From contig JACAEX010000090.1 in the NCBI GenBank assembly GCA_013388635.1, positions 1-34,145 on the forward strand: DNA of 34,145 nt. Reading direction: 5' to 3'. Position numbers and translations under genes: made by a program. The notes under the pieces are model-generated. The model ran no database searches. It worked only from the letters and a program-made list of their open reading frames with translations, and was not told where the DNA came from. The stretch is from Syntrophaceae bacterium. Lineage in GTDB: Bacteria; Desulfobacterota; BSN033; UBA1163. Shown here one piece after another: positions 1-34,145 of the stretch. Numbering within the stretch: the stretch's first letter is position 1; each line of letters begins with the position of its first letter.

Positions 1-23
1 TTAGACTATATCCCTCAAAACAA

Positions 24-133
24 GCTTTGTGGAAATGCCGTCATTGTGGAAAGCATGGAAAAGTCTTACGACTTTACCACACTTCCCACAATGACTTGGA
101 TTCCGCTTCACGGAACCCCCATTCCCACAAAGC
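24..133. repeat. Nested imperfect palindrome
   Basis: Two inverted repeats lie one inside the other. The outer arms are gctttgtggaaatg (24-37) and cattcccacaaagc (120-133), with one mismatch. The inner part, 40-95, is a 56-base near-perfect palindrome starting gtcattgtgg and ending cccacaatgac. A small hairpin, ttccg/cggaa, sits at 101-115. Both strands of the inner part can be read as a short Cys/His-rich peptide, which is a consequence of the symmetry and not evidence for a gene. It resembles a non-coding fold-back repeat or a miniature element; no transposase is visible. Confidence 0.7.
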
Positions 134-180
134 CGACGACGAACTTCTAAAATTGCTTAAACCGATCGAAAAACCAAGGT

Positions 181-224
181 GTGCACTTTTAAACTTTAAA
201 TCCATAAAAACGGTGCACTTTTAA
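181..224. repeat. Tandem GTGCACTTTTAA repeat, possible IS-end relic
   Basis: The 12-mer gtgcacttttaa occurs at 181-192 and again at 213-224, 32 bases apart. Multiple short terminal repeats built on gtgcactttt are a feature I associate with ends of IS21-type insertion sequences, but no istA or istB coding remnant is visible here. It is read as a possible IS scar; the assignment is tentative. Confidence 0.35.
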
Positions 225-253
225 TTCTTAAATGACACATTCCGATAAAAGAG

Positions 254-282
254 TTGCCATCGTACTCTTTTTATAGTATATA
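254..282 (+). promoter_or_regulatory. Predicted sigma-70 promoter of the gcvH-like gene
   Basis: TTGCCA (254-259) and TATATA (277-282) are separated by 17 bases. Transcription would begin near 289, which makes ATG 286 unusable and supports translation from ATG 316. Confidence 0.5.
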
Positions 283-315
283 GGCATGACAAAAAAGAAA
301 GGGGGATTGTCGAAA

Positions 316-744
316 ATGGAAATTGAGGGCTATTTTTTACCGGACGATCTTTACTACCACAAGGAACATTTCTGGGCCAGGGTCGAGGGAGGGAAGGTGA
401 CGGTCGGGACAACCGATTTTGCTCAAAAATTGGCAGGTCAGATCGTTTACGTCGAGTTGCCTCCGGTCGGGAAGGCGGTTGAGCAGGGAAAGCCCTGTGG
501 TTCCATGGAGTCCGGCAAATGGGTCGGGAGGATCTATGCTCCGATCTCGGGAAAGGTGGAGTCCTCTAATCAGGAACTTGAAGATTCTCCAGAATTGATC
601 AATGAAAGCCCCTATGAAAAGGGATGGATGTTTAAGATCAGTCCTTCCAATCTCCAGGAAGAGCTGAAGAACTTGATGCAGGGTAAGAGCGTTGAGGAGT
701 TCATCAGATCGGAGATCGTAAGGGTTAAAAAAACGAAGGAGTAG
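316..744 (+). CDS. GcvH-like lipoyl carrier protein
   Basis: A 142-residue biotinyl/lipoyl-fold protein of the glycine cleavage H family. The family carries lipoate on one lysine and shuttles intermediates between enzymes. The lipoylation site is visible as ESGK at residues 65-68, with Lys68 the attachment residue, followed by the usual Tyr-Ala-Pro-Ile-Ser-Gly turn. Length fits GcvH (about 125-145). I chose ATG 316 rather than 286 because a purine-rich ribosome site, aaaggggg (298-305), lies 10 bases upstream and the predicted transcription start lies after 286. No gcvT, gcvP or lipoate ligase gene is nearby; the next gene encodes a b-type cytochrome-like membrane subunit. GcvH-like proteins also serve in sulfur metabolism as LbpA beside Hdr-like complexes, so a role outside glycine cleavage is possible. 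The family call is firm; the pathway is not. Confidence 0.85.
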   Translation: MEIEGYFLPDDLYYHKEHFWARVEGGKVTVGTTDFAQKLAGQIVYVELPPVGKAVEQGKPCGSMESGKWVGRIYAPISGKVESSNQELEDSPELINESPYEKGWMFKISPSNLQEELKNLMQGKSVEEFIRSEIVRVKKTKE

Positions 745-906
745 GGTCCGCGTTTGACATTGCTCAGAAAATAAAGTCTCCGGGCTAAGGTTAAGGTAAA
801 GATGGCGGTTTCGTCTATGGGTCAGGGCAATGGGTTTTAAGTTATTAGCCATAACCTTTGCCTTTTCACCAAACGGGTTTCGTAACCCTATCCTTAACCT
901 AAAAAC

Positions 907-957
907 AATTTTCATGGTTCGAGGGTGATGATACCGTCACCTAAAATTTATTTGGGC
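907..957. repeat. Intergenic repeat, copy A (intact)
   Basis: This stretch, beginning aattttcatggttcg (907-921) and ending atttatttggg, matches 32208-32273 nearly base for base, except that the other copy has about 20 extra bases after ggttcg. It contains a ggtga/tcacc hairpin (924-941). Just upstream, aggttaagg (788-796) and ccttaacct (892-900) form an inverted pair. The whole gap 745-985 has no gene that I can support. Confidence 0.7.
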
Positions 958-985
958 CCCGACATTTAAATCTTCTCATAGGACT

Positions 986-1825
986 ATGGACAAACACCTC
1001 ATCTTCTATGCGATGTTCATCCCCACCGTCCTCCTCTTTTTCTGGGGGATGTGGTTCCGCATCAGCCTTTACCTCCAGGGGACCTTGCAGGGGGCAGAGC
1101 GCGCTCCGGCCGGGAGAAAGTTAAATATTCTTCTAAAGAGAGGATGGAGGGCTTTCTGGATTGACCCCTTCTGGTATCTCAAGGTCCTGATCGGGGACGT
1201 CATCTTCCACAGGAAGCTCTTCGGCCAATCCTTTTTCCGCTGGCTCAGCCATACCCTTCTGGTCTTCGGTTTTGTTGCCACGTTTGTCGTGGACATGATC
1301 AAAGGGTTTACCACAGGTTACCTGGTGGAGTGGAGTCGGACCATTCCCGCGCTCTCCTTTGCACATGCGTTTGAAACAGGATCGCTCCGGCCTTTCCTCG
1401 ATTTCTTCCTTGAGTTCTTCAGCTTCCTCATCCTGATCGGTTGTGTCCTGGCCATGGTTCGGCGATTCGTTCTTCGACCAAGCCAGTTGAGGACAGAGGA
1501 GGAAGACATCACCACCCTGATCTTCATCCTCTTTTTGGAACTCTCCGGCTTCTTCATCGAAGGATACCGGATTGCCCATCCTGAAGTGGTGGCTGGCCGG
1601 GTCTATCTGGCCAATTTCACGCCGGAAAGCGCTAATAACTGGCTCTCCTTCGGAGGATATTTTCTCTCCCTTTTCTTGAGGGAGATTAAGATTGACGCCG
1701 ATTTTCTGTGGTATTTTCACGTCGTGCCCAGCCTCATCTGGTTCATATACATCCCCCATTCAAAGCTTCTCCATATCTTCACCTCTTCGGTCACGGTCAT
1801 TGCTGACAGATCAAAGCATAAATAA
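986..1825 (+). CDS. NarI/DsrM/HdrE-type membrane b-cytochrome subunit
   Basis: A 279-residue integral membrane protein with about five hydrophobic segments (roughly residues 5-27, 85-105, 138-158, 175-192 and 240-258). Histidines that could bind heme b sit in or beside these segments: His89, His127, His198, His245, His258 and His263. Layout and length suit the nitrate reductase gamma/DsrM/HdrE group, which moves electrons between menaquinone and a cytoplasmic iron-sulfur partner. That partner, normally an HdrD/DsrK-like protein encoded next door, is absent: a 327-base non-coding leader and an acyl-CoA ligase follow. Start ATG 986 has only a weak ribosome site. It could be an orphan electron-transfer subunit serving an enzyme encoded elsewhere. 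Family assignment rests on topology and histidine placement, so it is moderate. Confidence 0.6.
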   Translation: MDKHLIFYAMFIPTVLLFFWGMWFRISLYLQGTLQGAERAPAGRKLNILLKRGWRAFWIDPFWYLKVLIGDVIFHRKLFGQSFFRWLSHTLLVFGFVATFVVDMIKGFTTGYLVEWSRTIPALSFAHAFETGSLRPFLDFFLEFFSFLILIGCVLAMVRRFVLRPSQLRTEEEDITTLIFILFLELSGFFIEGYRIAHPEVVAGRVYLANFTPESANNWLSFGGYFLSLFLREIKIDADFLWYFHVVPSLIWFIYIPHSKLLHIFTSSVTVIADRSKHK

Positions 1826-2152
1826 TCAATTATATCAATGACCGATGATCGGTACAAAAGTTCTCCTTGACAAAAATTTTCTTGGGTGGTAATCAATGTT
1901 ACAAAAATCACAAACAATTCGCCTTTCCTTTAGGAGTGGGTTGCGGCGCCAGCAACCAGAGTGAAACTCCCCGTCCACAGGACAGTGGTCCACAGGACGG
2001 TGCTTCCCGCGAAAAGGATAATTTTAGTCTGTCCCTTGGCTCTGGGTTAAAGGCAGGGTTAAAAGGGAGTTCCCGGTCGAGCACAGAGGGCTCAGACCAG
2101 AACCAAAGTGTGGCCTCCAGAGATGGAGGAACTAAGAAGGAGGGGGATTCTT
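1826..2152 (+). other. Long non-coding leader before the acyl-CoA ligase
   Basis: No gene is supported in this 327-base gap. It contains a palindrome accgat-g-atcggt (1841-1853), a candidate promoter (1867-1895), a hairpin ggttgc/gcaacc (1939-1957), and an 11-base direct repeat gtccacaggac at 1973-1983 and 1988-1998. An open frame spans much of it, but its Ser/Gly/Asp-rich translation matches nothing I recognise and it overlaps the true ligase start. No known riboswitch pattern was recognised. Confidence 0.5.
1867..1895 (+). promoter_or_regulatory. Candidate promoter for the acyl-CoA ligase gene
   Basis: TTGACA (1867-1872) lies 17 bases before TAATCA (1890-1895). The -35 is consensus and the -10 is weak. 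It would give a leader of about 250 bases. Confidence 0.4.
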
Positions 2153-3730
2153 ATGACGATTAGCAAGTGGATGACAGCAGGGACGGTCCTAAAGATGATG
2201 GCCATGCATTACCCGGATAAGCAAGGCGCTGCTGACAAATTTCGCAGGATGACATTTAAAGAGTGGAACGAGAGGAGCTGCAGACTGGCCAATGCGCTGG
2301 ATAAGATGGGGGTGAAAAAGGGAGATCGGTTTGCGATATTAGCTTATAACTGTGTGGAATGGCTGGAGATTTATGCGGCGTCGGCAAAGGGCGGGCAGAT
2401 CACGGTTCCAATCATGTTTCGGCTCGCACCTCCTGAGATGGAATATGTGGTCAATCATGCGGGATGCAAGGCCTTTTTCGTGGCAAAGGAGTTCGTGCCA
2501 CTGGTCAATTCGCTCCGGAGCAAGTTTCCTAACATCCCGGCTGAAAACTATGTCTACTGGGGCGATGATCAGACACCTGAGGGTTATCAGTCCTACGAAT
2601 CACTGATCGCCAGCGCCTCACCTGAAGAGCCGGATGTGATCGTCGATGCAGAGGACATCTGGAACCTGATGTACACCTCTGGAACCACGGGCAAACCCAA
2701 AGGGGTGGTCAGAACCCACGAGAGCAACGTCTCTCAGTACATCCTGAATGCGATCAATATGGGCCTGAGGCCCGATGATTGCGTGATGCTGGTCATGCCC
2801 ATGTGCCATATCAATTCGATTTTCTATTCTTTTACTTATACCTATGTCAGCGCAAGGGTTTTTGTCTACAATATGATCAGCTTCGATCCACTGGATCTGC
2901 TCAAGACGATCGAGAAGGAGAGGATCACGTTCACCTCCCTCGTGCCCACTCATTATATCATGATGTTAGCTTTACCCGATGACGTGAAGAAGAGCATCGA
3001 TGTCAGTTCGATCCGGCAACTCCTGATCTCCTCTGCACCTGCACGGAAAGACACGAAGTTGGCGATCATGGACTATTTCAAGAATGCCGAACTCTGGGAG
3101 GCCTATGGTTCGACCGAAGCAGGGCTCGTGACACTGCTCAGGCCCGAAGAGCAGTTCAAGAAACTCGGTTCTATCGGAAGGGAGATATGGGGGACAGACC
3201 GGATCAAGATCTTAGATGAGAATGGCAATGAGGTTCCGAGGGGCCAGGTCGGAGAACTCTATGCGAGGACACCCCACATGTTCAAGGAGTACTGGAAGGA
3301 TCCGGAGAAGACAAAATCGGCTTTCAGAGGGGAATGGTTCTCAGCAGGGGATATGGCCTACCAGGATGAGGACGGATACTTTGTCCTGGTGGATCGAAAG
3401 GCGAATATGATTATCACCGGAGGGGAGAACGTCTTTCCTTCCGAGGTCGAGAATGTTTTAGGATCCCACCCGGCAGTCAAGTATGTGGCTGTGATCGGCG
3501 TCCCTCATGAAAAATGGGGAGAGGCGGTCAAGGCCGTGGTCACCCTCCACCAGGGAAAGACGGTGACCGAGAAGGAGCTGATCGACTATTGCAGGGGGAA
3601 GATAGCGGGATATAAGATCCCGAAGTCGGTCGACTTTATCAAGGATGAAGAGATGCCCATGACGCCTACCGGAAAGATCCTGCATCGCATTTTGAGGGAG
3701 AGATACGGGAAATGGAGCGATGTGAGGTAG
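2153..3730 (+). CDS. AMP-dependent acyl-CoA synthetase/ligase
   Basis: A 525-residue ANL-superfamily enzyme that activates a carboxylic acid to an acyl-adenylate and then to a CoA thioester in the cytoplasm. The ATP-binding loop YTSGTTGKPKG is at 174-184, the YGSTEAG motif at 318-324, the ribose-binding Asp at 400, the hinge and ITGGENVFP at about 414-429, and the C-terminal catalytic lysine in PTGK at 508. Length is typical of medium/long-chain or aryl-CoA ligases. Start ATG 2153 is chosen because aaggaggggg (2138-2147) sits 5 bases upstream; an in-frame ATG at 2108 lacks a ribosome site. The substrate cannot be read from sequence; fatty, branched or aromatic acids are all possible. It stands alone between a long leader and a terminator. 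Confidence 0.9.
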   Translation: MTISKWMTAGTVLKMMAMHYPDKQGAADKFRRMTFKEWNERSCRLANALDKMGVKKGDRFAILAYNCVEWLEIYAASAKGGQITVPIMFRLAPPEMEYVVNHAGCKAFFVAKEFVPLVNSLRSKFPNIPAENYVYWGDDQTPEGYQSYESLIASASPEEPDVIVDAEDIWNLMYTSGTTGKPKGVVRTHESNVSQYILNAINMGLRPDDCVMLVMPMCHINSIFYSFTYTYVSARVFVYNMISFDPLDLLKTIEKERITFTSLVPTHYIMMLALPDDVKKSIDVSSIRQLLISSAPARKDTKLAIMDYFKNAELWEAYGSTEAGLVTLLRPEEQFKKLGSIGREIWGTDRIKILDENGNEVPRGQVGELYARTPHMFKEYWKDPEKTKSAFRGEWFSAGDMAYQDEDGYFVLVDRKANMIITGGENVFPSEVENVLGSHPAVKYVAVIGVPHEKWGEAVKAVVTLHQGKTVTEKELIDYCRGKIAGYKIPKSVDFIKDEEMPMTPTGKILHRILRERYGKWSDVR

Positions 3731-3757
3731 CATTTCTTTCCGGAAAATAATGGTGAA

Positions 3758-3790
3758 GGCCCAAAGGTGACTTTCCTTGGGCCTTTTTTA
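3758..3790 (+). terminator. Rho-independent terminator after the acyl-CoA ligase
   Basis: ggcccaa (3758-3764) pairs with ttgggcc (3777-3783), extended by an imperfect inner agg/cct, and is followed by a run of six T. Confidence 0.85.
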
Positions 3791-3800
3791 TAATTTCCCC

Positions 3801-3829
3801 TTGCAAAGTCATTTAAGATAGGCTATCTT
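3801..3829 (+). promoter_or_regulatory. Predicted sigma-70 promoter of secDF
   Basis: TTGCAA (3801-3806), a 17-base spacer, and TATCTT (3824-3829). It lies directly after the upstream terminator and 87 bases before secD. Confidence 0.5.
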
Positions 3830-3837
3830 AGAATTCG

Positions 3838-3863
3838 CCAAGGGTTCCTCAGAAAACCCTTGG
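3838..3863 (+). promoter_or_regulatory. Hairpin in the secD leader
   Basis: A perfect 9-base stem, ccaagggtt (3838-3846) and aacccttgg (3855-3863), with an 8-base loop, followed by tttcatttt. It starts within about 10 bases of the expected transcription start, so it would sit at the 5' end of the secDF message and could act as an RNA stabiliser or weak attenuator. Confidence 0.55.
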
Positions 3864-3915
3864 TTTCATTTTGTTGGCCTTCTTGCTTTTAGACGTAGGT
3901 TAAGAGGAACGCCCG

Positions 3916-5514
3916 ATGTTGAGAAGTTTAAAATGGAGATTTGTTCTTTATGTGGCGATTATCCTGTTTGCCATTCTTCTCCTTTTGCCAATGTTCCTAC
4001 CTGGATTGCCCTCCTGGTACTATAGCATCATACCCACCGAGAGGATTCATTTAGGTCTCGATTTACAGGGAGGCATGCACCTGATCCTTGAGGTGGAGGC
4101 TGAGAAGGCGGTTGAGAGTTATGTCGAAAGGATTAAGAACAATCTCAGGGACGACCTGAGGGATAAGGGAATCCCCTTCGGAAAATTGGAAAGGGAGAAG
4201 AGCGATCGGATCGTCCTGGAGGTTTCTGGCGAGAAGGAGAGATGGGAAAAGATACTGACCCAGCGTTACGGCATGATGCAGGAACTCTCCTCGACTCCGC
4301 TGGAGAAGGGGATCTGGAGGGTCTCTCTCGTCCTGGACAGCAGGCAGGCAGATCAGATCAAGAGGAATGCCATTGACCAGGCCCTGGAGACGATCCGGAA
4401 TCGCATCGATCAATTCGGGGTGGCCGAACCCGAGATTACGCTCCACGGGACGGATCGGATTCTGATCCAGCTTCCTGGGATCAAGGATCCGCAGAGGGCA
4501 ATGAATCTGATCGGCCGGACAGCCCTGCTCGAATTCAAACTGGTCGACGAAGAGGGGAATCTCGAAGAGGCATTAAAAGGAAATGTACCGGAAGGGGACA
4601 TCATTCTCTATCAGCGCTCTGTCGACCCCAAGACAGGGGGCGTGAAGAAGATCCCTTACCTGTTGAAGGAAAAGACGTTGATGACCGGTGAGGTTTTGAA
4701 GGATGCCCGGGTCGCCATCGATTCACAGTTTCATGAACCTTATGTGGCTTTAGAGTTCGACGATATCGGAGCCAAACTCTTTGAGCAGATCACGGGTGCA
4801 AATGTGAAGAAGCGGCTGGCCATCATTCTGGATGATAACGTCTATTCGGCGCCGGTGATTCAGGAGCGGATCGCCGGAGGCAGAGCCCAGATCACCGGCC
4901 GTTTCGATATGAAAGAGGCGAGCGATTTGGCCATCGTTCTCAGGGCCGGTGCCCTGCCTGCTCCTGTCAAGATCATAGAGGAGCGAACCGTGGGCCCCTC
5001 TCTCGGACAGGACTCGATCCACAAAGGGATCATCTCCATTTTGATCAGTGCCATTTTTGTCGTGCTGTTTATGACCTTCTATTATAGGGTGTCTGGAATG
5101 ATTGCGGACTTCGCCCTTATCTTAAATATTGTGCTGGTTCTGGCAGCCCTGGCTCTATTTCGAGCGACGCTCACCCTCCCGGGCATCGCGGGCCTGGTTC
5201 TCTCAATTGGAATGGCGGTCGATGCCAACATCCTCATCCACGAGAGGATCAAAGAAGAGCTCCGGTGGGGGAAGACGGTTCGAGCGGCGATCGACCAGGG
5301 CTATCATCGAGCCTTTGTGACCATTATCGATTCCAACCTGACGACCCTGATCGCAGGAGTCCTTCTCTACCAGTTCGGGACGGGTCCGGTCAGGGGGTTT
5401 GCGGTCACCTTGTGCATCGGAATCTTGGCCAATATCTTCACGGCCGTTTACATCACGAGATGGATGTTCGATTTTCTAACGCTCAAAATGAGGGTGAAAG
5501 AGTTGAGCATTTAA
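3916..5514 (+). CDS. secD: Protein translocase subunit SecD
   Basis: A 532-residue RND-family membrane protein that, with SecF, uses the proton gradient to complete protein export through SecYEG. An N-terminal membrane helix (about 8-30) is followed by the SecD signature LGLDLQGGMHL near residues 46-56, a large periplasmic part (to about 360), and a C-terminal block of five membrane helices including GMAVDANILIHER, the conserved proton-path segment. Length fits single-gene SecD proteins (500-620). The ribosome site aagagg lies about 8 bases before ATG 3916. secF follows after 19 bases, so the two are cotranscribed. yajC, often just upstream of secD, is not in this window. Assignment is firm. 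Confidence 0.97.
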   Translation: MLRSLKWRFVLYVAIILFAILLLLPMFLPGLPSWYYSIIPTERIHLGLDLQGGMHLILEVEAEKAVESYVERIKNNLRDDLRDKGIPFGKLEREKSDRIVLEVSGEKERWEKILTQRYGMMQELSSTPLEKGIWRVSLVLDSRQADQIKRNAIDQALETIRNRIDQFGVAEPEITLHGTDRILIQLPGIKDPQRAMNLIGRTALLEFKLVDEEGNLEEALKGNVPEGDIILYQRSVDPKTGGVKKIPYLLKEKTLMTGEVLKDARVAIDSQFHEPYVALEFDDIGAKLFEQITGANVKKRLAIILDDNVYSAPVIQERIAGGRAQITGRFDMKEASDLAIVLRAGALPAPVKIIEERTVGPSLGQDSIHKGIISILISAIFVVLFMTFYYRVSGMIADFALILNIVLVLAALALFRATLTLPGIAGLVLSIGMAVDANILIHERIKEELRWGKTVRAAIDQGYHRAFVTIIDSNLTTLIAGVLLYQFGTGPVRGFAVTLCIGILANIFTAVYITRWMFDFLTLKMRVKELSI

Positions 5515-5533
5515 CCGTTGGGGACCCCCTTTT

Positions 5534-6445
5534 ATGGAACTGATCAAGCCAGGAACGAATTACGACTTCATCGGAAAGAAGAAATTTACGATCTGGGTCT
5601 CCACGGTTGCCATTCTTCTCAGCCTCGGTTCGATCTTTTTCCATGGTGGGCTGAGGTACGGGGTTGACTTCGCAGGCGGCATCCTGACCCAGGTCCGATT
5701 CTTGAAGGCGGTCGATATCTCTGAGGTCCGAAGCGCCCTGGAGACCGCAGGGCTTAAGGATGCCATGGTCCAGAAATTCGGGGAGGAGAATGAGTTCTTG
5801 ATCCGGATCGAAAAGAGCTCCGAAAACCTGGAGGAGATATCGAAGGCGATTCAGGCCTCCCTGCAGGAACAATTCAAAGGCAAACCGCTGGAGATCCGGA
5901 GAGTGGAGGTGGTGGGCCCGAAGATCGGAAAGGATTTGAAGAGGAAGGCCCTCTGGGCAGTGGGGCTCTCCTTTCTCGGGATTCTGATCTATGTCGCATG
6001 GAGGTTTAAGCAGGTGGCCTATGGTCTCGGCGGGATCGTAGCGCTGATCCACGATGTCATCGTGACCTACGGGGCCCTCTCCATTACGAATCGGGAATAT
6101 TCGTTGACAGTTTTAGCGGTCATCCTGACGATCATCGGTTTTTCGATCAACGATACCATTGTCATCTTTGACCGGGTCAGAGAAAATATCAAGAAGATGA
6201 GAAAGGATGATCTTGAGACGGTTTTCAATGTCAGCATCAACGAGACCCTCGGAAGAACCATTCTCACTTCAGGCACCGTCATGATAGTGGTTCTGATCCT
6301 CTTCTTCTTCGGAGGTCCGGTGATCCACGATTTTGCCTTTACGCTCATTGTGGGACTGATCTCTGGAACTTACTCCACCATCTATGTAGCGAGCCCGGTG
6401 GTTCTTTTCTGGGAGAGACATATCTCCAGTCGAAAAAAGCGATAG
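5534..6445 (+). CDS. secF: Protein translocase subunit SecF
   Basis: A 303-residue partner of SecD. Hydrophobic helix 1 spans about residues 17-37, followed by the SecF signature YGVDFAGG, a short periplasmic domain, and five membrane helices from about 135. The motif GFSINDTIVIFDRVREN in helix 4 is characteristic of SecF. It lies 19 bases downstream of secD in the same operon. Length is normal for the family (290-320). The inferred operon is secD-secF only; the next gene is 193 bases away behind a repeat element. Confidence 0.97.
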   Translation: MELIKPGTNYDFIGKKKFTIWVSTVAILLSLGSIFFHGGLRYGVDFAGGILTQVRFLKAVDISEVRSALETAGLKDAMVQKFGEENEFLIRIEKSSENLEEISKAIQASLQEQFKGKPLEIRRVEVVGPKIGKDLKRKALWAVGLSFLGILIYVAWRFKQVAYGLGGIVALIHDVIVTYGALSITNREYSLTVLAVILTIIGFSINDTIVIFDRVRENIKKMRKDDLETVFNVSINETLGRTILTSGTVMIVVLILFFFGGPVIHDFAFTLIVGLISGTYSTIYVASPVVLFWERHISSRKKR

Positions 6446-6452
6446 GGCGCCA

Positions 6453-6481
6453 TTGACAGAGGTCTCGACCATATATTAGAT
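6453..6481 (+). promoter_or_regulatory. Weak candidate promoter upstream of rplM
   Basis: Consensus TTGACA (6453-6458) lies 17 bases before TTAGAT (6476-6481), which is a poor -10. An overlapping TATATT at 6472 has wrong spacing. If used, the rplM message would start with the hairpin repeat at 6511-6602. Confidence 0.3.
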
Positions 6482-6510
6482 TTAAAGGAGCCTTTAATAA
6501 TTCCAAATTC

Positions 6511-6602
6511 GTCACTCCCGCCCCATATTAAGTACGGGATAAACTCCGGCGGGAGTTCAGTATTATTAGCGACTTCTGGATTCCTGCTTTCGCAGGAATG
6601 AC
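6511..6602. repeat. Composite palindromic repeat between secF and rplM
   Basis: Two hairpins lie side by side. The first pairs actcccgcc (6514-6522) with ggcgggagt (6548-6556). The second pairs attcctgc (6580-6587) with gcaggaat (6592-6599) around a 4-base loop. The block opens with gtcact and ends with aatgac. The second hairpin has the form of a widespread bacterial intergenic palindrome, so this is probably a REP/BIME-like element. Confidence 0.75.
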
Positions 6603-6638
6603 ATTTTTAGAGGTAGCCTTAAAGCTTAGGGTGATTGA

Positions 6639-7067
6639 ATGAAGACATATCAAGCTAAGAAGGAAGAGGTAGATCGCCAGTGGTATCTGGTGGATGCAGA
6701 GGGGAAGGTTCTCGGCCGGGTGGCCAGCGAGCTGGCAAAGATATTGAGAGGAAAGAATAAACCTGCTTACGCGCCCCATGTCGATACCGGTGATTTTGTC
6801 GTGGTGGTCAATGCGGAGAAGGTGGTTTTGACCGGTAAGAAGATGAAGGATAAGATCTACTACCATCATACCGGTTATCCCGGCGGGATTAAGGAGATGA
6901 GCGCTGAAAAGCTCCTGTCGAAAAAGCCAGCAGAGATGCTCAGGATGGCGGTCAAGGGCATGCTTCCCAAAAACAGTTTGGGCCGACAGATGCTTCGGAA
7001 GCTGAAGGTCTATGCGGGGCCCAATCACCCTCATGAAGCCCAGAAACCCGTTCCGATTCGGATCTGA
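6639..7067 (+). CDS. rplM: 50S ribosomal protein L13
   Basis: A 142-residue protein of standard L13 length. It assembles early on 23S rRNA in the large subunit. Family hallmarks include the N-terminal [18 protein letters not shown]-type segment (residues 14-31), the [10 protein letters not shown] motif near 74-83, and the C-terminal [11 protein letters not shown] stretch. The ribosome site agggtg lies about 7 bases before ATG 6639. It is followed by rpsI after 97 bases, the almost universal rplM-rpsI pair. Confidence 0.98.
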
Positions 7068-7164
7068 GGTTGGTGAATGAATAAAACCATAAGGACGTAA
7101 TGAACCGAATTCTTTTTCGAACTGTTCCGTATCGTTCGAGTAATTCGTAATAAGGAGAGAAGAC

Positions 7165-7554
7165 GTGGCAGAACCGATTTATGCTACAGGGAAACGAAAG
7201 ACATCGATCGCAAGGGTCTGGCTTAGACCCGGGGAAGGGAAGTTTACGGTTAACGATCGATCGTTGAGAGAATATTTCGGGAGGGAAACGAACGAGATCG
7301 TCGTTCTCCAGCCCTTTGATCTGACCGGAACCCGGAATCAGTTCGACGTGGACGTCAATGTCCGGGGAGGCGGGATATTGGGCCAGACCATTGCCATCCG
7401 TCACGGGATCTCAAAAGCCCTTCTTCAGCACAATGCCGATTTCAAAGAGGCCCTGAAAAAGGCGGGCTTCTTGACCCGTGATTCGAGAATTAAAGAGAGA
7501 AAGAAATACGGAAGAAGGGGGGCGAGACGCAGGCCCCAGTACTCAAAAAGATAA
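7165..7554 (+). CDS. rpsI: 30S ribosomal protein S9
   Basis: A 129-residue S9 whose basic C-terminal tail reaches the P-site tRNA in the small subunit. The N-terminal [14 protein letters not shown]-type motif and the C-terminal arginine-rich tail ending in Tyr-Ser-Lys-Arg are both present, so the gene is complete. It starts at GTG 7165, with aaggaga (7152-7158) six bases upstream. It is the second gene of the rplM-rpsI operon and ends before a strong terminator. Confidence 0.98.
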
Positions 7555-7571
7555 ATTCCATTTCCGTCGAG

Positions 7572-7596
7572 GGGAGGTCCTGGACCTCCCTTTTTT
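7572..7596 (+). terminator. Rho-independent terminator of rplM-rpsI
   Basis: gggaggt (7572-7578) pairs with acctccc (7584-7590), followed by TTTTTT (7591-7596). It lies 18 bases past the rpsI stop. Confidence 0.9.
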
Positions 7597-7673
7597 GTCT
7601 CCGATGTCGTCCAGGCTTAGTTTGCTTCCCTCGCCTCTGCCGGGTTCTTAATTCCCACATTCTTTTCAGCCTC

Positions 7674-7703
7674 TTGACAATATACAAAGATTGTATGTAT
7701 ATT
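7674..7703 (+). promoter_or_regulatory. Promoter with embedded operator for the RHH/PIN pair
   Basis: TTGACA (7674-7679) and TATATT (7698-7703) are 18 bases apart. Inside the spacer lies a perfect inverted repeat, atacaa (7682-7687) and ttgtat (7691-7696), with a 3-base centre. A palindrome there fits binding of the antitoxin's ribbon-helix-helix dimer and autorepression. Confidence 0.6.
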
Positions 7704-7788
7704 ATCACTGAATTGAGGGCTTCGGCTTCCTTGAAGGGGAAGTGCTGGGAGTCGTTCAATTCGGTTCATCATTGTTTGGAGGTGGAGG

Positions 7789-8034
7789 ATGAAGTCGAGC
7801 ACGGTCAACATCTCTTTTAACGAAGATCTTTTAAAGCGGATAGACCAGGTGGCAAGAGAGGAGTCGCGATCACGTTCTGAACTGATCCGGGAGGCAGCGC
7901 GAGGCTACATCGACCGAAAGCGCCGGTGGAAGCAAATATTCCATTTAGGAAAGATGAAGGTTACCAAACAGGGGCTTACGGAATCCGATATAGAGACTGA
8001 AGTCGCTGCCTACCGCAGAGAGAAGAAGGGATAG
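7789..8034 (+). CDS. Ribbon-helix-helix (CopG-type) antitoxin
   Basis: An 81-residue protein with an N-terminal ribbon-helix-helix DNA-binding fold (residues 4-44). The beta strand is STVNISFNEDLL and the two helices carry the Arg/Ser/Glu-rich ESRSRSELIREAARGYI stretch. The charged C-terminal half should wrap the toxin. Such antitoxins neutralise a cognate PIN ribonuclease and repress their own promoter. A strong ribosome site, ggaggtggag, precedes ATG 7789. The stop codon directly abuts the GTG start of the PIN gene, so the two are translationally coupled. Confidence 0.85.
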   Translation: MKSSTVNISFNEDLLKRIDQVAREESRSRSELIREAARGYIDRKRRWKQIFHLGKMKVTKQGLTESDIETEVAAYRREKKG

Positions 8035-8442
8035 GTGCTCAGAGTTGTTTTGGATACGAATATACTGATCTCAGCCATCCTTTTCGGAGGCAAACCCAGA
8101 CAGGTTCTCGAGAAAGCCATCCGCGGAGAAATCCAGCTCTGTATCTCAGAGCCAATTTTGGATGAGTTGAGGGGGGTGTTGGGAAGGGCAAAGTTTGACT
8201 ATCCCCTTGAGGCCATCCAGGTCATTCTTGCGGAACTTCTTGCTATTTCAGATTTTGTGAACCCCTCGAAAAGGATTCCTCTTGTCTTCGAGGACCCGGA
8301 GGATAATAGAATTCTGGAATGTGCAGTGGAGGCTGGAGCGAACTACATCATCACCGGGGACATCCATCTGTTGAAGTTGGGAAGGTACGAGAATATTAGG
8401 ATTCGAAACGCGGGGGGATTTTTGGAAGAGTCCTCTTCATAA
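8035..8442 (+). CDS. PIN-domain toxin (COG1569-like ribonuclease)
   Basis: A 135-residue PIN-domain protein, expected to cleave RNA with bound Mg2+ or Mn2+. The acidic active-site residues are in place: Asp7 in the DTNIL motif, Glu44, Asp90 (in EDPEDN), and Asp109 (in ITGDIHLL). Length and motifs fit the putative PIN toxin family COG1569. It starts at GTG 8035 immediately after the antitoxin stop, with aaggg four bases upstream inside the antitoxin gene. The complete active site suggests a working toxin. The pair sits between rpsI and argC with its own promoter, as expected for a mobile two-gene module. Confidence 0.87.
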   Translation: MLRVVLDTNILISAILFGGKPRQVLEKAIRGEIQLCISEPILDELRGVLGRAKFDYPLEAIQVILAELLAISDFVNPSKRIPLVFEDPEDNRILECAVEAGANYIITGDIHLLKLGRYENIRIRNAGGFLEESSS

Positions 8443-8482
8443 AAAATGAGATTGGGGTTCGATCGACGAGAAGGGAAAACTT

Positions 8483-9523
8483 ATGAAGACACGAGTGGGT
8501 GTCATCGGAGCGACGGGTTACACAGGGGTTGAACTTTTGCGCTTACTTCTTCTTCATCCTGAAGTGGAGGTGACAGCACTGACCTCCCAGAAGTATGCGG
8601 GTACTGAAATTGCGGAGGTCTTTCCTTCCCTTGCCAGGCATCTTTCGCTCAGGTGTGAGGAGCTTTCGATCGATCGTATTTCAGAAAAAGTGGATTTCAT
8701 CTTCACAGCGGTTCCTCATAAGACCGCTATGGAAGTGGTCCCTTTCTTCTACCAGAAAGGGAAGAGGGTGGTTGACCTCAGCGCAGATTTTCGTTTTCAG
8801 GATGCGAAGGTTTACGAACAGTGGTATCAAAAACATACCTCGCCCGATCTTCTTAAAGAATCGGTCTATGGTCTGCCCGAACTTCACCGGGAGAAGATCC
8901 GGGAGGCAAAAATTGTTGGCAATCCAGGATGCTATCCCACTGGAGCCCTGATCGGACTCATTCCACTTGTCAAAAAAGGGATGATCTCCTATGAGAACAT
9001 TGTCATCGATTCCAAATCCGGGGTCAGTGGAGCAGGAAGGGATGTGGTCTTGGGGTCGCTTTTCTGTGAGGTGAATGAAGGGGTGAAGGCCTATAACATC
9101 TTTAAGCATCGACACCTTCCTGAAATCGAAGGAGAGCTAAGTGCACTTGCCCAGAAAAGGATTAGCGTGACCTTTGTCCCCCATCTGATCCCAATGGATC
9201 GAGGGATTCTGACAACGATCTATGTCCATTTCCTGAAACAGGTAAAAACGGAAGAGGTGCTAAACACCTTCTATCAATGTTATGAAAAAGAGCCCTTCAT
9301 TCGGATCCATCCAAAGGGTAGGCTTCCCAATACAAAAGACGTCAGAGGTTCCAATTATTGTGATATCGGTGTGGTCGTCAATGAATCGGATGGCCGGGGG
9401 GTGATTGTCACCGCCATCGACAATTTAGTGAAGGGAGCCTCTGGTGAGGCCGTCCAGAATATGAACATCATGTTAGGTTATCCCGAAACCCTGGGCCTCG
9501 ACGTCCTGCCGCTCTTTCCTTGA
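8483..9523 (+). CDS. argC: N-acetyl-gamma-glutamyl-phosphate reductase
   Basis: A 346-residue cytoplasmic enzyme that reduces N-acetylglutamyl phosphate with NADPH in the third step of arginine (ornithine) synthesis. The NADP-binding motif GATGYTG is at residues 9-15, and the catalytic cysteine is Cys150 in GNPGCYPT (146-153). Length matches type-1 ArgC (about 345). Start ATG 8483 has a short purine-rich ribosome site upstream (agaaggga). No other arginine genes are adjacent, so it appears to be a single-gene unit between the toxin pair and mutS. Confidence 0.96.
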   Translation: MKTRVGVIGATGYTGVELLRLLLLHPEVEVTALTSQKYAGTEIAEVFPSLARHLSLRCEELSIDRISEKVDFIFTAVPHKTAMEVVPFFYQKGKRVVDLSADFRFQDAKVYEQWYQKHTSPDLLKESVYGLPELHREKIREAKIVGNPGCYPTGALIGLIPLVKKGMISYENIVIDSKSGVSGAGRDVVLGSLFCEVNEGVKAYNIFKHRHLPEIEGELSALAQKRISVTFVPHLIPMDRGILTTIYVHFLKQVKTEEVLNTFYQCYEKEPFIRIHPKGRLPNTKDVRGSNYCDIGVVVNESDGRGVIVTAIDNLVKGASGEAVQNMNIMLGYPETLGLDVLPLFP

Positions 9524-9580
9524 ACCAAAAGCGCATAGCGTAATACCCAATTACCCTAATCCCCCCTTAAGCCCTCCTCA

Positions 9581-9603
9581 CCTCCCCTTAATGTAAGGGG
9601 AGG
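9581..9603. repeat. Perfect palindrome between argC and mutS
   Basis: cctcccctta (9581-9590) and taaggggagg (9594-9603) form a 10-base perfect stem with a 3-base loop. No T-run follows in either direction, so it is a better fit to a dispersed palindromic repeat than to a terminator, though it could still halt or stabilise the argC message. Confidence 0.65.
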
Positions 9604-9684
9604 ACAGGTGGAGTTATTACATTCCGAACTCCCGACTTCTTTCCATTTTACAACCCTGAGAGATTCTGTTAGATTATTTTTCAA

Positions 9685-12291
9685 ATGGCAACGAAACCCC
9701 TCACCCCGATGATCAAGCAGTATCTCCAGATCAAGAGTCAATACCCGGATTCCATTCTCTTTTTCCGGATGGGAGACTTTTATGAGATGTTCTTTGAGGA
9801 CGCTCAGATCGGATCAAAGGAACTGGACATTGCCCTGACATCGAGGGACAAAGGCCAGAAGGATAGCGTGCCTCTGTGCGGGGTTCCTTATTTCACTGTG
9901 GAGACTTATATCTCCAAGCTGTTGCAGAAGGGATATAAGGTCGCGCTCTGCGATCAGGTGGAGGACCCGAAGTTAGCCAAAGGGATTGTTAAAAGAGAGG
10001 TGGTCCGCGTATTCACCCCAGGTCTGGCCACGGATTCGATTCATTTAGGAAGTAAGGAGAATCATTATCTAATGGGGTTCTGTGCAGAAGGCGAGGTTTT
10101 CGGGCTTGCCTTTCTTGATGTCTCCACAGGTGAATTGAAGGCCTGCCAAATTTCAGGGTTTGATCCTTTCTTAAACGAAGCCCTTCGGAACGAGCCCAGG
10201 GAGATTTTATTGCTCAAGGGATTTGAAGAACATCCCTGTTATGAAAGATTTAAAAGGGCGTTTGAAAAGGGATTGATCAACCTATTGGACGATTCCAAAT
10301 TCGATTCGATCCGTACCCTGAACCAGATTGAAGGAGGATCGGTTCTCCAAAAGAGTCCCCTCACAGCCCTTGCCTCAGAGATGGTCCTTCGCTATGCAGA
10401 GGAGAATCAGAAGAGGCCGCTCTCCCATATCCGGCCGCCGATCTTTTATCGGGTTTCAGATTTCATGGTGATCGACGAGGTGACGAAAAGGAATCTGGAG
10501 CTCACCCAATCGCTCTTCGATAGGGGTCAGAAAGGTTCTCTCTTCTGGGTCATGGATGAGACGATGACGGCCATGGGGAGTCGTAAACTGATGCAGTGGC
10601 TAAATTACCCTCTCATGGAGATTCGGGAAATCGAGCGCCGTCTGGAAGGGGTTTCAGAACTGAAGGAGAAGAAGATCGAGAGAAGACAGCTCCGGGATTG
10701 CTTGAAAGGAATTCAGGACATTGAGAGACTGATTGCCCGGATCTACCTTGGCCACGCCAACCCCCGGGATCTGATCGGATTAAAGAATTCCCTCAAAAAC
10801 CTGCCTCTTCTCAAAAATATCTTGCAGTCATTTATCTCCCCTGTGGTTCAGGAGGTCGCCTCAGAGATAGAGGAGTTCGGTGATCTTTTCCAGCTTTTGG
10901 ACTCCTCCATCGTTGAAAATCCACCATTATCGGTCAGGGAAGGGGGGATCATCAAACCCAATTATGATAAAGAGCTGGATGGGTTAAGAGAGATCGGCAG
11001 GGAGGGAAAGGGGTGGATTCTCAGATTGGAGGCAGAGGAGAGGAAGAGAACAGGGATCTCCTCCTTAAAGGTTCGGTACAATCAGGTCTTTGGATATTAT
11101 ATCGAAGTGACCAAGAGCAATCTTCATCTCGTTCCAGAGCATTATATCAGAAAGCAGACATTGGTCAATGCAGAGCGGTTTATCACACCTGAGCTCAAGG
11201 AGTTTGAGGCAAAGGTCTTAGGTGCAGAGGAGGCCATCTGTCAATTGGAATACCGGCTCTTTGAGGATATCCGGAAGAGGATCTCAGAGGCCACCCCGAG
11301 ACTTCAAAAGACAGCCTCGGCCATCGCGGTCATCGATGTCCTAACCTCTCTGGCGGAGATTGCGGATCGCTATGACTATGTGCGGCCCATTGTGGATGAT
11401 GGAGATGAGATTGTCATCAAGGACGGAAGACACCCCGTTCTGGAGAGGATGGGTCTTTCTGAGAGATTCGTTCCCAATGATACTCAGATGGATAACCATG
11501 AACACCAAATCCTGATCATTACCGGGCCCAATATGGCCGGTAAGTCGACCTATCTGCGACAGGTGGCCCTTATGGTGATCATGGCCCAGATGGGCTCCTT
11601 TGTTCCCGCAGCAGAGGCCAGGATCGGCGTGGTCGACCGGATTTTCACGCGGATCGGTGCTCTGGACAACATCATGAGGGGACAGAGCACCTTTATGGTG
11701 GAGATGATGGAGACGGCCCGGATCTTAAACCAGGCCACTTCGAAGAGCCTCGTCATCTTAGATGAGATCGGAAGGGGAACGAGCACGTTCGACGGCCTGA
11801 GCATTGCCTGGGCCGTGGCAGAGCATCTCCATGACCACGTCTCTTTTAGGCCGAAGACCCTCTTTGCCACGCACTACCATGAATTGACCGAATTGGTCCT
11901 CACCAAGGAGAGGGTGAAGAATTACAACATGGCGGTTAAGGAGTGGGCTGGTGAGATCATCTTTCTCAGAAAGATTGTGGAGGGGGGGACAAACCGGAGT
12001 TACGGCATTCAGGTGGCGAGACTGGCAGGGCTTCCACAGAGGGTGATTGATCGGGCAAAAGAGATCCTCTCCAATCTGGAAAGAGGCGAATTGGATGCGA
12101 GGGGAATGCCAAAGATCGCAGGGACAAAGATGGCGGCGTCAAAGCCGAAGATCCCGTTGCAACTTCCCCTCTTCGTCCAGACCGACCCGATCCGAACTGA
12201 GTTGAAGAGGCTGGAAATTGATCGGTTGACCCCTCTCGAAGCGATTCATATCCTAAATGAACTGAAGAAGAAAGCAGAAAGGGAAGAATGA
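9685..12291 (+). CDS. mutS: DNA mismatch repair protein MutS
   Basis: An 868-residue MutS1. It binds base mismatches and small loops in new DNA and recruits MutL. The mismatch-reading motif Phe32-Tyr33-Glu34 (in GDFYEMF) is intact. The Walker A loop GPNMAGKST is at about 614-622, Walker B LVILDEIGRGTSTFDG at about 690-705, and the ATHYHEL motif follows at about 730. The C-terminus ends in the short Leu-rich tail typical of MutS1. Length is normal (850-880). ATG 9685 has a poor ribosome site, so initiation may be weak. mutL is not in the window. Confidence 0.98.
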   Translation: MATKPLTPMIKQYLQIKSQYPDSILFFRMGDFYEMFFEDAQIGSKELDIALTSRDKGQKDSVPLCGVPYFTVETYISKLLQKGYKVALCDQVEDPKLAKGIVKREVVRVFTPGLATDSIHLGSKENHYLMGFCAEGEVFGLAFLDVSTGELKACQISGFDPFLNEALRNEPREILLLKGFEEHPCYERFKRAFEKGLINLLDDSKFDSIRTLNQIEGGSVLQKSPLTALASEMVLRYAEENQKRPLSHIRPPIFYRVSDFMVIDEVTKRNLELTQSLFDRGQKGSLFWVMDETMTAMGSRKLMQWLNYPLMEIREIERRLEGVSELKEKKIERRQLRDCLKGIQDIERLIARIYLGHANPRDLIGLKNSLKNLPLLKNILQSFISPVVQEVASEIEEFGDLFQLLDSSIVENPPLSVREGGIIKPNYDKELDGLREIGREGKGWILRLEAEERKRTGISSLKVRYNQVFGYYIEVTKSNLHLVPEHYIRKQTLVNAERFITPELKEFEAKVLGAEEAICQLEYRLFEDIRKRISEATPRLQKTASAIAVIDVLTSLAEIADRYDYVRPIVDDGDEIVIKDGRHPVLERMGLSERFVPNDTQMDNHEHQILIITGPNMAGKSTYLRQVALMVIMAQMGSFVPAAEARIGVVDRIFTRIGALDNIMRGQSTFMVEMMETARILNQATSKSLVILDEIGRGTSTFDGLSIAWAVAEHLHDHVSFRPKTLFATHYHELTELVLTKERVKNYNMAVKEWAGEIIFLRKIVEGGTNRSYGIQVARLAGLPQRVIDRAKEILSNLERGELDARGMPKIAGTKMAASKPKIPLQLPLFVQTDPIRTELKRLEIDRLTPLEAIHILNELKKKAEREE

Positions 12292-12382
12292 GGAAGTGAC
12301 TAAGATGCCTGAACCGCCCAAAACAGATTACTTAACCTCAGTCACTCCAGCTCACTTTAGAACATTTTAGGCACTAATTCTT

Positions 12383-13030
12383 ATGATCGATTTTCCAAAG
12401 GCCAGATCGAAGATGGTGGAAGAACAGATCATCTCGAGGGGGATCAGAGATCTCAGGGTGATCGAAGCGATGAAAAAGGTTCCGCGCCATCTCTTTGTCG
12501 AGGAGGCACTCCAGAGCCAGGCCTACAGCGATCATCCTTTACCCATTGGAGAAAAACAGACCATCTCCCAGCCCTATATGGTTGCGCTCATGACAGAGGC
12601 ATTGGAGTTGAAAGGGAAGGAGAGGGTTTTAGAGATCGGCGGAGGCTCGGGCTATCAGACCGCGATACTGGCTGAGCTATCGGAAAGAGTATTTTCCATT
12701 GAAAGGATCCGCTCCTTGGCGATCAGGGCGAGGCAGTTACTTTATGAATTGGGATATTACAACGTGGAGATCAAAATCTTTGACGGAACCCTTGGATGGC
12801 CGGAAGAGGCTCCTTTTGATGCAATTCTTGTCACCGCAGGAGCTCCTGACATCCCCGGGCCTCTGGTCGATCAACTTTCAATTGGAGGCAGATTGGTGAT
12901 CCCTGTTGGAGATGAGTACGCTCAAGATCTGTTTAGAGTCAGGAAGACGAAAGAGGGGATGGTCAGGGAGGATTTGGGCGGCTGTCGATTCGTTAAACTG
13001 ATAGGAAGGTATGGATGGGAGAGTGAGTGA
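12383..13030 (+). CDS. pcm: Protein-L-isoaspartate O-methyltransferase
   Basis: A 215-residue SAM-dependent enzyme that methylates isoaspartyl residues in aged proteins so they can be repaired. The SAM-binding motif [13 protein letters not shown] is at residues 82-94; the substrate-side motif ISQPYMVA is at 61-68. Length is typical (205-225). It starts at ATG 12383 with a modest ribosome site. The next gene is an NlpD-like lipoprotein, matching the pcm-nlpD pairing of proteobacteria. surE, usually adjacent, is about 17 kb downstream in this window. Confidence 0.95.
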
Positions 13031-13070
13031 GTGAAAGGTGAAAGGTGAAAGATGAACAAGAGAGGGGTAG

Positions 13071-13090
13071 TCGCAGGCTTTAGCCTGCGA
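13071..13090. repeat. Perfect palindrome between pcm and the nlpD-like gene
   Basis: tcgcaggct (13071-13079) and agcctgcga (13082-13090) form a 9-base perfect stem with a 2-base loop and no T-run. It is another dispersed REP-like palindrome. It is preceded by short gtgaaag direct repeats (13031-13050). Confidence 0.65.
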
Positions 13091-13119
13091 ATTTAAAGTC
13101 AAATCTTAAGAAGAATCGA

Positions 13120-13824
13120 ATGTCAAAAAATATTTTTTGGCTATCGTTGCTCTTTCTAATTTTGCTCATCGGCGGATGTGCCAAATACAAAGTTGCGGTC
13201 AAGAAGGCTCCTCCCCCGGAAAGGAAAGGGATCTATCATGTGGTGGAGAGGCACCAGACCCTCTACCGGATCTGTAAGACCTATGGGGTCGATATCAATG
13301 AGGTGGCACGGCTAAATGGAATAACCGACAAGAGCAGAATCAAGGAAGGACAGCGGGTCTTCATCCCGGGCGCAAAAAAAGTGCTAAAGGTCGAGGTCTA
13401 TATCGAGGATGTCGTGGCAGAGCCCGGTGAGAGGGAAAAGGTGGCTCACAAGAAAATAAGTTTCATCTGGCCGTTAGAAGGCAAAGTCACCGAGGGTTTT
13501 TATGAAACAGAGAGCAAAAGGCATCAGGGAATTGACATCGCATCGCCGTTAGGGACGCCAATCAAAGCTTCAAGCGCAGGGAGGGTGATCTACTCCAGCA
13601 ATACGATCAAAGGATATGGAAACCTGATCATCCTCCGACATTCCGAGGAATTTGTCACGGTCTACGCGCACAATCAGGTCAATCTGGTTGAGGAAGGGAG
13701 CTGGGTTGAAAAGGGGCAGGTCATCGGGAAGGTGGGGGAGACGGGAAGGGCCTCGGGTCCCCATCTCCACTTCGAAATTCGGAAAAATAACAGGGCCGTG
13801 GATCCGCTACCATATTTGAAGTAG
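13120..13824 (+). CDS. nlpD: LysM and M23 peptidase lipoprotein (NlpD-like)
   Basis: A 234-residue outer-envelope lipoprotein. The signal peptide ends in a lipobox, LIGGC, with Cys20 the lipidation site. A LysM peptidoglycan-binding domain covers about residues 39-84, and an M23 (LytM-type) domain covers about 115-232. NlpD proteins act in septal peptidoglycan splitting by activating amidases. In E. coli NlpD the metal site is degenerate; here His135-x3-Asp139, His184 and His215-x-His217 are all present, so this protein may itself cut peptidoglycan. The gene lies 89 bases after pcm, as in the nlpD locus of other proteobacteria. The symbol reflects domain layout and neighbourhood; a general M23 endopeptidase is the alternative. 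Confidence 0.85.
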   Translation: MSKNIFWLSLLFLILLIGGCAKYKVAVKKAPPPERKGIYHVVERHQTLYRICKTYGVDINEVARLNGITDKSRIKEGQRVFIPGAKKVLKVEVYIEDVVAEPGEREKVAHKKISFIWPLEGKVTEGFYETESKRHQGIDIASPLGTPIKASSAGRVIYSSNTIKGYGNLIILRHSEEFVTVYAHNQVNLVEEGSWVEKGQVIGKVGETGRASGPHLHFEIRKNNRAVDPLPYLK

Positions 13825-13850
13825 ATCACAATGCATGAGAGGAGTCTGGA

Positions 13851-14924
13851 ATGGAGAAAATGGATATGGAGCGCATAGCGTTTGAGGAGTTGAAGAATTT
13901 CTGCAAACAGGCGTATCAGAGGGCTGGTGTGCCTCAGGAAGAGGCAGAGATCGTTGCCGATCTTTTGGCCAGGTCAGACCTTCGAGGCGTAGAGACCCAT
14001 GGCGTCACCCGGCTGCCGATCTACATTGAGAGACTTCAGAAGGGATATGTGAGGGCTAAATGCCAATTGACCGTGATCAAGGAGAGGGGTCCCGTGACCT
14101 TTATGGAAGCCCATGGGTCCATGGGCCATGTCGTCGGCCATAGAGCCATGGAGATTGCCATCCAGAGGGCAGAGGTTTACGGCATCGGCTGGGTTTCTGT
14201 AAAGGATAGCGGCCATTTTGGGGTGGCCGGACTTTTTCCAATGATGGCGCTAAAAAGAGACTTCATCGGCTATGTCGTCTCGAACTCGGCGCCCATGATG
14301 GCTCCCTGGGGTGGCCGGGACCGGATTATCGGAAACAATCCCCTGTCATATGCTTTTCCCGCGGATCAATATCCGCCTGTGGTCGTGGACCTCTCGTGTA
14401 GCGTCGTTTCCTCTGGTAAATTGATCCTTTGCCGCAAAAAGGGCGAAAAGATACCTCTGGGATGGGCCTTTGACAAGAACGGCCTTCCTACCCAGGACCC
14501 GTTCGAAGGATACGAAGGCGGCGGCTCTCTGGCGCCGATCGGAGGACATAAAGGGTATGCACTGGCCCTGGTCCATGAGATTCTGACTGCGGTTTTGACC
14601 GGCGGCAAATGGACGCGGGATATCAAGAGCCTTTACGAAGAGGATAGAACCGGCATCCAGGGAACGTGCCATTCCTTCATGGTTCTGGATCCGGATGGCT
14701 TCCTTGGCCGGGAGGAATTTAAGAAGAGGATGGACCGCTATATCCAGAGCATCAAAGAGAGCAGAAAGGCACAGGACTCCAAAGAGATTCTCATGCCTGG
14801 CGAGCCGGAATACAGGACAGAGCTGAAGTTCTTAAAGGAGGGGATTCCCCTCGCTCCCAATACGGTCAAGGAACTTATCTCTCTCGGCAAATCCCTCGGG
14901 ATCTCTTTCATGGGTTCCAAATAA
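13851..14924 (+). CDS. Malate/L-lactate dehydrogenase family oxidoreductase (Ldh_2)
   Basis: A 357-residue member of the type-2 malate/lactate/ureidoglycolate dehydrogenase family, NAD(P)-dependent enzymes that interconvert 2-hydroxy and 2-oxo acids with a fold unlike classical malate dehydrogenase. Family motifs seen: RGVETHG (45-51, His50) and DSGHFG (119-124, His122), then APWGGRDRIIGNNPLSYAFP near 158-178, and GGHKGYALA near 233. Length fits (330-360). The ribosome site gagaggag lies 6 bases before ATG 13851. The substrate cannot be deduced; malate, sulfolactate, lactate and ureidoglycolate are all known in the family. It is 26 bases after the NlpD-like gene, so cotranscription is likely though no functional link is evident. 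Confidence 0.9.
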   Translation: MEKMDMERIAFEELKNFCKQAYQRAGVPQEEAEIVADLLARSDLRGVETHGVTRLPIYIERLQKGYVRAKCQLTVIKERGPVTFMEAHGSMGHVVGHRAMEIAIQRAEVYGIGWVSVKDSGHFGVAGLFPMMALKRDFIGYVVSNSAPMMAPWGGRDRIIGNNPLSYAFPADQYPPVVVDLSCSVVSSGKLILCRKKGEKIPLGWAFDKNGLPTQDPFEGYEGGGSLAPIGGHKGYALALVHEILTAVLTGGKWTRDIKSLYEEDRTGIQGTCHSFMVLDPDGFLGREEFKKRMDRYIQSIKESRKAQDSKEILMPGEPEYRTELKFLKEGIPLAPNTVKELISLGKSLGISFMGSK

Positions 14925-14930
14925 GAAACT

Positions 14931-14963
14931 GCCCTAATTGGATTTGGGCAATTGCTTTGCAAT
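14931..14963. other. Two small hairpins after the Ldh-type gene
   Basis: gccctaat (14931-14938) pairs with atttgggc (14942-14949) with one mismatch, and attgc/gcaat follows around a 3-base loop (about 14950-14962). No T-run follows. They may mark the 3' end of the pcm-nlpD-ldh message. Confidence 0.35.
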
Positions 14964-15050
14964 TCCTCCAGAGGCCACTCCTTCCCAAACCAGAACTTGG
15001 ATTGAGTGGGAGAGTTGACAATCTTCTACCATTCTTTTTAACATGAAACT

Positions 15051-16643
15051 ATGCGCTGTTTTGTATTCTTTCTGGTCCTTGCGATCTCCGCTCCGTGTTT
15101 TGGTCAGATGCTCAATGAGTCCCCTGATCAGGTCTGGGAGGTTGGCGATCGGCGTTGGACGGTTGAAGAGGAACGTCGGTTTGAAAAATGGGTGGAGGAG
15201 ACCATTACAGAGGACTTCTTCATTCGCTACAGGATCCCAACGGATTGCGCAGATGCGGTCTATGCGATCCGATGGATCTATGCCCGGATCGCCCATCTTC
15301 CCGCTGCGGCTACAACCCGGGATGGCAGATTGATCGGTCATTGGTCCACGGACTGGAAGCATCTTCCAACCCACCCGGAGTGGCACAAGGACGAACGTTT
15401 CCGGGCTGCCCTTCTCCACCTCCTTCCGAAGACCTGGACAGGGACCCTCCCTCTCGACACCTATCCGGTTCGCATCTCTCCTGATTCGGTCACACCAGGA
15501 ACGCTATTCTTAGTTACAGAATCCCATACCGGGATCATTGCGCGCGTCTTCCTCGACGGAAGCCAGGCCCATCCTCTCCTGACCTGGGAGTCCGCGCTTC
15601 CGGTGAAGATTCAAAAACTGAACTTGAAATACTTTTTTTCGGGGAAGCCGGATTTTAGATCCGGCTCAGGTCTGGTGAAATTCCGATGGCCGGTTTATGA
15701 AAACGGGGAATGGAAATACCTCCCCGTCAGAGAGCATCCCTTCTATTCTGATGAACAGTATCGGTCTGATTTCTGTGACGGCTATGCCGACTTTGTCGAG
15801 GCCGTGGCCAGGAGGATCGATCCGACAAACTACGCCCCTATGGAGAAGATGGTAAAGGTTATGGGAACGCTCACCCGTTTTCTCAGAGAGCGGGTTCCCA
15901 TTGTCCTAACAGGATACCAGCAATGCCGCCACGGGGGCTGTCCAGAGGCCTCGGAATTATGGGAGATTCACAGCACGGCGGGCCGTGATGAAATGATCCT
16001 TTCCTTGGCGGACTATCTTTCCCAGATCATCGAATCGAACCACTTCGACCATGAGATCGCAAAAAAAATGATGGAAGCCATTCGGATCGATATCTCTGAG
16101 AACCGCTCCATCACACTCTATGAGGCCCATCATAACCATCGCTGGTTTTCACCCCATCCGGAGGATTCCGTCGAGGCCCGCTGGGGATTGAAAAAGTGTG
16201 AGATGATCCACGCACGGATTCGCGCCACGAACACCTCCATTGGGTTTATTGAAAAGACCTACCGGAAGAAGGATCCTGAGTATGCGAGTTTTTCAGCTCG
16301 GCAGCAGCAACACCTCTTGGAGAGGCTCAGCGAAGAGTGGGTGAGTTCCGGATGTGGAGAAGTGCTTCCGAGACCAGAGAAGAGAGCCTGGGTTTCGCCT
16401 CGACCGGAGAAGTCGATCAAGACCCTACGAAGATCGAAGAGGTGCGAGATGATCCGCACAGAGATTCGCGCCACCCACGGCTCGATTGCCTTCATTGAAA
16501 AGACTTATCGGGAGAAGGACCCTGAGTATGCGGACTTCTCGATTCGTCAGCAGGAGCATCTCCTGGAAAGACTGAGCGAGGAGTGGGCTGAGGCCGGATG
16601 CGGAGAAACGGCCTCGACAACAGAGAGAAAGGCGAGAAAGTAA
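15051..16643 (+). CDS. Secreted protein of unknown function, possible NlpC/P60-like fold, twin C-terminal repeats
   Basis: I do not recognise this 530-residue protein. It has a clear signal peptide (residues 1-18, cleavage near CFG/QM). The N-terminal part has features of papain-like envelope hydrolases: Asp65-Cys66 at the start of a helix (DCADAVYAI) and His159 in a strand after Pro-Gly (PGTLFLVTESH), spaced like the Cys-His pair of NlpC/P60 or CHAP enzymes. The middle is Cys/Trp-rich. The C-terminus carries two copies of a 54-residue unit, at 383-436 and 465-518, each starting CEMI and ending in GCGE, with about 80 percent of positions alike by eye. It ends 4 bases before tsaD. A cell-wall or periplasmic peptidase is my inference; the fold assignment is uncertain. 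Confidence 0.5.
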   Translation: MRCFVFFLVLAISAPCFGQMLNESPDQVWEVGDRRWTVEEERRFEKWVEETITEDFFIRYRIPTDCADAVYAIRWIYARIAHLPAAATTRDGRLIGHWSTDWKHLPTHPEWHKDERFRAALLHLLPKTWTGTLPLDTYPVRISPDSVTPGTLFLVTESHTGIIARVFLDGSQAHPLLTWESALPVKIQKLNLKYFFSGKPDFRSGSGLVKFRWPVYENGEWKYLPVREHPFYSDEQYRSDFCDGYADFVEAVARRIDPTNYAPMEKMVKVMGTLTRFLRERVPIVLTGYQQCRHGGCPEASELWEIHSTAGRDEMILSLADYLSQIIESNHFDHEIAKKMMEAIRIDISENRSITLYEAHHNHRWFSPHPEDSVEARWGLKKCEMIHARIRATNTSIGFIEKTYRKKDPEYASFSARQQQHLLERLSEEWVSSGCGEVLPRPEKRAWVSPRPEKSIKTLRRSKRCEMIRTEIRATHGSIAFIEKTYREKDPEYADFSIRQQEHLLERLSEEWAEAGCGETASTTERKARK

Positions 16644-16647
16644 CCGA

Positions 16648-17658
16648 ATGCGGATCCTGGCGATTGAAACGTCATGCGATGATACTGGAGCGGCCGTCGT
16701 TCTAAATGGAAGGAAGATCCTTTCCAATATCGTATCCTCTCAAGTCTCGGTTCATCAAAGATACGGAGGGGTTGTTCCGGAGCTGGCATCGAGAAGGCAT
16801 ATCGAGTCGATCGTACCCATTGTGACAGAAGCCCTTGAGAGAGCGAAGGTCACCCTCAGGGATATCGACGGGATTGCCGTGACCCAGGGGCCGGGATTGG
16901 TGGGCTCCCTTCTGGTCGGTCTCTCCTTTGCCAAATCGCTATCCTTCGTTACGGGATTGCCCTTTGTTGGCATCAACCATATCGAGGCCCATCTTTCAGC
17001 CATCTTCCTTGAAGAGAGAAGTCCAAAATTTCCCTTCATCGGATTGGTCGTTTCAGGTGGCCACACATCACTTTTCCGGGTCGATGGTTTCGGAAAGTTC
17101 AAGAGATTGGGCCAGACAAGAGATGACGCAGCCGGAGAGGCCTATGACAAGGTTGCCAAACTTCTGGGCCTGGGATATCCGGGAGGGCCCATCATTGATG
17201 AGCTTTCCAGAACGGGCAATCCAGAGGCGATTCGATTTCCAAGGCCTTCTCTCGGAAAGAATTCCTTTGACTTCAGTTTCAGCGGACTGAAGACCGCGGT
17301 GGTCAATTATGTGAAGGCTCATCCTGAGCCGGCGACTGGGTATCCGGAAGATCTCATTCGAGATATCGTATCCAGTTTTCAGGAAGCGGTGGTTGAGGTG
17401 CTCGTGAGAAAGACACTTCAGGCTGCTCAACACGAGAAGTTGAAGAGGGTCGTTCTCTCAGGAGGGGTGGCGGCCAATTCCAGGCTCAGGCAGAAGATGG
17501 AAGAGGAGGCGGCTGAACAGAGGCTTAAGGTGTTCATCCCTTCTCCTTCCCTCTGTTCGGATAATGCGGCCATGGTGGCTGTGGCGGGTTATGAATACTT
17601 GAAACAGGGCATCCGTTCACCGCTATCACTGAATGCTTTTTCGAATTTGCCACTGTGA
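16648..17658 (+). CDS. tsaD: tRNA N6-adenosine threonylcarbamoyltransferase TsaD
   Basis: A 336-residue Kae1/TsaD ATPase-fold enzyme that, with TsaB and TsaE, transfers threonylcarbamoyl to A37 of ANN-decoding tRNAs. N-terminal ILAIETSCDDTGAA, the metal-binding HIEAH (His111, His115), the LVVSGGHT motif near 130-137, and the C-terminal LSGGVAANSRLR are all intact. Length is standard (330-345). The start has little ribosome-site sequence and lies 4 bases after the preceding stop, so translational coupling with the secreted protein is likely. Confidence 0.97.
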   Translation: MRILAIETSCDDTGAAVVLNGRKILSNIVSSQVSVHQRYGGVVPELASRRHIESIVPIVTEALERAKVTLRDIDGIAVTQGPGLVGSLLVGLSFAKSLSFVTGLPFVGINHIEAHLSAIFLEERSPKFPFIGLVVSGGHTSLFRVDGFGKFKRLGQTRDDAAGEAYDKVAKLLGLGYPGGPIIDELSRTGNPEAIRFPRPSLGKNSFDFSFSGLKTAVVNYVKAHPEPATGYPEDLIRDIVSSFQEAVVEVLVRKTLQAAQHEKLKRVVLSGGVAANSRLRQKMEEEAAEQRLKVFIPSPSLCSDNAAMVAVAGYEYLKQGIRSPLSLNAFSNLPL

Positions 17659-17689
17659 TGAAGCAATTAAATCCGAAGCACGAAATTTC

Positions 17690-17823
17690 TGCCTGCCGGT
17701 AGGCAGGCAAAATTCGAAACAAGCGCGAATATCAAAATTCGAATGACCCAAACAAATTGAACGCTTTGAATTTTGAAATTTGGATTTGTTTCGAGTTTCG
17801 ATATTCGAATTTCGAATTTTGCA
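17690..17823. repeat. AT-rich fold-back region with CCTGCC/GGCAGG palindrome
   Basis: tgcctgcc (17690-17697) and ggcaggca (17702-17709) form a perfect 8-base stem around ggta. Next come repeated caaaattcgaa-type words (17709-17745) and their inverted forms tttcgatattcgaattt (from about 17795 to 17823), giving a long imperfect hairpin. There is no gene in the 178-base gap. The palindrome recurs at 32052-32071 and 32225-32243. Confidence 0.7.
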
Positions 17824-17836
17824 AGGTAGTTAGTCT

Positions 17837-18667
17837 ATGGTGTCGATCAGAGGAGAGCTGAAAGAATACGGATTGATTCCCAGAAAGCGATGGGGTCAGC
17901 ATTTTCTTGTTGACCGGAATGTATTGAACAAGGTAATCCGGATTGCCCAGGTCGGAGAAGATGATCTGGTTCTTGAGGTCGGACCCGGTCTGGGAGAGAT
18001 GACCCTGGCACTGGCGAAGAAGGCCAAGAGGGTGATTGCCGTTGAGATCGATTCAAAATTGGCAGAGGTGCTGAGGAGGAAGACGGTAAGCGACCCCAAT
18101 GTGGAGGTGATCCAGGAGGACATTTTAAAGATCGATCTCGATCGATATCTTCGTCGAGAGGAGAGGCCGATCAAAGTCGTGGCAAATCTTCCCTATCAGA
18201 TTTCCACCCCTCTTCTCTTTCGCTTCATCGATTCGAGGCATCTCTTTTCAACCCTCACCCTGATGCTGCAAAAAGAGGTGGCCCAGAGAATGGTTGCGGT
18301 CCCTGGAGGCAAGGATTATGGACCCCTGTCGATATCGGTCCAGCTATTCTCAAGGCCATCGATCCACTTCTTTATCAAACCCGCTGCCTTCTTTCCTCCT
18401 CCTAAGGTGGAGTCGGCTGTGGTCCACATGGTCTGGAGAAAAGAACCGATCGTTCAGATCCAGGACGAGGATTGGTTTAAAAAGGTGGTGAGAGGCGTGT
18501 TCGGCTACCGGAGAAAGACATTGATCAATGCCCTCAGGCATTCTGATTTGTCCCTTCCCAATCATGTAGAGGCCGCTATGGGGAAGATCGGAATAGATCC
18601 CAAGAGAAGGCCGGAGACCCTTTCCATTGATGAATTTGCTTCCCTTGCAGATATCCTGAGAAGATAA
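17837..18667 (+). CDS. rsmA: 16S rRNA (A1518/A1519) dimethyltransferase RsmA/KsgA
   Basis: A 276-residue SAM-dependent enzyme that dimethylates two adenines near the 3' end of 16S rRNA, a late 30S assembly checkpoint. GQHFLVD (20-26), the SAM loop LEVGPGLGEMT (46-56), and catalytic NLPY (117-120) are present. The C-terminal helical domain is complete. Length is typical (265-290). It starts at ATG 17837. It follows tsaD across an AT-rich repeat gap, so it may have its own promoter. Confidence 0.97.
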   Translation: MVSIRGELKEYGLIPRKRWGQHFLVDRNVLNKVIRIAQVGEDDLVLEVGPGLGEMTLALAKKAKRVIAVEIDSKLAEVLRRKTVSDPNVEVIQEDILKIDLDRYLRREERPIKVVANLPYQISTPLLFRFIDSRHLFSTLTLMLQKEVAQRMVAVPGGKDYGPLSISVQLFSRPSIHFFIKPAAFFPPPKVESAVVHMVWRKEPIVQIQDEDWFKKVVRGVFGYRRKTLINALRHSDLSLPNHVEAAMGKIGIDPKRRPETLSIDEFASLADILRR

Positions 18668-18737
18668 CTGATCATCAATCGAGGAGTTCAATGTACTTAC
18701 AGAGGCGCATGACGCCTGCGCGATAGAGGGCTGCTCT

Positions 18738-18753
18738 CCTTCAGGCCTGAAGG
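18738..18753. repeat. 16-base perfect palindrome upstream of clpB
   Basis: ccttcaggcctgaagg is its own reverse complement. A smaller ggcg/cgcc hairpin lies at 18704-18716. The palindrome sits about 115 bases before clpB and upstream of the candidate -35. It could be an operator or a dispersed repeat. It is not the CIRCE heat-shock operator. Confidence 0.5.
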
Positions 18754-18793
18754 CAAGGACGCTGAACTGCTGAGATTATTTGAATAATTTTGT

Positions 18794-18822
18794 TTGCAAA
18801 ACCGGATGCGGATGATTATTTT
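18794..18822 (+). promoter_or_regulatory. Candidate promoter of clpB
   Basis: TTGCAA (18794-18799), 17 bases, TATTTT (18817-18822), about 30 bases before the clpB start. No convincing sigma-32 pattern was seen, which is unexpected for a heat-shock gene. Confidence 0.35.
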
Positions 18823-18852
18823 TAGGGAAAATGAAAAAGGGGGTAAAATAGA

Positions 18853-21444
18853 ATGCAAATAGAGAAGCTTACACTAAAGGCACAAGAGGCCTTGCAAGAG
18901 GCCAAGGCCATCGCAGAACGGAAGAGCCAGCAACAGATCGATGTCGAACATCTCCTGCTGGCCCTTCTCATGCAGAAGGAAGGGATCGTCACTCCTATCC
19001 TCCAGAGATTGGGGGCCAATCCGGATGTGATCGCATCTCAGTTGGAAGAGGAATTGAGGCGGATCCCCCAGGTCACAGGCCGAGGGGCCGGACAGGTATA
19101 TCTTTCGGGTCGGCTCAATGAGATCTTCAATGTGGCATGGAGGGAGGCGGAGAGGTTGACGGATGAATATGTATCCACCGAGCATCTCCTCATCGCCATC
19201 TCGGATGAGAAACAGGGCGCCGCTTACCAGATTCTTCGAAGGGCCGGGGTGACCAGGGAAGAGATTTTCAGGGTCTTACAGGAGATCCGAGGGCCCCATC
19301 GAGTGACTGACCAGAATCCCGAAGAGAAGTACCAGGCCTTGAAGCGTTACAGCCGGGACCTTACAGAGGAGGCAAGAAAGGGGAAGCTCGACCCTGTGAT
19401 CGGAAGGGATGACGAAATCCGCCGGGTCATCCAGGTGCTCTCCCGAAGGACCAAGAACAACCCTGTCCTGATCGGAGAACCCGGGGTCGGGAAGACTGCG
19501 ATCGTGGAAGGACTGGCGCAGAGAATTGTCAAAGGGGATGTCCCTGAGACATTGAAAAACAAGAAGCTGGTTGCGCTCGATCTTGGCGCCTTGATCGCCG
19601 GTGCCAAATTTCGGGGAGAGTTTGAAGAGAGATTGAAGGCGGTTTTGAAAGAGATTACTGCGGCCGCAGGCAATATCATCCTTTTCATCGACGAGCTTCA
19701 TACCCTGGTGGGTGCCGGAGCAGCCGAGGGTGCTATCGATGCCTCCAATATGTTGAAGCCGGCCCTGGCCAGAGGGGAGTTGCGGTGCATAGGGGCCACC
19801 ACGCTCAACGAATATCGAAAGTATGTGGAGAAGGATGCGGCGCTCGAGCGGCGGTTTCAGCCCATCTATGTCAGCCAACCGTCGGTGGAGGATACGATCG
19901 CCATTTTGAGGGGTTTGAAAGAACGCTATGAGGTCCATCACGGAGTGAAGATCAAGGATTCGGCGATCATCGCAGCCGCCATGCTTTCCAACCGGTACAT
20001 CTCGGATCGCTTCCTTCCGGATAAAGCGGTCGACCTGATTGACGAGGCTGCCTCCAGGCTCAGGATCGAGATCGACAGCGTCCCGATGGAGATCGATGAG
20101 GTACAGCGGAAGGTGATGCAACTTGAGATCGAACGTGAGGCTTTGAAAAAAGAGAAGGATAAGGCCTCCGTCGAGCGGTTGCAAAAGATCGAAAAGGAAC
20201 TGGTTGAACTCAGGGCCGAGGTGAAGGAGAAGACGCTCAAATGGGAGAATGAGAAGAAGGCGATCTCCAGGATCCGTGAGATCAGGGAACGGATCGAAAA
20301 GACGAAACAGGAGATGAAGGAAGCGGAGCGAGAGGTCAACTACAGCCGGTTGGCAGAACTCCAGTATGGAGAGATGTCCCACCTCGAAAAGGATTTAAAG
20401 GAAGAGGAGAGAAGGCTCGCCGAGCTCCAGAAGAGCGGGAAGATGCTTAAGGAAGAGGTCGATGAGGAGGACGTGGCTGAGGTCGTCTCCAAATGGACAG
20501 GCATCCCTGTTTCAAAGATGCTGGAAGGGGAGGTCGAGAAGCTCATCCGCATGGAAGAGAGACTGAAGCAGAGGGTGGTGGGTCAGGACGAAGCGATCAT
20601 CGCTGTCTCCAATGCGGTGAGGCGGGCAAGGGCAGGGCTGCAGGACCCGAATCGACCGATCGGCTCCTTTATCTTTATGGGTCCGACAGGTGTTGGAAAG
20701 ACTGAGCTCGCCCGTGCTTTGGCTGAATTTCTATTCGATGACGAGCAGGCCATGGTGAGGATCGATATGTCCGAATTTATGGAGAAACATTCTGTCGCGC
20801 GCCTGATCGGAGCCCCGCCCGGTTATGTGGGTTATGAGGAGGGTGGATTCCTGACAGAGGCAGTCAGAAGGAGACCGTATTCCATTGTCTTGATGGACGA
20901 GATTGAGAAGGCCCACCCCGAGGTATTCAATATCCTTCTTCAAATTTTGGATGACGGAAGGCTGACCGATGGCCACGGGAGGACGGTCGATTTTAAGAAT
21001 ACCGTGGTCATCATGACCTCCAATATTGGAAGCGAATGGATTGTCGATCTCGGCGCAAGGGACTATGAAGAGATGCGGCGTCGGGTGATGGAGGCGGTGA
21101 GAGCCCATTTCAAACCCGAATTTCTGAACAGAATTGATGACTTGATCATTTTCCGAGGCCTCGGGATCGAAGAGATCAAGGCAATCGTTGAAATCCAGGT
21201 AAAGAAGCTTCAACAGCGGTTATCAGAGAGGCGACTGAGGCTTGAACTGACCGATAAGGAAAAGGAATGGTTGGCAAAAGAAGGGTTTGACCCTGCGTAC
21301 GGTGCTCGTCCCTTAAAACGGGTGATCCAGAAAGAGATCCAGGATAACTTAGCTGTGAAGCTCCTCGAGGGAAGATTTAGAGAGGGAGACACGATTAAAG
21401 TTGACGTGGATAGCAAGAAAGGGGAATTGATATTCACGTCATAG
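18853..21444 (+). CDS. clpB: ATP-dependent disaggregase ClpB
   Basis: An 863-residue AAA+ chaperone that works with DnaK to pull proteins from aggregates. The N-terminal double Clp-N repeat (about 1-145) is followed by AAA domain 1 with Walker A GEPGVGKT (208-215). A coiled-coil middle domain (about 410-530) identifies ClpB rather than ClpA/C. AAA domain 2 has Walker A GPTGVGKT (610-617) and the arginine-rich C-terminal small domain. Length is standard (850-870). The ribosome site aaggggg lies about 9 bases before ATG 18853. Confidence 0.97.
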
Positions 21445-21465
21445 ATGTGTAACTCAAGAATTTTC

Positions 21466-21494
21466 TTGACAATATTTTAAAAAGTGGTTATAGA
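21466..21494 (+). promoter_or_regulatory. Strong predicted promoter of tRNA-Val
   Basis: TTGACA (21466-21471), 17 bases, TATAGA (21489-21494). Transcription would start near 21501, 40 bases before the tRNA. The -35 overlaps a small palindrome, caagaa-tt-ttcttg (21455-21468). Confidence 0.7.
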
Positions 21495-21540
21495 TACAGC
21501 AACTTTTATGAACCATGTCGGCTGAACTTAGGGAGGATAA

Positions 21541-21615
21541 AGGCACGTAGCTCAGGGGGAGAGCGCTACCTTGACGCGGTAGAAGTCTGGGGTTCAAATC
21601 CCCACGTGCCTACCA
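21541..21615 (+). tRNA. tRNA-Val (anticodon GAC)
   Basis: A 75-base cloverleaf with encoded CCA. Acceptor arms AGGCACG (21541-21547) and CGTGCCT (21605-21611) pair fully, followed by discriminator A and CCA (21613-21615). The D stem is GCTC/GAGC, the anticodon stem CTACC/GGTAG encloses loop TTGACGC (anticodon GAC, Val), and the T stem TGGGG/CCCCA encloses TTCAAAT. All invariant positions checked (U8, TTC) are in place. Confidence 0.96.
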
Positions 21616-21628
21616 TTGAAACCAATTT

Positions 21629-21721
21629 ACCCCGTTAGAAAGCGCCATCATTTATGGCAGGGATGTAGGATCAAGGTTCATTTCGAATGCGAGGTTAAAG
21701 TCCTGTCTATTCTAACGGGGT
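21629..21721. repeat. 93-base element with 12-base terminal inverted repeats (copy 1)
   Basis: accccgttagaa (21629-21640) and ttctaacggggt (21710-21721) are perfect inverted repeats. Inside is a second hairpin, gccat/atggc (21644-21657). A shorter, decayed relative lies at 33053-33118. It has the form of a non-autonomous miniature element, or a structured RNA placed 14 bases after tRNA-Val. No reading frame of note lies inside. Confidence 0.75.
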
Positions 21722-21761
21722 TTAGCAAGAAGTGAAGCATAAATTATTGGAAAAGAAGACA

Positions 21762-21818
21762 TTTTGATCAAATCAAAACGGAGAGGCATCATTCAAATAT
21801 TTATGGATGATGCCTTTT
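21762..21818 (+). promoter_or_regulatory. Tandem hairpins in the thrS leader, second terminator-like
   Basis: The first hairpin is ttttgat-caa-atcaaaa (21762-21778). The second pairs aggcatcat (21784-21792) with atgatgcct (21807-21815) and continues into T (21815-21818). The second looks like a weak terminator ending 14 bases before the thrS start. It could end the tRNA-Val transcript or attenuate thrS. No T-box features were seen. Confidence 0.55.
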
Positions 21819-21831
21819 CGCTTGAGTATGG

Positions 21832-23724
21832 ATGAGAATGGAAAGAGAGATTGCGGTCACCCTTTCGAACGGGATAAGAAAGTCGATTGCTAAGGGGACG
21901 AAACTCCAGGATCTGGCCGATGAAGAGGCTGTGGCCGCACAGGTCGATGGGGCGCTGGTCGACCTTTCGCGAACGATAGAGAACGAAGCCTCGATTTCTT
22001 TCGTCTCAATCCATTCTAAGAAAGGCTTGGAGATACTCCGCCACTCCTCAGCCCACGTCATGGCCCACGCAGTGAAGGAGCTCTTTCCCACGGCCAAACT
22101 GACCTTCGGTCCATCTACGGATACCGGGTTCTATTACGATTTCGACTATGAGCGGCCCTTCACCCCGAAAGATCTGGAGATGATAGAGAAGAGGATGTCG
22201 GAGATCGTCAAAGAGGATCTCCCGTTTGTCCGTCAAGAGGTATCGAAAGAAGAGGCGATCAAGACGTTTGAGGCATTGGGAGAGAGGTACAAGGTTGAGC
22301 ATCTGGAGGAGCTCCCGGATCGTGTCTCAATCTATCGTCAGGGAACCTTTATGGATCTGTGTGGGGGACCTCATCTGCCTTCGACCGGAAGGATCAAGGC
22401 ATTCAAACTCCTGAGCGTTTCGGGAACGTACTGGAGAGGGGATGCCCGGAACCAGGTTCTTCAGCGAATCTATGGAACGGCATTCCCAGAGCCTCAGGGA
22501 TTGGAAGACTATCTCCATATGCTGGAAGAGGCCAGAAAGAGGGATCACCGGAAGTTGGGGAGGGAACTCGATCTCTTCAGCATCAGCGAGGAAGCCGGTC
22601 CTGGTCTGATCATCTATCATCCCAAAGGTGCCATGCTCCGGACGATCCTGGAGGATTTTGAAAGAAGGGAGCACTTGAGACGGGGATACCAGATCGTCAT
22701 CGGTCCTCAACTCCTTCGATTGGATCTCTGGAAACAGTCCGGTCACTTCGAGAATTATCGGGACAAGATGTATTTTACGAAGGTGGAGGATTCTGAATAT
22801 GGCATCAAGCCGATGAATTGTCTTTCCCACATGCTTATTTACAAATCGCAGATCCGGAGTTACAGGGACCTTCCTCTCCGATACTTCGAATTGGGAACAG
22901 TCCACCGGCACGAGAAATCTGGCGAGCTCCATGGCCTGCTCCGGGTCAGGGGGTTCACTCAGGACGATGCGCACATCCTCTGTCGGCCGGACCAGCTGAA
23001 CGACGAGATCTGTGGCATCCTTGACTTTGTGGATGACGTGATGAGGATGTTTGGCTTTCGATATGAGATGGAGCTGAGCACCCGGCCGGAGAAGTCGATC
23101 GGGAGCGATGAAGACTGGGAAAGGGCGACCCAGGCGCTTCTGAATGCGCTCAGGGGAAAAGGCCTTTCTTTTGAAATCAATGAAGGAGAGGGCGCTTTTT
23201 ACGGTCCCAAGATCGATGTCAAGTTGAAGGACGCCCTCGGACGGAGCTGGCAATGTGCAACGATCCAGGCAGACTTTGCCATGCCGGAGCGTTTCGATCT
23301 CACCTATGTGGGAAGCGATGGGCAGCGGCACAGACCTGTGATGCTCCACCGGGTGATCCTCGGGGCGATGGAGCGATTCATCGGGGTTTTGATCGAGCAC
23401 TATGCGGGTGCTTTTCCGGTCTGGCTTGCGCCTGTGCAGGCCATCCTCTTAACCGTGACGGAGCGGCATATCCCCTATGCTGAGAAGGTTTGGCAGGAAT
23501 TGATGCAAAAGGGGATACGGGTTGAGAAAGATTTCCGGAACGAAAAGTTAGGGTTCAAAATCCGTGAGGCTCAGATCCAAAAGATTCCCTACATGCTGGT
23601 GGTGGGAGACAGGGAGGAGAAGGAGGGCACCCTCTCGCCCCGTCGACGGACTGGTGAGGCGATGAGAGGCATGAAAGTCGAGGAATTCATTAACCAGATC
23701 CGATCAGAATATCCATCCTTATAA
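21832..23724 (+). CDS. thrS: Threonyl-tRNA synthetase
   Basis: A 630-residue class II synthetase that charges tRNA-Thr. It has an N-terminal TGS domain (about 1-62), an editing domain with HSSAHVMAH (about 72-80) and Cys in MDLCGGPH (about 177), the catalytic core, and an anticodon-binding domain from about 535. The zinc ligands are expected at Cys330, about His381 and about His507. The usual MNCPGH around the first ligand is MNCLSH here; the ligand is kept. Length is standard (635-645). The ribosome site is weak, and ATG 21838, two codons on, is an alternative start. It heads the thrS-infC-rpmI-rplT-pheST order conserved with E. coli. Confidence 0.97.
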
Positions 23725-23731
23725 GAAAGGA

Positions 23732-23757
23732 CGCTAAGCGCTTAGCGCCTTGCGCAT
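23732..23757. repeat. Palindromic repeat before infC
   Basis: cgctaagcgcttagcg (23732-23747) is a 16-base perfect palindrome. The overlapping 20-mer gcgcttagcgccttgcgcat (23738-23757) matches 24693-24712 before rplT at 17 of 20 bases, so one repeat type precedes two genes of the same operon. Confidence 0.6.
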
Positions 23758-23766
23758 AGCGGAAAA

Positions 23767-23775
23767 AAGGAGGTG
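23767..23775 (+). promoter_or_regulatory. Ribosome binding site that sets the infC start
   Basis: aaggaggtg is a near-complete anti-16S match. It overlaps the in-frame GTG 23773 and abuts ATG 23776, ruling them out as good starts. The next plausible in-frame start, ATC 23782, is 6 bases downstream, the normal distance. Confidence 0.7.
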
Positions 23776-23781
23776 ATGCCT

Positions 23782-24318
23782 ATCGTTAGGGATGTTCGGA
23801 TCAATCGGGAAATTCGGGCAAAGGAAGTGAGAGTCATTGACCCTGAAGGGAAACAATTAGGGGTTTTGCCACTGGGAGAGGCGCTTCGCGCCGCTGCGAA
23901 TTTTGACCTGGATCTCGTAGAGGTTTCGCCGAAATCGGACCCGCCGGTTTGCCGCATCATGGATTATGGAAAGTTCAAGTATCAACAGAGCAAGAAGGCC
24001 CATGAGGCCAAGAAGAAGCAAGCGATTGCCCACATTAAGGAAGTGAAGATGAGGCCGAAGACGGAGGAGCACGATTTCCAATTCAAAGTTCGCCATATCG
24101 AGCGTTTCCTCAAAGAGGGGAACAAGACGAAGATAACGGTTGTTTTTAGAGGAAGGGAACTGGCCCACCCTGATTTCGGGAGGAAGATGCTCGATCGAAT
24201 CGCAGAGGGGATGAAAGAATGGGGTAAGGTGGAGCAGGCCCCAAGGTTCGAGGGAAGAAATTATACCATGGTCCTGGCGCCCGTCCAGAGCCAAAAATTA
24301 GCTACTCATGAAGCCTGA
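23782..24318 (+). CDS. infC: Translation initiation factor IF-3 (AUC start)
   Basis: A 178-residue IF3 that binds the 30S subunit, checks the start codon and prevents early subunit joining. The N-domain (residues about 7-75, with RINREIRAKEVRVID), Lys-rich linker, and C-domain are complete. I place the start at ATC 23782: the strong ribosome site ends 6 bases upstream, and the earlier GTG/ATG lie inside or against it. infC in E. coli starts at AUU, and the Myxococcus gene is reported to use AUC; IF3 rejects such codons, giving negative self-control. Annotation from ATG 23776 would add two residues. rpmI follows after 94 bases. Confidence 0.93.
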   Translation: MVRDVRINREIRAKEVRVIDPEGKQLGVLPLGEALRAAANFDLDLVEVSPKSDPPVCRIMDYGKFKYQQSKKAHEAKKKQAIAHIKEVKMRPKTEEHDFQFKVRHIERFLKEGNKTKITVVFRGRELAHPDFGRKMLDRIAEGMKEWGKVEQAPRFEGRNYTMVLAPVQSQKLATHEA

Positions 24319-24412
24319 AGATAAGGTTTTAGGTTGGAGTGATGGGGCCAGGATAAGGTGAAAGGGTTACGGACACGGTCAGGTCATTTTCTAATTAAGG
24401 AAGGAGGATACG

Positions 24413-24610
24413 GTGCCCAAATTAAAAACGAATCGGGGGGCAGCAAAAAGGTTCAAGAAGAGCGGGACCGGGAAGATAAAGGCGAAGAGGGCTTTCGCCC
24501 GTCATATCTTGACGAAAAAATCGGCCAATCGGAAAAGGGTTCTCAGAACCCCGAAACTTCTTGAACGATCTGACATCAAAGGGATAAAGAAGCTGCTTCC
24601 CTATATTTAA
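24413..24610 (+). CDS. rpmI: 50S ribosomal protein L35
   Basis: A 65-residue very basic protein with the L35 signature [21 protein letters not shown] in its first 24 residues and the C-terminal KKLLPY. Length is standard. It starts at GTG 24413, with aaggagg (24401-24407) 5 bases upstream. It is the second ribosome-related gene of the infC-rpmI-rplT group. An overlapping open frame from 24358 is a shadow. Confidence 0.97.
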
Positions 24611-24712
24611 AATCGTGATTCGTGAGTCGTGAATCGTGATTCGTGGTGATCACATGTATTGTATTACGAATCACTGATTTGAGGAAAGCTGAGCGCTTAG
24701 CACCACGCGCAT
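24611..24712. repeat. Direct and inverted repeats between rpmI and rplT
   Basis: aatcgtgattcgtg occurs at 24611-24624 and 24632-24645; the near-inverted tacgaatcac is at 24665-24674. The 20-mer at 24693-24712 repeats the motif found before infC. No gene is present. Ribosomal L20 represses its operon through mRNA structure in other bacteria; whether this fold has that role is unknown. Confidence 0.6.
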
Positions 24713-24745
24713 CCCGTCAGTTTATCTTCAGGAGGATGATCAACG

Positions 24746-25117
24746 ATGCCAAGAGTAAAGGGTGGACCGAAAACGAGGCGGAGACGAAAGAAGATCCTGA
24801 AAATGGCCAAAGGTTATGTGGGAGGACGAAGCCGGCTCTACCGGACAGCCGTGGATGCCGTTCATCGAGCCCTGGCCTATGCCTACCGGGATCGAAAGGC
24901 GAGAAAGAGAGATTTTCGGAGGCTTTGGATCACCCGCATCAATGCAGCAGCGAGGCTCCATGGTCTCTCCTACAGCCGTTTGATGGACGCATTGAAGAAA
25001 GCTCATGTGGAGTTGGATCGGAAGATATTGGCCGACTTAGCGGTGAGCGATCCTAATGCCTTTTCCAAGATCGCCGAGATGGCCAAAATCAGTGGTGGGG
25101 TGGGCAGTAGACAGTAG
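24746..25117 (+). CDS. rplT: 50S ribosomal protein L20
   Basis: A 123-residue basic protein needed for early 50S assembly. [23 protein letters not shown] at the N-terminus and [22 protein letters not shown] in the middle are L20 hallmarks. Length is slightly above the usual 117-120 because of a Gly/Ser-rich tail. The ribosome site caggagg lies about 9 bases before ATG 24746. pheS begins 19 bases after the stop. Confidence 0.97.
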
Positions 25118-25136
25118 GCAGAAGGGAGTTCCTTTC

Positions 25137-26153
25137 GTGAGAGAAGAACTGAGGCGTCTCCACAAAGAGATCCTTGCGACCCTGTCCCAGGTCTCGACAG
25201 AGAAGGAGGTCTCCGAGGTCCGCGTGAAAAGCCTGGGGAGAAAAGGGACTCTGACGCAGCTGCTCAAACGATTGGGATCGCTTCCCGAGGCGGACCGGAG
25301 AGAGATCGGCAGACTGGCCAATGAGATTAAGGAGGATCTGGAGAGGAGAATTGAAGAGGCGATCTCGCATATTCGAGAGCGAGAGAGAAAGGAGGCACTG
25401 GAAAGGGAGAGGATCGATGTCACGCTTCCTGGAAGGAGGATCCCGGTCGGAACGAAACATCCGATCACTCAGATTCTGGACGAGGTCATCGACATCTTCT
25501 CTCGTCTCGGTTTTGAAGTGGTGGAGGGGCCAGAGGTGGAACTGGACTACTACAATTTTGAGGCCCTCAATATTCCAAAGGGACATCCCGCCCGGGAGAT
25601 GCAGGCCACCTTCTTTATTTCGGATGAGGTCGTCCTGAGAACCCACACCTCACCGATGCAGGTGAGGACGATGGAAAAAAAGCGGCCTCCTGTCCGGATG
25701 ATCTGCCCGGGAGCTGTCTACCGGTGTGATTCGGATCCGACCCACTCCCCGATGTTCCATCAGGTGGAAGGCCTCTTGGTGGACAGGGGGATTACCTTTG
25801 CAGACCTGAAAGGGGTGCTGACCGTCTTTGTCCACCAGATGTTCGGCGAGAAGACGAAGCTTCGATTCCGACCGAGCTTCTTTCCCTTCACCGAGCCGAG
25901 CGCAGAGGTTGATATCGAATGTTTCATCTGCGGAGGGATTGGGTGCGGAGTCTGCTCTAACACAGGGTGGTTAGAGATCCTGGGTTCGGGAATGGTCGAT
26001 CCTGCAGTCTACGAATTCGTAAATTATGATCCGGAAGAGGTCACCGGGTTTGCCTTTGGGTTGGGGATCGAACGGATCGCCATGCTCAAATACGGGATCC
26101 ATGACATTCGGCTCTTCTTCATGAATGATCTGAGATTCCTGAAACAATTTTAG
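25137..26153 (+). CDS. pheS: Phenylalanyl-tRNA synthetase alpha subunit
   Basis: A 338-residue catalytic subunit of the alpha2-beta2 enzyme that charges tRNA-Phe. An N-terminal coiled coil (about 1-85) binds tRNA; the class II core follows, with motif 2 around MICPGAVYRCDSDPTHSPMFHQVEG and motif 3 near the GFAFGLGIERIAML segment. The CysPheIleCys...CysSerAsnThrGlyTrp region is typical of bacterial PheS. I start at GTG 25137: it follows aaggga at 25122-25127 and gives the standard length; an upstream ATG at 25056 lies inside rplT and adds 27 unconserved residues. pheT follows. Confidence 0.96.
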   Translation: MREELRRLHKEILATLSQVSTEKEVSEVRVKSLGRKGTLTQLLKRLGSLPEADRREIGRLANEIKEDLERRIEEAISHIRERERKEALERERIDVTLPGRRIPVGTKHPITQILDEVIDIFSRLGFEVVEGPEVELDYYNFEALNIPKGHPAREMQATFFISDEVVLRTHTSPMQVRTMEKKRPPVRMICPGAVYRCDSDPTHSPMFHQVEGLLVDRGITFADLKGVLTVFVHQMFGEKTKLRFRPSFFPFTEPSAEVDIECFICGGIGCGVCSNTGWLEILGSGMVDPAVYEFVNYDPEEVTGFAFGLGIERIAMLKYGIHDIRLFFMNDLRFLKQF

Positions 26154-26157
26154 ATTG

Positions 26158-26222
26158 CAGATTTCAGATCGCAGATTGAAAAAGAAAAAATCTGAAATAT
26201 TAAATTTGAAATTTGAGATTAA
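26158..26222. repeat. Low-complexity inverted repeat between pheS and pheT
   Basis: Words such as cagatttcagat (about 26158-26169) reappear inverted as atctgaaat (about 26190-26198), followed by aaatttgaaatttgagatt. This is a typical non-coding fold-back in a 72-base gap between two subunit genes that are normally adjacent. Confidence 0.5.
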
Positions 26223-26225
26223 ACG

Positions 26226-28634
26226 ATGAAGGTCAGTCTTAGTTGGCTCAGGGATTATGTGGATATTCAGATGGGAGTAAAGGAGCTGATCGAACTCCTG
26301 ACGATGGGCGGCCTTGAGGTGGAGCAGGCCGTCTCCGCGGGAGAGGGGTTTGAAAAGATCGTGGTCGCAGAGATCGATTCGATTCGGGCTCATCCCAATG
26401 CAGACCGGCTCTCCCTGGTCCAGGTCAGAACCGGCAGGGAGAGGTTTTCGATCGTCTGCGGTGCCACCAACATCAGTGAAGGGCAAAAGGTCCCGCTGGC
26501 CCTGGTCGGAGCCCGCCTCCCGAACGGTCTCGAAATCAAGAGGTCGAGGATCAGGGGAGAGACTTCTGAAGGGATGCTCTGTTCAGAGGCTGAGCTTGGC
26601 CTGGGTTCAGATGCTACCGGGATCATGATTCTTCCTTCGGATCTTCCTCTCGGAGCGGACCTGGGTGAGGCCTTGGGGTTAAAGGACACGGTTCTCGATA
26701 TCAGCGTCACGCCGAATCGTCCAGATTGTCTCTGCATAATAGGGGTGGCCAGGGAGATCGCCGCTCTGACACATCAAAGGATGAGATACCCGCATCTTCG
26801 TCTCACTGAAGAGGGTCAGGAGATCCATCAAAAGACCTCTGTCACCATTTTGGATCCGGATCTGTGTCCTCGTTATGTGGCGAGGATGGTGGAGGGGGTC
26901 AAGATCGGTCCTTCTCCGCTCTGGATGAAGAACCGGTTGGAGAAGGTGGGGATCCGGTCCATCAACAATGTGGTGGATGTGACCAACTTCGTCATGATGG
27001 AGTACGGCCAACCCCTTCACGCCTTTGATTTTAACCTGCTGGAAGAAGGGAGGATCGTAGTTCGGAGGGCACAGAAGGGCGAGGTATTTGTCACCCTGGA
27101 TGGAGTGAAGAGGATTCTGGATGAGGAGATGCTCATGATCTGTGATGGCGTCAAACCGGTTGCGATTGCGGGGGTTATGGGCGGCCTCAATTCAGAGATC
27201 AAAGAGGAGACGCAGACCGTTCTTTTGGAAAGCGCCTATTTCAACCCGATCGGGAATCGGAGGACCTCAAAAAGACTTGGCCTTGAGACGGAGGCAGCCT
27301 ACCGTTTTGGAAGAGGGGTTGACTACGGTGGGTGCGTCTCCGCGGCAAACCGGGCAGCCCAGCTGATTCAGGAGGTGGCTGGCGGAAGGGTTGTGGAAGG
27401 GGTGATCGATGCCTACCCATCCCCCCTCCAACCCATTCCGATCCGCTTAAGCGTTCGAAAGGTTTCTCAGATATTGGGGACAGAAATCTCCGGAGAAGAG
27501 ATCAAAACCTATTTAAGAGACCTGGAGTTGAATGTCCGGGATGAGGGCGAAGATATCTTGTCTGTAACCCCGCCTTCTTTTCGAGGTGATTTGGAGCGAG
27601 AGATCGACCTCATCGAAGAGGTTGCCCGCATCCACGGATATGAGAAAGTTCCTCTGACTCTCCCTAAGGGGCCGCCCTCCTCAGAGGAGAGAAACAGGGT
27701 ATTTCTATTGGAGAGGAAGGCGATGGAGGTCCTCGTCCACCATGGTTACCACGAGGTGATCACCTACAGTTTTACCTCCCCCGCCTGTCTGGATTCGGTT
27801 GGCCTCAATTCTGATGGAGAGAGGAGAAGACATCTGAGAATCCTTAACCCTCTGACCGAAGAGATGTCGGTCATGAGGACGTCCTTGATCCCAGGTCTGC
27901 TGGAGACCGCCCGTTATAACCTCTCGAGAAAGAATCAGAATCTGAGGATCTTTGAGCTGAAGAAGGTCTTTTTTCCGGTAGAAGGAGAAAGGCTGCCCAG
28001 AGAAGTGAAGTATCTGGCGGGTCTGGGAATGGGCCTGAGCCGAGATCCCCATTGGGCCTTTTCTCAAAGGGCGATCGATTTTTATGACGTGAAGGGTTGC
28101 GTGGAAGATCTATTGGAGGCTCTTCGGATCAAGGATGGAAGATTCGAAAGGGCGGAGGATGTCCCTTATCTCCATCCTGGAAAGGCGTCGAGGATCAGAT
28201 GTGGAAAGGAGGTGTTGGGCGTTTTAGGGGAAGTCCATCCCCAGGTGTTAGGTCGTTACGAGATCCATGGGAAAGCTTACCTCTTTGAAATCGACTTTGA
28301 GCGAATGGTGAAAAGGGCAGGGGAGGAAAAACGGTTTCGGCCATTGCCGAGATTTCCGGCCGTCTACCGGGACCTTTCATTAGTCGTCGATGAGTCCCTG
28401 GAAGTGGAAAAGGTGGCAGAGGCGATCTGGAGTCTTCATCTGCCCTTTATCGATGAAGTGAATCTCTTCGATGTTTATCAAGGGACACCTATTCCAGAAG
28501 GGAAGAAAGGGGTCTCCTATCGAATCCGCTACCAGGCGAATGACCGGACCCTAACTGACGAAGAGGTGAATCGAGACCACGAAAAGGTTATTTCTCGGCT
28601 GAGGGAGATCTTTCAGGTAGAGTTGAGACAGTAA
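26226..28634 (+). CDS. pheT: Phenylalanyl-tRNA synthetase beta subunit
   Basis: An 802-residue beta subunit. It has an N-terminal EMAP-II-like tRNA-binding domain (about 40-150), a B3/B4 editing domain that removes mischarged Tyr (about 210-385), a B5 domain (about 405-475), a class II-like core without catalysis, and a C-terminal ferredoxin-fold anticodon-binding domain (about 710-802, with FPAVYRDLSLVVDE at its start). Length is standard (790-810). The ribosome site before ATG 26226 is weak, perhaps because of the preceding AT-rich repeat. Stoichiometry with pheS would depend on coupled transcription. Confidence 0.97.
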   Translation: MKVSLSWLRDYVDIQMGVKELIELLTMGGLEVEQAVSAGEGFEKIVVAEIDSIRAHPNADRLSLVQVRTGRERFSIVCGATNISEGQKVPLALVGARLPNGLEIKRSRIRGETSEGMLCSEAELGLGSDATGIMILPSDLPLGADLGEALGLKDTVLDISVTPNRPDCLCIIGVAREIAALTHQRMRYPHLRLTEEGQEIHQKTSVTILDPDLCPRYVARMVEGVKIGPSPLWMKNRLEKVGIRSINNVVDVTNFVMMEYGQPLHAFDFNLLEEGRIVVRRAQKGEVFVTLDGVKRILDEEMLMICDGVKPVAIAGVMGGLNSEIKEETQTVLLESAYFNPIGNRRTSKRLGLETEAAYRFGRGVDYGGCVSAANRAAQLIQEVAGGRVVEGVIDAYPSPLQPIPIRLSVRKVSQILGTEISGEEIKTYLRDLELNVRDEGEDILSVTPPSFRGDLEREIDLIEEVARIHGYEKVPLTLPKGPPSSEERNRVFLLERKAMEVLVHHGYHEVITYSFTSPACLDSVGLNSDGERRRHLRILNPLTEEMSVMRTSLIPGLLETARYNLSRKNQNLRIFELKKVFFPVEGERLPREVKYLAGLGMGLSRDPHWAFSQRAIDFYDVKGCVEDLLEALRIKDGRFERAEDVPYLHPGKASRIRCGKEVLGVLGEVHPQVLGRYEIHGKAYLFEIDFERMVKRAGEEKRFRPLPRFPAVYRDLSLVVDESLEVEKVAEAIWSLHLPFIDEVNLFDVYQGTPIPEGKKGVSYRIRYQANDRTLTDEEVNRDHEKVISRLREIFQVELRQ

Positions 28635-28704
28635 GGATTCCAGATAAGCCCTGCACCTCGTGCCCAAGCACAGTGCTTTTCTCAGAAAGGAACTCCAGAT
28701 TTAT

Positions 28705-28728
28705 CCCCTCCTCCTCGGTTTGGAGGGG
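28705..28728. other. Hairpin between pheT and ihfA
   Basis: cccctcc (28705-28711) pairs with ggagggg (28722-28728). It is G-rich at its 3' side with no T-run, so it is not a standard terminator. It lies 37 bases before ihfA and could modulate readthrough. Confidence 0.4.
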
Positions 28729-28764
28729 GGCTTTCGGGGTGCCGGGTAAAGGAGGAGGCGAACC

Positions 28765-29055
28765 ATGACGAAGGTTGATATCGTTGAGGCCATTTACGAA
28801 AAGGTGGGGTTTTCAAAGAAAGAGGTGGCAAAGATTGTAGAATCTATCTTCGATATCATGAAAGAGAGCCTTCAGAAAGAAGACAAGATAAAGATTTCGG
28901 GCTTCGGGAATTTTGTCATCCGGAATAAGAGGGCAAGGCGGGGTCGGAATCCACAGACAGGGGATGACATCGAAATCTCACAGAGAAGGATTTTGACATT
29001 CAAGCCAAGCCAGGTATTGAAGGCAGCCCTCAACCGGAAGGAGGCCCAGCCTTAA
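28765..29055 (+). CDS. ihfA: Integration host factor alpha subunit
   Basis: A 96-residue HU/IHF-family protein that bends DNA sharply at specific sites in replication, recombination and sigma-54 transcription. GFGNF is at 46-50, and the beta arm has RNPQTG at 61-66, with Pro63 the intercalating residue. The location after pheT matches ihfA in proteobacteria and decides between IHF-alpha and HU. The ribosome site aaaggagg lies about 11 bases before ATG 28765. ihfB is not in the window. Confidence 0.93.
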   Translation: MTKVDIVEAIYEKVGFSKKEVAKIVESIFDIMKESLQKEDKIKISGFGNFVIRNKRARRGRNPQTGDDIEISQRRILTFKPSQVLKAALNRKEAQP

Positions 29056-29108
29056 TGTTGTGAGTTCAGCCGACGATCCAAACCGGCAGGCCTTGAGGGG
29101 ACAGAGAA

Positions 29109-29146
29109 GACTCAAGCCTTGAATCCCTAAGGGTTCAGGGCGAGTC
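29109..29146 (+). other. Stem-loop in the leader of the MerR gene
   Basis: gactc (29109-29113) pairs with gagtc (29142-29146), enclosing an imperfect ccttgaatccc/gggttcagg stem. It lies between ihfA and merR; regulation is possible but unproven. Confidence 0.4.
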
Positions 29147-29178
29147 ACCTTTTATCACTCGGTTAGAGGAGGAAGATC

Positions 29179-29574
29179 TTGGCCAGGATGGTCAAACGCC
29201 GAGACAACGAATCCCCGATCTCCGCTGAAAGGCTCTACTATCGGATCGGAGAGGTGAGCCGAATCACGGGCCTCAAACCCCATGTGCTGCGCTACTGGGA
29301 ATCGGAATTTAAGGTGATCAAGCCCTATAAGGCAGGGTCGCTCCAGCGTCTCTACCGGAAGAAGGATTTAGATCTTCTCCTGAGGATTAAAAAACTCCTC
29401 TATGAGGAAGGGTTTACTATCGCAGGGGCTAAGAGGAAGATCCGCGATCTCGAGAGGGCGGAGGGTAAGCAGATGAAACTGAAGCTGCTTGAGAAGAGGT
29501 CAGGTGAGACGAATCACGATCTCCTGTCGGCCATTCGGGAGGAGTTGCAGGGGATACGGAATATGCTGGAATAG
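29179..29574 (+). CDS. MerR-family transcriptional regulator
   Basis: A 131-residue regulator with an N-terminal winged helix-turn-helix of MerR type (residues 21-41, with PHVLRYWESEF as the recognition region) and a C-terminal coiled coil that should mediate dimerisation. It has no metal-binding cysteines, so it is not a metal sensor. It starts at TTG 29179: gaggagga ends 5 bases upstream, whereas ATG 29188 is 14 bases away. A MerR gene between ihfA and a tRNA-Pro gene is common in deltaproteobacteria; target genes are unknown. Confidence 0.9.
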   Translation: MARMVKRRDNESPISAERLYYRIGEVSRITGLKPHVLRYWESEFKVIKPYKAGSLQRLYRKKDLDLLLRIKKLLYEEGFTIAGAKRKIRDLERAEGKQMKLKLLEKRSGETNHDLLSAIREELQGIRNMLE

Positions 29575-29581
29575 TTCATTT

Positions 29582-29610
29582 TTGACTTTTCGCGTAAAAT
29601 TGAATATATT
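29582..29610 (+). promoter_or_regulatory. Predicted promoter of tRNA-Pro
   Basis: TTGACT (29582-29587), 17 bases, TATATT (29605-29610), starting 8 bases after the merR stop. The fold-back at 29623-29800 would be transcribed ahead of the tRNA. Confidence 0.55.
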
Positions 29611-29622
29611 GGTTCTATACAG

Positions 29623-29800
29623 AGTGGAATAATGGAACGTTGGAATAGTGGAATGATGGATCAAAATTCTGATGGGGTGATGAGGAGACACGGAGACGGG
29701 GATGAAAAATCATTCCTCTCTGAGTTCACCGAGTTTCCGGTTCTCCGCCTCTTTTTATGCTTGCCCAATAATCCAGTATTCCATTAATCCATCATTCCAG
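29623..29800. repeat. Nested fold-back with TGGAATAATGGA arms
   Basis: Outer arms are at 29623-29662 (tggaataatgg, tggaatgatgg words) and 29765-29800 (ccagtattccatt, ccatcattccag). Inner arms gaggagacacggagac (about 29680-29697) and gtttccggttctccgcctc (about 29733-29752) pair imperfectly. A related hairpin lies at 30821-30920. It lies between the promoter and tRNA-Pro, and no gene is supported here. Confidence 0.65.
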
Positions 29801-29809
29801 TTTTTTTAT

Positions 29810-29886
<77 letters not shown>

Positions 29887-29896
29887 TTCTCCTTAT

Positions 29897-30014
29897 CAAA
29901 TCACCAATGACCAAGCACCAAAATCCAAATAATATCCAATATTCAAATTCCTAAAGTCCTAAATTTTGTTTGGTGATTGGATAATTGGAATTTATTTGGA
30001 GCTTGGAATTTGGT
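29897..30014. repeat. Fold-back repeat between tRNA-Pro and surE
   Basis: The left arm (29897-29950) carries tcaccaatgaccaagcacca and ccaaat words; the right arm (29967-30014) carries their inverses, tttggtgattggataatt and ttggaatttgg. The two would form a long imperfect hairpin in the 159-base gap. Its ccaaattcc-type words resemble those at 32073-32155. Confidence 0.55.
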
Positions 30015-30045
30015 TATGTAATTTATTTCTCACCATTATATCTGT

Positions 30046-30801
30046 ATGGGCAGATCGTTAAAGATTCTGGTCACAAACGACGATGGCGTCCACTCGGAGG
30101 GGATCGCCACCCTGGCAAAGGCCCTCCGGGAGGTCGGGGAGGTGTGGGTGGTCGCTCCGGATCGTGAGAAGAGTGCTGTTGCCCACTCCCTGACGCTTCA
30201 CCGGCCCCTTCGGGTCGAGAAGATCAAAAGGAACTGCTACGCTGTCGACGGGACTCCTGCCGATTGCGTCTATCTCGGGGTAAACGTCATCTCTCCCGGA
30301 CGCCCCCAGCTGATCGTCTCCGGCATCAATAAGGGAGGAAATTTGGGTGATGACGTCACCTATTCTGGAACGGTTTCCGCTGCCTTTGAAGGGACATTGT
30401 TGGGGATTCCCTCTTTTGCGATCTCCCTGGTCTCAAGGAGTAACTTCAAATTCCATACGGCGGCTCGGTTTGCCGTCAGAGTGGCACGGTATATCATTGA
30501 GAAAGGCCTTCCGAAGGATACCTTTCTCAATATCAATGTTCCGAACCTCGATGAGAAGGAGATCAAATCTTATAAGATAACGAGGCAGGGTCGGTGGACC
30601 CATAATGGAAGTGGGGTCATCGAGAAGGTTGATCCAAGGGGGAAAAAATATTATTGGATCGGGAGTGAACAGCTTGTTTTTGAAAAAACGGGCGATACAG
30701 ATTTTGATGCGGTTTCGAATTCCTACATCTCGATCACGCCGCTCCACCTCGACTTGACAAACTATTCTTCGATTCAAGAATTGAGGAGATGGAGACTGTA
30801 A
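30046..30801 (+). CDS. surE: 5'/3'-nucleotidase SurE
   Basis: A 251-residue metal-dependent phosphatase acting on nucleoside monophosphates and short polyphosphates, often linked to stationary-phase survival. Metal ligands Asp12 and Asp13 are in TNDDGVH, with Ser42 in APDREKS and Asn94 in SGINKGGNLGDDV. Length is standard (245-265). The ribosome site before ATG 30046 is weak. In many proteobacteria surE lies beside pcm and nlpD; here it follows tRNA-Pro instead, with pcm-nlpD about 17 kb upstream. Confidence 0.96.
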   Translation: MGRSLKILVTNDDGVHSEGIATLAKALREVGEVWVVAPDREKSAVAHSLTLHRPLRVEKIKRNCYAVDGTPADCVYLGVNVISPGRPQLIVSGINKGGNLGDDVTYSGTVSAAFEGTLLGIPSFAISLVSRSNFKFHTAARFAVRVARYIIEKGLPKDTFLNINVPNLDEKEIKSYKITRQGRWTHNGSGVIEKVDPRGKKYYWIGSEQLVFEKTGDTDFDAVSNSYISITPLHLDLTNYSSIQELRRWRL

Positions 30802-30820
30802 AACCAAAAATTAGTAAAAA

Positions 30821-30920
30821 TTGGAATAATGGAATAATGGAATGATGGGTTTGAAAAATAAACAAGAATCTTTCTTCTTTTGTTCCCCAGTATTCCATTC
30901 TTCCAACATTCCATCATCAT
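30821..30920. repeat. TGGAATAATGGA hairpin between surE and the FBP aldolase/phosphatase gene
   Basis: The left arm ttggaataatggaataatgg (from 30821) and the right arm (30887-30920, with ccagtattccatt and ccatcatcat) are imperfect inverted repeats around a 37-base loop. It is the same family as 29623-29800, so the pair brackets tRNA-Pro and surE. Confidence 0.65.
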
Positions 30921-30932
30921 TAGGAGGATAGT

Positions 30933-32033
30933 ATGAGAACAACACTCAGTATCATCAAAGCCGACATCGGAAGTATCGGGGGACACATACGGCCCAGTGC
31001 GAGGCTGGTCGAAGAGGTCAGAAATTACATTGCGTCAAAGGGGAAGGAGATCATCTCCGACTTCTACGTCAGTCATACCGGAGACGACATCGCCATCCTC
31101 TTTTCTCATTCGTTGGGAAAGGGGAGTGAGAAGGTGCATCAACTGGCGTGGGATGCCTTTGTCGCGGGGACAAAGGTGGCCAAGGAGCAAGGGCTTTACG
31201 GAGCGGGCCAAGATTTGCTGAAGGATTCTTTTTCGGGAAATGTGAGGGGAATGGGCCCGGCCGTGGCAGAGATGGAGTTTGAGGAGAGACCGAATGAACC
31301 CTTCCTTTTCTTCGCTGCCGATAAAACCGATCCTGGGGCCTATAATCTTCCCCTCTATTTGGCCTTCGCAGATCCGATGTACAATGCAGGGTTGATGCTC
31401 AGCCCCTCGATGAGCAAAGGGTTTCGATTTGTCATCATGGACGTGAACTACACAGAAGGGGACCGGGTGATAGAGCTGAACGCCCCTGAGGAAATCTACG
31501 ACATTGCTGCCCTACTAAGGGACAATCAGCGGTTTGTCGTCGAAGCGATCTATTCGAGAAACAATGGCGAGATTGCCGTCTCGGTGAGCACGACCCGCCT
31601 TCATAATATTGCCGGAAAATATACCGGGAAGGATGACCCGGTCATGTTGGTCAGGGTACAGGGAGCATTTCCGGCAACTGGCGAAGTGCTCGCTCCATTC
31701 AACATTGGCCATTATGTGGCAGGCTTTATGAGAGGAAGCCATACCGGACCGCTGATGCCCGTCAGGATCAATTCGAGCATTTCCTATTTCGATGGGCCAC
31801 CGGTGGTCGCTTGCCATGCCTTCTGCGTCCACAAGGGGAAATTGACCGAACCGGCCGATGCCTTCGATCATCCCTACTGGGATTGGGTGAGGAATAAGGT
31901 GGCTCAAAAAGCGACAGATATCCGACAGCAAGGTTTTTCTGGGGCGGCGATGCTTCCTTATAACGAACTTGAATACGGCGGCATCGTGGAGAAGATGGGG
32001 ATATTGGATAAGAAGTTCAAGGTAAGAAAGTGA
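30933..32033 (+). CDS. fbp: Fructose-1,6-bisphosphate aldolase/phosphatase (archaeal type)
   Basis: A 366-residue bifunctional class V enzyme that condenses triose phosphates to fructose-1,6-bisphosphate and then dephosphorylates it, making gluconeogenesis one-way. N-terminal KADIGSIGGHIRPS and the metal-binding SHTGDD (47-52) are present. The Schiff-base lysine is Lys233 with Tyr230 (in KYTGKDD), matching Tyr229/Lys232 of the studied archaeal enzyme with a one-residue offset. Length is standard (360-400). The ribosome site taggagg lies about 5 bases before ATG 30933. This enzyme is characteristic of archaea and deep-branching or autotrophic bacteria and suggests growth on C1 or C2 compounds. 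Confidence 0.94.
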   Translation: MRTTLSIIKADIGSIGGHIRPSARLVEEVRNYIASKGKEIISDFYVSHTGDDIAILFSHSLGKGSEKVHQLAWDAFVAGTKVAKEQGLYGAGQDLLKDSFSGNVRGMGPAVAEMEFEERPNEPFLFFAADKTDPGAYNLPLYLAFADPMYNAGLMLSPSMSKGFRFVIMDVNYTEGDRVIELNAPEEIYDIAALLRDNQRFVVEAIYSRNNGEIAVSVSTTRLHNIAGKYTGKDDPVMLVRVQGAFPATGEVLAPFNIGHYVAGFMRGSHTGPLMPVRINSSISYFDGPPVVACHAFCVHKGKLTEPADAFDHPYWDWVRNKVAQKATDIRQQGFSGAAMLPYNELEYGGIVEKMGILDKKFKVRK

Positions 32034-32382
32034 TAACGGAAGAAGAAATTCCCTGCCTACCGGCAGGCAGGCAAGCACCAAATCCCAAATTCCAAACAAG
32101 CACCAAATTCCAAGTTCGAAACAAAAAGGTTTGGAATTTTGACATTGGGATGTGGAATTACCTAGAAAATAACCCCTCCCCCGTCAAGGGGGAGGGAGAG
32201 TTGGTTGAATTTTCATGGTTCGCGCCTGCCTGCGGTAGGCAGGGGTGACGAACCCGTCATGTAAGATTTGTTTGGGATTTGGACATTGGGATTATTGTAC
32301 TCCAAAAGGAGTCTGTGCGGATTTAAAATGTTCTCTTTTAGTATTCTGTTAACAAGTATTGAATTCTAACGAGGGGAATTAA
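32034..32382. other. Repeat-packed intergenic region, no gene seen
   Basis: This 349-base gap holds at least three hairpins: cctgcct/aggcagg (32052-32058 and 32065-32071), ccctccccc/gggggaggg with a 5-base loop (32174-32182 and 32188-32196), and cctgcct/aggcagg (32225-32231 and 32237-32243). Between the first two are ccaaattcc-type words and their inverse (32075-32155). None is followed by a good T-run. No promoter of note was found for the downstream gene. Confidence 0.6.
32208..32277. repeat. Intergenic repeat, copy B, interrupted by a palindrome
   Basis: Begins aattttcatggttcg (32208-32222) exactly as copy A (907-921). It then has about 20 extra bases (32223-32242) forming the CCTGCC/GGCAGG palindrome, and afterwards resumes gggtgacgaacccgtcatg, parallel to copy A. 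The palindrome therefore appears inserted into an older repeat. Confidence 0.7.
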
Positions 32383-32667
32383 GTGCCTACATTGATACAG
32401 ATGGTTGAAAAGGAGCTCAACATTTCTAAAAAACAGCTGATAGAGAAGGGTGTCAAGCATTTTTTGGAAGTTGAATTGAGAAGCTTATCTATTGAAATAG
32501 GGAAAATTTCTAGCCGGTATGGGGTAAACTTTTTTAATGAGTTATGGGAAAGACTCGAAGCCGGAAAGATAACGGAATCAGAATGTTTCGATGATTTAAG
32601 CAAGCTTGAATATCTTGAATTGGAAAGGAAAAAGGTTGTTAAACTATTACAGAGGGCTGCACAATAA
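32383..32667 (+). CDS. Small partner (putative antitoxin) of the TumE-like gene
   Basis: A 94-residue, mostly helical, charged protein that I do not recognise by name. It starts at GTG 32383, with gagggg seven bases upstream. Its stop overlaps the ATG of the next gene by one base (TAATG), so the two are translationally coupled, as is usual for toxin-antitoxin pairs with antitoxin first. No clear helix-turn-helix is evident; residues 5-30 could form a short DNA-binding helix pair. The antitoxin role is inferred only from position and size. Base composition is lower in GC than the upstream housekeeping genes. Confidence 0.6.
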   Translation: MPTLIQMVEKELNISKKQLIEKGVKHFLEVELRSLSIEIGKISSRYGVNFFNELWERLEAGKITESECFDDLSKLEYLELERKKVVKLLQRAAQ

Positions 32668-33046
32668 TGCCCCCAAGGGATAAGATATATTCACAGCTGG
32701 CGCAGGTCGCTCTAAGCGATTTTGCAGATATTGTAGAAGACACAAGAATAATTGAGGGAAAGTTAAGAATTTTACTCAATGATGAAAGTTTCGTTGACAT
32801 CTGGCTTTCGGCCAAGAAAGATGGGGTCTACGCCTATCACTGGAAAGAAGAAATGTTGATGGGAGGATATTTAGATACAACAATCTCCCTGATAAAGAAG
32901 CTAAGAGGCTTCAGACTTATCCAAAACACTTTCATGATGGAACTGAGAAGAATGTAATAGAAAGCGATTTGAGTGATAACCCTGAAGAGGCTTTAAGAAT
33001 TATATTAGAGTTTGCCAGGAAAATTATCCAGCATATCGGAAAGTAA
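32667..33046 (+). pseudogene. TumE-like toxin gene broken by a one-base frameshift
   Basis: The first 64 codons (to about 32858) read through GKLRILLNDESFVDIWLS and YAYHWKEEML, a TumE/DUF6516-like pattern. In that frame the protein then drifts into unrelated sequence and stops at 32957. From 32858 the -1 frame continues the family pattern instead: DGRIFRYNN, then TYPKHFHDGTEKNVIES and EEALRIILEFARKI, ending at TAA 33044-33046. Joining the two gives a 126-residue protein of plausible full length. The best explanation is loss of one base near TTGAT (32856-32860), either a real mutation or an assembly error. The conserved tail shows the break is recent. The antitoxin-like partner is intact. Confidence 0.7.
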
Positions 33047-33052
33047 AGGTTC

Positions 33053-33118
33053 ACCCCGTTAGAAAGCCCCGGCATTTATGCGCCTCGCTGTCGTAAGTCC
33101 CTGCTATCCCAACGGTTT
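33053..33118. repeat. Decayed copy 2 of the tRNA-Val-linked element
   Basis: Starts accccgttagaaagc, identical to the first 15 bases of 21629-21721, keeps catttatg, and ends aagtccctgctatcccaacgg, which resembles the other end. Its middle is about 27 bases shorter and its terminal repeats no longer match perfectly. Confidence 0.65.
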
Positions 33119-33207
33119 TCTTGTATTTGATGATCGAGTACCTGGCTCTTTATTTCTCGCCCCTGAATCCTAAAATAAGAAGATCTTTTAAAATCAAAAA
33201 TAAAAGC

Positions 33208-33267
33208 TTGACAACATAAAAGAAGTTGATATAATGGTCTAGTGGGGATAACCCCATAAGGGGATAA
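33208..33267 (+). promoter_or_regulatory. Near-consensus promoter with repeated GGGGATAA
   Basis: TTGACA (33208-33213) and TATAAT (33230-33235) are both perfect consensus, 16 bases apart. At and after the expected start are ggggataa (33244-33251 and 33260-33267) and the palindrome tgggg-ataa-cccca (33243-33256), a likely operator. aaggagg (33267-33273) is the ribosome site of the next gene. Confidence 0.7.
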
Positions 33268-33278
33268 AGGAGGCCAGA

Positions 33279-33512
33279 ATGGTTAAGATTAAACCCATGG
33301 AAAAAATTGTTATGAGGCAAGTACGAGGTTCTTTAGAAGCTTTCCTGGATGGCAAAAAGAATTTAAATTGGATTAAGGGAACAATAGAGAAGTCAGGAGT
33401 ATTGTATTATCAGGGTATGCTTAAAGATGTATTTGACGGATTAAGAAGGTATAATACATTATCGCGATATAAAGAGATTTTAGAAGAATGTAAAAAAGAC
33501 GGATGGCTTTAA
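33279..33512 (+). CDS. 77-residue orphan protein
   Basis: I do not recognise this protein. It is basic and helical, with no signal peptide and no membrane segment. It is clearly a real gene by context: a consensus promoter, operator-like repeats, and aaggagg spaced 5 bases from ATG 33279. Its stop is followed in the same frame by the nuclease-like reading frame, which stays open to the window edge. It could be a small partner of that nuclease, such as an antitoxin, a specificity subunit, or a controller protein of a restriction system. The region is AT-rich compared with the housekeeping genes, which suggests transfer. Confidence 0.65.
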   Translation: MVKIKPMEKIVMRQVRGSLEAFLDGKKNLNWIKGTIEKSGVLYYQGMLKDVFDGLRRYNTLSRYKEILEECKKDGWL

Positions 33513-33629
33513 GATGACACTTTTAATAAGGGAATTCTGAGGCTTAAAAAGCAGAATACTTCTCCCAAAGTGGGGCACACAATTAATGATATTACTTACT
33601 TAATTTTAGTGAATTATGTTGGTGAAGTT

Positions 33630-34145
33630 ATGAATAAAATCCAAAAGGTGCAGAAAAATCAGGAAAGCTTTACAGAAGATGTAGTTACTTACTTCCTTTA
33701 CAGGGAAATCCGTGATAGGAAAAGTAAGGTTTTTTTTAAAATAAAACATAACATCTCGATAGACCCTCCCAGAAATTGGTATTATTGTTGTGGACCTGAT
33801 ATAGACGTATTAGAGGTTATGCATAATGAAGCAATAGTAGGTTATGAGATAAAAGGGATGAGAAAATATAAAGGAGGATATGAAGCCCAAGGGTGGTATG
33901 AAGGGCTGGATGAAGCACTTGCATATTTAGTGCTCCCACATATAGTGCAAAATAAAGAAGGTCTTTTTGATGGGGGCGTATTTGATCATATCTATTTGGT
34001 CCAAGGAAGACAAGAGGAATATATTGGGGGTAGTGTACAATTTGTGTGTCAGGGGGGATACTCAGATGTGGACAGGGCGGAGAAAGTGGATTGTAGGGCC
34101 AATAGGGAGGTCAGTTTTAAATGGCTAAAGCCTCTTTGTCCTAAA
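33630..34145 (+). CDS. PD-(D/E)XK nuclease-like protein, 3' end beyond the window
   Basis: The frame is open for 172 codons from ATG 33630 to the edge with no stop, so the gene is incomplete. Residues about 51-75 read GPDIDVLEV then VGYEIKG: the Asp and the Glu-x-Lys match the PD-(D/E)XK active site of restriction and repair nucleases, followed by a helix containing Gln (YEAQGWYEGLDEAL), also typical. The start is uncertain: ATG 33630 has ggtga four bases upstream, while GTG 33570 and 33609 are in frame further up, and the frame stays open back to the previous gene's stop at 33510-33512. Restriction enzyme, defence nuclease or Holliday resolvase-like roles are possible. Confidence 0.6.
   Translation, partial: MNKIQKVQKNQESFTEDVVTYFLYREIRDRKSKVFFKIKHNISIDPPRNWYYCCGPDIDVLEVMHNEAIVGYEIKGMRKYKGGYEAQGWYEGLDEALAYLVLPHIVQNKEGLFDGGVFDHIYLVQGRQEEYIGGSVQFVCQGGYSDVDRAEKVDCRANREVSFKWLKPLCPK

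What the first reader, a model, noticed from the sequence alone, without database searches (positions are those of the whole stretch)
33279..34145. Possible undescribed two-gene nuclease system at the right edge
A 77-residue orphan gene with a perfect-hexamer promoter (33208-33235) and operator-like GGGGATAA repeats is followed, in the same frame, by a gene with a PD-(D/E)XK active-site pattern (Asp in GPDIDV, then YEIKG). Small controlled gene plus nuclease is the layout of restriction-controller, toxin-antitoxin and defence modules. The region is AT-rich, beside a broken toxin pair and a decayed repeat, so it is probably accessory DNA. Motif and promoter are seen; the system idea is inference.
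Basis: partly seen in the sequence, partly recalled or inferred. Interest (0 to 1): 0.72.

Follow-up and report, generated by a model that had tools for sequence, protein, structure and literature searches.

The report
Candidate nuclease gene split by transposon
At the edge of this stretch lies a small, probably borrowed gene cluster whose possible DNA-cutting gene has been broken in two by a jumping element, so the proposed two-gene nuclease system is incomplete here, and nothing like it was found in the other genomes searched.

Summary
The sequence observations hold: a 77-codon gene (33279-33512) with a perfect 12/12 promoter and two GGGGATAA repeats, then an AT-rich frame with GPDIDV and YEIKG. 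The interpretation changes. The window is a whole contig, and its last 117 bases (34029-34145) are the left end of a multicopy IS256-family insertion sequence, present at least 14 times, almost always at contig ends. The insertion left an 8-bp duplication (ATATTGGG, 34021-34028); only contig C42 has the matching right end. C42 continues the frame for 79 codons, then a 100-codon Cys-rich gene, then miaB. In relatives fbp and miaB lie 65-409 bp apart or enclose metabolic genes, so the roughly 2.6 kb cluster (broken toxin pair, 77-aa gene, split gene, Cys-rich gene; 32-40% GC against 50%) is an accessory insertion here. The candidate nuclease is therefore a disrupted gene in this assembly, and its C-terminal part in the window is transposon. 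PD-(D/E)XK is plausible from motifs but unproven: no family, PDB-sequence or genome match, and the fold model failed (pLDDT 34). The 77-aa protein is predicted as four helices with no relative found. Verdict: a mostly ordinary case of IS inactivation of an orphan accessory gene.

The parts
33208..33235 (+). sigma-70-type promoter, TTGACA-16-TATAAT, TG before the second hexamer
   Evidence: 12 of 12 consensus matches; function inferred
33244..33267 (+). two direct GGGGATAA repeats in the 5' leader (GGGGATAACCCC can also form a hairpin)
   Evidence: leader RNA z = -2.3, 2 of 200 shuffles as stable; operator role is inference
33279..33512 (+). 77-aa orphan gene, predicted four-helix protein
   Evidence: single-sequence AlphaFold model pLDDT 76.6, pTM 0.60; no family; no Foldseek match below E 0.9
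33570..34028 (+). 5' part of the candidate PD-(D/E)XK nuclease gene (likely start ATG 33630, weak GGTGA; GTG 33570 is the first in-frame ATG/GTG/TTG start)
   Evidence: GC by codon position 0.51/0.26/0.31, the same pattern as the continuation on C42
33792..33809 (+). GPDIDV, candidate motif II
33843..33857 (+). YEIKG, candidate motif III (E-x-K)
34021..34028 (.). 8-bp target-site duplication ATATTGGG, repeated at C42:118-125
34029..34145 (+). left end of a multicopy IS256-family (PF00872) insertion sequence, cut by the contig end
32383..33046 (+). upstream antitoxin-like ORF plus frameshifted partner ORF, same AT-rich block

Best explanation
This is a small, AT-rich accessory cassette placed between the chromosomal genes fbp and miaB. 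It held a promoter, a 77-aa helical protein, a protein of roughly 210-230 aa that looks like a PD-(D/E)XK nuclease, and a 100-aa Cys-rich protein whose start overlaps the end of the nuclease gene. An IS256-family element then inserted into the nuclease gene after the candidate active site and before its last 79 codons, duplicating 8 bp. In this assembly the nuclease gene is therefore disrupted, and the window ends inside the transposon. Shown: the insertion, its duplication, the continuation, the third gene and the neighbourhood without the cassette in relatives. Inferred: the nuclease activity (about 0.5), co-transcription of the genes, and a role against foreign DNA (about 0.3). The confidence given is for the anatomy and the disruption.
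For: The end of the window recurs at 14 other places, nearly all at contig ends; 14 left ends and 18 right ends of the element; a related complete element in G001 encodes a 467-aa frame matching Transposase_mut, E 6.5e-75; 8 of 14 left ends pair with exactly one right end by an exact 8-bp duplication, C33 only with C42, as described for IS256-family elements (PMC7780238). Independent support: C42 carries miaB, phoU and pit, which follow surE-fbp in relatives. The frame stays open across the empty site with the same codon-position GC on both sides. Motif: strict D-x-D-hydrophobic ... E-x-K in 1 of 89 open frames of the window, 0 of 366 in the loci of relatives and C42, 0.035% of shuffles of the same ORF (pattern chosen after seeing it).
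Against: No Pfam, NCBIfam, PHROG or PADLOC family supports a nuclease (best PADLOC LmuC E about 0.03); no credible PDB sequence match; AlphaFold model unusable and its Foldseek search meaningless. The DID...YE(I/L)KG-type DNA pattern hits 87 stretches in 84,980 genomes; of the 80 listed none is a detectable relative and many are plainly other proteins. The genome is a draft: a mixed population with and without the insertion cannot be excluded.
Confidence: 0.85

Rival explanations
1. One reading: a working two-gene defence or restriction module, in which the 77-aa protein controls expression or activity of the nuclease.
For: Strong promoter and repeats before the 77-aa gene; same strand, AT-rich block.
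Against: Gene 2 is interrupted by an IS; 57-117 bp gap between the genes and no strong ribosome site for gene 2; no regulator or antitoxin family for the 77-aa protein; the pair is found nowhere else.
Confidence: 0.08
2. The split protein is not a nuclease; GPDIDV and YEIKG are coincidental in an orphan protein of another fold.
For: The motif pair occurs in many unrelated proteins; a loose PD-(D/E)XK pattern is in about 28% of open frames; no profile support.
Against: The strict motif is rare; the order helix with Glu, strands, D, E-x-K, helix YEGLDEALAYL, strand DHIYLV fits the restriction-endonuclease core described in PMC1913061 (secondary structure read by eye and from a low-confidence model).
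Confidence: 0.45
3. The insertion left a truncated but active nuclease fused to transposon-encoded residues, still expressed.
For: The frame continues without a stop into the IS in the window; the candidate motifs lie before the insertion.
Against: In the one longer copy of the element (C48) this frame ends after 87 IS codons, outside the transposase frame; the fusion lacks 79 native codons, including a likely core strand.
Confidence: 0.07

Closest known systems
PD-(D/E)XK (restriction endonuclease-like) nuclease superfamily
   Same: Asp in a predicted strand, E-x-K in the next, Glu in the preceding helix, polar helix after; superfamily members often escape sequence searches (PMC1913061)
   Different: No sequence-profile or structural match; belongs to no described family tested; gene is interrupted
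IS256 family of insertion sequences (Transposase_mut, PF00872)
   Same: Transposase family, imperfect terminal inverted repeats, 8-9-bp target duplications, multicopy
   Different: A complete copy was not assembled in this genome; the transposase was identified in a relative's copy (81% identical DNA over 273 bases) and in two 3' fragments
Restriction-modification controller (C-protein) operons
   Same: Small promoter-proximal gene with repeats in its leader, before a possible nuclease
   Different: No HTH family match, no methyltransferase in the cassette, repeats lie downstream of the -10

Membership tests
PD-(D/E)XK nuclease superfamily | Motif II Asp and motif III (D/E)-x-K in order | tested here: met
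   GPDIDV and YEIKG; rare but chosen after seeing it
[quoted passage not shown]
   single-sequence model pLDDT 33.7, Foldseek without meaning
PD-(D/E)XK nuclease superfamily | Profile similarity to a known family (supporting, not defining: members often lack it) | tested here: not met
PD-(D/E)XK nuclease superfamily | Metal-dependent nucleic-acid cleavage | not testable with these tools
   needs an assay
IS256-family insertion sequence | Transposase_mut transposase | tested here: met
   in the related element L047; 3' fragments in own genome
IS256-family insertion sequence | 8-9-bp target-site duplications and terminal inverted repeats | tested here: met
   repeats imperfect
C-protein controlled restriction-modification | HTH controller protein | tested here: not met
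   no family at E up to 1; four-helix model without match
C-protein controlled restriction-modification | Adjacent DNA methyltransferase | tested here: not met
   no ORF of suitable size between fbp and miaB across both contigs
Type II toxin-antitoxin pair (77-aa gene and nuclease) | Recurring gene pair in other genomes | tested here: not met
   neither gene found elsewhere

The most novel reading that the evidence does not exclude
The intact cassette was an undescribed three-gene nuclease system (77-aa four-helix protein, PD-(D/E)XK-like nuclease of a new family, Cys-rich zinc-ribbon-like protein), inactivated here by a transposon, with intact copies in organisms not sampled.
Probability: 0.2. 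Interest if true: 0.45.

Novelty: new member of a known kind. Interest (0 to 1): 0.25.

Why it matters
It shows that a gene seen at a contig edge can end in transposon sequence: the apparent C-terminus of the candidate nuclease is not its own. The joined locus gives a precise, testable picture of an acquired cassette and its inactivation, and locates the native ends of the gene for anyone searching for intact relatives. If an intact homologous cassette exists, it could be a new nuclease family.

Tried and rejected
Searches that gave nothing: nuclease fragment and 77-aa protein in 99 relatives (hits at E 0.007-0.09 are short or weak, several with stops), nuclease in 395 genomes of the phylum, Cys-rich protein in 23 genomes of the class, genome contigs and viral contigs by back-translation (close relatives only), plasmids and phages. 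Two weak plasmid hits were inspected and rejected: one lies antisense to the annotated gene, the other runs through a stop and starts in a transposase-like frame. A degenerate DID...YE(I/L)KG DNA pattern gave nothing in viral contigs and unrelated proteins over 84,980 genomes. Fold search on the unusable nuclease model was run only as a check and is given no weight. A PADLOC LmuC match (E about 0.03) and Sushi/Mrx7 Pfam matches are taken as chance. Rfam found no RNA in the region. Literature searches for the superfamily found one usable paper. The interrupted gene was searched as two separate pieces, and its flanks were joined only in a script to show the empty site.

Full report
What the window is. 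The window is the complete contig C33 of a 3.42-Mb, 106-contig draft genome. The reported features sit at its right edge, so the first question was why the contig ends there.

The contig ends in a transposon. The last 117-118 bases recur at 14 further places in the genome at 96-100% identity, almost always at a contig end. A pattern search found 14 left ends beginning GGTAGTGTACAAT(T/C)TGTGTGTC. A related copy in genome G001 (81% identical over 273 bases) encodes a long frame matching Transposase_mut PF00872 at E 6.5e-75, and two 3' transposase fragments exist in this genome. The element's other end was then found 18 times. This is an IS256-family element, for which 8-bp duplications are described (PMC7780238).

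The other side of the insertion. Comparing the bases outside all left and right ends, 8 of 14 left ends match exactly one right end over 8 bp; three more appear to pair over 9 bp on inspection. The window's flank ATATTGGG (34021-34028) matches only contig C42. Independent evidence agrees: in relatives the order is pheT-hup-merR-surE-fbp-miaB-phoU-pit (gene names from sequence resemblance); the window carries the part up to fbp and C42 carries miaB, phoU and pit. At the empty site the frame remains open from the window into 79 further codons on C42, and both halves share a codon-position GC pattern of about 0.51/0.28/0.30.

The cassette. Between fbp and miaB lie, in order: an antitoxin-like ORF (weak YdcD-family match, E 0.00085, far below its cut-off), its partner with a frameshift, the 77-aa gene, the split gene, and a 100-aa gene with several Cys-x-x-Cys pairs that overlaps the split gene's end. 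GC is 0.32-0.40 against 0.50 for the window. In relatives the fbp-miaB interval is 65-409 bp or holds fructose-bisphosphatase- and aldolase-like genes (named by eye, not by a family search), and none of the cassette genes is found there. So the cassette is accessory DNA.

The 77-aa gene. It has a perfect promoter, an AAGGAGG ribosome site and a leader with GGGGATAA repeats that can also form a GGGG/CCCC hairpin, somewhat more stable than chance. A single-sequence model gives four helices with fair confidence (pLDDT 76.6), but no PDB or viral structure matches better than E 0.9 and no family does. A controller or antitoxin role is not supported, though not excluded.

The split gene. The order of elements (Glu in a first helix, strands, GPDIDV, YEIKG, a helix YEGLDEALAYL, strand DHIYLV, then GVIIAT on C42) fits the PD-(D/E)XK core described in PMC1913061; the secondary structure is read by eye and from a low-confidence model. 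That paper also states that new families usually escape standard sequence searches. Against this, every search failed (see tried and rejected), the structure model had no confidence, and the motif pair alone occurs in unrelated proteins. I put the nuclease reading near 0.5.

How it most likely works. The intact cassette would have been transcribed from 33208-33235 and made three small proteins, one probably cutting DNA. In this assembly the insertion separates the candidate active site from the last 79 codons, so the gene is probably inactive. Activity, co-transcription and any defence role are inference.

Verdict. Interest is low to moderate because the proteins are orphans and intact copies, if any exist, could be a new family.

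Noticed in passing
window 32383-33046: Antitoxin-like ORF followed by a toxin-like ORF that is frameshifted: the continuation YPKHFHDGTEKNVIESDLSDNPEEALRIILEFARKI is in another frame. It resembles TumE-type toxins, from memory only.
   Followed up: partly
window 33046-33080 and L023 about 1955-1988: A 35-base stretch matches another place in the genome (C37:28254-28288) at 91%, probably a decayed repeat.
   Followed up: partly
L193 6612-6761: In relative G010 fbp between surE and miaB seems reduced to its first 21 and last 50 codons, an internal deletion.
   Followed up: no
L039, L047 and other IS copies: The IS256-family element has 14 left and 18 right ends and breaks many contigs; in the G001 copy the transposase frame is open from the very left end of the element.
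   Followed up: partly
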